DNA of 50,523 nt from Rhodospirillaceae bacterium (GTDB lineage: Bacteria; Pseudomonadota; Alphaproteobacteria; Rhodospirillales; Casp-alpha2): positions 1 to 50,523 of the forward strand of contig NZAZ01000076.1 in NCBI GenBank assembly GCA_002686255.1, given 5' to 3'. Shown here piece by piece: positions 1 through 50,523 of the stretch. Each line of letters opens with the position of its first letter. The first letter of the stretch is position 1. The notes below the pieces were generated by a model. The model was not told where the DNA came from. It worked only from the letters and a program-made list of their open reading frames with translations, and did not search any database. A program made the translations under genes and the position numbers.

Positions 1-77
1 ATCGCGCCGCGCCGCGCGCCTAGCGGATCGTCACACAGCGGAGCCATCAGAATGAGTCAATGTGGTCGGAACATGCT

Positions 78-347
78 CTAGTGGCCTGTATCACCTAAAT
101 TGCACCCCTACGACGGCGCTGCGAGGTTTCCGGCTAGGAGCGCGTTGCGCCGTGGTGCCAACCCACCACAAGTGGCGCGCGACGACGTCCGGAAGCCTTG
201 CAACGCCGCCCCGCGGGTCGCTTTTCCCGTCCCCTCGGGGCGTCGGGAAGGCTTGCCGATGGGCCGCCATCGCCTGCGCTTCCCCTCCTGCCGAGGAAAC
301 GGGAAAAGTGATCGTAGGGGTATTATTTAGGTGATACAGGCCACTAG
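78..347 (+). mobile_element. MITE-like element, copy 1
   Basis: This 270-bp element has perfect 23-bp terminal inverted repeats containing AGTGGCCTGTATCACC, and the similarity extends inward through a shared CCCCTACGA. A second, reverse-oriented homologue lies at 10872-11170. The interior has further inverted segments (CTTTTCCCGT near 211-225 against ACGGGAAAAG near 299-308), so the element can fold extensively. It encodes no transposase; the short reading frames inside it look incidental. Its right end is 24 bp from the rne stop codon, so it may supply the 3' end of the rne transcript. It is best described as a non-autonomous element; the transposase family that moves it was not identified. 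Confidence 0.8.
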
Positions 348-370
348 GACCCGGCCCTTCGCAGGCCCGC

Positions 371-2950
371 TTATTTAGCCGGCCGGTTCCACCACCCCTT
401 GCGGCTCGGGGATTTTCCCGGCGCCTGATCCTTGCCGGTCCCGCCGCCGATATTGATGACATTGGTTTTCGCGGCCTCGCCGCCGGGGGTTTTCGCGGCC
501 TCGCCGCCGGGGGTTTTCGCGGCCTCGCCGCCGGTCGACGCGGCGGCCTGCCTGGCCGGGACGGAGGGCCCCGCCACCGTTGCCGAAGCGCCGGAATCAT
601 TGGGAACCTGGATGGGAATATTAATGACGGTCTTTTTCCCGGCCGGCTTGTCCTCTTTGGTTTTGGCGCTGCGCCGGGGGCGGCGGGCCGGTTTCCTGGC
701 CGCCGGTTTGGCATCATCGCCGGTGTTGTCCTTATCGGCAGTAGAGGCTTCGGTTTCTGCCGCCGTTTCCGCCCTCTTGGTCTTTCTGCCGCCGCTCCGC
801 TTGGCCGGTGTTTTCGCTTCCTTCTTTTTGGCCTTGTCGTCGTCGCCGTCCGGCTTTTTCGCTTTTCTCCCGCGCGGGGACTTGCTCTCGGCCGGGGCCT
901 CGGCGGTCACGGGGACGTCTGGGCCCGGCAAGGGGATAACGTCATCGGCGCCGCTGGTTTGCGCTTCGGCCACGGCCGCCGGCGGAGCGTTGCCGGTCCG
1001 GTCCTGGGCCTGCCGATCGGCGGGTTTGCGGCCCCGCCGCCTTCCTCCGCGGCGTCCGCGGCGGCGGCGCTTGGCGCGGGCGGGTGGCGCCTCTTCGTCC
1101 GACTCCGGCCTAGACTCGGCGGCTTTTTCGGCGACCGGCCTTTCAGGGGCGGCTTCCAGGGGCTTGGCGGTTTCGGCTTCGTCCGCCGCGGTCACGGCGG
1201 TTTCGTCGCCGCGCCGGTGGCGCCGGGAACGCCGCCGCCGTCTGCCGCCTTCGCCCGGTGCGTCCCTGCCGCCGGCGCCGGCCGCCTCGCCTTTGCCTTT
1301 GCCCTTGCCGCCATCGACCCGTTCGATCCGGCAATCGGGCGGGATCAGAGTATCGTCGGTCTCCAGGGTCACCGCCAATTGGTATTTGTTTTCGAGGTCC
1401 GCCAGCGCCAGGCGGTGGTTGTTGAGAATGTAAAGGGCCACGGACGAGGGGATGGCGACGCTCACCGCCTTCGAGCGTTTCCGCATGCCTTCCTCCTCAA
1501 GGGCGCGGAGAAGATGAAGTGCCGCCGAATCCGTGGACCGGCGAATGCCCGTTCCTTCGCAGTAGGGGCAGGGTTCGGAACTGGTTTCGATCAGGCTCGG
1601 GCGCAGCCGTTGGCGGGAAAGTTCCATCAGCCCGAAGGGGCTGATGTGGCCGATCTGGATGCGGGCGCGGTCGGAACGCATGACATCCTTGATCCGGCGT
1701 TCCACCTTGACCTGGTTTCGGTGGACTTCCATGTCGATGAAGTCGATGACGATCAGGCCGGCCAGGTCCCGGAGTCTTAGCTGCCGGGCGATTTCGTCGG
1801 CCGCTTCGAGGTTGGTTTTCAAGGCCGTTTCCTCGATGTTACGGCCCCGGGTGGCGCGGCCCGAATTGACGTCGATGGACACCAGCGCCTCGGTCGGATT
1901 GATGACGATATAACCGCCTGACTTCAACTGCACGGTCGGGGAATGCATGCCGTCCAGTTGGCCTTCCACCGAAAAATGCTGGAACAGTTGCTTGTTGGTT
2001 TCCTTGAAGGGCTGCACCCGTTTTGTATGGCTGGGGATCAGCATTTTCATGAAATTCTTGGCGATGCGGTAGCCGGCTTCGCCTTCGATGATGATTTCAT
2101 CGATGTCCTTGTCGTAAAGGTCCCGGATCGAGCGCTTGATCAAATTGCCTTCCTCGTGGACCAGGCAAGGGGCCATGGATTCCAGGGTGACGTCGCGCAC
2201 CGAGCTCCACACCCGCATCAGGTATTCGTAATCGCGCTTGATTTCGGCTTTTGATCGCTTCTGGCCGGCGGTTCGCACGATCACCGCCATCCCCTTGGGA
2301 ATGCCGAGGTCGCCCAGGACCGTTTTCAGGCGCTTGCGGTCGGTGCCGATGCTGATCTTGCGGGAAATGCCGCCGCCCCTGGCGGTGTTGGGCATCAACA
2401 CGCAATACCGTCCGGCCAGCGACAAATACGTTGTCAACGCGGCGCCCTTGGTGCCCCGTTCTTCCTTGACGACTTGCACCAGCAGGATCTGACGACGCTT
2501 GATGACTTCCTGGATTTTATATTTGCGTCTGAGCGTCACCGGGCGGCGGGCTTCGACCTCCTCGGAATCGTCTCCGCCCAGGGTCTCGACGCCGGCGGCA
2601 TCGGAATCCTCGCCGTTGCCGCCGTCCAGGGCCTTGGCCTCGGCCTCGGCCTCGGTCTCCGCTGCCTGCTGTTCCGCCAGCAGTTTTTCGCGGTCGGCGA
2701 CCGGAATTTGATAATAATCGGGATGGATTTCGCTGAACGCCAGGAACCCGTGGCGGTTACCGCCGTAATCGACAAACGCCGCCTGCAGGGACGGTTCGAC
2801 CCGGGTTACCTTGGCAAGATAGATGTTGCCTCTGAGCTGCCTTCGGGATTCAACCTCGACGTCGAAATCTTCCAGATGGTTTCCGATGACGATCGCCACC
2901 CGGGTCTCTTCCGGATGCGATGCGTCGATGAGCATTCTTTTGGTGGACAT
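371..2950 (-). CDS. rne: Ribonuclease E/G family endoribonuclease (RNase E)
   Basis: This is an 859-aa single-strand-specific endoribonuclease, central to mRNA decay and rRNA/tRNA processing and the usual degradosome scaffold. The N-terminus carries the S1 RNA-binding region (about residues 35-140), interrupted by an acidic Ala/Glu/Asp-rich insert. The catalytic DNase I-like region contains DVNSGRATRG and IVIDFIDM, which hold the two metal-binding aspartates known from E. coli. The Zn-link cysteines appear as CPYCEGTG. The last 300 or so residues are low-complexity, rich in Arg, Lys, Ala, Pro and Glu, as expected for the disordered scaffold region. Three copies of GGEAAKTP lie near the C-terminus. 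The start is the ATG at 2950. A divergent gap of about 520 bp precedes it. Confidence 0.97.
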   Translation of the reverse strand: MSTKRMLIDASHPEETRVAIVIGNHLEDFDVEVESRRQLRGNIYLAKVTRVEPSLQAAFVDYGGNRHGFLAFSEIHPDYYQIPVADREKLLAEQQAAETEAEAEAKALDGGNGEDSDAAGVETLGGDDSEEVEARRPVTLRRKYKIQEVIKRRQILLVQVVKEERGTKGAALTTYLSLAGRYCVLMPNTARGGGISRKISIGTDRKRLKTVLGDLGIPKGMAVIVRTAGQKRSKAEIKRDYEYLMRVWSSVRDVTLESMAPCLVHEEGNLIKRSIRDLYDKDIDEIIIEGEAGYRIAKNFMKMLIPSHTKRVQPFKETNKQLFQHFSVEGQLDGMHSPTVQLKSGGYIVINPTEALVSIDVNSGRATRGRNIEETALKTNLEAADEIARQLRLRDLAGLIVIDFIDMEVHRNQVKVERRIKDVMRSDRARIQIGHISPFGLMELSRQRLRPSLIETSSEPCPYCEGTGIRRSTDSAALHLLRALEEEGMRKRSKAVSVAIPSSVALYILNNHRLALADLENKYQLAVTLETDDTLIPPDCRIERVDGGKGKGKGEAAGAGGRDAPGEGGRRRRRSRRHRRGDETAVTAADEAETAKPLEAAPERPVAEKAAESRPESDEEAPPARAKRRRRGRRGGRRRGRKPADRQAQDRTGNAPPAAVAEAQTSGADDVIPLPGPDVPVTAEAPAESKSPRGRKAKKPDGDDDKAKKKEAKTPAKRSGGRKTKRAETAAETEASTADKDNTGDDAKPAARKPARRPRRSAKTKEDKPAGKKTVINIPIQVPNDSGASATVAGPSVPARQAAASTGGEAAKTPGGEAAKTPGGEAAKTNVINIGGGTGKDQAPGKSPSRKGWWNRPAK
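464..534. repeat. Triplicated 24-bp coding repeat in rne
   Basis: Three near-identical 24-bp units run at 464-487, 488-511 and 512-534. They encode three copies of the octapeptide GGEAAKTP in the disordered tail of RNase E. The unit is a multiple of three, so copy-number change keeps the frame. Confidence 0.9.
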
Positions 2951-3469
2951 TAAATTTTAAACTCCGATGCACGATTTGCCCGGAACCCGGCTCCCGAGAG
3001 CGAGAGGCGTCGGGCAAAAAGGTGCGTGTTTCAGAAACGCCGGCGGCGCCTGCGAACGGTCCCGCCGCCGTCAGGGGCGGGGGTGTCTGTGAATAAGCTC
3101 GCGCTGCTCTATCCGGCATGAAAAAAGACCATATTCTATGAGGGGTGGCCCCTCGAACGTTCCGTATATAAGCCCGGACCAAACAAATTACCAGTAGCGG
3201 GAACCCGATCCCGTGCCCGGGCTTGAAGGGTAATGGGGGAAAAACGGCCTCGGGACGGTCAAAAACGGCGATAAAGGAAACCTGTCCGGCTGACCGCCTC
3301 GCCCCACGGTGTTAACATAACGGTAGGACTTTGGTTCGACAATCGTCTTATTGCCGTTACCGGGGCAAACGGCCGCCGGGGCCGCCGTGGCGGGAAGGAA
3401 ATTTGTTGCAGTCCTTCGGCCCCTGTAATAAGTCCTATATTTGGGGGTAACTTGCTGGTGTTACACAAA
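2951..3469. promoter_or_regulatory. Divergent rne / amiC intergenic region with an rne leader hairpin
   Basis: This gap of about 520 bp separates the divergent rne and amidase genes and holds no convincing gene. At 3140-3154 there is a perfect hairpin (GAGGGG, 3-nt loop, CCCCTC) about 190 nt upstream of the rne start. An AT-rich TATATA lies at 3165-3170. E. coli rne has a long structured 5' leader used for autoregulation; a similar role for this hairpin is inference. TATATT near 3435 is a possible -10 for the amidase, without a clear -35. Confidence 0.4.
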
Positions 3470-4849
3470 ATGTTGGGTCTTGGTCGGGTTTTCCGTTGGC
3501 CGCTGGTGGCCTTGTCGTTGACCGCCGGGCTTGCCGGCCCGGGGCCGGCCGTGGCCGCCGAATCGGTGGTCACCGACATCCGCGTCGCCGAGCGTGCCGG
3601 CGTCACGCGGATGGTTTTTGAGCTGACCCGGAAAGTGGCGTTCAGCGCCTTTACCCTCGGCAATCCCGCCCGCGTGGTCATCGACTTGCCGGAAGTGGGC
3701 TGGCGGCTGCCGGCGCGGCCGTTGCCGGGCGCCACCGGCGTCTTCGAGAAACTGCGCTACGGCCTCTACAAGCCCGGCAATTCCCGGGTCGTCCTCGATA
3801 TCCGCACGCCGGCGGCGATCACTCGGGCCTTTATCCTCGAGCCGCAAGGGGAAAAGGGGTTCCGGGCGGTCATCGATCTGACGCCGACGACTTCCGAAAC
3901 GTTCCTGCGCAACGCCGGCAAGGCGCCCGTCCGCGTGACCGCCCCCCGGCCGTCCCCACCGCTCCCGGCGGCCGCGTCGCCGAAGAATAAAATGGTCCTG
4001 GTCAAGGGGCCGGATCAGGCCGCCGCCCCCGTTGCCGTCACAGCCAAGGGGCCGAAGGCTTCCCGGTCCGGATTGCAGCCGCCGCCGCCCCCCCCCCAAC
4101 AGGCCACGCCCTTCCGTCTGGCGCCGCGCAAGCCGGAACTAAAACGCCGTGGCAAGAAACGCGTCGTCATCATCGATCCCGGCCACGGCGGCGCCGATCC
4201 CGGCACCATCGGCATCTCCGGCATCTACGAGAAACACCTGACGCTGTCGATGGCCCGCGAACTCAAGAAACGGCTGGAAAGGACCGGCCGTTTCAAGGCC
4301 CTGCTGACCCGCGACAGGGACATCTTCATCCGCCTGCGCGACCGGGTGCAGGTGGCCCGCGACGCCAAGGCCGAGCTGTTCATTTCCATCCACGCCGACA
4401 GCGTCCGCGACAAAAGCATCAAGGGCTCGGCGGTCTACACCCTTTCGGAAAAGGCCTCGGACCGGGAGGCCCAGGAACTGGCGGACAAGGAAAACAAGGC
4501 CGACCTCATCGCCGGCGTCGACCTGACCTACGAAACGCCCGAGGTGACCAACATCCTGATCGACCTGGCGCAGCGGGAATCGATGAACCAGTCGGCCCGT
4601 TTCGCGGCGACCCTGGTCAAGGAGCTCAGGCGCAACATCAAGGTTCTCCGGAACAGCCACCGATTCGCCGGATTTGCCGTCCTCAAGGCCCCGGACATCC
4701 CGTCGGTGCTGTTCGAGATGGGGTTTTTGTCCAACCCGTCGGACGAACGCGCCTTGCGGTCGCGCAAATACCGCGCCCGCCTGGCGGCCATGGTAGTCCG
4801 GTCGATGGAGGCCTATTTCGCCCGCATCGAGGAAGCGACGCGCAAATAG
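3470..4849 (+). CDS. amiC: N-acetylmuramoyl-L-alanine amidase, AmiC-like, with AMIN domain
   Basis: This is a 459-aa periplasmic cell-wall hydrolase that cleaves the bond between MurNAc and the stem peptide, usually at the division septum. The first 30 or so residues form a signal peptide ending near AVAAE. An AMIN domain, which targets the enzyme to septal peptidoglycan, spans about residues 32-137. A Pro/Ala-rich linker follows, then a zinc-dependent Amidase_3 domain from about residue 228. That domain has IDPGHGGADPG with the first zinc ligand, EKHLTLSMA, SIHADS and a C-terminal FEMGFLSN. The ATG at 3470 is preferred; an in-frame TTG at 3452 would add six residues. It lies between rne and mrcA, a familiar alphaproteobacterial order. 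Confidence 0.93.
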   Translation: MLGLGRVFRWPLVALSLTAGLAGPGPAVAAESVVTDIRVAERAGVTRMVFELTRKVAFSAFTLGNPARVVIDLPEVGWRLPARPLPGATGVFEKLRYGLYKPGNSRVVLDIRTPAAITRAFILEPQGEKGFRAVIDLTPTTSETFLRNAGKAPVRVTAPRPSPPLPAAASPKNKMVLVKGPDQAAAPVAVTAKGPKASRSGLQPPPPPPQQATPFRLAPRKPELKRRGKKRVVIIDPGHGGADPGTIGISGIYEKHLTLSMARELKKRLERTGRFKALLTRDRDIFIRLRDRVQVARDAKAELFISIHADSVRDKSIKGSAVYTLSEKASDREAQELADKENKADLIAGVDLTYETPEVTNILIDLAQRESMNQSARFAATLVKELRRNIKVLRNSHRFAGFAVLKAPDIPSVLFEMGFLSNPSDERALRSRKYRARLAAMVVRSMEAYFARIEEATRK

Positions 4850-4913
4850 GCGGCCATACCGTCGCCATATTTTTCCCCTTTAGTGACTCGAAGGTGTCCG
4901 GCCGACATGTGGT

Positions 4914-7421
4914 ATGATGGTCTCCAGGCTTGTTGCCGCCATCAGGATCGAGGGACCCGGACCGAAGTGGCCTTGGGATTCCATGTTTAGAGCGTTTCTG
5001 ACCCTATTGGGAATTTTGTTCATCATCGCCCTCGCCGGTGCCGGCGGGGTAGTGTTCCTTTTCCACAATTACGGCCGCGACCTTCCCGAATACCAACAGC
5101 TCGCCGACTACGAACCGCCGGTCATGACTCGGGTTTACGCCGGCGACGGGCGGCTGTTGGCCGAGTACGCGGTCGAAAAGCGGGTCTTCGTGCCGATCAA
5201 GGCGACGCCGCGGCGCGTAGTGCAGGCGTTCCTGGCCGCCGAGGACAAGAACTTCTACGTCCACCCGGGCGTCGATATCCTGAGCGTCGTCCGCGCCGCG
5301 TTGACCAACGTCAAGAACGTCGGCACCTCGAAGCGCCCGGTCGGCGCCTCGACCATCACCCAGCAGGTGGCCAAGAACTTCCTGCTGACCAACGAGCTGT
5401 CGTGGCGGCGAAAGATCCAGGAGGCGATCCTGGCCTTCCGCATCGAACGCGCCCTTTCCAAGGACCGCATCCTGGAGCTCTACATGAACCAGATCTATCT
5501 CGGCTTCGGATCTTATGGCGTGGCGGCGGCGGCGCTCAACTACTTCAACAAATCCATGAACGACCTGACCATCGCCGAGGCGGCGTTCCTGGCCGCCCTG
5601 CCGAAGGCGCCCAACAACTACAACCCGGTCAAGAAGCCCCGGGCCGCCAAGTCCCGGCGCAATTGGGTGATCGGACGGATGTTGGCCGAAGGCTTCATCG
5701 ACGAGACGCAAGCAGCGAAGGCCGAACAGGCGGAGCTCAGGGTCCGCCAGCGTTCGGCCACCGAATTCCTCACCGCCGAATACTTCGCCGAGGAGGTGCG
5801 CCGCCGACTGGTACGGCGGTTCGGCGAAGAGAAGCTGTACAAGGGCGGGCTGTCGGTGCGCACGACCCTCGATCCCTCCCTCCAGACGATCGCCGACCGG
5901 CTGCTGAGAGAAGGGCTAGAGGCTTACGACCGCCGCCACGGCTGGCGCGGGCCGATCACCCGCCTGGCCGAGGGCACGCGGCTCGATATCGCCGGCGACT
6001 GGCGGCGCGAACTGTCCAACGCCGCCCCGGTCAAGGGGTTGGGATTGCATCGACTGGCCGTCGTCATCGGCCTCGACATCGATGGCGCGGTGATCGGCCT
6101 CGGCGACGGCACGACGGGGCGCATTCCGCTGGCCGAAATGAAATGGGCCCGGGCCTGGAAGAAAGACCAGAAGCGCGGCCCCAAGGTGACCAACCCGGCC
6201 GACGTGCTCGCCCCCGGCGACGTCATCGCCGTCGATCCGGTGGCCACCGAGGACAAGGACAAGCCGTATGCCAAGGGAATCTACGGCCTGCGTCAGCTTC
6301 CCGACGTCGAAGGCGCCCTGGTGGCACTGGACCCCCACACCGGCCGGGTGCTGGCCATGTCCGGCGGCTATGCCTATGAACTGAGCCAGTTCAACCGCGT
6401 CACCCAGGCCATGCGGCAACCGGGCTCGGCGTTCAAGCCTTTCGTCTATCTGGCCGCCCTAGACGCCGGGTATACGCCGTCGACTCTGATCCTGGACGCG
6501 CCCTTCGTCATCGACCAGGGGCCGGGATTGCCGAAATGGCGGCCCGCCAACTACACGAAAAAGTTCTACGGCCCGTCGACCATGCGCCTGGGCGTCGAAA
6601 AATCGCGCAACCTGATGACGGTGCGCCTGGCCCAGACCATCGGCATGGAAAGGGTTGCCGAATACGCCGAACGCTTCGGCATCGTCGATTCCATGCCCCG
6701 CACGCTGTCCATGGCGCTGGGCGCCAGGGAAACGACGCTGCTCAGGCTGACCACGGCCTATGCGATGCTGGTCAACGGCGGCAAGCGCATCACGCCGACC
6801 CTCGTCGACCGCATCCAGGACCGCCACGGCGGAACCATCTTTCGCCATGACCGGCGCAACTGCCCCAACTGCCGGGCCACCTACTGGACCCGCCAGCCGG
6901 TGCCGGAGATCGCCGACACCCGCCAGACGGTGACCGAGTCGGGCAGCGCCTATCAGGTGGTGACCATGCTCCAGGGCGTCGTCAAGAGGGGCACCGGAAA
7001 ACGGGTCCGGGCCGTCGGCAAGCCGTTGGCCGGCAAGACCGGGACCACCAACAGGGAATTAGACACCTGGTTCATCGGTTTTACGCCCGACCTGGCGGTC
7101 GGCGTTTTCATCGGCTTCGACGATCCGAAGCCAATGGGACGCCGCGAAACCGGCTCCAGCGTCACCGCGCCCGTGTTCCGCGACTTCATGGCCGCGGCGT
7201 TGAAGAACAAAGCCGCGATTCCGTTCCGCATCCCGCCGGGCATCCGCCTGGTGCGGGTCAACGTTTCCACCGGCCAGTTGGCGCGGCCGGGGGACAAAAA
7301 CGTCATCCTCGAAGCCTTCAAACCGGGTACCATTCCTTCCGGGCGTTCGGAAGTCCTGGAAGGGCAAAGCTGGACCGGCGACGACCGCCAGCCGGCTACC
7401 GGCACCGGCGGCCTTTACTGA
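4914..7421 (+). CDS. mrcA: Penicillin-binding protein 1A (bifunctional transglycosylase/transpeptidase)
   Basis: This is an 835-aa class A PBP that polymerises glycan strands and cross-links them. An N-terminal membrane anchor lies at about residues 24-50. The GT51 domain includes AAEDKNFYVHPGVD with the catalytic glutamate, then STITQQVAKN. An OB-like insert separates it from the transpeptidase domain, which has the active-site SxxK in QPGSAFKPF (about residue 505), SRN as the SxN motif, and KTGTT (about 705). The ATG at 4914 is used; an alternative ATG at 4983 would begin just before the membrane segment, and neither has a strong ribosome binding site. Length is normal for the family. Confidence 0.96.
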   Translation: MMVSRLVAAIRIEGPGPKWPWDSMFRAFLTLLGILFIIALAGAGGVVFLFHNYGRDLPEYQQLADYEPPVMTRVYAGDGRLLAEYAVEKRVFVPIKATPRRVVQAFLAAEDKNFYVHPGVDILSVVRAALTNVKNVGTSKRPVGASTITQQVAKNFLLTNELSWRRKIQEAILAFRIERALSKDRILELYMNQIYLGFGSYGVAAAALNYFNKSMNDLTIAEAAFLAALPKAPNNYNPVKKPRAAKSRRNWVIGRMLAEGFIDETQAAKAEQAELRVRQRSATEFLTAEYFAEEVRRRLVRRFGEEKLYKGGLSVRTTLDPSLQTIADRLLREGLEAYDRRHGWRGPITRLAEGTRLDIAGDWRRELSNAAPVKGLGLHRLAVVIGLDIDGAVIGLGDGTTGRIPLAEMKWARAWKKDQKRGPKVTNPADVLAPGDVIAVDPVATEDKDKPYAKGIYGLRQLPDVEGALVALDPHTGRVLAMSGGYAYELSQFNRVTQAMRQPGSAFKPFVYLAALDAGYTPSTLILDAPFVIDQGPGLPKWRPANYTKKFYGPSTMRLGVEKSRNLMTVRLAQTIGMERVAEYAERFGIVDSMPRTLSMALGARETTLLRLTTAYAMLVNGGKRITPTLVDRIQDRHGGTIFRHDRRNCPNCRATYWTRQPVPEIADTRQTVTESGSAYQVVTMLQGVVKRGTGKRVRAVGKPLAGKTGTTNRELDTWFIGFTPDLAVGVFIGFDDPKPMGRRETGSSVTAPVFRDFMAAALKNKAAIPFRIPPGIRLVRVNVSTGQLARPGDKNVILEAFKPGTIPSGRSEVLEGQSWTGDDRQPATGTGGLY

Positions 7422-7468
7422 GCGCCGAACAGAACCCCAGAGAGCCGCCGGCCTGATTCCCACGGTAT

Positions 7469-7546
7469 GCATCGGTGGGCATCGGTCGGCATTCGGTGGA
7501 CATTCGGTGTGCACCGGGTGGACATTGGGTGGTTATCGGGTCGGTG
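7469..7546. repeat. Degenerate 10-11 bp tandem repeat between mrcA and the CHAT gene
   Basis: About seven decayed tandem units follow the pattern GCATCGGTGG / GCATTCGGTGG / ACATTCGGTGT / GCACCGGGTGG / ACATTGGGTGG. They lie in the 284-bp gap between the converging mrcA and TPR-CHAT genes. No gene is convincing in the gap. Confidence 0.6.
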
Positions 7547-7705
7547 TTTTCTCCGTTTCCTGTCATTTCTTGGGCTTTCCTTGGAATTTCCTTGACGAAC
7601 ATATCCTTTCCCGCCACGGCCAACATGAACCCCGCAGGCGGGTGATGATCGATATTCACCACGCCAAAGAACAAACATAGAACACAAGCCTGAATGAAGG
7701 CGTTG

Positions 7706-9922
7706 TCAAGGGCTCCGGGAACGGTTGGCGGCGGCCCCCGTTCCGCCTTCGCCGACGACCATGAACGAGGCCCAGAACATCGGGTGCGCGTAATAGCTTT
7801 TTTCCTTGTCCCCGATCAGCGTCAGCATGGAGCGCCGGAGCGCCTCCGCCCGCCCGACCTTGCCGCCCTTGGCCTCGCGGAACATGCGCGTCGTCAATTT
7901 GACCGCGGCTTCCGATTCCACCGGCCAGTGTGAAACCAATAACGTCCGCGAACCGGCGTAGAAAAACGCCTTCGCCAGCCCCGACAGCCCTTCCGCCCCC
8001 GGCGTTCCGTCGGCGGCCGCGGTGTTGCAGGCCGACAGGATCACCCACTCGGCGTTGAGCTTCAGTTGCGCCACTTCCCCCGCCGTCAGCAGGCCGTCGT
8101 CCGTTTCCGTCGCTCTTGCCGGCGGCGTCATGACCAGGGCCGGCTCGTTGACGCCTTCGAATTCCCCGGCCATCAGGCCATGGGTGGCGAAGGCGAGGAC
8201 CCGGGTATCGGAAAGGTCGGTGGCCTTGACGGCCGTTTCCGTGGCCCGGCCGCGCAGGTAAATCGATTCCTCTCCGGCGCCCAGGCTTTTGGCCATCGCC
8301 TTCAGCTCGCCGGCCGTCTGCGGCAACGGCGGAAGGCCGCTTTCCGAGCCGTCCTTGAGGTCCGGGTCGCCGAACCCGGCAAAGGGTTTCCCGGCCTCGG
8401 CCCGGGCCGCGAACCGCCGCAGCGCCGACAGCGATGAAACGGAAGGCAGCACCGTCAAGGCATAGCGCCGGGCCAGCCACGGCACCCCTTGATAGCCGGA
8501 GAAATCGGCGACTGGGCGTTCCGGCGCCCCTGTCACCAGCACGCCCAGGGGCAGGCTTTGCAGCGCCCGGTCGGGGATGACGAAGACATGGGTTGCCCCC
8601 TTCAACAGTTCCTCGGCCGGGGCGAAAAGCTGCCGGTAAAGCGCATGCGCCTCGGTGGTCGGAAATTGAGGAATATCTTTCAGCTTTTGAATCCCGGTCG
8701 GATCCATGTCGGCGCGCAGCGAAGCGACGGCGTCGTCGAGGTCTTCCGCCGCCACCGGCAGCGCGAACATGGCCGCGCGCCGGCGCCGGATGACCCAAAG
8801 ATAGCTTTGCCGCTTTGCCACCGCATAGACCAGAAACGCCTCGTTATCGCCGAGCAGGTCCCGGACGTCCGGCAGGCTCAGCGGCTTCGGGTTGGCCATG
8901 GCCGCGTATTCGGGGAACTTTTCGGCCAGAACGGCGTCGGTCTCGGCGATCAGGCTTTCCAGCTTGTCCCGCTCTTGGCGCCACCGGGCCTCGGCTTCGG
9001 CGTTTCTTTCCTCGGGCGGGCTGGAAACGGCGGCCAGAAGCTGCTTGTCCAGCGCCTGCCAGCGGTCGATGGCGTCCTGGTTGGCGCGCACGGATTTCGC
9101 CAAATCGTCGTCGCCGGCGGCGAACCGCGCCGCCATCTTTGCGACCGCTTTCGCGGCGCCGCTGGAACTGGCGAACTGCGCCACCTCGAAGCCTTCGCCG
9201 GCGCCGGCGTCCTTGTCCACCAGGCCCGCCGCCATCGCCTCGGATAGGATGCGGAGATGGGAATGGAACGCCTTTTTGCCGAACCGCCGCCCGGTCGTCC
9301 GGGCCGCCGATTTCGTTGCCGCGGCATCGGCGACGCGGCTGCGGCGGATCGACGTCGCGCGGCGGATCAACTCCAGGGCCTCGGCGCTGTTGCCCTTGTC
9401 GTGGGTGAGCACCGACAAATGATCAAGCGTGCTGGCGACGGAAGGATGCTTGGGGCCGAATACCTTCTCGCGGATCGCCAGCGCCCGCCTGAACAGCGCT
9501 TCCGCCTCCGCCGGCCGTTTCAACCCCGATTGCGCGGTGGCCAGGTTAACCAGCGTCGAAGCGACATTGGCATGCTCGGGGCCCAACGCCTTCTCCTGGA
9601 CCTGAAGCGCCCGCTTGAACAGGGTTTCCGCCTCGTCGTTCTTGCCTTGCCTAAGCCTGAGCTTGCCAAAATCGGCAATGGCCCTGCCGACGGACGGATG
9701 GTCAGATCCTAAGGCCTTTTCCTTGATCCGGATTCCCTGGGGGTAAAGCTTTTCCGCCTTGGCGGGTCTTTCGGTGTCGCGGTAGAGGTTGCCCAGGCTG
9801 TGCAGCGACTGCCCGACGCTCTTGTGATTCTCGCCCTTGGTGCGTTGGCGGATGGTCAAGGCGCGCCGGAGCGCTTTTTCCGCCGCCTCGAACCGCTTCA
9901 GTTTCCGGTACAGGTCGCCCAA
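7706..9922 (-). CDS. TPR-CHAT protein, C-terminal part after an in-frame amber codon
   Basis: This is the downstream part of one large TPR-CHAT gene that begins at 10774 and is broken by a TAG at 9974-9976. The frame is unchanged across the TAG: the residues after it read EKTLGAGHAGLAKTLDRLGD, a normal continuation of the repeat. This part has about five 42-residue TPR units of the LGPEHPxVAxTLxNLA type, a helical linker, and a caspase-like CHAT domain in the last 370 or so residues. The catalytic histidine and cysteine are visible in FATHGLM and LSACNTA, so the protease looks intact. If this part is translated alone, the start would be a weak TTG at 9922 and there would be no signal peptide. 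CHAT proteases cut partner proteins, but the target here is unknown. Confidence 0.8.
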   Translation of the reverse strand: MGDLYRKLKRFEAAEKALRRALTIRQRTKGENHKSVGQSLHSLGNLYRDTERPAKAEKLYPQGIRIKEKALGSDHPSVGRAIADFGKLRLRQGKNDEAETLFKRALQVQEKALGPEHANVASTLVNLATAQSGLKRPAEAEALFRRALAIREKVFGPKHPSVASTLDHLSVLTHDKGNSAEALELIRRATSIRRSRVADAAATKSAARTTGRRFGKKAFHSHLRILSEAMAAGLVDKDAGAGEGFEVAQFASSSGAAKAVAKMAARFAAGDDDLAKSVRANQDAIDRWQALDKQLLAAVSSPPEERNAEAEARWRQERDKLESLIAETDAVLAEKFPEYAAMANPKPLSLPDVRDLLGDNEAFLVYAVAKRQSYLWVIRRRRAAMFALPVAAEDLDDAVASLRADMDPTGIQKLKDIPQFPTTEAHALYRQLFAPAEELLKGATHVFVIPDRALQSLPLGVLVTGAPERPVADFSGYQGVPWLARRYALTVLPSVSSLSALRRFAARAEAGKPFAGFGDPDLKDGSESGLPPLPQTAGELKAMAKSLGAGEESIYLRGRATETAVKATDLSDTRVLAFATHGLMAGEFEGVNEPALVMTPPARATETDDGLLTAGEVAQLKLNAEWVILSACNTAAADGTPGAEGLSGLAKAFFYAGSRTLLVSHWPVESEAAVKLTTRMFREAKGGKVGRAEALRRSMLTLIGDKEKSYYAHPMFWASFMVVGEGGTGAAANRSRSP

Positions 9923-9973
9923 CCGGTCGAGGGTCTTAGCCAGGCCGGCGTGCCCGGCGCCGAGGGTCTTTTC

Positions 9974-10774
9974 CTAGATCACCAGGGCGCGCTTGTAGAA
10001 GGTTTCGGCCTCGCCGAAGCGTCCCCGCGAATACTGGAGCCGCCCGAGATCGTTGATGGTCTTGGCGACGCCGGGATGGTCCGGGCCCAGGGCCTTTTCC
10101 CGGATCGCCAGTGCCCGGGCGTAGAAATCCTCGGCCTCGTCGTAACGGCCAATTTGACGGTAAATGTTGGCCAGGTTGTGGAGCGACTGCCCGACGCTTT
10201 TGTGCTCCGGCCCCTTGCGTCGTTCGCGAATGTCCAGGGCCTGCTTGAGGACCTTTTCGGCGTCCTCGAAACGGCCCAGTTCCTGGTGCAGGTTTCCCAG
10301 TTGGTCGAGCGTCTTGGCGTATTTGGGGTGGTCTTTGCCCAATTTGTTTTCCAGCACCTCGAGGCTGCGCTTCAGGGTCTTTTCCGCCTCGTCGTACCGG
10401 CCCTGTTTCCGGTACAGGTTGCCCAACCAATTAAGAATTTTGCCGACCCTGGGGTGGCCGGGTCCCTTGACGTTCCGCCAAATCTCCAGGGCGCGCTTGT
10501 ACAACGGCGCCGCTTTTTCGAGGTTCCCGGCCATGCGGTGAGCATTGGCCAGCCATTCCAGGGCCTTGGCCACTTTCGGGTGGCCGTCGCCGAACCTCTC
10601 TTCTCCGTAATCGACCGCTTGTTCTAAATACGGGATTGCCTCGGCGAAATTTCCCGCCTTCTGAAGCGCCTTTCCCTGCACCATGGCGTCCCTGAAATCG
10701 CCCGCTTGCGCTTGCTGACCCACAGGCCCCAGGCAGAGGGCGATAAAAACCGCCAGAAAAACGAACCGCTGCAT
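9974..10774 (-). CDS. TPR-CHAT protein, N-terminal part (signal peptide and TPRs) ending at an in-frame amber codon
   Basis: This is the 5' part of the interrupted TPR-CHAT gene, 266 codons before the TAG at 9974-9976. It starts with a probable signal peptide (MQRFVFLAVFIALCLGP, cleavage near AQAGD), so the whole protein is predicted to be exported. About six TPR units follow, each near 42 residues. The ATG at 10774 is favoured by an AGGGG about 10 nt upstream; a GTG at 10795 is in frame. The undamaged product would be about 1022 residues. The gene lies between mrcA and prfB, which are usually neighbours, and it faces mrcA, so it was probably inserted. Confidence 0.8.
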   Translation of the reverse strand: MQRFVFLAVFIALCLGPVGQQAQAGDFRDAMVQGKALQKAGNFAEAIPYLEQAVDYGEERFGDGHPKVAKALEWLANAHRMAGNLEKAAPLYKRALEIWRNVKGPGHPRVGKILNWLGNLYRKQGRYDEAEKTLKRSLEVLENKLGKDHPKYAKTLDQLGNLHQELGRFEDAEKVLKQALDIRERRKGPEHKSVGQSLHNLANIYRQIGRYDEAEDFYARALAIREKALGPDHPGVAKTINDLGRLQYSRGRFGEAETFYKRALVI

Positions 10775-10871
10775 TCCGCAACATCCCCTGGACACGACGT
10801 TTTGCGATGGGCCGGAAACTTCGCCCTAATTTAGCACAGGGTTCTTTCGGCTGTCGCGGAGGACTTGTTGC

Positions 10872-11170
10872 AGTGGCCTGTATCACCTAAATTGTGTCCC
10901 TACGATCGCTTTTCCCGTTTCCTCGGCAGGAGAGAGGGCGCAGGCGATGCGGGGCCCTTGGGGGTACGGGGGCGTCCCCCGGAAACCCCGGGGGCAAGCC
11001 TTCCCGACGCTCCTAGGGGACGGGAAAAGCGACCCGAAAGGGCGGCGCTGCGAGGCTTCCGGACGTTGTCGCGCGCCGCTTGTGGTGGTTGGCACCACGG
11101 TGCGACGCGCTCCTAGCCGGAAACCTCGCAACGCCGTCGTAGGGGTACAATTTAGGTGATACAGGCCACT
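10872..11170 (-). mobile_element. MITE-like element, copy 2 (inverted relative to copy 1)
   Basis: This 299-bp element matches copy 1 at 78-347 in reverse orientation along most of its length. The same terminal repeat AGTGGCCTGTATCACC sits at both ends. It differs mainly by a GC-rich internal segment of about 40 bp (near 10950-11000) that is absent from copy 1. It lacks a transposase gene. It ends 68 bp before the prfB start, so it probably lies in or next to the prfB promoter. The outermost bases differ between the two ends (CAG at the left, CTAG at the right), so a target duplication cannot be assigned. Confidence 0.8.
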
Positions 11171-11238
11171 AGGCCGGGAAGCCGGATAAAAAACGCTTCG
11201 GTGGCCACTAACGCCTCCCTTAACCAGCGGGCCTTCTC

Positions 11239-12337
11239 ATGCGCGCGGAAATCGAAACCCTGGCCTCGGAAATCAAGCAGTCGCTGGAACTGCTGAGGAG
11301 GCACCTTTGACTACGACACCGCGCGCGGCCGTCTCGACGACCTGAACGCCCGGGCCGAAGACCCCGACCTGTGGAACGACAGCGAAGACGCGCAAGCCGT
11401 GATGCGCGAGCGCACGCGCCTGGAAGCGAGCCTGGACGAGATCGATTCCTTCGAGCGCCAGCTCGCCGACAACCTGGAGCTCCTGGAAATGGCCGAGGCC
11501 GAGGACGACGCCGAGGTCGCCGGCGAGGCCGAGGGCGCCCTGAGGAAACTCCAGGCCCGGGCCGCCAAGGCGGAATTGCAGACTCTGCTGTCGGGCGAGG
11601 CCGACGCCAACGACTGTTACCTGGAAGTCCATGCCGGGGCCGGCGGCACCGAGGCCCAGGACTGGGCCGAGATGTTGTTGCGCATGTATTCGCGCTGGGC
11701 CGAGGCGCACGGGCACAAGGTTGAATGGCTGGAGGAAAGTGCCGGTGAGGAAGCGGGAATCAAATCGGCGACCATCAGGATCACCGGCCGCAACACCTAT
11801 GGCTGGCTGAAGACCGAAAGCGGCGTCCACCGGCTGGTCCGCATTTCGCCTTACGATTCGTCCTCGCGCCGCCATACGTCGTTCGCCTCGACCTGGGTCT
11901 ATCCGGTCATCGACGACGAAATCGAGATCGAGGTCGAGGACAAGGATCTGCGCGTTGACACCTACCGGGCGTCCGGCGCCGGCGGCCAGCACGTGAATAA
12001 GACCGACAGCGCCATCCGCCTCACCCACGAACCGTCGGGCATCGTCGTCCAATGCCAGAGCAGCCGCTCCCAGCACAAGAACCGGGCCACCGCCATGAGC
12101 ATGCTGAAGGCGCGGCTTTACGAACAGGAGCTGCAAAAACGCGAGGAAGAGACCCAGGCCGACCGCGGCACGAAAACCGACATCGGCTGGGGCCACCAGA
12201 TCCGGTCCTACGTCATGCAGCCCTATAAGATGGTCAAGGACACCCGCACCGAGGTCGAGACCTCGAACGTCCAGGGCGTGCTGGACGGCGACCTGGACGA
12301 CTTCATGGCCGCCGCCCTGGCGGTCCGGGTGGAGTAG
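11239..12337 (+). CDS. prfB: Peptide chain release factor 2, expressed by programmed +1 frameshift
   Basis: RF2 recognises UGA and UAA stop codons and triggers peptide release. The reading frame from the ATG at 11239 runs 23 codons to a TGA at 11308-11310. A +1 shift at CTT TGA C joins it to the main frame from 11309 and gives a 365-aa protein, the normal RF2 length. The shift site has the classical parts: an internal Shine-Dalgarno-like AGGAGG three bases before CTT, then TGA followed by C. This is the known autoregulation, in which low RF2 favours shifting. Codon recognition ([14 protein letters not shown]) and the catalytic GGQ ([12 protein letters not shown]) are present. A caller ignoring the shift would start falsely near 11399. 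Confidence 0.96.
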
Positions 12338-12345
12338 GAGAATAA

Positions 12346-12368
12346 GGGAACAGTATCACTACTGTCCC
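12346..12368. terminator. Hairpin between convergent prfB and glnE
   Basis: GGGA-ACAGTA, a 4-nt loop and TACTGT-CCC form an imperfect stem nine bases after the prfB stop codon. There is no U-tract, so termination is only suggested by its position between converging genes. Confidence 0.4.
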
Positions 12369-12391
12369 CTAATCACCCTAATTACCGATGG

Positions 12392-15300
12392 TCATGGGGT
12401 CTTCTTCTTTTCGCTTTCGCTGGCCGGGTCCTCGATGATGTCCTTGAAAATAGCGTAAACCGCTTCCGCGGTGGCGCGGATTCTGTCCTCCAGGGCGGCG
12501 AAATCGGCGGCACCGCCGACCCGGACCAGGTCTTCCTTCAAGGCGCCCGGTATTTCCTCGACCCGCTCTTCGGTGATTTCGCCTTCGATGGTCAGCGCCA
12601 GCAGCCCCTGCAGGCCCTGCCACAGGCCCGAGGCGTCGATCAGCCGGGCGCCGGAGTCCCGGTCCAGGAGCCCGGCGTCCATGAGGGCGGCCAAGGTATC
12701 CCGGGTATCAAGGCCGAGGATTTCCGGATGCCCATGGCCGTGCCGCAGGGTCAGATATTGGGCGATGAACTCGATATCGACGATGCCGCCGCGCAGGTTC
12801 TTCAGCGCCCACAAGGAGGTCGAGCCGTGTTCCGTATCCAGGCGCTGGCGCATGTCGGCGACGTCGCGGAGCAACCCCTCCGGGTCGCGGGCAACGCTCA
12901 GGACGTCCCGGATCGCCTCGCCCAAGCGCCGGTGCAACTCCTTCGGGCCCAGCAATACCCGCGCCCGCGTCAACGCCATCTGCTCCCACGTCCAGGCGGC
13001 GGACGAATGGTATTGGATGAACCCTTCGAGGGTCGATGCGATGGGGCCCTTGGTGCCAGACGGGCGCAGGCGCATGTCGACCTCGTACAGCAGTCCCTCG
13101 GCGGTCAGCGCCGTCAACCCGTTGATCAGCCGCTGGCTCAAGCGGGCGAAATACTGCTGCGCGCCGAGCGGCTTGCCGCCGTCCGACTTTGCCTCGATGT
13201 CGCCATCGGGGATGGAATAGATGAAAATCAGATCCAGGTCGGACGACGCGGTCATTTCGCGGCTGCCCAGCTTGCCCAGCGCCAGCACCGCCATGCCGGC
13301 GCCTTCAATTCGGCCATGGGCGCGGGCGAATTCCTCTTCGACCACCGGATACAGGCCCGAAAGCGCCGCCTCGGCGATGTTGGAAAAGGCGCGGCCCGAT
13401 TGCCCGGGGTCGATGGCGTCGCGCAGGCATTGGACGCCGATTTGAAAGCGGCGGTCGGCGTTCCAGCGGCGGCTGATGTCCAGCGCCTGTTCGAAATGGT
13501 CGGCCCGGGACAGCAGGTCCTTGAGCTCCGACAGCAGGGCCCGGGGGTCCGGCGGATGGTCGAAAAAGTCCGGCATCAGCACGCTGTCCAGGATCGCTGG
13601 GCGCCGGCTCAGGTGTTCGGCCAGGCGCGGCGCCTTGCCCATGATCTCGGCGACCAGGTCCAGGAGCTGCGGGTTGGAATGGAACATCAAGAAAAGTTGC
13701 ACGCCCGAGGGCAGGCCGGACAAAAACGCATCGAAACGCAAAAACGCCACATCAGGGGCGGGGGTGGCGGCGAAGGCCTTCAACAGCACCGGCATCAGTT
13801 CGGTCAGGATTTCCCTGGCCCGGGTGCTCCGGGTCGCCCGGTAGCGTCCGTGGTGCCAGCCGCGCACGGCGCCATCCACCTTTTCCGGGTTGGCGTAGCC
13901 GAGTCCTTCGATGGTGGAGAGCGTCTCCGGGTCCGGGTCGCCGCCGGTGAACACCAGGCTGCCGGCGCCGTCGAAATCCCCGCCGGCGCTCAACGCGGGG
14001 GCATCGTCGAACAGCTTTCCATAATGGTCCCGGACGGCGGTCAGATGCCGTGTTAGTTCGGCGGCGAAATCATCCGCCCCGGGAAATCCCAGGAACACGG
14101 CGACCTTCTCTATCTCCGCCGCGGCCATGGGCAGGGCCTGAGTCTGTTCGTCGTTGATCATCTGCAGGCGGTGTTCGAGCCGGCGCAGGAATTCATAGGC
14201 CCGGATCAGGTCCTGGGTGACCTTTTCCTCGCAATGGCCGCTGGCAGCCAGCGCCGCAAGGGCCTCGCAGGTCACCGGCGAGCGCAAGCCGGCATCGCGG
14301 CCGCCCCAGATCAATTGCTGGGTCTGGGCGAAAAACTCGATTTCGCGGATGCCGCCGCGGCCGAGCTTGATATTGTGTCCGGCCACCGCGATATCGCCGC
14401 CGCCCCGGTGGGCCTGGATCTGGCGCTTGATGGAATGGATATCCTGGATGGCGGCGAAATCCAGGTTCTTGCGCCAGACATAAGGGGTCAACTGCTTGAG
14501 GAAAGCCTCGCCGGCGGCAATATCGCCAGCCGCCGGCCGGGCCTTGATCATCGCCGCGCGCTCCCAGTTCTGGCCCAGGCTTTCATAATAGGTTTCCGCC
14601 GCCAGCACCGACATCGCCACCGGCGTAACGCCGGGGTCGGGGCGCAGCCTCAGGTCGGTGCGGAAGACGTAGCCGTCGGCGGTGCGTTCCTCCATCAAAC
14701 GCACCAAGCCGCGGGTCAGGTGGACGAAATGGTTCTGCAGGGCGTCCGGGTCGTCGGTGTCGATTTTTTCCGGATCGAAAAGGACAATGAGGTCGATGTC
14801 GCTCGAGTAATTGAGCTCCCGCGCGCCCAATTTTCCCATGGCGATGATGACCAGCCCCGAATCCCGTTCCGGATCTTCCGCGTGTTTGAGCCGCAACGCG
14901 CCCCGCCCGGCTGCCTGGCTGAGGACATGGGCGGCGGCGAGGCCGAGGGCGGTATCGGCGAAATCGGAGAGCGCCCCGGTGACTTTCTCCAGCGTCCAGG
15001 CCCCGGCGATGTCGGCGATGGCCACCGTCAACGCCATTTCCCGCTTGCCGGTCCTGAGCGTCCGGGCCAGGACCTCGGCGTCCTCGGGGGTCTGCCGGAT
15101 TTGCTTCAGGCGGCCGATGATGTCGCCAAAGGCGTCGTCCGGCCCGGCGCTCATCAGCCGGCGGGCGAAGGCCGGATCCTTGAGGATCGAAGCCGTCAGG
15201 AAGGGGCTGTTGCCGAACACCGATTCCAAAAGCCGCCGGCCGACCGGGTCGTTGGCCGCCTTGGCGGCGAAATCCTCCAGGCCCTTCCCGCCGGCGGCTT

Positions 15301-15412
15301 CGCCATCCCTGGAAGCCGCTTCCAGCCAACGCTCCAGGCCCAGCGCCGCCTGTTCGGGCGAAGCCGGGGCCGGAAGCGCGCAATTGCTGTTTAGAAAGCC
15401 GAAATGGTGCAT
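12392..15412 (-). CDS. glnE: Bifunctional glutamine synthetase adenylyltransferase/deadenylase
   Basis: This is a 1006-aa regulator that adds AMP to glutamine synthetase when nitrogen is plentiful and removes it when nitrogen is scarce, under PII control. Two nucleotidyltransferase domains are visible, each with a glycine-rich lead-in and paired aspartates: SSDIDLIVLFD near residue 204 and SSDLDLIFIYS near residue 725. This is the expected tandem architecture. The frame is open further upstream, but the ATG at 15412 gives the expected N-terminus and leaves a 136-bp divergent gap to the yhdP-like gene. Confidence 0.95.
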   Translation of the reverse strand: MHHFGFLNSNCALPAPASPEQAALGLERWLEAASRDGEAAGGKGLEDFAAKAANDPVGRRLLESVFGNSPFLTASILKDPAFARRLMSAGPDDAFGDIIGRLKQIRQTPEDAEVLARTLRTGKREMALTVAIADIAGAWTLEKVTGALSDFADTALGLAAAHVLSQAAGRGALRLKHAEDPERDSGLVIIAMGKLGARELNYSSDIDLIVLFDPEKIDTDDPDALQNHFVHLTRGLVRLMEERTADGYVFRTDLRLRPDPGVTPVAMSVLAAETYYESLGQNWERAAMIKARPAAGDIAAGEAFLKQLTPYVWRKNLDFAAIQDIHSIKRQIQAHRGGGDIAVAGHNIKLGRGGIREIEFFAQTQQLIWGGRDAGLRSPVTCEALAALAASGHCEEKVTQDLIRAYEFLRRLEHRLQMINDEQTQALPMAAAEIEKVAVFLGFPGADDFAAELTRHLTAVRDHYGKLFDDAPALSAGGDFDGAGSLVFTGGDPDPETLSTIEGLGYANPEKVDGAVRGWHHGRYRATRSTRAREILTELMPVLLKAFAATPAPDVAFLRFDAFLSGLPSGVQLFLMFHSNPQLLDLVAEIMGKAPRLAEHLSRRPAILDSVLMPDFFDHPPDPRALLSELKDLLSRADHFEQALDISRRWNADRRFQIGVQCLRDAIDPGQSGRAFSNIAEAALSGLYPVVEEEFARAHGRIEGAGMAVLALGKLGSREMTASSDLDLIFIYSIPDGDIEAKSDGGKPLGAQQYFARLSQRLINGLTALTAEGLLYEVDMRLRPSGTKGPIASTLEGFIQYHSSAAWTWEQMALTRARVLLGPKELHRRLGEAIRDVLSVARDPEGLLRDVADMRQRLDTEHGSTSLWALKNLRGGIVDIEFIAQYLTLRHGHGHPEILGLDTRDTLAALMDAGLLDRDSGARLIDASGLWQGLQGLLALTIEGEITEERVEEIPGALKEDLVRVGGAADFAALEDRIRATAEAVYAIFKDIIEDPASESEKKKTP

Positions 15413-15548
15413 AATGAAGTGGCTCCGAACATTCAGAGACTGCGGGAACCGGCGGGTTCGGTCAAGACGGGGGGATCGGCTTTCAAGGCCGGGTATCATG
15501 TGCGGCCTGCCGCCGGGAGGGGGCGGCCAGGCTTGGAAAGGTGAATTT

Positions 15549-18500
15549 TTGATCAGGCGTACGTTCCGGAGAATCGTCCAATTGTTGGGGGGGCTTGGCG
15601 CCGGCTTGGCCGTCATCCTGATGGTGGCGGCGTGGCAGTTGTCGTCCGGGCCGATTTCCCTTGCCTTCCTGACGCCTTATATCGAGAAGACCGTCAACGC
15701 CGGACTGCCGAATTTCAAACTGACCCTGAAGGACACCATCCTGACCTGGGCGGGATGGGACCGGACCCTCGATATCCGGATCCTCGACGTCAGGGTCATG
15801 CGCCAGGACGGATCCCTGGTCGGCAATATCCCCGAAGTGTCGTTTTCGGTCAGCGGCCGGGCCGTTATCAGCGGCCAACTGGCACCCAAGAGCGTCGAGC
15901 TGTTCGGCCCCCGGTTGCGGGTGCGGCGGGAATTCGACGGCGGCTTCGACGTCGGCTTCATGGATAGCGAGGCGCCGGCGTCGGATTTCATCGAGCGGCT
16001 TTTGAACCAGTTTTTGTCGGCGCCCGTTCCCGGCAACGCCATGAGCTACCTCAGCCGTCTCGAAATCGTCAACGCCGAGGTGACCCTGGACGACCAGTTG
16101 CTGGGCAAGACCTGGGTCACGCCCTCGGCCAACGTGAGCCTGGCCCGCGACGCTTCCGGGATCAGGGGGTCCGTCGACCTGGACATCGACGTCGATGGCC
16201 GGCAGACGGAAATCTCCGTTTCCGGTGTCTATCAGACGGCGCTGAAGCGTTTCGACCTGATCGCCGATTTCAGCGAAGTTTCGCCGGTCGCCTTTTCCTC
16301 GATGTATTACGAGTTCGGGCCCCTTCGCGCCTTTGCCCTGCCGTTGAAAGGCATGGTGACGGCGGAGGTGACCCTGAATGGCGATATCGAATGGGTGGGC
16401 TTCGACCTGGTCGGCGGGCGCGGGGTGCTGAACCTCCCCGGCCCGGTCGAGCAATCCCTGCCCGTGGACCGAGTGGTGCTGAAGGGGCGTTACGAGGGCG
16501 CCGAAGACATGCTCGACATCGAGGAACTGACCCTCGACCTAGGTCCCCAGGGGCGCTTCATCCTGCCGGCCGCCGACGGCCACTCGATGCAGCTCCGCTC
16601 GGCCACCCTCAAGGGCCGGTTCCTGGGAAAGACGCAACGCCTGGAAATTTCCCAGGCCACCGCCGACCTGCATGGCCCGACGGTCAGGTTGAGCGCCGTG
16701 GTGGACGGACTGCCGGGGTTCAAGGGGACCAGCGGCGGGGCCGGCATATCCGTTGACGTCAAGGGGTCGATTCATGACGTCCCCGTCGATCAGTTGGAGA
16801 AATACTGGCCGGCGGCGTGGGGGACGTTGGCCCACCGCTGGACCGTGCCTCATCTTTCCGACGGAATCCTCCACCAGGCGCGGGCCGAGATCCGGCTGTG
16901 GTCGGGGGAGAAGGGCGGATTCGAACTGGTGTCGGTGGACGGCGACATGGTGGCCAGCGGCGTCACCATCGATTACCTGCCGCCCATGCCGCCGGTCCGC
17001 AACACCGAGGCGACTATGAAGTTCGATGAAAAGACCTTCAACATCTACATCTCGAAGGGCTCCTCGAAAAACCTGACGATCAGCGAGGGAACCATTTTGA
17101 TGACCGGCCTGGACGAGGTCGATCAGTTCACCGACATCACGTTGGTGATCGACGGCACCTTCCCCGATCAGCTGGCCTATCTTGACCATCAGCCGTTCGG
17201 TTTTGCATCGGCCATCGGCATCGATCCGTCGAAGACCAAAGGCCAGGCCGAAACCCGGCTGAAGCTCAATTTCCTGATGGAAAACGCCATGACCCTGGAC
17301 ACCATCGAGATTTCCTCGAAGTCCAGGGTCACCGGTGTCAAGGCGGCGAACGCGGTTCTCGGCCGCGATATCGACGGCGGCGAGCTGGACATCCGCGTCG
17401 ACAAGAAGGGCATGGACATGGCCGGTTCGGTCAACATCGGCAGGATCCCGGCGACCCTGGTGTGGCGCGAAAATTTCGGCGACAAGCCGGAATTCAAAAG
17501 ACGCTACGACCTCAAGACCCGGATCGCCGATACCAAGCACGTCTCCGATCTGGGTCTCGACGTGGCGCCGTTTACCGACAAATTCGTCGGCGGCGCCTTG
17601 GACGCCGACATCCGGTTGATCCAGTTCAACGACACCGAACGGCGCCTGCGCATCCAGGCCGACATCACCAACGCCGAGATTTCGGCGCCGGCCTTCGGGT
17701 GGAGCAAGAAGCCGGGCGTCCCGGGCACGGCCCGGATCACCGTCGACTTCGACGGCGGGAATATCCGCGACGTTCCCGGCTTTTCCATCGCCGCCGCCGA
17801 CCTGAAGATGTCCGGCCGGGCCCGGTACGGGCCTAAGGGCAAGGGATTGCAGCGCATCGATTTCGAGCGCATCTCCTTCGGCCGCACCGAGATGAGGGGC
17901 GCCGTCATCGCCCACAAGAACGGCGGCTGGGACGCCGGGTTCCACGGCCCCAGCTTCGACATGACGTCCCTGTGGGAGGACATCCTGCAAGGCGATGACG
18001 AGGACGGCGGCGACGGTTTCACGCTTCCCTACCTGACCCTGGCCGTCGAGCTGGAGCGGGTCTGGATCGGGCCTGACCGGTCGCTGAGGAACATCTCCGG
18101 CACCTTCGCGCATGAGGACGAGACCTGGAGGACGGTGCTGCTGAAGGGCGATCTCGGCGACAGGAAGTCCTTCGAGCTGACCATCCGCCCCGGCCCCGAC
18201 GGCAACCGCAACCTGCTGATGACGGCGTCGGACGCCGGCGAGACGCTGCGGGTCACCGACCTCTACGACTCCATGCAGGGCGGCCGCCTTGAGATCACCG
18301 GCCAGTACGCCGAAGGCACCCCCGGCCGGCCCCTGACCGGCGAGGTCCGGATCAAGGGCTACCGCATCACCCACGCCCCGGCCCTGGCCCACATCCTTTC
18401 CATCATGGCCTTGACCGGCATCGTCGAGGCCCTGGAAGGCGACGGCCTGGCTTTCAGCACCCTCGACATCCCGTTCGTCCTCGGCCCCGGCTGGCTGGAG

Positions 18501-18854
18501 ATCAAGAACGCCAGGGCCTCCGGGGCGTCGCTGGGCTTTACCGCGTCGGGCACCGTCTACACCTACGCCGATGTGGTCAACGTCAGCGGCACCGTGATCC
18601 CGGCCTACGCCATCAACAGCGCCTTGGGCCATGTCCCGGTGCTGGGCGAGATCTTCACCGGCGGCGAAAAGGGCGGCGGCGTCTTCGCCGCCAACTACAC
18701 CATGAGCGGTACCACCGACAATCCCAAGGTCACGGTCAATCCCCTGTCGGCCCTGACGCCGGGTATCTTCCGCAACGTCTTCGACATCTTCGGCCAGGCC
18801 GACTTCTCGTCCAAAGCCGACGACGACCAGGACCAGCCGCAGGAAGTCCGCTAG
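15549..18854 (+). CDS. YhdP/AsmA-like (DUF3971) envelope protein
   Basis: This is an 1101-aa protein with one N-terminal transmembrane anchor (about residues 8-32) followed by a long periplasmic region of repeating beta-rich segments typical of the AsmA/YhdP/TamB group. That group is thought to bridge the inner and outer membranes for phospholipid transport; a specific role here is inferred from family. The start is chosen as the TTG at 15549 because GGAAAGG lies at suitable spacing upstream. An in-frame ATG at 15498 has no clear binding site. Its stop codon overlaps the tyrS stop on the other strand. Confidence 0.85.
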
Positions 18855-20104
18855 ACCGCCTTGACCAGGGCGTGGTGCTTCTTGCCGGCCGACAGCTTGA
18901 TCACCCCCTCGGCGTTCAGGTCGCCCGTGGTCACCGGCCGGGTTTCGCTGTCGAGGGGGGAATCGTTGAGCCGCCCGCCGCCGCCCTTGATCAGCCGCCG
19001 CGCCTCGGCGTTGGACTTGGCAAGGCCGGCCCGATTGAACAGCTCGAAGGCGGGGATGCCTTGCTCCAGGTCGGCCCGGGGCACGTCCACCGCCGGCAGC
19101 GCCTCGCCCTGGGTCCCTTCCTCGAAGGTCTTGCGCGCCGTTTCCGCCGCCGCCCGGGCCGCCGCCTCGCCGTGGCAGAGCGCCGTAGTATGGTCGGCCA
19201 GCACCTTCTTGGCGTCGTTGATCTCCTCGCCTTCGAGGGTCTCCAGGCGGCCGATCTCGTACAGAGGCAGTTCGGTGAACAGGCGCAGGAACCTTCCGAC
19301 GTCGGCGTCCTCGGTGTTGCGCCAGTACTGCCAGTAGTCGTAGGCCGACAGCATGTCCCGGTTGAGCCACACGGCGCCTTCGGCGGTCTTGCCCATCTTG
19401 GCGCCGGAACTGATGGTCAGGAGCGGCGTCGTCAGCCCGAAAAGCTCGACGTTGTCGAGGCGCCGGCCGAGCTCGACGCCGCCGACGATGTTGCCCCACT
19501 GGTCGGAGCCGCCCATCTGCAGCATGCAATCGTGGCGCCGGGAAAGCTCCAGGAAATCGTAGGCCTGCAGGACCATGTAGTTGAATTCGAGGAAGCTCAG
19601 CGGCTGTTCGCGGTCCAACCGGGTCTTGACGCTATCGAAGCCGAGCATCCGGTTGACCGATAAATGGCGCCCATAATCGCGCAGGAACGGAATGTAGGAC
19701 AGCCCGTCGAGCCAGTCCGCGTTGTCGACCATGACGGCGTCGGTGGAACCGTCCCCGAAGGTCAGGAACTTGGCGAACACGTCCCTGATGCCGGCCATGT
19801 TGGCGGCGATGTCGTCGTCGGTGAGGAACTTCCGCGCCTCGTCCTTGCCCGACGGGTCGCCGACCTTGGTCGTGCCGCCGCCCATCAGCACGATCGGCTT
19901 GTGGCCGGTGTTCTGGAACAACCTCAGCAGCATGATCGACACCAGGGACCCGGCGTGCAGGCTCGGCGCCGTGCAGTCGAAGCCGATATAGGCGGTGAGC
20001 GGCGGTTTCGCCGCCAGCGCGTCCAGCGCCTCGAGACCGGTGCACTGATGCAGGTACCCGCGCTCGGCGGCGGTGTTGATGAAATCGGATTTGTGGCTGG
20101 TCAT
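18851..20104 (-). CDS. tyrS: Tyrosyl-tRNA synthetase
   Basis: This is a 417-aa class I synthetase that charges tRNA-Tyr. The HIGH-type motif appears as LHAGS (H50), the KMSKS-type loop as KMGKT near residue 234, and an S4 RNA-binding domain closes the protein ([18 protein letters not shown]). The frame is open for another 480 codons upstream, but this start (ATG at 20104) matches the family N-terminus and lies in a short divergent gap to anmK. The gene converges on the YhdP-like gene, and both stops are read from one CTAG palindrome. Confidence 0.97.
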
Positions 20105-20203
20105 GTTTCCCCCGGTGCCTCTTAGTATTGTGCTATCCGTATGGTTCGCGCAATCCCGACTTTCCGGCAGGGGAAGAACAGGGAAGTGAAAAGGGGGGCG
20201 AAG

Positions 20204-21307
20204 ATGGCGGTCGAAGGCGTTAAGACGGCGATCGGCCTGATGAGCGGCACCTCCATGGACGGCGTCGACGCCGCCGTCGTCAACACCGACGGAGAGCGGG
20301 TGTTCGGTTTCGGCCCGGCCCAGACCCTCGTCTATGACGGGTCCTTCCGCGACCGGCTGCGCGCCGTCTTGGGCGTCGATCCGGAAACGGGCGAAGAATC
20401 CCGAGCGGTGGCCGAGGAGTTGACCCTTGTCCACGCCGAGACGGTTGGGCGGCTGCTCGGCGACAACGATCTCAAGGCCGACGCCATCGACGTCATCGGC
20501 TTTCACGGCCACACCGTCCTGCACAGGCCCGACAAGGGCGTCACCCGGCAGATCGGCGACGGCGCCCGGCTGGCCCGGGAAACCGGGATTCCCGTGGTCA
20601 GCGACTTCCGCGCCGCCGACGTCGCCGGCGGCGGCCAGGGGGCGCCGCTGGCGCCGCTCTATCACGCGGCGCTGGCCCGCGACCTGGACAAGCCGTTGGC
20701 GGTGCTCAACGTCGGCGGCGTCGCCAACGTCACCTGGATCAGCCCCGACGGCGGCATCGTCGCCTTCGACACCGGCCCCGGCAACGCGCTGATCGACGAC
20801 TGGGTGCGGGAAACCGAAGGCCAGGCCATGGACACGGACGGCCGCCTCGCCCACCAAGGCGCCGTCGACGAAGACGCCTTGGCCCAACTCCTGGACGATC
20901 CCTATTTCGCCCGCGACTATCCGAAGTCCCTCGACCGCGGCGCCTTCGACCCGGTTCCAGTGAAAGGGCTTTCGGCCGCCGACGGCGCGGCGACGCTGAC
21001 CGCGTTCACCGCCGCGGCGGTCGAAAGGGCCGTCCACATCTTGCCGGCGCCTCCGGACCGCTGGCTCGTCTGCGGCGGTGGGCGGCGCAACCCGGCCCTG
21101 ATGGCGGCGCTCCGGGGACGGCTGGCGGCGCGGGTGGAGCCGGTGGAGATGGCCGGCTGGCCCGGCGACGCGCTGGAGGCCCAGGCCTTCGGGTACTTGG
21201 CCGTGCGCTCGCTGAAGGGGCTGCCGCTGAGCCTGCCGGCGACCACCGGGGTGGCGCGGCCGACGACCGGCGGCGTCCTGCATCAGCCGGACGGGGCGCA
21301 AGGATAA
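20204..21307 (+). CDS. anmK: Anhydro-N-acetylmuramic acid kinase
   Basis: This 367-aa enzyme phosphorylates and opens 1,6-anhydro-MurNAc to give MurNAc-6-phosphate in peptidoglycan recycling. The ATP-binding N-terminus reads [15 protein letters not shown], followed by [11 protein letters not shown], the [12 protein letters not shown] segment and a C-terminal [12 protein letters not shown]. The ATG at 20204 follows an AGGGGGG and gives the length of the E. coli enzyme; an upstream in-frame ATG at 20141 has no such support. It is divergent from tyrS. Confidence 0.95.
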
Positions 21308-21351
21308 GTCGGCATCAGGGCGGCGTCCGGCGGGTGTCCGGGGGCCGAAAC

Positions 21352-21392
21352 GGCTGGTGAGAAGCTTTGGCGGGGAAGCCCCTTCTCCAGCC
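21352..21392. terminator. Stem-loop between anmK and the flippase gene
   Basis: GGCTGG-GAGAAG pairs with CTTCTC-CAGCC across a 2-nt bulge, with an inner GGGG/CCCC stem. It lies about 45 bp after the anmK stop, where two genes converge. There is no T-run, so the terminator role is tentative. The rest of the gap (21308-21584) shows no gene. Confidence 0.4.
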
Positions 21393-21584
21393 GCCCCATC
21401 ATCGCACCGCCCTCCCAATGAAAAATACCAGGAATATCGAATCACGCTTCGAGTCCCGTCACAAGGGACTTTATCAACAGAATCGACCCGAAGCGGACGT
21501 TCGCTGCACGCGGGCAATGGCCAGATCGGGCCATCCCAAAGCAACCGATTCTAACTTAAAAAGTGGTATCGTTCGTGGGGCAGG

Positions 21585-22904
21585 TCAGGTAGGCCGCCGC
21601 GCTGGCCCGGCGACGTCAAGCAACACCCCGCCCCTGAGCCCGAGCCACCGCCAAGCAGCCAGGTTGAGGTTGAGGCTTGAGATTGTGAACGCGAACGCCG
21701 TCGCCACCGCCGCACCCCAGATGCCGTAGAACGGGATCAGCGCCAGGTTCAAGGCTACGTTGGCGAACACGTTAGTGGTCATCAGCAGGCTCTGACGGCC
21801 GGGCTGGCCTGCCTGCAAGAGAATGTAGTCGAGGGGAATAAACACCGAATAGACGGCGAGCCCCGCGGCCAGGATCATCAGCAGCGGATAGCTGCCGGTA
21901 ACCAGCCCTTCGGGGAAGAAGGGTGCAAGATACGGATAGACGACCACCACCGCACCCGCGGCGGCGGCGAAGACGGCGAACCCGAGGCCCGCCGTCCGGC
22001 GGCAGAAGCGCACCAGCGCGGGCCTGTCGGCGGAGGCGAGAAGGCGCACCAGGACCGGGTTGGCGATGGTGCGTACCACCACCGGCACCTGGTACAGCCC
22101 CTCGATGAACAGCGCCGCGAAGCTGTAGATGCCGACCGCTTGGTCGCTGACGAAAATGCCGAGCATGATAATGTCAACACGGACGTAGGATTCGACGAGA
22201 AAGCCATTGACCAACGCCTTGACGCCGAAGCGAAGGTGGTCCTCCACCCAGACGCGCACGCGCCCGCCCGCGACGAACCCCCACATGGGCGGCCGAAGCA
22301 TGAGGATCAGGACCGGCATCAACAGAATCTCGGCGACGGAGAAGCTGGCTCCCAGCGCCGGACCCGGAAGCCCCAGCGCCGCGACGACGAAACAGCAGAC
22401 CAGAATCACGGTGACGCGGAACGCCTGCGCGGCGGCGAACGCCTTCATCCGCCGCCGGCCGTTTAGGATTCCCATCAACACCTTGTTGACGGCGAAGAAG
22501 GCTAGCCCCGGCGCCGCGAGAAGGACGCCATGGCCGACGGCGCCGCTGTCGACGATCCGCCCGATGGTCCCGCTGGAAAGGTAGACAGCCGCCGCCGTCG
22601 CCAGGCCGAACGCGGCGGCGAGCCAGATGGCCGCCGCCGACAGCAGGTCGCGCTCGGCCTCGGTGTCCATGAATTCGGCGTTATGTTTCTGCGCCGAATC
22701 GTTGACGCCCATCGCCGCCACTTGGCCGGCGATGACGTAAACGGCATAAATCTGGTTGAAAACGCCGAGCGTCTCGATCCCGAAATAGGCGGCGATGAAG
22801 AAGTTCAGGATCACGCCGGTGGCGGCCATGATGGCGAAGGAGCCGAAGTTCCATCCCGTATCGGTCAGGAACTTGCCATCAAACTGCGGTTCAGCGCTAG
22901 CCAT
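21585..22904 (-). CDS. Polysaccharide/oligosaccharide flippase (MOP superfamily, Wzx-like)
   Basis: This 439-aa integral membrane protein has about twelve hydrophobic segments, in the pattern of Wzx/RfbX-type flippases that move lipid-linked sugars from the cytoplasmic to the periplasmic face. It begins with the typical TGWNFGSFAIMAATGVILNF segment. It follows the GT2-radical SAM gene on the same strand. If that gene is read through its amber codon, its end falls only 8 nt before this ATG, which indicates a shared operon. The substrate cannot be read from sequence. Confidence 0.8.
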   Translation of the reverse strand: MASAEPQFDGKFLTDTGWNFGSFAIMAATGVILNFFIAAYFGIETLGVFNQIYAVYVIAGQVAAMGVNDSAQKHNAEFMDTEAERDLLSAAAIWLAAAFGLATAAAVYLSSGTIGRIVDSGAVGHGVLLAAPGLAFFAVNKVLMGILNGRRRMKAFAAAQAFRVTVILVCCFVVAALGLPGPALGASFSVAEILLMPVLILMLRPPMWGFVAGGRVRVWVEDHLRFGVKALVNGFLVESYVRVDIIMLGIFVSDQAVGIYSFAALFIEGLYQVPVVVRTIANPVLVRLLASADRPALVRFCRRTAGLGFAVFAAAAGAVVVVYPYLAPFFPEGLVTGSYPLLMILAAGLAVYSVFIPLDYILLQAGQPGRQSLLMTTNVFANVALNLALIPFYGIWGAAVATAFAFTISSLNLNLAAWRWLGLRGGVLLDVAGPARRPT

Positions 22905-22996
22905 GAATGGAATCAGTACAGCTTGTCGACGGCATTGAGTCGGGTCAGAATCTCTTCCAGGTCGAAGCCCGTGTGTTTGGCGAAGTCCTCAAGCTT

Positions 22997-25144
22997 CTAA
23001 ATGGCACCCTTGCGCAGGTAGCTGGAAAGCAATTTGGGATAGAAGCGCGGATTGAACAATATATTGGACGACATTGTACACTCATAAGTGCAGTGACAGC
23101 GGCGATTCTTGATTTGCTCCCGCTCCTCCTGGGCCTGTGCCGATTCCCATACCTTCGAAAGATCGTATCCGGCCTCCCTAACGTTGCCAAAGGGAGTGTT
23201 CAACTGTTCGCAAGCGAACAGTTCGCCGTTGTCCTTCAGAACGCCTAACAGTTGTCCGCCGTAACAAGAATAAAGGGAGGCATTCTGTTCATAGGTCTGG
23301 GCCAGCGCATGGGCCATTACGGTATCCTTAGCCTTCATCACGGATTGCAAGAGCGTTCGTCGGCCGTCCGAAGCTTTGTGAAGCCGATCCTTGCGGCGGT
23401 AAAGTTCGAGATATTCGACCATGTTCAGCTCGACGGGCCGGTCTCGCCAATCGATTCCCCGCATCAAATTGAGCGTTGCGTAATCGGGAGGTGTCGCCTC
23501 CAGCACGTCGTAGAGCGCCATGAGGTCGTCAAAGTTCGTGCCGATGAAGGTCGAATTAACGCCAATCGCCAGGTTCCAGTGCCGGGCGCTGAGTTGCAGG
23601 AGCGTATCGAGAGTTTCCAGGGCTTGGGAAAAGGCTTTCGGTTTGCGCCTGATCCGGTTGTGGCCTTCCTCGCCGCCGTCGAACGAAATGGTCAGGAAGA
23701 CGCTCAAGTCGGCGTCCTTCAGGATCGACCCGATCTGGGGAAGGATTCTCTCCACGCGGGCGCCGTTGGTGACCAGGTTCAATGTTTTGACATTCGTGTG
23801 GCGAACGAAACTCCTGACGATCTCCGGCAGGTCTTTGCGCAGGAATGGTTCGCCACCGGTCAGGGACAAGGCGACCAGATCCGGGACGGAGTGGGCAATG
23901 CGGTCGATTTCCTCAAGCGTCAATTGCGGCCGCGTCTTGTCGTTAAGCTCGCCGTTAGTCACCAGGAAACAGTGTTCACAACGGAAATCGCAAAGATTGG
24001 TGATGAAGAAGATGAGGTGAAGCGGCGGCCCGTCCTTGTTGACAATACGAGTTGTCGTCCGGGCATAGTCAAGCGCATTCTTGACCAAACCGGGTTGTTT
24101 CCACCGGGTTTCTTCCTTTTGGTTTGGCGGCAATAAACCGAGGAGCATACCGACTGACGCGGCAACCATTTCGATCGCCCGGAAGAAAAAAAGGCCGGCG
24201 CCAAACAACAAACCTCTTTCGCGAATCGCGAAGGCCAGCTTTTTGCCGAGATAAATACCGAACACGGCCAAGCTGCAAGCCCACACCACAAGGAAAAGAA
24301 CAACAAGTTCCCGGAGCAGATCCATTCCGTCAAACGCCATCAGATAAAGACCGACAACGATAGCGGCCAGCGGCAGCAACACTATGGTGGCGCCGGAAAG
24401 CACTTCAATTCCCCAGCCCAGCAATTCCGCAACCGACCAGGTCCGGCCCGGCGTGCCGAGCTTTCCTCGCCTATTCTGGATGATCGCCGCCGCCCGCAGC
24501 CTGTCATCCCGAAAAAGCTTAGGCAACGACAAGGGTTTGTCATGGATAAACGAGAACGCCTCGCTATAGGGCATCGTATGTCCATGATCGAGAAGCCGAA
24601 AATAGAACTCGTTGTCCTCGGTCGGAATATGGCCAAAGGATTCGTCAAATCCGCCGATCTCCAGAAACGCCGCACGCCGAATCAAAAAGCAGCTTGAGTT
24701 GATTCCCGGAGGCGGGTTTCCCCAACTGAGGAATTCGAGATTGTGCATATAGTTCTTGTACTTCCCGGCGAAGGGACCGCGTGGCGTATGGCGGGAACGT
24801 AGCCCCATGAGCCCGCAGATCGAGGCGTCTTCCGTCATCTTTCTAAGGGCTCCTTGAAACGCCTCGGAACTCAGGTAACAGTCGCTGTCCAGAAACAGGA
24901 GCAAATCCGTCTCGGCCTGTTTAGCACCCTCGTTCCGGCTTCGGCAGGCACCCTGGTTCTCAGCGAGTTCGATGACGGTGACGCCTTCGAAGCGCCGCGC
25001 GATCTCAGCCGATCTGTCGCTCGAGCAGTCATCGACAACCATAACGGCGTCGGGGAGCGGACTAAGCCGCTCTACATGGCGCAGAGCCTCCTCCAGGGTT
25101 TCAGAGGCGTTATAACAAGGAATGACAACGGAGTACGAAAGCAT
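22997..25144 (-). CDS. Glycosyltransferase family 2 - membrane - radical SAM/SPASM fusion protein
   Basis: This is a 715-aa fusion. Residues 1-215 form a GT2 glycosyltransferase, with VVIPCYNASETLEEAL, the nucleotide/metal-binding DSD at 86-88, and a probable catalytic EDNEF near 176-180. Three hydrophobic segments follow at about 246-270, 278-300 and 312-338. A radical SAM domain starts near residue 375, with CDFRCEHC (C385, C389, C392) for the SAM-binding 4Fe-4S cluster and LTGGEPFLRKDL after it. A cysteine-rich C-terminal region (CYGG, CEQL, CHCTYEC) resembles SPASM auxiliary-cluster domains. The frame continues beyond the TAG for 27 protein-like codons to a TGA at 22913-22915. A joint sugar-transfer and radical-modification role at the membrane is inferred; the substrate is unknown. 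Confidence 0.85.
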   Translation of the reverse strand: MLSYSVVIPCYNASETLEEALRHVERLSPLPDAVMVVDDCSSDRSAEIARRFEGVTVIELAENQGACRSRNEGAKQAETDLLLFLDSDCYLSSEAFQGALRKMTEDASICGLMGLRSRHTPRGPFAGKYKNYMHNLEFLSWGNPPPGINSSCFLIRRAAFLEIGGFDESFGHIPTEDNEFYFRLLDHGHTMPYSEAFSFIHDKPLSLPKLFRDDRLRAAAIIQNRRGKLGTPGRTWSVAELLGWGIEVLSGATIVLLPLAAIVVGLYLMAFDGMDLLRELVVLFLVVWACSLAVFGIYLGKKLAFAIRERGLLFGAGLFFFRAIEMVAASVGMLLGLLPPNQKEETRWKQPGLVKNALDYARTTTRIVNKDGPPLHLIFFITNLCDFRCEHCFLVTNGELNDKTRPQLTLEEIDRIAHSVPDLVALSLTGGEPFLRKDLPEIVRSFVRHTNVKTLNLVTNGARVERILPQIGSILKDADLSVFLTISFDGGEEGHNRIRRKPKAFSQALETLDTLLQLSARHWNLAIGVNSTFIGTNFDDLMALYDVLEATPPDYATLNLMRGIDWRDRPVELNMVEYLELYRRKDRLHKASDGRRTLLQSVMKAKDTVMAHALAQTYEQNASLYSCYGGQLLGVLKDNGELFACEQLNTPFGNVREAGYDLSKVWESAQAQEEREQIKNRRCHCTYECTMSSNILFNPRFYPKLLSSYLRKGAI

Positions 25145-25396
25145 CAGTGTCTCGGTCCAGCAAATAAAGACCAGCCGTTTTCTTGAAGGAGAGCCGACGG
25201 TTCACTCAGGCAATGAAAATAATCAAAGCCGGGAGACGGGGGAAGCCTTTTGGGGTTCCGAAAAGACTCCTGATCCGACATTTCCCAGATAAATACCAAA
25301 TCCGTGAAATTCAAATATTTATTTCACCGTCGGGGGTGTGCCGAAAACCAGCGGTTTCCATACACTGAGACAAAGGCCAATCACGGGTAGTGTCTG

Positions 25397-25879
25397 TTAT
25401 GACAGCGCGAGAATTATCTTCTCGGCAATCTCATGAGGCGACTGGTCCAGATCCAGCACGAGAGCATTATCGGGTTCCTCAAGCGCCTCGAATTGGCTTT
25501 CAAGCAGCGAAATCGGCATGAAATGATCGTCACGATCCTGTAAACGCCGGGCAATTTCGCTCGAAGTCCCCTTAAGGTATATGAGGTAATAGTCTTTACC
25601 CAACCGCCGGCGATAACTCCTTTTTAGGGTCGAGCAGGCAACGATAAGGGGTCTTGTGCCATCGTGCTCCCGAATCACCTGGGCCACCCGGTCCAACCAC
25701 GGCCAGCGATCGTCATCCGTGAGGGCGATCCCATGCTTCATTTTGTCAACGTTGGCTTGAGGGTGCAGGTCGTCGCCATCAACGAATAAGCCACTGAGTT
25801 TAGCCGCCAAAAGGCGGCCGACGGTCGTCTTGCCTGCGCCCGATACCCCCATCAGCACGATGCGGTTCGGTGGCTTCAC
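25397..25879 (-). CDS. gntK: Gluconokinase
   Basis: This 160-aa kinase phosphorylates gluconate to 6-phosphogluconate. The P-loop is GVSGAGKTT (residues 11-19); DGDDLHPQANVDKM and DDRWPWLD are typical of the family, and DDHFMPISLLESQFEALEEP is its C-terminal signature. It overlaps the upstream gnd gene by 4 nt (ATGA), so the two are translationally coupled and catalyse successive steps from gluconate to ribulose 5-phosphate. No gluconate transporter is seen nearby. Confidence 0.93.
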   Translation of the reverse strand: MKPPNRIVLMGVSGAGKTTVGRLLAAKLSGLFVDGDDLHPQANVDKMKHGIALTDDDRWPWLDRVAQVIREHDGTRPLIVACSTLKRSYRRRLGKDYYLIYLKGTSSEIARRLQDRDDHFMPISLLESQFEALEEPDNALVLDLDQSPHEIAEKIILALS

Positions 25880-27285
25880 GGATCGTCGTCTCGATGCCAG
25901 GGGCCGTGAACCAACACGTCTTGCCCGATGCGGCGAAAACCGTGGTCACCAAAGTAGTCACGTTGCAGTTGGATAAATCGGGTCGAAAGCCGCGACTGGC
26001 TAAGGGCGTCGACATATCCAGCAGCCGAGGAAAGGCCCGGCACAGGCAGGCCTACAGATAAGGCGGCCGTCAACAGGGCGCGTAACGGTTCAATGCCCTT
26101 AGCGACCAGCGGTTGAAACCAATCAGACCGGAGGAAATCGAAACACTCCGGTTCGGAATCCAGGCTGTCGGCAATTCTATGCACCATTTCGCCTCGCAGA
26201 ATGCAGCCTGAACGCCAGAGCAGTGCGACGCGGCGCCGATCAATTTTGGCACCGAAGTCGTCCTTCGCCGCGCCAATCAGAGAAAAGCCTTGTGCAAACG
26301 CACTCGCCATCGCGCAAGCGACGCCGGAACCGATCAGGGGAATCACGTCGTCGGGCGAAAGAGAGTGATGAAGTGCATCTCCGGCCATATTCTCCATGGC
26401 GTCGCTCCGCAAACGGTCCTCTGCGGACAAGATGCGAAACTGTACCGCCGCTGCGATCGTCGGCACGGCAACGCCCAGGTCAAAAGCCGCCTCGACAGCC
26501 CAATGTCCGGTTCCCTTCTGGTCGGCCCGGTCGTCAACGGAATCGACCAGGAAGCCCGTTCCGGCTTCATCCCGGCTGCCGGCAACGTGCTCCGATGCCT
26601 CGACCAGAAAACCGGCCGTCGCGCCTGAGTTGAGGGCATGGAAAGTTTTGGCGATCTCTTCGGCCGGCATTCCGCATCCTTTAGACAGGACATCAAAAAC
26701 ATCAGCGAGAATCTGCATAATCGCGTATTCGATGCCGTTGTGAACTATTTTGACGAAGTGCCCCGCGCCTCCTTCGCCGAGGTAGCCTGCACAGGGTTCA
26801 CCTTCGGCACGGGCGGCGATGGTTTCCAGCATCGGACTTGTCCGCTGCCAGGCCGCCGCTGGTCCGCCGGCCATGAGTGACGGCCCGTAGCGGGCCCCGT
26901 CGAGACCCCCTGAAACACCAAGCCCCAAAAGATGAATGCCCTGGCTCGATAGGGAGTCCTGTCGGCGTTCGGTATCTTTATAATGGGAGTTGCCGCAATC
27001 GATGATGACGTCCCCCCGTCCCAGAAGGCCAGAGAGGGTTGTCAGGCATTGCTCCACCGCGTCGCCGCTGGGAACCATCAACATTACACAGCGCGGAGGA
27101 GATAGGGACTCAATCAATTCTTCAATATCGCCACTTAAAGGAAGGTCCGGAAGAAAGGTCCCCACTTCGGTGCGGACGTTAGCCGATTGGTCCCAAGCCT
27201 GCACCGCGATGCCGTGCTCCATCATGTTGGCAGCAAGATTCCGCCCCATGCGGCCCAATCCGATCAAGCTGATCTCGTCTGACAT
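25876..27285 (-). CDS. gnd: 6-phosphogluconate dehydrogenase, decarboxylating
   Basis: This 469-aa enzyme oxidises and decarboxylates 6-phosphogluconate to ribulose 5-phosphate. The nucleotide-binding motif is IGLGRMGRNLA at residues 8-18, and the catalytic lysine region is GGAGHFVKIVHNGIEYA. Length matches the long dimeric class. Codon use looks less GC-rich than in the flanking housekeeping genes, consistent with acquisition. It is the first gene of a gnd-gntK unit. A possible promoter is TTGAGA (27388-27393) with TATCCT (27367-27372) on the minus strand, with a short 15-bp spacer. Confidence 0.95.
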   Translation of the reverse strand: MSDEISLIGLGRMGRNLAANMMEHGIAVQAWDQSANVRTEVGTFLPDLPLSGDIEELIESLSPPRCVMLMVPSGDAVEQCLTTLSGLLGRGDVIIDCGNSHYKDTERRQDSLSSQGIHLLGLGVSGGLDGARYGPSLMAGGPAAAWQRTSPMLETIAARAEGEPCAGYLGEGGAGHFVKIVHNGIEYAIMQILADVFDVLSKGCGMPAEEIAKTFHALNSGATAGFLVEASEHVAGSRDEAGTGFLVDSVDDRADQKGTGHWAVEAAFDLGVAVPTIAAAVQFRILSAEDRLRSDAMENMAGDALHHSLSPDDVIPLIGSGVACAMASAFAQGFSLIGAAKDDFGAKIDRRRVALLWRSGCILRGEMVHRIADSLDSEPECFDFLRSDWFQPLVAKGIEPLRALLTAALSVGLPVPGLSSAAGYVDALSQSRLSTRFIQLQRDYFGDHGFRRIGQDVLVHGPWHRDDDP

Positions 27286-27410
27286 GCGCCAACCGTCCTC
27301 TCGTTCACTAACAAATTCTAACCGTTAAACCGCGACACGGGCAGTCCCCTTGTATCAACGGAAAATAGGATAGACGTAAAAGAGGTTTCTCAACGGCTCG
27401 TTTGTAACCT

Positions 27411-27438
27411 TTGACACCGTTCTAATGTCCGCTATTAG
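27411..27438 (+). promoter_or_regulatory. Predicted sigma70-type promoter with overlapping inverted repeat
   Basis: A perfect -35 (TTGACA, 27411-27416) is followed after 16 bp by TATTAG (27433-27438). A perfect inverted repeat TCCGCT-ATT-AGCGGA (27428-27442) covers the -10, as an operator would. Transcription would run through the hairpin-rich leader to the small ParB-like gene. Confidence 0.5.
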
Positions 27439-27439
27439 C

Positions 27440-27600
27440 GGAAGTAAACACGGTCTCGGGGGAAGAGCGGACATCATGGCGCCGGATGTCCGCCGTTCAC
27501 CCGAAAGCGGTGGTGAAATGGCAAAGCCGGTAACTTCGGCTGATAGCTAAAACCGGAAATTCAGCACTTCCGTCTTTAGCCCGGAAAAGCTAACGTCATT
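27440..27600 (+). ncRNA. Candidate structured RNA or leader upstream of the ParB-like gene
   Basis: Consecutive perfect stems are visible: GCGGACATC / GATGTCCGC (27467-27493, 9 bp with a 9-nt loop), TTCACC / GGTGAA (27496-27517), AGCCG / CGGCT (27525-27541), then CGGAA / TTCCG and GCTAAA / TTTAGC pairs up to about 27600. A 24-codon frame starts at 27476 inside the first loop and could be a leader peptide. I do not recognise a known RNA family. The density of stems in a 470-bp gap and the promoter in front of it are the evidence. Confidence 0.4.
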
Positions 27601-27755
27601 ATTCCGTTTGTTGGCGTTGCTTGGTAATTCGTACCTGTTGAAAATCCCGTATTTCCCACTCGGGACGGTGGATAGGTGGGCGCTTTTCCGGACAACGTGG
27701 CATGGCTGGCCGCCCGGCCCGAGGACACTATGAGGAACAAAGGCGCTTCAACAAC

Positions 27756-28007
27756 ATGTTGATGGAGAACCAGATCCTCAAGATTGAGGACATATATGTG
27801 CCGGTCAAGCGGCAAAAAACGCTTAATCCCAAGGTCGTCAACGAAATCGCCGAGAGTATGCTGGAGGAAGGTCAACTGACCCCGATATGGGTTCGTCGGG
27901 ACGGCAAGCGTTTTGTCCTTGTCGAAGGCCTGCATCGGTTGGAGGCGTGCAAGGCGCTCGGCGACGAGACGATTGTCGGTCTCCTGGTTCAGGCTCGCCG
28001 GAAATAA
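27756..28007 (+). CDS. Small ParB/Srx-fold protein (ParB N-terminal domain-like)
   Basis: This protein of about 83 aa consists of little more than a ParB N-terminal-like domain: LKIEDIYVPVKR, then IAESMLEEGQLTPIWVRRDG and the conserved LVEGLHRLEACKALG. It lacks the helix-turn-helix and dimerisation domains of a segregation ParB, so chromosome partitioning is unlikely. Stand-alone members occur as nucleases, nucleotide-binding regulators and phage proteins. The ATG at 27756 or 27762 fits the domain start; the frame is open from an ATG at 27702. It stands alone, 300 bp after a predicted promoter. Confidence 0.7.
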   Translation: MLMENQILKIEDIYVPVKRQKTLNPKVVNEIAESMLEEGQLTPIWVRRDGKRFVLVEGLHRLEACKALGDETIVGLLVQARRK

Positions 28008-28054
28008 GCCCGATCCGAAACGCTCTTGAACCGCGCCTTGGTTTAAAACAGAGG

Positions 28055-28074
28055 CCAGCCTAATCCAGCCTAAT
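28055..28074. repeat. 10-bp direct repeat before the glpK remnant
   Basis: CCAGCCTAAT occurs twice in tandem just upstream of the truncated glpK start. It may mark a duplication or deletion junction. Confidence 0.5.
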
Positions 28075-28082
28075 AATGCGCC

Positions 28083-28208
28083 ATGTCCAATTACGTTCTT
28101 GCCATTGATCAGGGAACCACGTCGGCGCTCGCGGTCCGCCTTGCGTCGGACAGCGGCCACGGCGCCTGCCGCTCCCGCACGGCTGTGAGGAGTCGGACGG
28201 GTGCATAG
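28083..28208 (+). pseudogene. glpK: Truncated glycerol kinase 5' remnant
   Basis: The ATG at 28083 opens with MSNYVLAIDQGTTS, the phosphate-binding N-terminus typical of glycerol kinase. After about 15-20 codons the similarity stops and the frame ends at TAG (28206-28208) after 41 codons. A functional enzyme has about 500 residues. No further glpK sequence is visible before the convergent pirin gene at 28311, so the rest appears deleted. The match is short but very characteristic; another FGGY kinase cannot be excluded. Confidence 0.6.
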
Positions 28209-28310
28209 TACCGTCGAAGCCCCCGAACAAAGCCGCACGCCGTGATCGGCGCGGGGGGAGCGGGGTAACCCGTTTCCCTGCCGCGACCCGGAACTTCGGA
28301 ACTTGGCTGC

Positions 28311-29051
28311 TCACGCGGAGGCCTCCAGGGGCATCTCAATGATGATGAAGTGCGCCTTGTCGGTGGCGAGTGAGAACTCCAGGCTGGCGTCACCACGTAC
28401 CCTCAGTGAATCGCGCTCCGTCAGGGAGGCGTGCCGGTCAATGTCCACCCCTCCTTCGAAGCAGTAGATGTACGCTTGGCGATCTTCGTTCAAGACGTAA
28501 GATACCCTTGCGCCCTTGTCGGTCAACTCGGACACGTGAACGTTGATGTCCTGACAGACATAGAGGCAAGCGCCGGCTCTGTTCGCGGGGCCGGAAATGA
28601 CGTGCAGGAGTTTGTTTTTCCTGTCTTCGGGCGAAAACCTGTGGAGATCGTATCTGACTGGCAAGCCTCTGGACCCGGGCACAATCCAAATCTGGAGGAA
28701 GCGGCACCAATCATCCTGCTCATTCAGCTCCGAATGGGTCACGCCGGTCCCCGCCGAGATGCACTGCGCGTCTCCGCGCGAGAGAATCTCATGGTTGCCG
28801 GCGCTGTCGCGATGGGTGAGCTTGCCATCGACGACATAGCTGAAGATTTCCATTTCACTGTGAGGGTGGGTGTCGAAGCCGCTATGGGGCTTCACGTTGT
28901 CGTCGTTCAGCACCCTCAGGACCCCGTAGTTCATGTTCCTAGGGTCGTAGTAGTTGGCAAAAGAGAAATGAAAGTACGTATTTGCCGGATGCATGTCACC
29001 GGCCTCTAGGTAGTGTAGGTCCTCGGCCTTCGTCTTCTGGTGATTCCTCAT
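28311..29051 (-). CDS. Pirin family protein (bicupin)
   Basis: This 246-aa pirin/YhaK-like double-cupin protein carries the metal-binding pattern DTHPHSEMEIFSYVVDG and GTGVTHSELN in the N-terminal cupin. Pirins bind iron and act as quercetinases or redox-linked regulators; the role here is unknown. The ATG at 29051 has GAGGAG at good spacing; an in-frame start at 29099 would overlap the upstream gene. It lies 10 nt after the CDGSH gene and is presumably cotranscribed. Confidence 0.88.
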   Translation of the reverse strand: MRNHQKTKAEDLHYLEAGDMHPANTYFHFSFANYYDPRNMNYGVLRVLNDDNVKPHSGFDTHPHSEMEIFSYVVDGKLTHRDSAGNHEILSRGDAQCISAGTGVTHSELNEQDDWCRFLQIWIVPGSRGLPVRYDLHRFSPEDRKNKLLHVISGPANRAGACLYVCQDINVHVSELTDKGARVSYVLNEDRQAYIYCFEGGVDIDRHASLTERDSLRVRGDASLEFSLATDKAHFIIIEMPLEASA

Positions 29052-29061
29052 CGTCAACTCC

Positions 29062-29721
29062 TCAATCGGCCTCGAAGCCATTGGTGGCATGAGTCCCATC
29101 GCAGAAGGGGGCGTTTTGCGAACCGCCGCAGCGGCAAAAGACGGCCTCCGTGCCTTGCCATGCCGCTCGGCCGCCGCCGGCCAGGATTGTCAGGTTCCCC
29201 GATACGAACAGTGGGCCGTTCTTTACGCGCTTGATCCGGAGGGGCCCACCTTCGGACTCAAGAGCCTGGCCTCTATCGCCGATGGCGCCCCGCTCCCTGA
29301 ATCCAGCGTCCTCATGACTGTTGTCGCAGAACGGTTTGTTCCCGCTCCGGCCACAACGGCATAGGGCTGCCCGGAAGCGAACTCCCGGCATGTCGTCGCT
29401 GGCGCCGTCGATCTCCAGATTCCCCCGTGCGTAGAGGGGTCCGTTGTTGGCGATGACCACAACATTCTTCTTGTCCGCGCTTTCCGCTTCGTTTCCGTCT
29501 TTCCACCGCACGGTCAGCGCCCCGGTGGGGCAACGTTCGATCACGTCGACTATCTCGTCGGCGGGCGCGCGGTCCGGGTCGCACCAGGGCTTGCGCCCGG
29601 TGACAAACAGGTCGCCGCGCGCGCGCCCACACTCGGCGACGTGGATACACAGCCGTCCGTCCCAGGTCACAACGGCATCCTTGCCGTCGTAGTCGAGGGT
29701 GCTATTGTCGTTCTTGCTCAT
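29062..29721 (-). CDS. Fe-S protein with mono-cluster 4Fe-4S domain and two CDGSH domains
   Basis: This 219-aa protein has three likely cluster sites. Residues 8-75 match the divergent 4Fe-4S mono-cluster domain (C25, C31, C47, C64 in CIHVAEC, PWC, RCPTGAL). Two CDGSH motifs follow: CRCGRSGNKPFCDNSH in the middle and CRCGGSQNAPFCDGTH near the C-terminus, each a three-Cys, one-His 2Fe-2S site. No membrane segment is present, so it is probably cytoplasmic. Redox or cluster transfer is a family-level inference. Pairing with pirin suggests a joint iron or redox function. Confidence 0.9.
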   Translation of the reverse strand: MSKNDNSTLDYDGKDAVVTWDGRLCIHVAECGRARGDLFVTGRKPWCDPDRAPADEIVDVIERCPTGALTVRWKDGNEAESADKKNVVVIANNGPLYARGNLEIDGASDDMPGVRFRAALCRCGRSGNKPFCDNSHEDAGFRERGAIGDRGQALESEGGPLRIKRVKNGPLFVSGNLTILAGGGRAAWQGTEAVFCRCGGSQNAPFCDGTHATNGFEAD

Positions 29722-29863
29722 GGGGCTTCCCGATCATCGGTGTCAATGGACTGACCATAGCATTGTTCCGTCAGAATGATCAGCCGGCAGTTCCGGGGGC
29801 CTTACTTAATTATGGAGTTCGGCATGTTGTCATCGAAACTGCTTTCCGCACAAAGCGCCAGGG

Positions 29864-29877
29864 TTGACTTAAATCAA
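29864..29877 (+). promoter_or_regulatory. FNR/CRP-type operator upstream of ubiT
   Basis: TTGACTTAAATCAA matches the FNR consensus TTGAT-N4-ATCAA at nine of ten fixed positions. It lies about 100 bp before the ubiT start. The downstream operon makes ubiquinone without oxygen, so control by an FNR-type regulator is a sensible inference. Confidence 0.65.
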
Positions 29878-29946
29878 GGGCTCATGGGCGGTGATGTGCC
29901 ACCATGCCGCAACCAGTGGAGGGGAAGGTCTCTTCCACGGGCGGGT

Positions 29947-29978
29947 AAGTGCGTTCAATATCAAGTGCGTTCAATATG
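29947..29978. repeat. Tandem 16-bp repeat reaching into the ubiT start codon
   Basis: AAGTGCGTTCAATATC (29947-29962) is repeated as AAGTGCGTTCAATATG (29963-29978). The last three bases of the second copy are the ubiT ATG, so the repeat lies in the translation initiation region. Confidence 0.85.
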
Positions 29979-30671
29979 AAGAGTCTGACCCACGGCAATC
30001 CGCCCCTATCGCCGGTCTTGCTGGCGGGTATCGCGCTCAGCCCGCTGCCGCCGGTGTTGTTGCAGCCGTTTCTCGACGTCGTCATGGCAATTATCAGCCG
30101 TCGTCATCCCGGCCTGTTCGATCGCTTGGCGGGGCTGGCGGAATGTACCTTCCTGATCGACCCGGTGGACCTGTCTTTCGGCTTTCTGCTGCGGCCTTCG
30201 CCGCCGCCGAGCCTGGTGGCGGTCGCCAAAGACCCCCAAACGGAGACGCCGACGGCGACGATCCGAGGTCCTTTGCTGACATTGATCCGGCTGCTCGAAG
30301 GGAAGCTCGATGGCGACGCCCTGTTTTTCTCCCGCGACCTCGTCGTCGAGGGTGATACGGAGGCAGTGGTGACGCTCCGCAACGCCATCGATGGCGCCGG
30401 TATCGATGTATTGGACGACATCCTGTCGGTGTTGGGACCCTTGGCTTGGCCGGCGGGACGTATCGTCGGTGGGGCCGCGGCCATCCTCGCCCGCATGGAC
30501 AGGGACCTCGGAATCCTCAGGCGCGCGGTGCTGGCGCCCATAGCCGACCGCCACCAGGCGCAGGCCGCCGAACTGCGGGAACTTCGGGAAGAAGTGGCCG
30601 AGCTGCGCGGGCAACGGGACTCCCGCCTCCCAGCCCGGCGGTCGCGTCGGCGAGGAACAAAAGGCAAATGA
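29976..30671 (+). CDS. ubiT: Ubiquinone anaerobic biosynthesis accessory factor UbiT (SCP2 domain)
   Basis: This 231-aa lipid-binding SCP2-domain protein supports oxygen-independent ubiquinone synthesis with UbiU and UbiV, probably by presenting hydrophobic intermediates. The SCP2 region covers about residues 40-140 (FGFLLRP, DALFFSRDLVVEGDTEAVV, LRNAIDG). It is longer than the E. coli protein (174 aa): the last 60 residues form a charged helix ending in an Arg/Lys-rich tail. The ATG at 29976 is chosen; the frame is open from 29949. Its stop overlaps the ubiU start (ATGA). Confidence 0.88.
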   Translation: MKSLTHGNPPLSPVLLAGIALSPLPPVLLQPFLDVVMAIISRRHPGLFDRLAGLAECTFLIDPVDLSFGFLLRPSPPPSLVAVAKDPQTETPTATIRGPLLTLIRLLEGKLDGDALFFSRDLVVEGDTEAVVTLRNAIDGAGIDVLDDILSVLGPLAWPAGRIVGGAAAILARMDRDLGILRRAVLAPIADRHQAQAAELRELREEVAELRGQRDSRLPARRSRRRGTKGK

Positions 30672-31660
30672 CGGCCGCCCGACTGGAACTCATCTGCCCG
30701 GCGGGCAATCCGGCCGCCCTGAGGGCGGCGGTGGACGCCGGCGCCGATGTCGTCTATGCCGGCTTCGCCGACGAGACGAACGCCCGCAACTTTCCCGGCC
30801 TTAATTTCAGCCGCGACGAGATGGCGGACGGCGTTGCCTACGCCCACGAACGCGGGTGCGGCGTTTTCGTCGCCGTCAACACCTACGCCCGGGCCGGCAA
30901 CCCCGGCCCGTGGCGCCGCGCCATCGACGACGCCGCGGCGCTGGACGCGGATGCCGTGATTCTCGCCGACATCGGGTTGCTCGATTATGCCCAGCGGTCG
31001 CATCCTCGTCTGCGCCGCCACCTGTCGGTTCAGGCGTCGGCTTCCAACGCCGATGCCATACGCTTTTATCACCGGTCCTTCGGGGTCAAGCGCGTGGTAT
31101 TGCCCCGGGTGCTGACGGTTTCGGAAATCGCCGGCCTCAACTCCCGGATTCCCGTCGAAACGGAGGTCTTCGCCTTCGGCGGAATGTGCGTGATGGCGGA
31201 AGGCCGGTGTTCTCTTTCCTCCTATGTAACCGGTCAATCGCCAAACACCGATGGCGTATGTTCGCCGGCCAGCCACGTCTGCTATGAAAGGCGGAACGGC
31301 GACCTGGTCTCGCGTCTGGGCGATTTTACCCTCAACGTGTTTTCCGAGGATGAAGCGGCGGGTTACCCGACACTGTGCAAGGGGCGTTTCGTGACCCATG
31401 GCCGCGCCTCTTATCTGTTCGAGGAGCCGTCCTCGCTCAATGTCCTGGCGATGCTTCCCGAACTGGCCGCGGCCGGGGTCCGCGCCTTGAAGATCGAGGG
31501 CCGGCAGCGCGGCCGCGCCTATGTCAGCCGGGTCGTGGCGGCATTCCGCCGCGCCGTCGATGCGGCGGCCCGTGGCGATACGGCGCCGGTCGGCGAATTG
31601 GACGCCATGACCGAGGGTCAGCGGCACACCGCCGGCGCCTATCACAAAAGTTGGCATTGA
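30668..31660 (+). CDS. ubiU: Ubiquinone biosynthesis protein UbiU (U32 peptidase family)
   Basis: This 330-aa protein has nearly the length of E. coli UbiU. UbiU and UbiV form a 4Fe-4S heterodimer that hydroxylates the ubiquinone ring without O2, using prephenate as oxygen donor. The U32 fold begins ELICPAGNPAALRAAVDAGA. Cluster cysteines are visible in GGMCVMAEGRC, GVCSPASHVC and PTLCKGRF. The frame is open further upstream, but the ATG at 30668 overlaps the ubiT stop and matches the family start. Confidence 0.94.
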   Translation: MTAARLELICPAGNPAALRAAVDAGADVVYAGFADETNARNFPGLNFSRDEMADGVAYAHERGCGVFVAVNTYARAGNPGPWRRAIDDAAALDADAVILADIGLLDYAQRSHPRLRRHLSVQASASNADAIRFYHRSFGVKRVVLPRVLTVSEIAGLNSRIPVETEVFAFGGMCVMAEGRCSLSSYVTGQSPNTDGVCSPASHVCYERRNGDLVSRLGDFTLNVFSEDEAAGYPTLCKGRFVTHGRASYLFEEPSSLNVLAMLPELAAAGVRALKIEGRQRGRAYVSRVVAAFRRAVDAAARGDTAPVGELDAMTEGQRHTAGAYHKSWH

Positions 31661-31672
31661 TCGGAAGGCGGG

Positions 31673-32563
31673 ATGACAGCGACACTCTCTCTTGGTCCGG
31701 TGCTGTTTAACTGGGGGGCCGAGGAAAAACGCGATTTTTATTTCCGCATTGCCGATGAGGCGCCGCTCGATGCAGTCTACGTGGGCGAGGTGGTGTGTTC
31801 GAAACGGGCGTCGTTTTTCGATCCTTATCTGCCGGCGGTGGTCGAACGCCTCCGGCGCGGCGGCAAACAGGTCGTTCACTCGACGCTGGCGCTGATCCTG
31901 AACGAACGGGAAATGGACGCCGTCAAGGCCCTTGCCGGCGAGCGGAGTCTGTTCATCGAAGCCAACGACATCGGCAGCGCCGCCCTGCTGGCCGGGCGCC
32001 CTCACGTCATCGGGCCCTTCGTCAACGTCTATAACGAAGGCACGCTGGAATATCTGGCGAGCCAAGGGGCAAGCCGGGTGTCGCTGCCCTGGGAACTGTC
32101 GTCACAGCCGTTGGCGGCGCTGGCAAAATCCGCCGCCCTGGAATTGGAGGTACAGGTATTCGGGCGCGTGCCGCTGGCGATTTCGGCGCGCTGCTACCAC
32201 GCCCGCGCCCACGGCCTGCATAAGGACGGCTGTCAATACGTCTGCGCCGAGGATCGGGACGGCATGAGCGTCGAGACCCTCGACGGGGAAGCTTTCCTCT
32301 CCGTCAACGGCACCCAGACGCTTTCCCATACGGTGTTGAACCTGATCGGCGAACTCGACGAGCTCCGGGAGATGGGTATCGGGGCTTTCCGGCTGTGGCC
32401 GCACGGCGTCGATATGGTCGCCGTCACCGAGGTTTTCCGGGACGTTCTCGACGGCAAACGAACGGCAGATGATGGCCGTCGGCGGCTGCAGGCGCTTGCC
32501 GGTTTGGCGCCGTTCTCGAACGGTTTTTATCACGGCAGGGAAGGAGCGGCCCTGTTGCCCTAG
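31673..32563 (+). CDS. ubiV: Ubiquinone biosynthesis protein UbiV (U32 peptidase family)
   Basis: This 296-aa partner of UbiU starts 12 nt after the ubiU stop. Cysteine ligands are visible in GEVVCSKR (about residue 42) and in a C-terminal group, ARCYHARAHGLHKDGCQYVC, matching the UbiV 4Fe-4S pattern. It ends the ubiTUV operon; a GC-rich stem (GGCGGG 32630-32635 / CCCGCC 32647-32652) about 70 nt downstream is a weak terminator candidate. Confidence 0.94.
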   Translation: MTATLSLGPVLFNWGAEEKRDFYFRIADEAPLDAVYVGEVVCSKRASFFDPYLPAVVERLRRGGKQVVHSTLALILNEREMDAVKALAGERSLFIEANDIGSAALLAGRPHVIGPFVNVYNEGTLEYLASQGASRVSLPWELSSQPLAALAKSAALELEVQVFGRVPLAISARCYHARAHGLHKDGCQYVCAEDRDGMSVETLDGEAFLSVNGTQTLSHTVLNLIGELDELREMGIGAFRLWPHGVDMVAVTEVFRDVLDGKRTADDGRRRLQALAGLAPFSNGFYHGREGAALLP

Positions 32564-32846
32564 GGTTACCCCGCGAACGGACCCAGGGATGAAGCCCGGA
32601 AGCCCGAGGTTTCCCGAACAGCGTCGTCAGGCGGGTGTCCGGTATCCCCGCCGGGCCTCGCGGGTCATTGACTTCTCCGGATTATCCTCTACATAATCCC
32701 CCATACGTGTTGCATTTGTTTTGTGTTATCTAAATAACCAGTACACCGATTAGCTTAGTTATCCCCTGACAATGTGAGCGTTGAAACGACCGCGCCGTCG
32801 CATGGTGTGAGGCGCGTAATCAAGATTCTTGTTAGAGGAAATTACT

Positions 32847-33056
32847 ATGGCTACTGGTACTGTAAAATGGTTCAACCCGGCCAAGGGTTTCGGGTTCATC
32901 GAGCCGGAAGACGGCTCGAAAGACGCTTTTGTCCACATTTCGGCCGTCGAGCGCGCCGGACTGACGACTCTCAACGAAGGGCAGAAGGTTTCCTATGAGC
33001 TTCAGCCCGGACAGAACGGCAAATCTTCGGCCGAGAACCTGTCCATCGTCGAATAG
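32847..33056 (+). CDS. cspA: Cold-shock family protein (CspA-like)
   Basis: This 69-aa single cold-shock domain protein is a nucleic-acid chaperone that melts RNA structure. RNP1 and RNP2 are visible as [10 protein letters not shown] and [10 protein letters not shown], after the start [12 protein letters not shown]. The ATG at 32847 follows GAGGAAATT. The 283-bp gap before it includes an AT-rich segment (TTGCAT near 32710, TAAATA near 32731) that would leave a leader of about 110 nt, as cold-shock mRNAs often have. The promoter is tentative. Confidence 0.95.
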
Positions 33057-33374
33057 CTACGCAAGGCGCCGCCCCCGACTTAACCTTGGGGGCGGCCGCC
33101 GTTCGCCGCCGGCGACGCGGCCTTCAAAGATCGCCCGGCGGAGCGAAGGAAGTGGGCGGACCGGTACGCGGTCATTCCTTTTGTTTCCCTGTCGGACCTT
33201 CGGTCCTCCGCGCCTCTTGTCGACAAAAATAAATACGGCGAACAATAAAACAAACGGCGCCATGCGCCGTGCCGTCGCCGACCCCGCGCACCAGCCCGCT
33301 GGCGGTCCCGCCCGCGCTCCGGGACGAAAGTTTTCAACCGTGACGCCTCTTAACTGAAGCAGAGGATTGCCGAA
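33057..33374. other. 318-bp gap with three perfect hairpins after cspA
   Basis: No gene is convincing here. Three perfect stems are present: GCCGCCCCC / GGGGGCGGC (33068-33096), a likely cspA terminator without a U-tract; GGACC-TTC-GGTCC (33194-33206); and ACGGCGC-CAT-GCGCCGT (33254-33270). The palindrome TTGTCGACAA lies at 33217-33226. They may form a structured leader for the next small gene. Confidence 0.5.
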
Positions 33375-33596
33375 ATGCTGAAGTCGGTAAAATCGAGGGC
33401 CGAGGAACAGTTCGCCGCAACCCAGAAGAAGAACAAGCAGGCCCTGAAGGAAAAGGAAAAAGCGCGCCAGGAGAGGGCGGAACAAGTGGCCAGCCTGCGG
33501 GCGTTGCGCCTGGCCAAGGAGGCGGCCGACAAGAAAGCCGCCGAGAAGGAGGCCGCAAAGAAAGCGGCCGCCAAGAACAAAAAGTCATCGCGTTAG
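33375..33596 (+). CDS. Small Lys/Ala/Glu-rich coiled-coil protein
   Basis: This 73-aa protein is almost entirely charged helix, with heptad-like runs such as KEKEKARQERAEQVASLR and an Ala/Lys-rich tail. No catalytic motif, signal or membrane segment is seen. A purine-rich AGAGG precedes the ATG. Similar small basic helical proteins are found near cold-shock genes in alphaproteobacteria; binding to RNA or ribosomes is only a guess. Confidence 0.65.
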   Translation: MLKSVKSRAEEQFAATQKKNKQALKEKEKARQERAEQVASLRALRLAKEAADKKAAEKEAAKKAAAKNKKSSR

Positions 33597-33654
33597 CCCT
33601 AGGGGTTTGCGTCAGCCAAATTGAATCAATTTGAAACGTCAATCGCCCTCTAAT

Positions 33655-34080
33655 TCATATACTTGGAGCGTTCCGGGTTTGATCGTGCCCGGACGATAAG
33701 ACCCCAGGCTCACCGACGCTAATCGTAACCGCCGCAAAGGCGGCGACGGAACCCGGCATTGACGCCCCGCGATCCAACGCCCCGTGATCCAACGAATGTC
33801 CGCTTCGGGTCCAGGCTGTGTGAAAACCAACTTGGAGAATGAGCGGCCCAAGATTGATTGACGGAGTTTCCGTTCCCGGCAATAACGAAATAAATTCGCC
33901 ATCACGTGGATTCCATCGTTGCGCCACAGCCACGTTGAATGGCTGACGCCCCCACGACGAACTCGAAAATACTACTTCATTCGAGCCAGCAATCGGGATA
34001 ACGTCGGTTGCCTTTAGCGTAATGAGAAGCGGGGCAATTAGGGGCTCGAAAGCCGAAAAGCGGATCGAGAGTTTTTCCAA
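33655..34080 (-). CDS. Doubtful ORF in the gap between small genes
   Basis: A 141-codon frame with a TTG start occupies most of the 487-bp gap at 33597-34083. It resembles no family I know, has no clear binding site and shows mixed codon use. It includes a 15-bp tandem repeat (33764-33793) encoding LDHGA-LDRGA. It may be a degraded gene or chance. I see nothing else in the gap. Confidence 0.2.
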   Translation of the reverse strand: MEKLSIRFSAFEPLIAPLLITLKATDVIPIAGSNEVVFSSSSWGRQPFNVAVAQRWNPRDGEFISLLPGTETPSINLGPLILQVGFHTAWTRSGHSLDHGALDRGASMPGSVAAFAAVTISVGEPGVLSSGHDQTRNAPSI

Positions 34081-34083
34081 AAC

Positions 34084-34233
34084 GTGTCACAGCGCTCCAA
34101 ACTTAAACCGGAACCGGACCGCCCGAGTGAGCCGAAGCTCCGCAAATGCCTCAAATGCGGCGAGGAGTTCATGTCGGAACACGTCGGTGAGCGCATATGT
34201 CCGAAGTGTAAAGTGAAAAAGGGCTGGTTCTAG
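34084..34233 (+). CDS. Mini zinc-ribbon protein
   Basis: This 49-aa frame with a GTG start contains CLKCGEEF and, 15 residues later, RICPKCK, a CxxC...CxxC pattern for one structural zinc. The basic N-terminus and C-terminus suggest nucleic-acid binding. Small single-ribbon proteins of this kind are common in alphaproteobacteria and phages. An in-frame stop at 34039 limits the start, and GTG is the only plausible initiator. It precedes the cheY-cpaF pair. Confidence 0.6.
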   Translation: MSQRSKLKPEPDRPSEPKLRKCLKCGEEFMSEHVGERICPKCKVKKGWF

Positions 34234-34246
34234 ATTCTATCCACTA

Positions 34247-34259
34247 AACACCTAGTGTT
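34247..34259. promoter_or_regulatory. Palindrome upstream of the response regulator
   Basis: AACAC-CTA-GTGTT is followed by an AT-rich run (ATTATTATAA). It may end transcription from the mini zinc-ribbon gene or act as an operator for the receiver gene, whose AGGAGG binding site lies at 34279-34284. Confidence 0.35.
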
Positions 34260-34294
34260 ATTATTATAAGGGCGATCCAGGAGGAAAATAGGTC

Positions 34295-34678
34295 ATGGCG
34301 CGCATTTTGGTCGTCGACGACGAGGAACTGGCCCGTTTCACCATACGGGAAATCCTCACCGGGGCGGGACACGAGATCGACGAGGCCGAAAACGGCGATG
34401 AAGCGATCAAGCGCCAGAAGGCCGAGCCCTTCGATCTGATCGTGACCGACATAATCATGCCGGGAAAAGATGTCTTCGAAACGATCACCGAGTTGAAGCA
34501 GGACGATCCAGCGCCAATCATCCTGGCCATCTCGGCTGGCGGGCCGACGGGAGACCCCGATTTCCTGAAACGAGCGGAAAGTGCCGGCGCCGACGACATC
34601 CTTGCCAAGCCGTTTTCAGAAGAGGGACTTGTCCAGAAGGTGGATGAGTGCCTTCGGATTCTGCCCGGGGAATCCTGA
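34295..34678 (+). CDS. Stand-alone response regulator receiver (CheY-like)
   Basis: This 127-aa single receiver domain has the acidic pocket in VVDDEE (residues 6-11), the phospho-acceptor aspartate in LIVTDIIMPG, Ser in the AISAGG switch position and the conserved lysine in AKPFSEEG. There is no output domain, so it must act on a partner. Its stop overlaps the cpaF start (TGATG), which points to the CpaF ATPase as that partner. No kinase gene lies nearby. Confidence 0.9.
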   Translation: MARILVVDDEELARFTIREILTGAGHEIDEAENGDEAIKRQKAEPFDLIVTDIIMPGKDVFETITELKQDDPAPIILAISAGGPTGDPDFLKRAESAGADDILAKPFSEEGLVQKVDECLRILPGES

Positions 34679-36180
34679 TGCCGAAATTTGGCAAACGAGT
34701 AAGCCGACTTCGCGAGGATCACGGCGAAACTCTTCGCAGGCATCTTAGCCTGTTGAAGCCGGAGGTGAATGTCCTGGAACTCGAGGAAACGCCGGAAACC
34801 GCCGCTTTAGCCGATGAAACCCAGGAAAGCGAGGCGCCGTCCCCGCAACCGCGGGAACCCGACAAGAGCCAAGACCAGGCAACGGCGATGACCAAGGAAC
34901 GCCTCGAATTCATCGAGGACGTCAAGGTCAAGGTCTTCGATATCCTCGTCGATGAACTGGACCTGGCGGAACTCAGAAAACTGGAGGAAGAGGAGAAACG
35001 CAGGGAAATCTCCTTTTTTATCGAAGAGATTATCAAAAGCCTGGAACTGGCCCTGTTGGCCGAAGAGGAAGCGGAGGTGACGGCGGACCTCATCCGCGAC
35101 CTGCTCGGGTTGGGGCCGCTTGATATCCTGATTTCCCGGGACGACATCACCGACATCATGGTCAACGGATACGACCGGATTTACGTGGAGCTGGCGGGGA
35201 AAATCCAACTGACCAATGTTCGTTTCCGCGATCAGGTCCAGTTGATGAACATCTGTACGCGGATTGCCACCAGGGTCGGGCGCCGCGTTGATGAAGCCAG
35301 CCCCATCTGCGACGCGCGCCTGGAAGACGGCTCGCGTGTCAACATCATCATTCCTCCCCTGTCGATCAAGTCACCGATCCTGACGATAAGAAAATTCTAC
35401 CGCGAAAAGATTGCGCTCGATGACTTGGTTTCTCTAGGGGCGCTTTCGCCCGAGGCCGCCAAGGCATTGGCCATTTTCGCCAACTGCCGATGCAACATTC
35501 TGGTTTCCGGCGGAACGGGGAGCGGCAAGACCACGATGCTGAACGCGCTCAGCAACGAGATCGACTCTGGCGAGCGCATCATTACCGTGGAGGACACCGT
35601 CGAACTCCAACTTCAACAGCCGCACGTCTGCCAACTCGAAACACGGCCCCCCAACCTCGAAGGCATGGGTCGGGTGACGCAGCGCGATTTGGTCATCAAT
35701 TGCCTGCGCATGCGGCCTGACAGGATCATCTTGGGGGAAGTACGGGGCGGTGAAGCCTTCGACATGCTGCAGGCGATGAACACGGGTCACGCCGGGTCAA
35801 TGTCCACCATCCACGCCAACTCTCCGCGCGACGCCTTGACCCGGCTCGAGGACATGGTCGCCATCACCGGTTTCGAGTTGCCCTCGGCCAATGTGCAGAA
35901 ACAAATCGCCTCGGCGCTTGATCTGATCGTTCAGGTGGAGCGGCTTCGGGACGGCACGCGGAAAGTGACGTACATCACCGAGATCGCCGGCATGGAGGAA
36001 ACCATCATCACGCTCCAGAATCTCTTCACCTTCGAGCAGGAAGGAGAGGACGATAAGGGCATGATCCTGGGTGAATTGCGGAGCACGGGTTTGCGTCCCT
36101 ATCTGGCCGAGAAAGCGGCCAAGTTCGGACGTGAAGCGGAACTGATGGAAACCGTAAGGCGTTCGGAGTTTCCGGAGTGA
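34678..36180 (+). CDS. cpaF: CpaF/TadA-type secretion ATPase
   Basis: This 500-aa hexameric ATPase belongs to the type II/IV secretion superfamily that drives Flp/Tad pili. The Walker A is GGTGSGKTT, the Asp box and Walker B are near [11 protein letters not shown] and [12 protein letters not shown], and the His box is TIHANS. An N-terminal acidic extension of about 80 residues precedes the core. No pilin, CpaB/C/E or TadB/C gene is present, so this is an orphan, coupled to a CheY-like gene. It may power a pilus encoded elsewhere or be controlled by the receiver. Confidence 0.92.
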
Positions 36181-36263
36181 TCATTGGGCTGGCGTTGCCG
36201 AGGCCATCGGGTCCTTCCGTGCGGCGGAATGCGCGGATTGGACTATACTCTCCGTGTCCGCCG

Positions 36264-36440
36264 ATGCTCGAAAATGGAGACAAACAATTGGACATCCTTG
36301 GCATTATCGGTCGTTTGTTATGTCGGCTTGGGCTTCATAATTTTCAGGTCCTTGAAACGACTTTCGGCTTCGGTGACAGTGGTAACGTCGAAAAGGTTCG
36401 ATGCCGCCGCTGCCAGTTGATCTACACTCGCAAGGCTTGA
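36264..36440 (+). CDS. Small CxxC protein
   Basis: This 58-aa frame reads LLCRLGLHNFQVLE near the start and VRCRRCQLIY near the end, like small phage-type proteins that pair LxCxxxxH with CxxC to bind zinc. The ATG at 36264 is used; an in-frame TTG at 36288 has GGAGA seven bases upstream and may be the real start. A TATACT lies at 36244. The rest of the gap to 36647 shows no gene. Confidence 0.5.
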   Translation: MLENGDKQLDILGIIGRLLCRLGLHNFQVLETTFGFGDSGNVEKVRCRRCQLIYTRKA

Positions 36441-36647
36441 GCCATCGAAGTGTGGAACCTTCTTCTTTTCCGTATACCCAGTGGATGAAATCCAACATAG
36501 GGATCCCATACGGCGGCTCCCCAAGTTCATCCGGCCAAGTTCATCCGGAAAGGCGCCCGATGCGTGGTGATGCCGGCGTATGGCAAGCATCGGGCAACGC
36601 ACCCGGTGGGCTTGGAAAGCCGCGGCAGCCGCGCCCATGAACCGCCC

Positions 36648-37295
36648 TCAAGCCGCCTTCGACAGCATCTTGTCCAGGTAGTCGTTGACGTGCTCGTTGA
36701 GCGGCTCCAGGTGGTCCATGAAGAAGTGGTCAGAGCCCTCGATGATGCGGTAATCGATCTTGATGTTCTTCTGCTTCTGCAGCTTCTGCGCCAGCTTGTC
36801 CACCGACGACTGGGGCACCACTTCGTCCTTGTCGCCGTGGATGATCATGCCCGACGCCGGGCACGGCGCCAGGAAGGAAAAGTCGTGCTGGCTGGCCGGC
36901 GGGGCGATGGAGATGAAGCCGCTGATCTCGGGCCGGCGCATCATCAGCTGCATGGCGACCCAGGCGCCGAAGGAGAAACCGGCGATCCAGCAGGTGCTGG
37001 TGTTGGGGTTGCGGCTCTGCATCCAGTCCAGCGCCGAGGCGGCGTCGCTGAGCTCCCCCTGGCCGTTATCGAACTGCCCCTGGGAGCGCCCGACGCCGCG
37101 GAAATTAAACCGCAGCGACGAAAACCCGCGGCGCATGAAATTCTGATAGAGGGAGAAAATGACCTTGTTGTTCATGGTGCCGCCGTACTGCGGGTGCGGG
37201 TGCAAAAGCAGCGCCAGCGGCGCGTTGGGGCGTTTTGACTGGTGATAACGGCCTTCCAGGCGGCCATCGGGGCCATTGAAAATCACTTCTGGCAT
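36648..37295 (-). CDS. Alpha/beta hydrolase
   Basis: This 215-aa hydrolase has the oxyanion-side LLLHPHPQYGGTM, nucleophile elbow GFSFGAW, an aspartate in IHGDKDEVVP and the catalytic histidine in EGSDHFF. It resembles the KANL3/Tex30-like group found next to cysE and suf genes in alphaproteobacteria. The ATG at 37295 fits the family N-terminus; a start at 37340 is in frame. Substrate unknown. Confidence 0.88.
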   Translation of the reverse strand: MPEVIFNGPDGRLEGRYHQSKRPNAPLALLLHPHPQYGGTMNNKVIFSLYQNFMRRGFSSLRFNFRGVGRSQGQFDNGQGELSDAASALDWMQSRNPNTSTCWIAGFSFGAWVAMQLMMRRPEISGFISIAPPASQHDFSFLAPCPASGMIIHGDKDEVVPQSSVDKLAQKLQKQKNIKIDYRIIEGSDHFFMDHLEPLNEHVNDYLDKMLSKAA

Positions 37296-37398
37296 CGGCG
37301 CTTTTCGGACCTCTCGGAGCCTGGGTTTCGCTATATCCAAGCGCTGGGTTTGGAAATGAAACGCCGGGTATTGCGATTTAGAAGCAATTTAACCTGCT

Positions 37399-37423
37399 AA
37401 TCTTGACCATTCTAGTCGGGCAT
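37399..37423 (+). promoter_or_regulatory. IscR type 1-like operator overlapping the cysE-iscR-suf promoter
   Basis: The 25-bp segment centred on TTGACCATTCTAGTC matches 20 of 25 positions of the E. coli IscR type 1 consensus, by hand alignment. It covers the -35 (TTGACC, 37403-37408) and reaches the -10 (TATATA, 37426-37431; spacer 17 bp). iscR is the second gene downstream, so this fits feedback repression by cluster-loaded IscR. Confidence 0.6.
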
Positions 37424-37431
37424 CCTATATA
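37403..37431 (+). promoter_or_regulatory. Predicted promoter of the Fe-S operon
   Basis: TTGACC, a 17-bp spacer and TATATA form a good sigma70-like promoter about 120 nt before the cysE start. It leaves room for a leader containing CCTTTGGGGCCCCGG. Confidence 0.55.
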
Positions 37432-37547
37432 CTGGGTAGCCTTTGGGGCCCCGGTTCGAGGGGCGTTGTTTACCACGTATGGACGGGTTTCCGCAAAGCC
37501 TAAACGCCTGTTTTTTTAAGGGTAATACTAAAACGGTTGGGAAAAAA

Positions 37548-38276
37548 ATGATTTTCAAGACACTCAGCGAGGACATCGACGCCTTCAAGGCCCGCGACCC
37601 GGCGGCCCGGAGCGGGCTGGAGATCATGCTGTGCTATCCGGGCTACCATGCCCTGGCGGTTCACCGGCTGTCCCACTGGCTGTGGAACAAGAAACTGCGC
37701 ACCCTGGCGCGGTTCCTGTCCTACCTCGGCCGGATCGTCACCGCCCTCGAGATCCACCCGGCGGCGGTGATCGGGCGCCGTTTCGTCATCGACCACGGCA
37801 CCGGCGTCGTCATCGGCGAAACCTCGATCATCGGCGACGACGTGACGCTTTATCATTCGGTGACTTTGGGCGGCATCTCGCCGTCGGTGGATTCCGACAA
37901 GCAGGTCGGACAAAAACGCCACCCGACGGTCATGGACGGGGCCATCATCGGCTCCGGCGCCGCCGTGCTCGGCCCCATCACCATCGGCGAGGGGGCCCGG
38001 GTCGGCGCCAACTCGGTGGTCACCAAGGACGTGCCGGCGTTTGTCACCGCCGTCGGCATCCCGGCCCAGGTGGTGATGCCCCGCGACAAGCGCCAGGCGA
38101 AGGAATTCCAGCCCTACGGCACCCCCGCCGACGGCTGCCCCGATCCGGTGCTGCAGTCGATCGAAAGCCTGCGTGGCCAAGTGACGACGTTGATGAAACG
38201 GGTCGAAGAACTCGAAGGGAAATCGGACAACAGCGGCCGGACGGCCCCGCGCAAGCGCGGCGGCGAGGCCGGATAA
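37548..38276 (+). CDS. cysE: Serine O-acetyltransferase
   Basis: This 242-aa enzyme makes O-acetylserine, the precursor of cysteine. It has the left-handed beta-helix hexapeptide pattern with [25 protein letters not shown] and [15 protein letters not shown]. The C-terminal tail is charged. The ATG at 37548 agrees with the short-form family; the frame is open from 37443. As first gene of the Fe-S operon it supplies cysteine for the desulfurases. Confidence 0.94.
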
Positions 38277-38335
38277 CGGTTTTTTTCCGGCCCCCCCGCC
38301 GGACTTAAGGGCCCGTCAGTAAGGAGGAATTTGGC

Positions 38336-38809
38336 GTGAAACTCAGTACCAAGGGACGATATTCCGTGATGGCCATGGTCGATATCGCGGCCCATTTCGA
38401 CAACAAGCCGATCGCCCTCGCCGACGTCGCCGAGCGCCAGGAAATATCGCTTTCCTACCTGGAACAGCTTTTCGGCAAGTTGCGCCGCGGCGGCCTGGTC
38501 AAGAGCGTCCGCGGCCCCGGCGGCGGCTACCTGCTGGCCCACACGGCCGAGGAAACCCGCATCGCCGACATCGTTCTCGCCGTCGACGAGCAGATCAAGA
38601 CGACCCGGTGCACGCCGGGATCGCCGGTCGGCTGCAAAACCAACAAGAGCCGTTGCCTGACCCACGAGTTGTGGGAGGAACTGGGCAATAAGATCTACCT
38701 TTATCTGAGTTCGGTCACCCTGGCCGACGTGGTCGAAAATCGCGTGCTCGGCACCAGCGGCGAATTGTACCGCCGCGAGCAGGACACGCCCGTCGCCGCG
38801 GCCCAGTAA
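38336..38809 (+). CDS. iscR: Rrf2 family Fe-S regulator IscR
   Basis: This 157-aa transcription factor senses Fe-S supply. The winged helix-turn-helix starts MKLSTKGRYSVMAMVDIA and continues SLSYLEQLFGKLRRGGLV. Three cluster cysteines occur as RCTPGSPVGC and KSRCLTH, spaced C-x7-C-x6-C, longer than the E. coli spacing but of a type I recall from alphaproteobacteria. The GTG start at 38336 has a strong AAGGAGG upstream. It probably represses its own operon through the site at 37399-37423. Confidence 0.93.
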   Translation: MKLSTKGRYSVMAMVDIAAHFDNKPIALADVAERQEISLSYLEQLFGKLRRGGLVKSVRGPGGGYLLAHTAEETRIADIVLAVDEQIKTTRCTPGSPVGCKTNKSRCLTHELWEELGNKIYLYLSSVTLADVVENRVLGTSGELYRREQDTPVAAAQ

Positions 38810-38852
38810 GCCGGACTTAAAGCTCAAGTCTTTAACCTCAGCGGACTCTGCG

Positions 38853-38993
38853 ATGGGCATGGAAAATCCTGTCTATATGGACCACAACGCGACCACGGCG
38901 GTCCGTCCCGAGGCCCGGGAAGCCATTTTCCGGGCGCTTGCGTTGACCGGCAATCCGTCCTCGGTGCACGGGTCCGGGCCTATTCCGGGGTAA
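38853..38993 (+). pseudogene. Truncated cysteine desulfurase remnant
   Basis: The ATG at 38853 opens a 46-codon frame with VYMDHNATTAVRPEAREAIF and GNPSSVHGSG, the N-terminus of a NifS/IscS-like desulfurase. It then ends abruptly at TAA. The PLP lysine and active cysteine regions are missing. It differs from the intact iscS that follows 24 bp later ([19 protein letters not shown]), so it is not a simple duplication of that gene. A second desulfurase before iscS appears to have been lost by deletion. Confidence 0.8.
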
Positions 38994-39017
38994 AGCGCGG
39001 GGAAAGCGGAAAATCCG

Positions 39018-40265
39018 ATGAACGCCAACGTTAAAACCAACGGAAGCAGAAAAAAGGGCCGGCCCGTGTACCTGGACTACCAGGCGACGACGCCGACGGA
39101 CCCCCGGGTCGTCGAGGCTATGGCGCCCTTTTTCGGCGACAAGTTCGGCAATCCCCATTCGCGCAATCACTTCTACGGCTGGGAGGCCGCCGACGCGGTG
39201 GAAAAGGCGCGCCGGCAAATCGCCGCCCTGATCGGCGCCGAGGAACGCGAAATCATCTTTACCTCAGGGGCGACGGAATCCAACAACCTGGCGATCAAGG
39301 GCGTGGCGCGGTTTCACGGCAAGAGGCGCGGACGGGCGCAGCCCGGACAGGGAAATCAAAAAGACAAAAACCACATCGTCACCGTGGCGACCGAGCACAA
39401 ATGCGTGCTCGAAGCCTGCGCCGCCATGGAGAGGGAAGGCTTCGGGGTCACCGTTCTGCCGGTCGCCGCCGACGGCTTGATCGACCTCGACCAGTTGCGG
39501 AACGCGGTGACCGGCGACACGGTCCTGGTCTCGGTCATGGCCGTCAACAACGAGATCGGGGTCATCCAGCCGGTGGCCGAGATCGGCGCCATCTGCCGCG
39601 AGGAGGGCGCCTTCTTCCACACCGACGCCGCCCAGGCGGCGGGCAGGATACCGCTCGACGTCGAAGCCATGACCATCGACCTGATGAGCATCTCCGGACA
39701 CAAGGCCTACGGGCCCATGGGCATCGGCGTCCTTTACGTGCGCCGCCGCCCCCGGGTGCGCCTGGAGGCGATGATCTCGGGCGGCGGCCAGGAGCGGGGC
39801 ATGCGCTCCGGCACCCTGCCGGCGCCCCTTTGCGTCGGCCTCGGCGAGGCGGCGGCCATCGCGGCCCGGGAGATGGAGGACGAGGCGCTCCGTTTGCTCG
39901 CCCTTCGCGGCCGGTTCCTCGCCGCCGTCATGGCCGCCATTCCCGACACCGCCGTCAACGGCTCCATGGACAGCCGCATCCCCGGCAACCTGAACCTCAG
40001 CTTTTCCGGCGTCCAGGCCGAGGATCTGATGGCGGCGCTGAAGGATTTGGCGATTTCCACCGGTTCCGCCTGCACCTCGGCGTCGGTGGAACCGTCCTAC
40101 GTTTTGAAGGCGCTGGGCCTCGGCGACGAGATGGCCCATGCCTCTGTCCGCATCAGCTTCGGGCGCTTCACCACCGGGGAAGAAGTCGATTTCGCCGCCG
40201 CCATCCTCGCCGCCGAGGTCGAACGCCTGCGCCGCGTCAACCCGCGCCAAAGGGCGCAGGCTTAA
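39018..40265 (+). CDS. iscS: Cysteine desulfurase IscS
   Basis: This 415-aa PLP enzyme takes sulfur from cysteine. The PLP lysine lies in [12 protein letters not shown], and the persulfide-forming cysteine in [16 protein letters not shown], the class I loop. There is a short basic insert ([16 protein letters not shown]) after about residue 100. It is encoded between iscR and sufB, so two intact desulfurases (with SufS) serve this operon. Confidence 0.95.
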
Positions 40266-40292
40266 AGAAGAAGTGACAGGGATTATTTGAAC

Positions 40293-41750
<1,458 letters not shown>

Positions 41751-41793
41751 GCCCGCCCGGTTAAGGAAAAACGGAAGAAGTAAGATAAAAAAA

Positions 41794-42543
41794 ATGTTGG
41801 AAATCAAGAACCTGCACGTAAGCGTCGACGGCAAGGCCATCCTCAAGGGGATCGACCTGAACGTTCAGCCCGGCGAGATCCACGCCATCATGGGCCCCAA
41901 CGGTTCCGGCAAAAGCACGCTCAGCCATGTCATCGCCGGGCGCGACGGTTACGAGATCACCGGCGGCCGGATCATCTATCGGGGCGAGGACCTGACCGGG
42001 CTGGAGCCCGAGATACGCGCCGCCAAGGGCATCTTCCTGGCCTTTCAGTACCCGGTGGAAATCCCCGGCGTCGCCAACACCACCTTTTTGAAGGAGGCGC
42101 TCAACGCGATCCGCCGCTACCACGGCGAGGACGAGTTGGACGCCATGCAGTTCATCAAGCTGATGCGCGAAAAGACCAAGGAACTCGGCATTTCCGAGGA
42201 CATGTTGAAACGCGCCGTCAACGTCGGCTTCTCCGGCGGCGAGAAGAAGCGCAACGAAATCCTGCAAATGGCGATCCTCAATCCGACTCTCGCGGTCCTC
42301 GACGAAACCGACAGCGGCCTCGACATCGACGCGCTGAAGGTCGTCGCCGAAGGGGTCAACAAACTGCGCGCCCCCGAACGCTCGATCCTGATCATTACCC
42401 ATTACCAGCGCCTTTTGGATCACATCATTCCCGACAAGGTGCACGTGCTGGCGCACGGAAAGATTCAGCGCTCCGGCGGCAAGGAACTGGCCCTGGAACT
42501 GGAGAAAAAGGGCTACGCGGAATTCGGCGAGGCGGCGGCCTGA
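41794..42543 (+). CDS. sufC: Fe-S assembly ATPase SufC
   Basis: This 249-aa ABC-type ATPase drives SufBC2D. Walker A is GPNGSGKST, the signature is SGGEKKRNEI and Walker B ends in LAVLDETDSGLDID. No membrane domain is present, as expected. Confidence 0.97.
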   Translation: MLEIKNLHVSVDGKAILKGIDLNVQPGEIHAIMGPNGSGKSTLSHVIAGRDGYEITGGRIIYRGEDLTGLEPEIRAAKGIFLAFQYPVEIPGVANTTFLKEALNAIRRYHGEDELDAMQFIKLMREKTKELGISEDMLKRAVNVGFSGGEKKRNEILQMAILNPTLAVLDETDSGLDIDALKVVAEGVNKLRAPERSILIITHYQRLLDHIIPDKVHVLAHGKIQRSGGKELALELEKKGYAEFGEAAA

Positions 42544-42579
42544 TTCCGCCCCTGGAAACGACGAGGCAATTAAACACTC

Positions 42580-43932
42580 ATGACCACCGAACCCACGAAT
42601 AACCAGCCGTTCGTCGAATCCTTCGACGCCGCCCGTTCCGGCCTTCCCGGCGCCGGCCTGGGGTGGCTGAAGGCGGCGCGCGAATCCGGAATCGAGCGTT
42701 TCGAGGCGCTCGGCCTGCCGACGCCCAAGCTCGAAGCGTGGAAGTACACGCGGCTCAGGCCGCTTGAGGACACGCGCTACCAGCCGGTCACCGACGAGGA
42801 CGGCATGGCCGTCCTGGATACGGTGCCGTCGCTGCTGCCCGACCCCGGCGGCCGGCCGAGGCTGGTGTTCGTCAACGGCCGGATGCGTCCGAATTTCTGG
42901 ATCGACGGCGACTTGCCCGACGGCGTCCACCTGGAATGCCTGCGCGACGTTCTGGAAACCCGGCCGGACTGGATCCGCGAACGTCTCGGCGCCGTTGCCG
43001 GCGAGGAAGCGTCTTCCCTGGTGCAGTTGAACACGGCGATGATGGATACCGGATTCATGCTGCACGTCGAGGAAGGCGTGCGGGTCGAGACGCCCATCGA
43101 GGTGATCTTCGTCGGCGGCCTGACCGCCCGCCCGGTGGCCTACTCGCCCCGCAACCTGATCGTCCTCGGGAAAGGGGCCGAGGCGACGGTGATCAAGTAC
43201 CACGCGGGCCTGGGCGTCGGTGCCTATTTCGCCAATTCCGTGACCGAGATCGACGTCGGCCCCGGCGCCCAGTTGCGCAATTACAAGGTCCAGGCCGAGG
43301 CCAAGGAGGCGACGCACATCAGCACCGTCCGCGTCCGCGTCGCCCGCGATGCGACCTATGAAAGCTTCAGCCTGTCCATCGGCGGGCGGCTTTCGCGGAA
43401 CGAGGTTTCCGTCCGCCTCGAAGGCGAGGACGCCCACTGCGCGCTGAACGGCGCCTACCTGATGCGCGGCAGCGAGCACTGCGACAACACCATCCAGATC
43501 GACCACCTGGTGCCCCGCACCACCAGCCGCGAGGTCTTCAAGGGCGTGCTCGACGACGAATCGCGGGCCGTGTTTCAGGGCCGCATCGTCGTCCACAAGG
43601 ACGCCCAGAAGGCGGACGGCCATCAGCTCTGCAAGACGCTGCTGCTCAGCACCGGAGCCGAAATCGACGCCAAGCCGGAACTGGAAATCTACGCCGACGA
43701 CGTCAAATGCAGTCACGGCGCGACCACCGGCCAGATGGATGAAACGGTGCTGTTTTACCTGCGGTCGCGCGGCGTGCCCGAGGCGTTGGCGAGAAATCTT
43801 TTAGTCCAGTCGTTCATCGGCGAGGCGCTGGAGAAAATTTCCGACGAAGGCGTGCGCCAGGCGATCACCGATCAGGTCGTTCACTGGCTGCCGGCGGCCT
43901 GTTACCTGGCCGAGGAATGGAGGGCCGAATGA
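42580..43932 (+). CDS. sufD: Fe-S assembly protein SufD
   Basis: This 450-aa SufB paralogue is a non-scaffold partner in SufBC2D. It has the N-terminal PKLEAWKYTRLRPL and core segments ISTVRVRVARDATYESFSL and DVKCSHGATTGQMDE. Its stop overlaps the sufS start (ATGA). Confidence 0.96.
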   Translation: MTTEPTNNQPFVESFDAARSGLPGAGLGWLKAARESGIERFEALGLPTPKLEAWKYTRLRPLEDTRYQPVTDEDGMAVLDTVPSLLPDPGGRPRLVFVNGRMRPNFWIDGDLPDGVHLECLRDVLETRPDWIRERLGAVAGEEASSLVQLNTAMMDTGFMLHVEEGVRVETPIEVIFVGGLTARPVAYSPRNLIVLGKGAEATVIKYHAGLGVGAYFANSVTEIDVGPGAQLRNYKVQAEAKEATHISTVRVRVARDATYESFSLSIGGRLSRNEVSVRLEGEDAHCALNGAYLMRGSEHCDNTIQIDHLVPRTTSREVFKGVLDDESRAVFQGRIVVHKDAQKADGHQLCKTLLLSTGAEIDAKPELEIYADDVKCSHGATTGQMDETVLFYLRSRGVPEALARNLLVQSFIGEALEKISDEGVRQAITDQVVHWLPAACYLAEEWRAE

Positions 43933-45236
43933 GCAAGGAATCGACAGTCGTCGATATCGCCCCCCCGAACCCCCAACAAACGGCGCCGGGCGACAATTCC
44001 ACCGCCGCCCCCCCCGGCGCCTACGACATCAAGCGCATCCGCGCCGATTTTCCGATCCTCAAGCAAAAGGTCTACGGCAAGCCGCTGGTGTACCTGGACA
44101 ACGGCGCCAGCGCCCAGAAGCCGAGGCCCGTCCTCGACGCCATGAGCGAGGCCTATGAGACCTATTATTCCAACGTGCACAGGGGCGTCCATTGGACGTC
44201 GCAGACCTCGACCGAGGCCTTCGAGGGCAGTCGGGGCAAGGTGGCGGCGTTCCTGAACGCCCCATCGGTTAACGAAATCGTCTTCACCAGCGGCGCCACC
44301 GAGGCCATCAACCTGGTCGCCGCGAGCTGGGGCGGGGCCAACCTGAACCCCGGCGACGAGGTTATCCTCTCGCACATGGAGCACCATTCCAACATCGTGC
44401 CGTGGCAGATCCTGCGCCAGCAAAAGGACATCGAGCTGAAGGTCGTGCCCATCGACGACGACGGCAATTTCCTTTTCGGCGAATACGAAAAAATGCTTTC
44501 GGAAAAGACCAAAATGGTTGCCATGACCCATGTCTCCAATGCCTTGGGCACCATCGTTCCGGTCGAGGACGTTATCCGTTTGGCCCATGACAAGGGCGCG
44601 TGCGTGCTGTTGGACGGCTGCCAGGCGGTGCCTCACATGGCCGTCGACGTGCAGGCCCTGGACGCGGATTTCTACGTTTTTTCCGGCCACAAGCTTTACG
44701 GTCCCACCGGCATCGGCGTCTTGTGGGGGCGCCAGAACCTGCTCAACGCCATGCCGCCCTACCAAAGCGGCGGCGACATGATCTCGTCGGTGACCTTCGA
44801 CAAGACGACGTTCAAGAAATCCCCGCACCGCTTCGAGGCCGGGACCCCGGCCGTCGCCGAGGCCATCGGGCTCGGCGCCGCCGTCGATTACGTCGGCGCC
44901 ATCGGGCTCGGGAACATCTCCGCCCACGAGGCCGGCGTCTTGCAGTACGCCACCGAACGATTGCAAGCGGTCGAGGGGCTCCGGATCATCGGCCAGGCCC
45001 GCGAAAAGGCGTCGATCGTCTCTTTTGTCATCGACGGCATTCACGCCCACGACCTCGGCACCTTCGTCGACCGCGCCGGCGTCGCCGTGCGCGTCGGCCA
45101 TCACTGCGCCCAGCCGGTGATGGAACGCTACGGCATCGTGGCCACGGCGCGGGCGTCGTTCGGGCTTTACAATACCCGCGACGAAGTGGATGTGCTGACG
45201 GACGCGCTCATCGAAGCGAGGGAGTTTTTCGGCTGA
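43929..45236 (+). CDS. sufS: Cysteine desulfurase SufS
   Basis: This is a 435-aa class II desulfurase. The PLP lysine lies in FSGHKLYGPTGIGVLWG and the active cysteine in VRVGHHCAQPVM. An N-terminal Pro/Ala-rich extension of about 30 residues precedes the core. The ATG at 43929 overlaps the sufD stop. The sufU start overlaps its own stop (TGATG), fitting SufU as its sulfur acceptor. Confidence 0.96.
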   Translation: MSKESTVVDIAPPNPQQTAPGDNSTAAPPGAYDIKRIRADFPILKQKVYGKPLVYLDNGASAQKPRPVLDAMSEAYETYYSNVHRGVHWTSQTSTEAFEGSRGKVAAFLNAPSVNEIVFTSGATEAINLVAASWGGANLNPGDEVILSHMEHHSNIVPWQILRQQKDIELKVVPIDDDGNFLFGEYEKMLSEKTKMVAMTHVSNALGTIVPVEDVIRLAHDKGACVLLDGCQAVPHMAVDVQALDADFYVFSGHKLYGPTGIGVLWGRQNLLNAMPPYQSGGDMISSVTFDKTTFKKSPHRFEAGTPAVAEAIGLGAAVDYVGAIGLGNISAHEAGVLQYATERLQAVEGLRIIGQAREKASIVSFVIDGIHAHDLGTFVDRAGVAVRVGHHCAQPVMERYGIVATARASFGLYNTRDEVDVLTDALIEAREFFG

Positions 45237-45706
45237 TGTTCGACGAGCTCAGAGACCTGTACCAAGAGGTGATCCTGGATCACGGCAAAAGCCCGCGCAA
45301 TTTCCGCCACCTGGAAAACGCGACGTGCCTGGCCCACGGCAACAACCCGATCTGCGGCGACATGCTGATGGTCTATCTGATGCTGGACGGCGACGGGCGC
45401 ATCACCGACGTCGCGTTCCAGGGCGAAGGCTGCGCCATTTCCGTGGCCTCGGCGTCGATGATGACGGAAATCCTCAAGGGCAAGACCAGGGACGAGGCCA
45501 AGCGGCTGTACGAAGGCTTCCACGACATGTGCACCAAGGACGGTTTCGACCTTTCCGGGCTGGGCGATTTCGACGAAGACGCGATCGACCGCCTGAAGAT
45601 GCTATCCGGGGTCAGGGAATTCCCGATCCGGGTCAAATGCGCGACCCTGGCCTGGCACACCATGCAGGCGGCGGTCGACGGCGAAGATAATATTTCGACG
45701 GAATAG
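45236..45706 (+). CDS. sufU: Sulfur-transfer protein SufU (IscU-like)
   Basis: This 156-aa protein has the three ligand cysteines in NPICGD, GEGCAIS and VKCATLAW. The insert between the second and third (MCTKDGFDLSGLGDF region) marks the zinc-type SufU rather than IscU. It takes persulfide sulfur from SufS. No SufE is seen in the window, consistent with SufU replacing it. Confidence 0.93.
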   Translation: MFDELRDLYQEVILDHGKSPRNFRHLENATCLAHGNNPICGDMLMVYLMLDGDGRITDVAFQGEGCAISVASASMMTEILKGKTRDEAKRLYEGFHDMCTKDGFDLSGLGDFDEDAIDRLKMLSGVREFPIRVKCATLAWHTMQAAVDGEDNISTE

Positions 45707-45717
45707 GAGTTTCAGGC

Positions 45718-46116
45718 ATGGATTTCGGCGTTCCTTCCCACCCCGAGCCCTCGGACCCCCCGGAAGAAGGTTTCGCCGCCAACGCCGGCGAGCCGCTGGC
45801 CGGCGGCGTTCCGGTGGCCGGCGAAGAGGCTTTGATCGAGGCGTTCAAAAACGTGTTCGACCCGGAAATTCCGGTCAACATCTACGACCTGGGCCTGATT
45901 TACGAGTTCGATATCGACGAAAAAGGCGGGGTCAAGGTCGAGATGAGCCTGACCGCGCCCGGGTGCCCGGTGGCCGGCGAATTGCCGCAGTGGGTGGCCG
46001 ATGCCGCCGCCAAGGTTGACGGGATCGGCGAAGCCGAGGTCACCCTCGTTTGGGAACCCGCCTGGAGCCCGGAACGCATGTCCGAGGACGCGAAACTGGC
46101 GCTGGGCATGATTTAA
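45718..46116 (+). CDS. sufT: Fe-S maturation factor SufT (MIP18/DUF59)
   Basis: This 132-aa MIP18-family protein has the core VFDPEIPVNIYDLGLIYE and the conserved cysteine in LTAPGCPVA, with a Pro/Gly/Glu-rich N-terminal extension of about 35 residues. SufT supports cluster delivery, especially under high demand. Confidence 0.92.
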   Translation: MDFGVPSHPEPSDPPEEGFAANAGEPLAGGVPVAGEEALIEAFKNVFDPEIPVNIYDLGLIYEFDIDEKGGVKVEMSLTAPGCPVAGELPQWVADAAAKVDGIGEAEVTLVWEPAWSPERMSEDAKLALGMI

Positions 46117-46152
46117 GATTAAATAAAACGCCAACCAGCAAAAGAGAAACCG

Positions 46153-46497
46153 ATGAACGCCGAAACCCCGCAGATGATAACCCTCACCGAAGCCGCCGCC
46201 AAGCGGGTCAAGGCGCTGATTGAAAACAGCGACGATAAGGTGCTGGGCCTTCGCGTCGGCATCAGCACCAAGGGCTGTTCCGGAATGTCGTACGTTTTCG
46301 AGTACGCCAAGGAAAAGCAGCCCTACGAGGAAGAGATCGAAACCAAGGGCGTCAAGGTGTTCATCGACCCGATGGCGACCATGTACCTGGTCGGCGCCGA
46401 AATGGATTACGTCGAGGACAAGCTGAAAAGCGGTTTCGTCTTCAGCAATCCGAACGAGAAAAGCCGGTGCGGCTGCGGCGAGAGCTTCTCGGTCTGA
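46153..46497 (+). CDS. sufA: A-type Fe-S carrier (SufA/IscA family)
   Basis: This 114-aa HesB/IscA protein has the three conserved cysteines in STKGCSGMSYVFEYA and SRCGCGESF. It carries clusters from SufBCD to targets. SufA, IscA and ErpA are not easily separated by sequence; the name follows the operon. Confidence 0.93.
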   Translation: MNAETPQMITLTEAAAKRVKALIENSDDKVLGLRVGISTKGCSGMSYVFEYAKEKQPYEEEIETKGVKVFIDPMATMYLVGAEMDYVEDKLKSGFVFSNPNEKSRCGCGESFSV

Positions 46498-46520
46498 ACG
46501 CCCTGAACGCCTAAAATCCG

Positions 46521-46853
46521 TTGCCGAAAATAACCTTCATCGACCCGGACGGGATTCGCCGCCAATTCGACGCAATGATTGGCCAGACCTTGCTTGAAGT
46601 GGGTCAGGAGAACGGCATCGACCTGGAAGGCGCCTGCGAGGCGTGCATGGCGTGTTCCACCTGTCACGTGATCGTCGACGAGGAATGGTACCAGCGGTTG
46701 GAGCCTTCCTCGGAAGAGGAAAAGGATCTGCTGGATTTGGTTTTCAACCTGGAACGGACCTCACGGCTGGGCTGCCAGATCCATATTACCGGCGAATTGG
46801 ATGGCCTGGTGGTCAGCCTGCCCCGCGAGCACCTGAACCTGCAAGACCGGTGA
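46521..46853 (+). CDS. fdx: 2Fe-2S ferredoxin, adrenodoxin/ISC type
   Basis: This 110-aa ferredoxin has cluster cysteines in GACEACMACSTCHV and RLGCQIH, with one additional cysteine in the first loop as in E. coli Fdx. It supplies electrons for cluster assembly. The start is a TTG at 46521; no in-frame ATG matches the family N-terminus and the binding site is weak. Confidence 0.93.
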   Translation: MPKITFIDPDGIRRQFDAMIGQTLLEVGQENGIDLEGACEACMACSTCHVIVDEEWYQRLEPSSEEEKDLLDLVFNLERTSRLGCQIHITGELDGLVVSLPREHLNLQDR

Positions 46854-46936
46854 GACGCTTGCCCGACGCACCCGAAAGGCGCATCCTTTGACGGCCCGTT
46901 TCGGCGCTCGGACGGCACTTCTATAAGGAACGATCA

Positions 46937-47653
46937 ATGTCCAACGCACTTTCCGGCGCCTTGCCCGCGGCCCCCCTTCCCGACATCCTGGCCTTTATCT
47001 GGTTCATGGCCTGTTGGGTGGGGTATTCGTTCTATGCCGACGGCGGGGACGAAAGCCGCCGCCCGGTGGCCCAGGTGATGCACGAATACCGGGTGCGCTG
47101 GATGGAACGCATGCTGGAGCGCGACAACCGCATGGCCGACATCAACATCGTCACCGCCCATATGCGCAGCGGCATGTTGTTCGCCTCGATCAGCATCCTC
47201 ATCATGGCCGGCGTCATGACCATCCTCGGCAACCTGGGCAAGGCCCGCGAAATCACCTCCAACCTGTCCTTCGCCGGCCAGGCGTCGCCGGAGATGTGGG
47301 AGATCAAGGTCATCGTGCTTTTGCTGATCTTCGTCTATGCGTTTTTCAAGTATGCTTGGTGCCTGCGGCAGTTCAACTACGCCCTGATTTTCATCGGCGC
47401 GGCGCCGATGCCGGAAGAGATCAACGCCCGCGAGCGCAAGGATTACCCGGAACGGGGCGCGCGGCTGGTCGATCGCGGCATCAACGCCTTCAACCGGGGA
47501 CTCAGGGCCTATTATTTCGGCCTCGCCACCCTGGCCTGGTTTTTCGGCCCGGTCTATTACGCCGTCGCCGCGGTGTGGGTGGTGGCGGTGCTTTACCGGC
47601 GGGATTTCCGCTCGGTGACCCTGCAAACCCTAAGCGAACAGGACGGAAAATGA
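46937..47653 (+). CDS. DUF599 family membrane protein
   Basis: This 238-aa protein has about four hydrophobic segments (near residues 16-34, 80-100, 125-150 and 195-220). The conserved R-rich [20 protein letters not shown] and [15 protein letters not shown] fit DUF599. Its function is unknown. Its stop overlaps the mnmA start (ATGA). Confidence 0.88.
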
Positions 47654-48765
47654 ATTCCCTGGGTTTCGATAAATCCCCGGCCGACACACGCGTCGTCGTC
47701 GCCATGTCCGGCGGCGTCGACAGCTCGACGGCGGCGGCGTTGATGACCGAGCAGGGCTATGAGGTCATCGGCGTGACGTTGCGGCTTTACGACCACGGGC
47801 AGGCCGTGGGCAAAAAAGGCGCGTGCTGCGCCGGCCAGGACATCTTTGATGCCCGGCGCGTCGCCGATACGCTGGGAATTTCCCATTACGTGCTCGATTA
47901 TGAGGACCGGTTCAGGGAGCAGGTAATCGAGGACTTCGCCGATACGTATCTCGCCGGGGAAACGCCGATCCCGTGCGTGCGCTGCAACCAGACGGTCAAG
48001 TTCCGCGACCTTCTGGGCAAGGCCCGGGAACTGGGCGCCGCGGCACTTGTTACCGGCCATTACGCGCGCCGGGTCCTGGGCGGCGGCGGGCCGGAGTTGC
48101 ACCGCGCCCTGGACGACGCCAAGGACCAGAGCTATTTTCTGTTCGCCACCACCCGCGAGCAGCTCAATTACCTGCGCTTTCCCTTAGGCGAAATAGACAA
48201 GTCGGAAACCCGGGCCCATGCGGAACGCTTCAGCCTGCCGGTGGCCAAAAAGCCCGAAAGCCAGGATATCTGCTTCGTTGCCAACGGATCATACGCCGAC
48301 ATCGTCGAAAAGCTGCGCCCCGGCGCCGCCGATCCGGGCGACGTCGTCGATCTGGACGGCAACGTGATCGGCCAACACCAGGGCATCATCCGCTTTACCG
48401 TCGGCCAGCGCCGGGGGCTGGGAATTGCCGCGCCGGAACCGCTTTACGTAGTCCGCGTCGAGCCGGATTCCCGGCGCGTCGTCGCCGGGCCGAAGGAGGC
48501 GCTCCTCAAGGACCGGTTCCGCGTCGGCGCCATCAACTGGCTCGGCGACGGCGACGGGCCGGCCGGGGACCTTGAGGTGACGGTGAAAATACGTTCCGCC
48601 GCGGCCCCCGTGGCGGCGATGATCAGGATCGCCGAGAACGAGACGGAAGTCCATCTGCGCCGGGCCGAGGCCGCCATCGCGCCCGGCCAGGCGTGCGTGT
48701 TTTATGACCAAGACCGGGTTCTCGGCGGCGGCTGGATCAGGAGAGATGATGGAAGACCCCTTTGA
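47650..48765 (+). CDS. mnmA: tRNA 2-thiouridylase MnmA
   Basis: This 371-aa enzyme thiolates uridine 34 in tRNAs for Lys, Glu and Gln. The PP-loop is [15 protein letters not shown]; the two catalytic cysteines lie in [10 protein letters not shown] and SQDICFV. The sulfur comes from IscS, whose gene is upstream. The ATG at 47650 overlaps the DUF599 stop. Confidence 0.96.
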
Positions 48766-49414
48766 CGCCCTGCGCGAGCAGATGGTCCAGGTGATCGCTA
48801 TCTATGCGCATTATTCCAGCGAAAAGATGGGCAAGGACGCCTTCGATGAGCGGGTGATGGAGGCCATGGGGACTGTCCCCCGGCACGAATTCGTGCCGCT
48901 GGAACTCCGCCCCCATGCCTATGCCGACGGCCCGCTTCCCATCGGCTACGAAAAGACCATTTCCCAGCCCTACATGGTCGCCCTGATGACCGACCTGGCC
49001 GAGATCGAAGACGGCATGCGCGTGCTTGAGGTCGGCACCGGGCTCGGCTATCACGCCGCCGTGCTGGCGGCCTTGGGGGCCAAGGTTTACAGCGTCGAAA
49101 TCATCGATGAATTGGCGGTCCGGGCGAAGGAAAACCTTAAACGTCAAGAGGTTACGGGCGTCGAATTCCGCATCGGCGATGGCTCCCACGGCTGGGCCGA
49201 GCACGCGCCCTTCGACCGCATCATGGTCGCCGCGGCGCCGGAGTTGATCCCGCCGGCGCTGATCGACCAGATCAAGCCCGGCGGCCGCATGGTGGTCCCG
49301 GCGGGCATGGCCGACGCGCAGCAGTTGATGGTCGTCGACAAGGACGAAACCGAGCGGCTGAAGACCCGGGAAGTCATGCCCGTCCGCTTCAGCGCCCTGG
49401 AAACGGTCAACTGA
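48746..49414 (+). CDS. pcm: Protein-L-isoaspartate O-methyltransferase
   Basis: This 222-aa SAM-dependent enzyme repairs isoaspartyl residues. The SAM motif is [16 protein letters not shown], preceded by the substrate-binding [14 protein letters not shown]. It overlaps the end of mnmA by 20 nt. Starts at 48746 or 48749 both follow AGGAG. Confidence 0.95.
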
Positions 49415-49508
49415 GCCTTAGAGCCCGGCCCCCATCGCCGCCCTTGACTGCTGCTTGCCGATTTTCTAAGTATTTCCATGAACGGTTGGAGACCAGGGAT
49501 TCACTAAG

Positions 49509-49700
49509 ATGAAAAATTCCGGCCTGTATTCCTTTGGCGACGACGGCGGCTTGTGGACCCTGATCAACGGGTGCTACCGGCGCCCGTCGACCGTGGGCGA
49601 GAGGGAAGGGTACTGCCTGGAAAGGCTCAAACCCGCCGAACGCCCGGTCTATACGCCGCCTGCGTCCGTCGAAGAGGCCCCTTTGCCGGCCGTCGTCTAG
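49509..49700 (+). CDS. Small hypothetical protein, probably interrupted by an amber codon
   Basis: This 63-codon frame (MKNSGLYSFGDDGGLWTLIN...) is of no family I recognise. It ends at TAG (49698-49700), but the same frame continues for 36 codons (PPPFFIEFPPPAPNAETP, then VRVTNVLFDSVLVQ) to a second TAG at 49809-49811. The continuation keeps the strong G/C third-base bias of real genes here. The intact product would be about 100 residues with a Pro-rich middle. Confidence 0.6.
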   Translation: MKNSGLYSFGDDGGLWTLINGCYRRPSTVGEREGYCLERLKPAERPVYTPPASVEEAPLPAVV

Positions 49701-49967
49701 CCCCCCCCTTTTTTCATTGAGTTCCCGCCCCCGGCGCCGAACGCCGAAACGCCCGACGTGGCGCCGGTGCGGGTGACCAACGTGCTTTTCGACTCGGTGC
49801 TGGTGCAATAGGGGGCGGGTCGGCGCGGCCGGGACGACTTTAGAAAAAAAATCGTTTTATCCTCGTTCTCCCCGTTATTCACATGGGGGCCGGTTGACGG
49901 AACTGGGGTATATTCCCCCCCGACTGCTTGTTTTACTAATGAGCAAGATTCCTCCCAAATCTCACTT

Positions 49968-49993
49968 CCCGCCGGACGCGGCGGGTTTTTTTT
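49968..49993 (+). terminator. Strong intrinsic terminator
   Basis: CCCGCCG, a 4-nt loop and CGGCGGG are followed by eight T residues. It acts on plus-strand transcripts, ending the small gene at 49509 or an unannotated RNA starting near 49890. On the minus strand it lacks a U-tract. Confidence 0.85.
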
Positions 49994-50004
49994 GCCGGCG
50001 GCCC

Positions 50005-50469
50005 TCATTGGGCGGGCTCGGGCTCGGTCTCGCCCCCGTCCAAACCCCCGTCCAATCCGTCTTCCGGGGCCAGCAGCTCGCCGGCCCTTTCCAGCGCCGC
50101 CCGCGCCTGTTGCGCCTCCTGCTGGCGCGCCCACATCCCGGCATAGACCCCGCCCCGGTCCAGCAGCGCCCCGTGGCTGCCGCGCTGGGCAATGCGGCCG
50201 TGTTGAAGCACCAGGATTTCGTCGGCGTCGATGATCGTCGACAGCCGATGCGCGATGGTAAGGGTCGTGCGCTCCGCCGACACCTCGCCGAGGCTTTTCA
50301 GGATTTCCTGCTCGGTGTGGCTGTCGAGCGCCGACGTCGCCTCGTCGAAGACCAGGATCGACGGCCGTTTCAGGATCGTCCGGGCGATGGCGACGCGCTG
50401 CTTCTCGCCGCCGGAAAGCTTCAAGCCCCTCTCGCCGACGTGGTCGGCCCCCATTGAGTGGTCCAACAT
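50005..50469 (-). CDS. ABC transporter ATPase C-terminal part (Atm1/MsbA-like), broken or partial
   Basis: The nucleotide-binding end of an exporter-type ABC protein is present: signature LSGGEKQR, Walker B and D-loop [14 protein letters not shown]-loop TIAHRLSTI, and an acidic Gly/Glu tail. The sequence [25 protein letters not shown] is typical of Atm1-type (glutathione/Fe-S related) exporters. Family similarity ends at VGERG near 50430; the bases up to the window edge do not give the expected preceding residues, so the gene seems disrupted there. Confidence 0.75.
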
Positions 50470-50523
50470 GAATGTTAGTGCATGACCGGTTCCTGGTCCA
50501 TCGGGATGATGGTTTCCGGAGCC

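Follow-up and report, generated by a model that had tools for sequence, protein, structure and literature searches.

A GT2–membrane–radical SAM fusion protein and the recurrent pairing of GT2 and radical SAM genes

The analysed window, a stretch of 50,523 nucleotides, encoded a protein of 715 amino acids (22997–25144, minus strand) in which a GT2 glycosyltransferase domain, a membrane part and a radical SAM domain were joined in one chain. The motifs of both catalytic domains were retained, the fusion recurred in six further genomes, and the unfused relatives of its two halves were encoded in tight linkage. These features suggest a membrane-anchored two-step enzyme, in which the GT2 domain would transfer a sugar and the radical SAM domain would then alter that sugar at the cytosolic face; the probability of this reading was judged to be about even (roughly 0.5). 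Both parts of the fusion are of already known kinds. However, no description of the fused architecture or of the GT2/radical SAM gene pairing was found in open-licence PMC papers, and 77 NCBIfam models matched the window fusion, of which the best 25 were all below their own cut-offs. The initial annotation, which did not recognise the arrangement as a described family, is in keeping with these sources.

Domain architecture of the fusion protein

The gene was a single uninterrupted open reading frame of 715 codons on the minus strand, with an ATG start. The range given initially, 22913–25144, contained the fusion, but its lower boundary lay 84 nt too low, since the reading frame begins at 22997. 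The presence of GT2, membrane and radical SAM parts in one chain was confirmed by the reading frame, by Pfam and by an AlphaFold2 model. The model of the whole fusion was calculated from a 43-row alignment, with a mean pLDDT of 86.6 and a pTM of 0.75, and the pLDDT fell below 50 only at residues 227–236 and 339–349.

The GT2 catalytic domain comprised approximately residues 1–204 (24533–25144, minus strand). Glycos_transf_2 (PF00535) matched residues 5–163 with an E value of 4.6e-29 and 101.9 bits, against a cut-off of 23.3. The DSD motif noted initially was located at residues 86–88, and Asp86, Ser87 and Asp88, together with Glu176 and Asp177, were invariant across the three fusions aligned first (alignment A1). 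Loss of these catalytic residues would have counted against sugar transfer; they were retained. In structure comparison of the model, the GT2 fold resembled chondroitin polymerase, TarS and membrane synthases with Z scores of about 20–23, and the GT2–membrane half (approximately residues 1–340) aligned with hyaluronan synthase, BcsA and PcManGT with Z scores of about 21–22.

The membrane region (approximately residues 241–336; 24137–24424, minus strand) was assigned from hydropathy, loop charges and the model, in which helices spanned residues 238–270, 274–310 and 312–335. Two segments, residues 253–271 and 280–298, were strongly hydrophobic, with mean hydropathies of 2.46 and 2.58 and no charged residue, and were connected by a net negative loop. 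The third segment (residues 320–338) was weaker and amphipathic, with a hydropathy of 1.75, two charged residues and a moment of 0.40, and its flanking loops carried a net charge of +3 on both sides. For L061 and L062, among the seven fusions, only two segments passed the hydropathy threshold. Of the three membrane segments annotated initially, two are therefore clear, but the third is weak and amphipathic and is absent at threshold in these two fusions. Three full crossings would place the iron–sulphur radical enzyme outside the cytosol, so the region was read as a hairpin followed by an interface or re-entrant helix, and from this predicted topology both catalytic domains are most simply cytosolic. 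Between the membrane region and the radical SAM core lay approximately 40 residues.

The radical SAM core (approximately residues 376–560; 23465–24019, minus strand) matched Radical_SAM (PF04055) at residues 381–524 with an E value of 2.5e-15 and 57.5 bits, against a cut-off of 29.5. It contained the CX3CX2C motif at residues 385–392 (Cys385, Cys389 and Cys392) and a GGEP motif at residues 430–433. An auxiliary iron–sulphur site was assigned from motif positions and conservation to residues 627–689 (23078–23266, minus strand), with CX12GX4C (Cys627–Cys645) followed by CxCx3C (Cys683, Cys685 and Cys689). Residues Cys385, Cys389, Cys392, Cys627, Cys645, Cys683, Cys685, Cys689 and Arg562 and the GGE sequence were invariant in all 32 radical SAM rows, which were drawn from 22 genomes and one plasmid, and Pro433 of the GGEP motif was kept in 28 of them. 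In a later 32-row set, from which the plasmid row and three fusions were left out and to which four further members were added, the cysteines and GGE were again invariant, and Arg562 was nearly so.

The canonical SPASM domain has seven cysteines, in the pattern CX9-15GX4C, CX2CX5CX3C and C. The fusion contained CX12GX4C and then CxCx3C only, and SPASM (PF13186) scored 18.9 bits at residues 637–685, below the Pfam cut-off of 21.5. The cysteines annotated initially as CxxxCxxC plus SPASM-like were accordingly recovered for the first motif, while the second is SPASM-like only in a loose sense, as the canonical pattern is missing. One SAM-binding 4Fe–4S cluster and one auxiliary cluster on some of Cys627, Cys645, Cys683, Cys685 and Cys689 are predicted, together with reductive cleavage of SAM. 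HpnJ is a radical SAM enzyme of the B12-binding type, whereas Pfam gave no match to a B12-binding domain in the window fusion, and the HpnJ model was not among the best 25 of the 77 NCBIfam matches.

When the radical SAM part was modelled alone, a radical SAM fold with a pLDDT of 91.0 was obtained. The best Foldseek match was BlsE, with an E value of 1.7e-12. Alignment with BlsE (PDB code 7vob) gave a Z score of 23.1 and 3.3 Å over 291 residues with 18% identity, and alignment with SkfB (PDB code 6efn) gave a Z score of 23.9 and 3.0 Å over 272 residues, so that BlsE and SkfB tie in Z for this model. SuiB followed with a Z score of 20.9, and DesII with 19.3 (Foldseek E value of 1.2e-9). In a sequence profile search SkfB was nearest (E value of 1.3e-24) and BlsE was weaker (4.5e-13). 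Since SkfB ties and SuiB comes next, the fold leaves the substrate unfixed; fold and sequence allow sugars as well as peptides.

Recurrence of the fusion and linkage of the unfused genes

Homologues were searched for among relatives and across the class, order and phylum. Fusions with an identical order of domains were encoded in six further genomes, G055, G044, G122, G589, G066 and G773, of families f9, f1, f54, f23, f20 and f236, respectively. The G044 fusion belongs to the window's own family (f1) and the other five to other families, with the G122 fusion coming from another order and the G773 fusion from another class. If all homologues had been separate genes, the fusion could have been regarded as a local accident, which is not so. 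In the window's own genome (G000), three further members were located on other contigs, each adjoining a GT2 gene.

Members were defined as radical SAM proteins scoring at least 120 bits on the sequence profile, and 37 were examined. One of these, from G487 (L124), matched the profile without having the CxCx3C motif, and it was left out of the tree and of the 25 proteins of the order census described below. Radical SAM proteins below 120 bits, including a viral fusion with 60.9 bits (L078), were not counted. Among the 36 members, seven were fusions, 26 had a same-strand GT2 gene no more than 200 bases away, two were without a partner, and one, on a Parabacteroides plasmid, preceded a gene annotated as a nucleotide-sugar-binding protein. 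This last locus (L088:10010–12487; Parabacteroides distasonis plasmid NZ_OY725749.1) thus combined a CxCx3C radical SAM gene with a non-GT2 partner. The member of G715 (L090) had no adjoining GT2 gene, with XrtA-type genes about 4 kb away, and the member of G669 (L122) adjoined a B12-radical SAM gene and not a GT2 gene. The unfused pairs occurred in either gene order, 19 with the radical SAM gene first and seven with the glycosyltransferase gene first.

A census of the order gave 26 matches with an E value of 1e-40 or better in 19 of 317 genomes. The CxCx3C motif was carried by 25 of the 26; five were fused to a GT2 domain, 19 lay directly beside a GT2 gene, and the G669 protein was neither, so that 24 of the 25 CxCx3C proteins were fused to or directly beside GT2. 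Unfused GT2/radical SAM pairs, for which a check had been proposed initially, therefore exist and are the rule for the CxCx3C radical SAM group.

As a control, all matches to PF04055 (E value of 1e-8 or better) and PF00535 (E value of 1e-5 or better) were collected from G000, G037 and G055. Nine of the 113 radical SAM matches belonged to the CxCx3C family. A GT2 gene on the same strand within 1.5 kb was found for all nine of these, compared with six of the other 104 (p = 8e-10), and for 7/7 compared with 6/104 when the two fusions were omitted (p = 5e-8); both p values are indicative, because the three genomes are related and were picked for holding members, and because the G055 contig C2 locus supplied two members. 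The number of PF04055 matches was 58 in G000, a 3.16 Mb assembly given as 5.6% contaminated, against 18 and 37 in two relatives, and several radical SAM genes lay close together on contig C161 of G000.

Further scans were of a kind that picks up mainly close relatives. The scan of genome contigs for further relatives gave weak GT2 matches only, and in plasmid and phage records no place covered 80% of the query. The viral scan gave 11 loci, two of which were opened. On IMG/VR contig 3300017991_004311, classed as viral, a 555-residue protein (L078:4995–6662, plus strand) contained GT2 (PF00535) and radical SAM (PF04055) domains and apparently lacked both a membrane part and CxCx3C. It is a separate kind of GT2–radical SAM fusion and adjoins genes that resemble RmlA and RmlB by reading.

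A tree of 36 radical SAM domains required five changes to account for the seven fusions, at least two of which were forced by well-supported branches. A single origin of all seven was rejected, as the tree that placed them in one clade gave an AU p of 0.00016, which indicates that the fusion was gained or lost repeatedly. One clade of the window fusion with L027, L028 and L061 was not rejected (AU p = 0.158). Repeated joining and repeated splitting are indistinguishable in this tree, and the number of events is unsure because of the long branches of the window row and of other fusions. The region of the G044 fusion shared several genes with the regions of the unfused pairs in G042, G015 and G037. 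That the same two partners were repeatedly joined or split, with their order kept, speaks for a functional coupling.

Genomic surroundings

The neighbourhoods of several members pointed to surface polysaccharides. The L089 fusion came after XrtA/PEP-CTERM exopolysaccharide genes for chain length, tyrosine kinase, deacetylase and FemAB proteins, all above the NCBIfam cut-offs, and the L061 fusion adjoined a UDP-glucose/GDP-mannose dehydrogenase gene and an RmlD-like gene. By reading, the clusters at L062 and L063 resembled nucleotide-sugar and surface-glycan clusters. The unfused pair at L030 lay near NeuB/epimerase genes, DegT genes and an Asn-synthase gene. B12-binding radical SAM proteins were encoded near several members, and large membrane proteins near some fusions, two of the latter with weak GT-C-like matches (GT87 and PMT_2), both below cut-off. 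The upstream neighbours of the window fusion were gluconokinase and 6-phosphogluconate dehydrogenase genes, with no evident glycan cluster, and none was evident by reading at the L027 fusion. The unusual surface glycan suggested initially is consequently in keeping with the polysaccharide loci of some members but not obviously with the window fusion's own locus. Because the neighbours vary between loci, no single product is indicated.

A uronic-acid supply gene was considered as a constant neighbour and rejected, as UDP-glucose/GDP-mannose dehydrogenase was encoded at one of the 31 loci compared (L061). Asn-synthase-type genes lay within about 4 kb of seven members (L030, L032, L036, L038, L039, L063 and L067), and two of these were checked with Pfam.

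The next gene downstream of the window fusion, after a gap of 92 bp, encoded a Wzx-type polysaccharide flippase of 439 residues (21585–22904, minus strand), which matched PF01943 with 38.0 bits against a cut-off of 28.2. The initial annotation was right in describing a Wzx-like flippase as the next gene, but its role as partner is weakly supported at best. PF01943 was found beside the fusion only in the window's genome among the seven fusion genomes, and the GC3 value of the flippase gene (0.85) was closer to that of tyrS (0.91) than to those of the fusion (0.68), gluconokinase (0.64) and 6-phosphogluconate dehydrogenase (0.64) genes, so that a compositional boundary falls between flippase and fusion. 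Close relatives of the flippase sit in another conserved gene set. Relatives were searched for in 150 genomes, and ten of the 24 places listed were opened. There the flippase gene repeatedly adjoined one for a protein of the Asn-synthase type, an assignment made from reading the sequence, and a large membrane protein was often encoded as well; no match to the radical SAM profile was found in these ten neighbourhoods. The flippase is probably not an obligatory partner of the fusion.

A second flippase copy in the window's genome (L178:6315–7634; G000:C61) was 69.5% identical to window positions 21585–22904. Its neighbours were an Asn-synthase-type gene and one for a large membrane protein, a set that was also present in relatives, while the window copy lay apart. 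The region of the window at about 23000–29000, with the fusion and the gluconate genes, had a GC content of about 0.55–0.57, compared with about 0.65–0.68 upstream of 22 kb, and may be acquired DNA. Among plasmid-collection records, the GlnE protein encoded in the window was closest to that of Tistrella mobilis (52.3%), which points to an alphaproteobacterium.

Proposed reaction and known systems

From the above features an acceptor, a substrate, a reaction and an order of steps were inferred. With a nucleotide sugar as donor, the GT2 domain would glycosylate an acceptor held in the membrane, for which a glycan intermediate linked to polyprenyl or another lipid is the most likely candidate. 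A 5'-deoxyadenosyl radical, made by the radical SAM domain tethered in the same chain, would then abstract a hydrogen from the sugar just attached. This sugar could be epimerised or dehydrogenated or, if it is a uronic acid, oxidatively decarboxylated, and would enter a surface glycan in its altered form. The single most likely reaction is a BlsE-like decarboxylation, offered as a guess with a rather small chance of being right. A sugar was preferred as the substrate on three grounds: the pairing with GT2, the polysaccharide loci and the second cysteine motif of BlsE, C317xC319xxC322, where a second cluster is suggested by its authors (PMC3715490).

The order of the two steps could also be reversed, in that the radical SAM domain would act on the nucleotide sugar donor and pass the altered donor to the GT2 domain. 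DesII, which belongs to TDP-desosamine synthesis (PMC11434129), would provide the model for this order and is among the fold matches described above, and fusion to the transferase would be an equally good way of channelling an unusual donor. In favour of transfer first, BlsE, which acts after coupling, is closer in fold (Z score of 23.1 compared with 19.3), and a membrane anchor would fit a substrate bound to a lipid. These two points do not decide the matter, and the donor-first order was considered doubtful but a serious candidate. An action of the radical SAM domain on the lipid or another part of the acceptor, or the coupling of a group to it, is unlikely. Radical SAM enzymes do act on membrane lipids, for example tetraether synthase, which appeared in the match lists, and HpnH (PMC12583986); however, the profile match to tetraether synthase covers only positions 29–124, the core, and an unsystematic look at the neighbourhoods gave no pointer to lipid synthesis.

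SkfB, a peptide maturase, ties in fold with BlsE, which raises a mycofactocin-like arrangement in which the radical SAM domain would mature a peptide and the GT2 domain would glycosylate it. MftF and MftC belong to the mycofactocin pathway, which has a peptide substrate. Among NCBIfam models, MftF (TIGR03965) matched the window protein best, with 81.1 bits over its GT2 part, and two partner GT2 proteins scored 95.0 and 115.4 bits, but none of the three comes near the cut-off of 280. A crude all-against-all screen was made of 694 small open reading frames, some counted twice, within 2.6 kb of members, with called genes unmasked at loci outside the first gene calling. It matched only L033 with L034, from one genus, and L064 with L065, from two families, the latter over 21 residues with an E value of about 1.6e-4, a match that favours a peptide. 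A leader-binding domain is larger than the approximately 40 residues available between the membrane part and the radical SAM core. The peptide reading is thus highly improbable, and the attached peptide mentioned in the initial annotation received little support from the screen. It is very unlikely, too, that two independent enzymes were tethered for co-expression or membrane placement only, without a shared substrate. Unfused relatives in either gene order seem to manage without a tether, which would fit such independence, while the near-universal adjacency of the genes and the repeated gain or loss of the fusion speak for a shared task.

In a wider form of the reading that puts transfer before radical editing, the fused proteins and gene pairs may together represent a kind of two-part glycan enzyme that is widespread but undescribed. 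Its radical SAM part would rewrite an unactivated C–H bond of a GT2-placed sugar on a membrane-bound carrier; this extension is tentative and rather less likely than not. Sugars would then be diversified after transfer and not at the nucleotide-sugar stage, and surface glycans would hold residues that are not predicted by nucleotide-sugar pathways. Predictions of bacterial glycan structures usually start from nucleotide-sugar genes and glycosyltransferases. With radical editing after transfer, they would fail at every occurrence of the pair, and unusual surface sugars from this source would be overlooked. The question is testable, since one motif identifies these radical SAM proteins and nearly every one examined has a presumptive partner. 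With the fused form, both activities, transfer and radical editing, could be assayed on a single protein.

When compared with known systems, the fusion shares a GT2 domain and membrane helices with hyaluronan synthase, BcsA and PcManGT, which are without a radical SAM domain. MftF is a GT2 protein of the same broad group and shares its pathway with the radical SAM/SPASM enzyme MftC, but the two are unfused and have a peptide substrate, and the MftF score of the window protein is 81.1 against 280. SkfB, the sporulation killing factor maturase, shares the tied best fold, the CX12GX4C start and a CxC further on; in contrast to the fusion, it is a peptide maturase without GT2, and the alignment match ends at CxC, before the place of Cys689.

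BlsE resembles the fusion in its fold, its GGEP motif and, if the proposed reaction holds, a substrate sugar that is already coupled to a partner. The enzyme acts once sugar and cytosine are coupled and removes the carboxyl group of cytosylglucuronic acid at C5 of the sugar (PMC3715490). Its second cysteine motif, CxCxxC (C317–C322), is close to the CxCx3C of the fusion, with a spacing that differs by one, whereas its radical motif is CxxxCxMC and its substrate is a nucleoside (PMC3715490). The solved BlsE chain has 327 residues, without a GT2 or membrane part. A precedent for the proposed order of steps is the bacteriohopanetetrol cyclitol ether pathway, in which a membrane lipid is glycosylated by the glycosyltransferase HpnI and the glycosylated lipid is later changed by the radical SAM enzyme HpnJ (PMC12583986); unlike in the fusion, HpnI, HpnK and HpnJ are encoded by separate genes, with a deacetylase step between transfer and radical chemistry.
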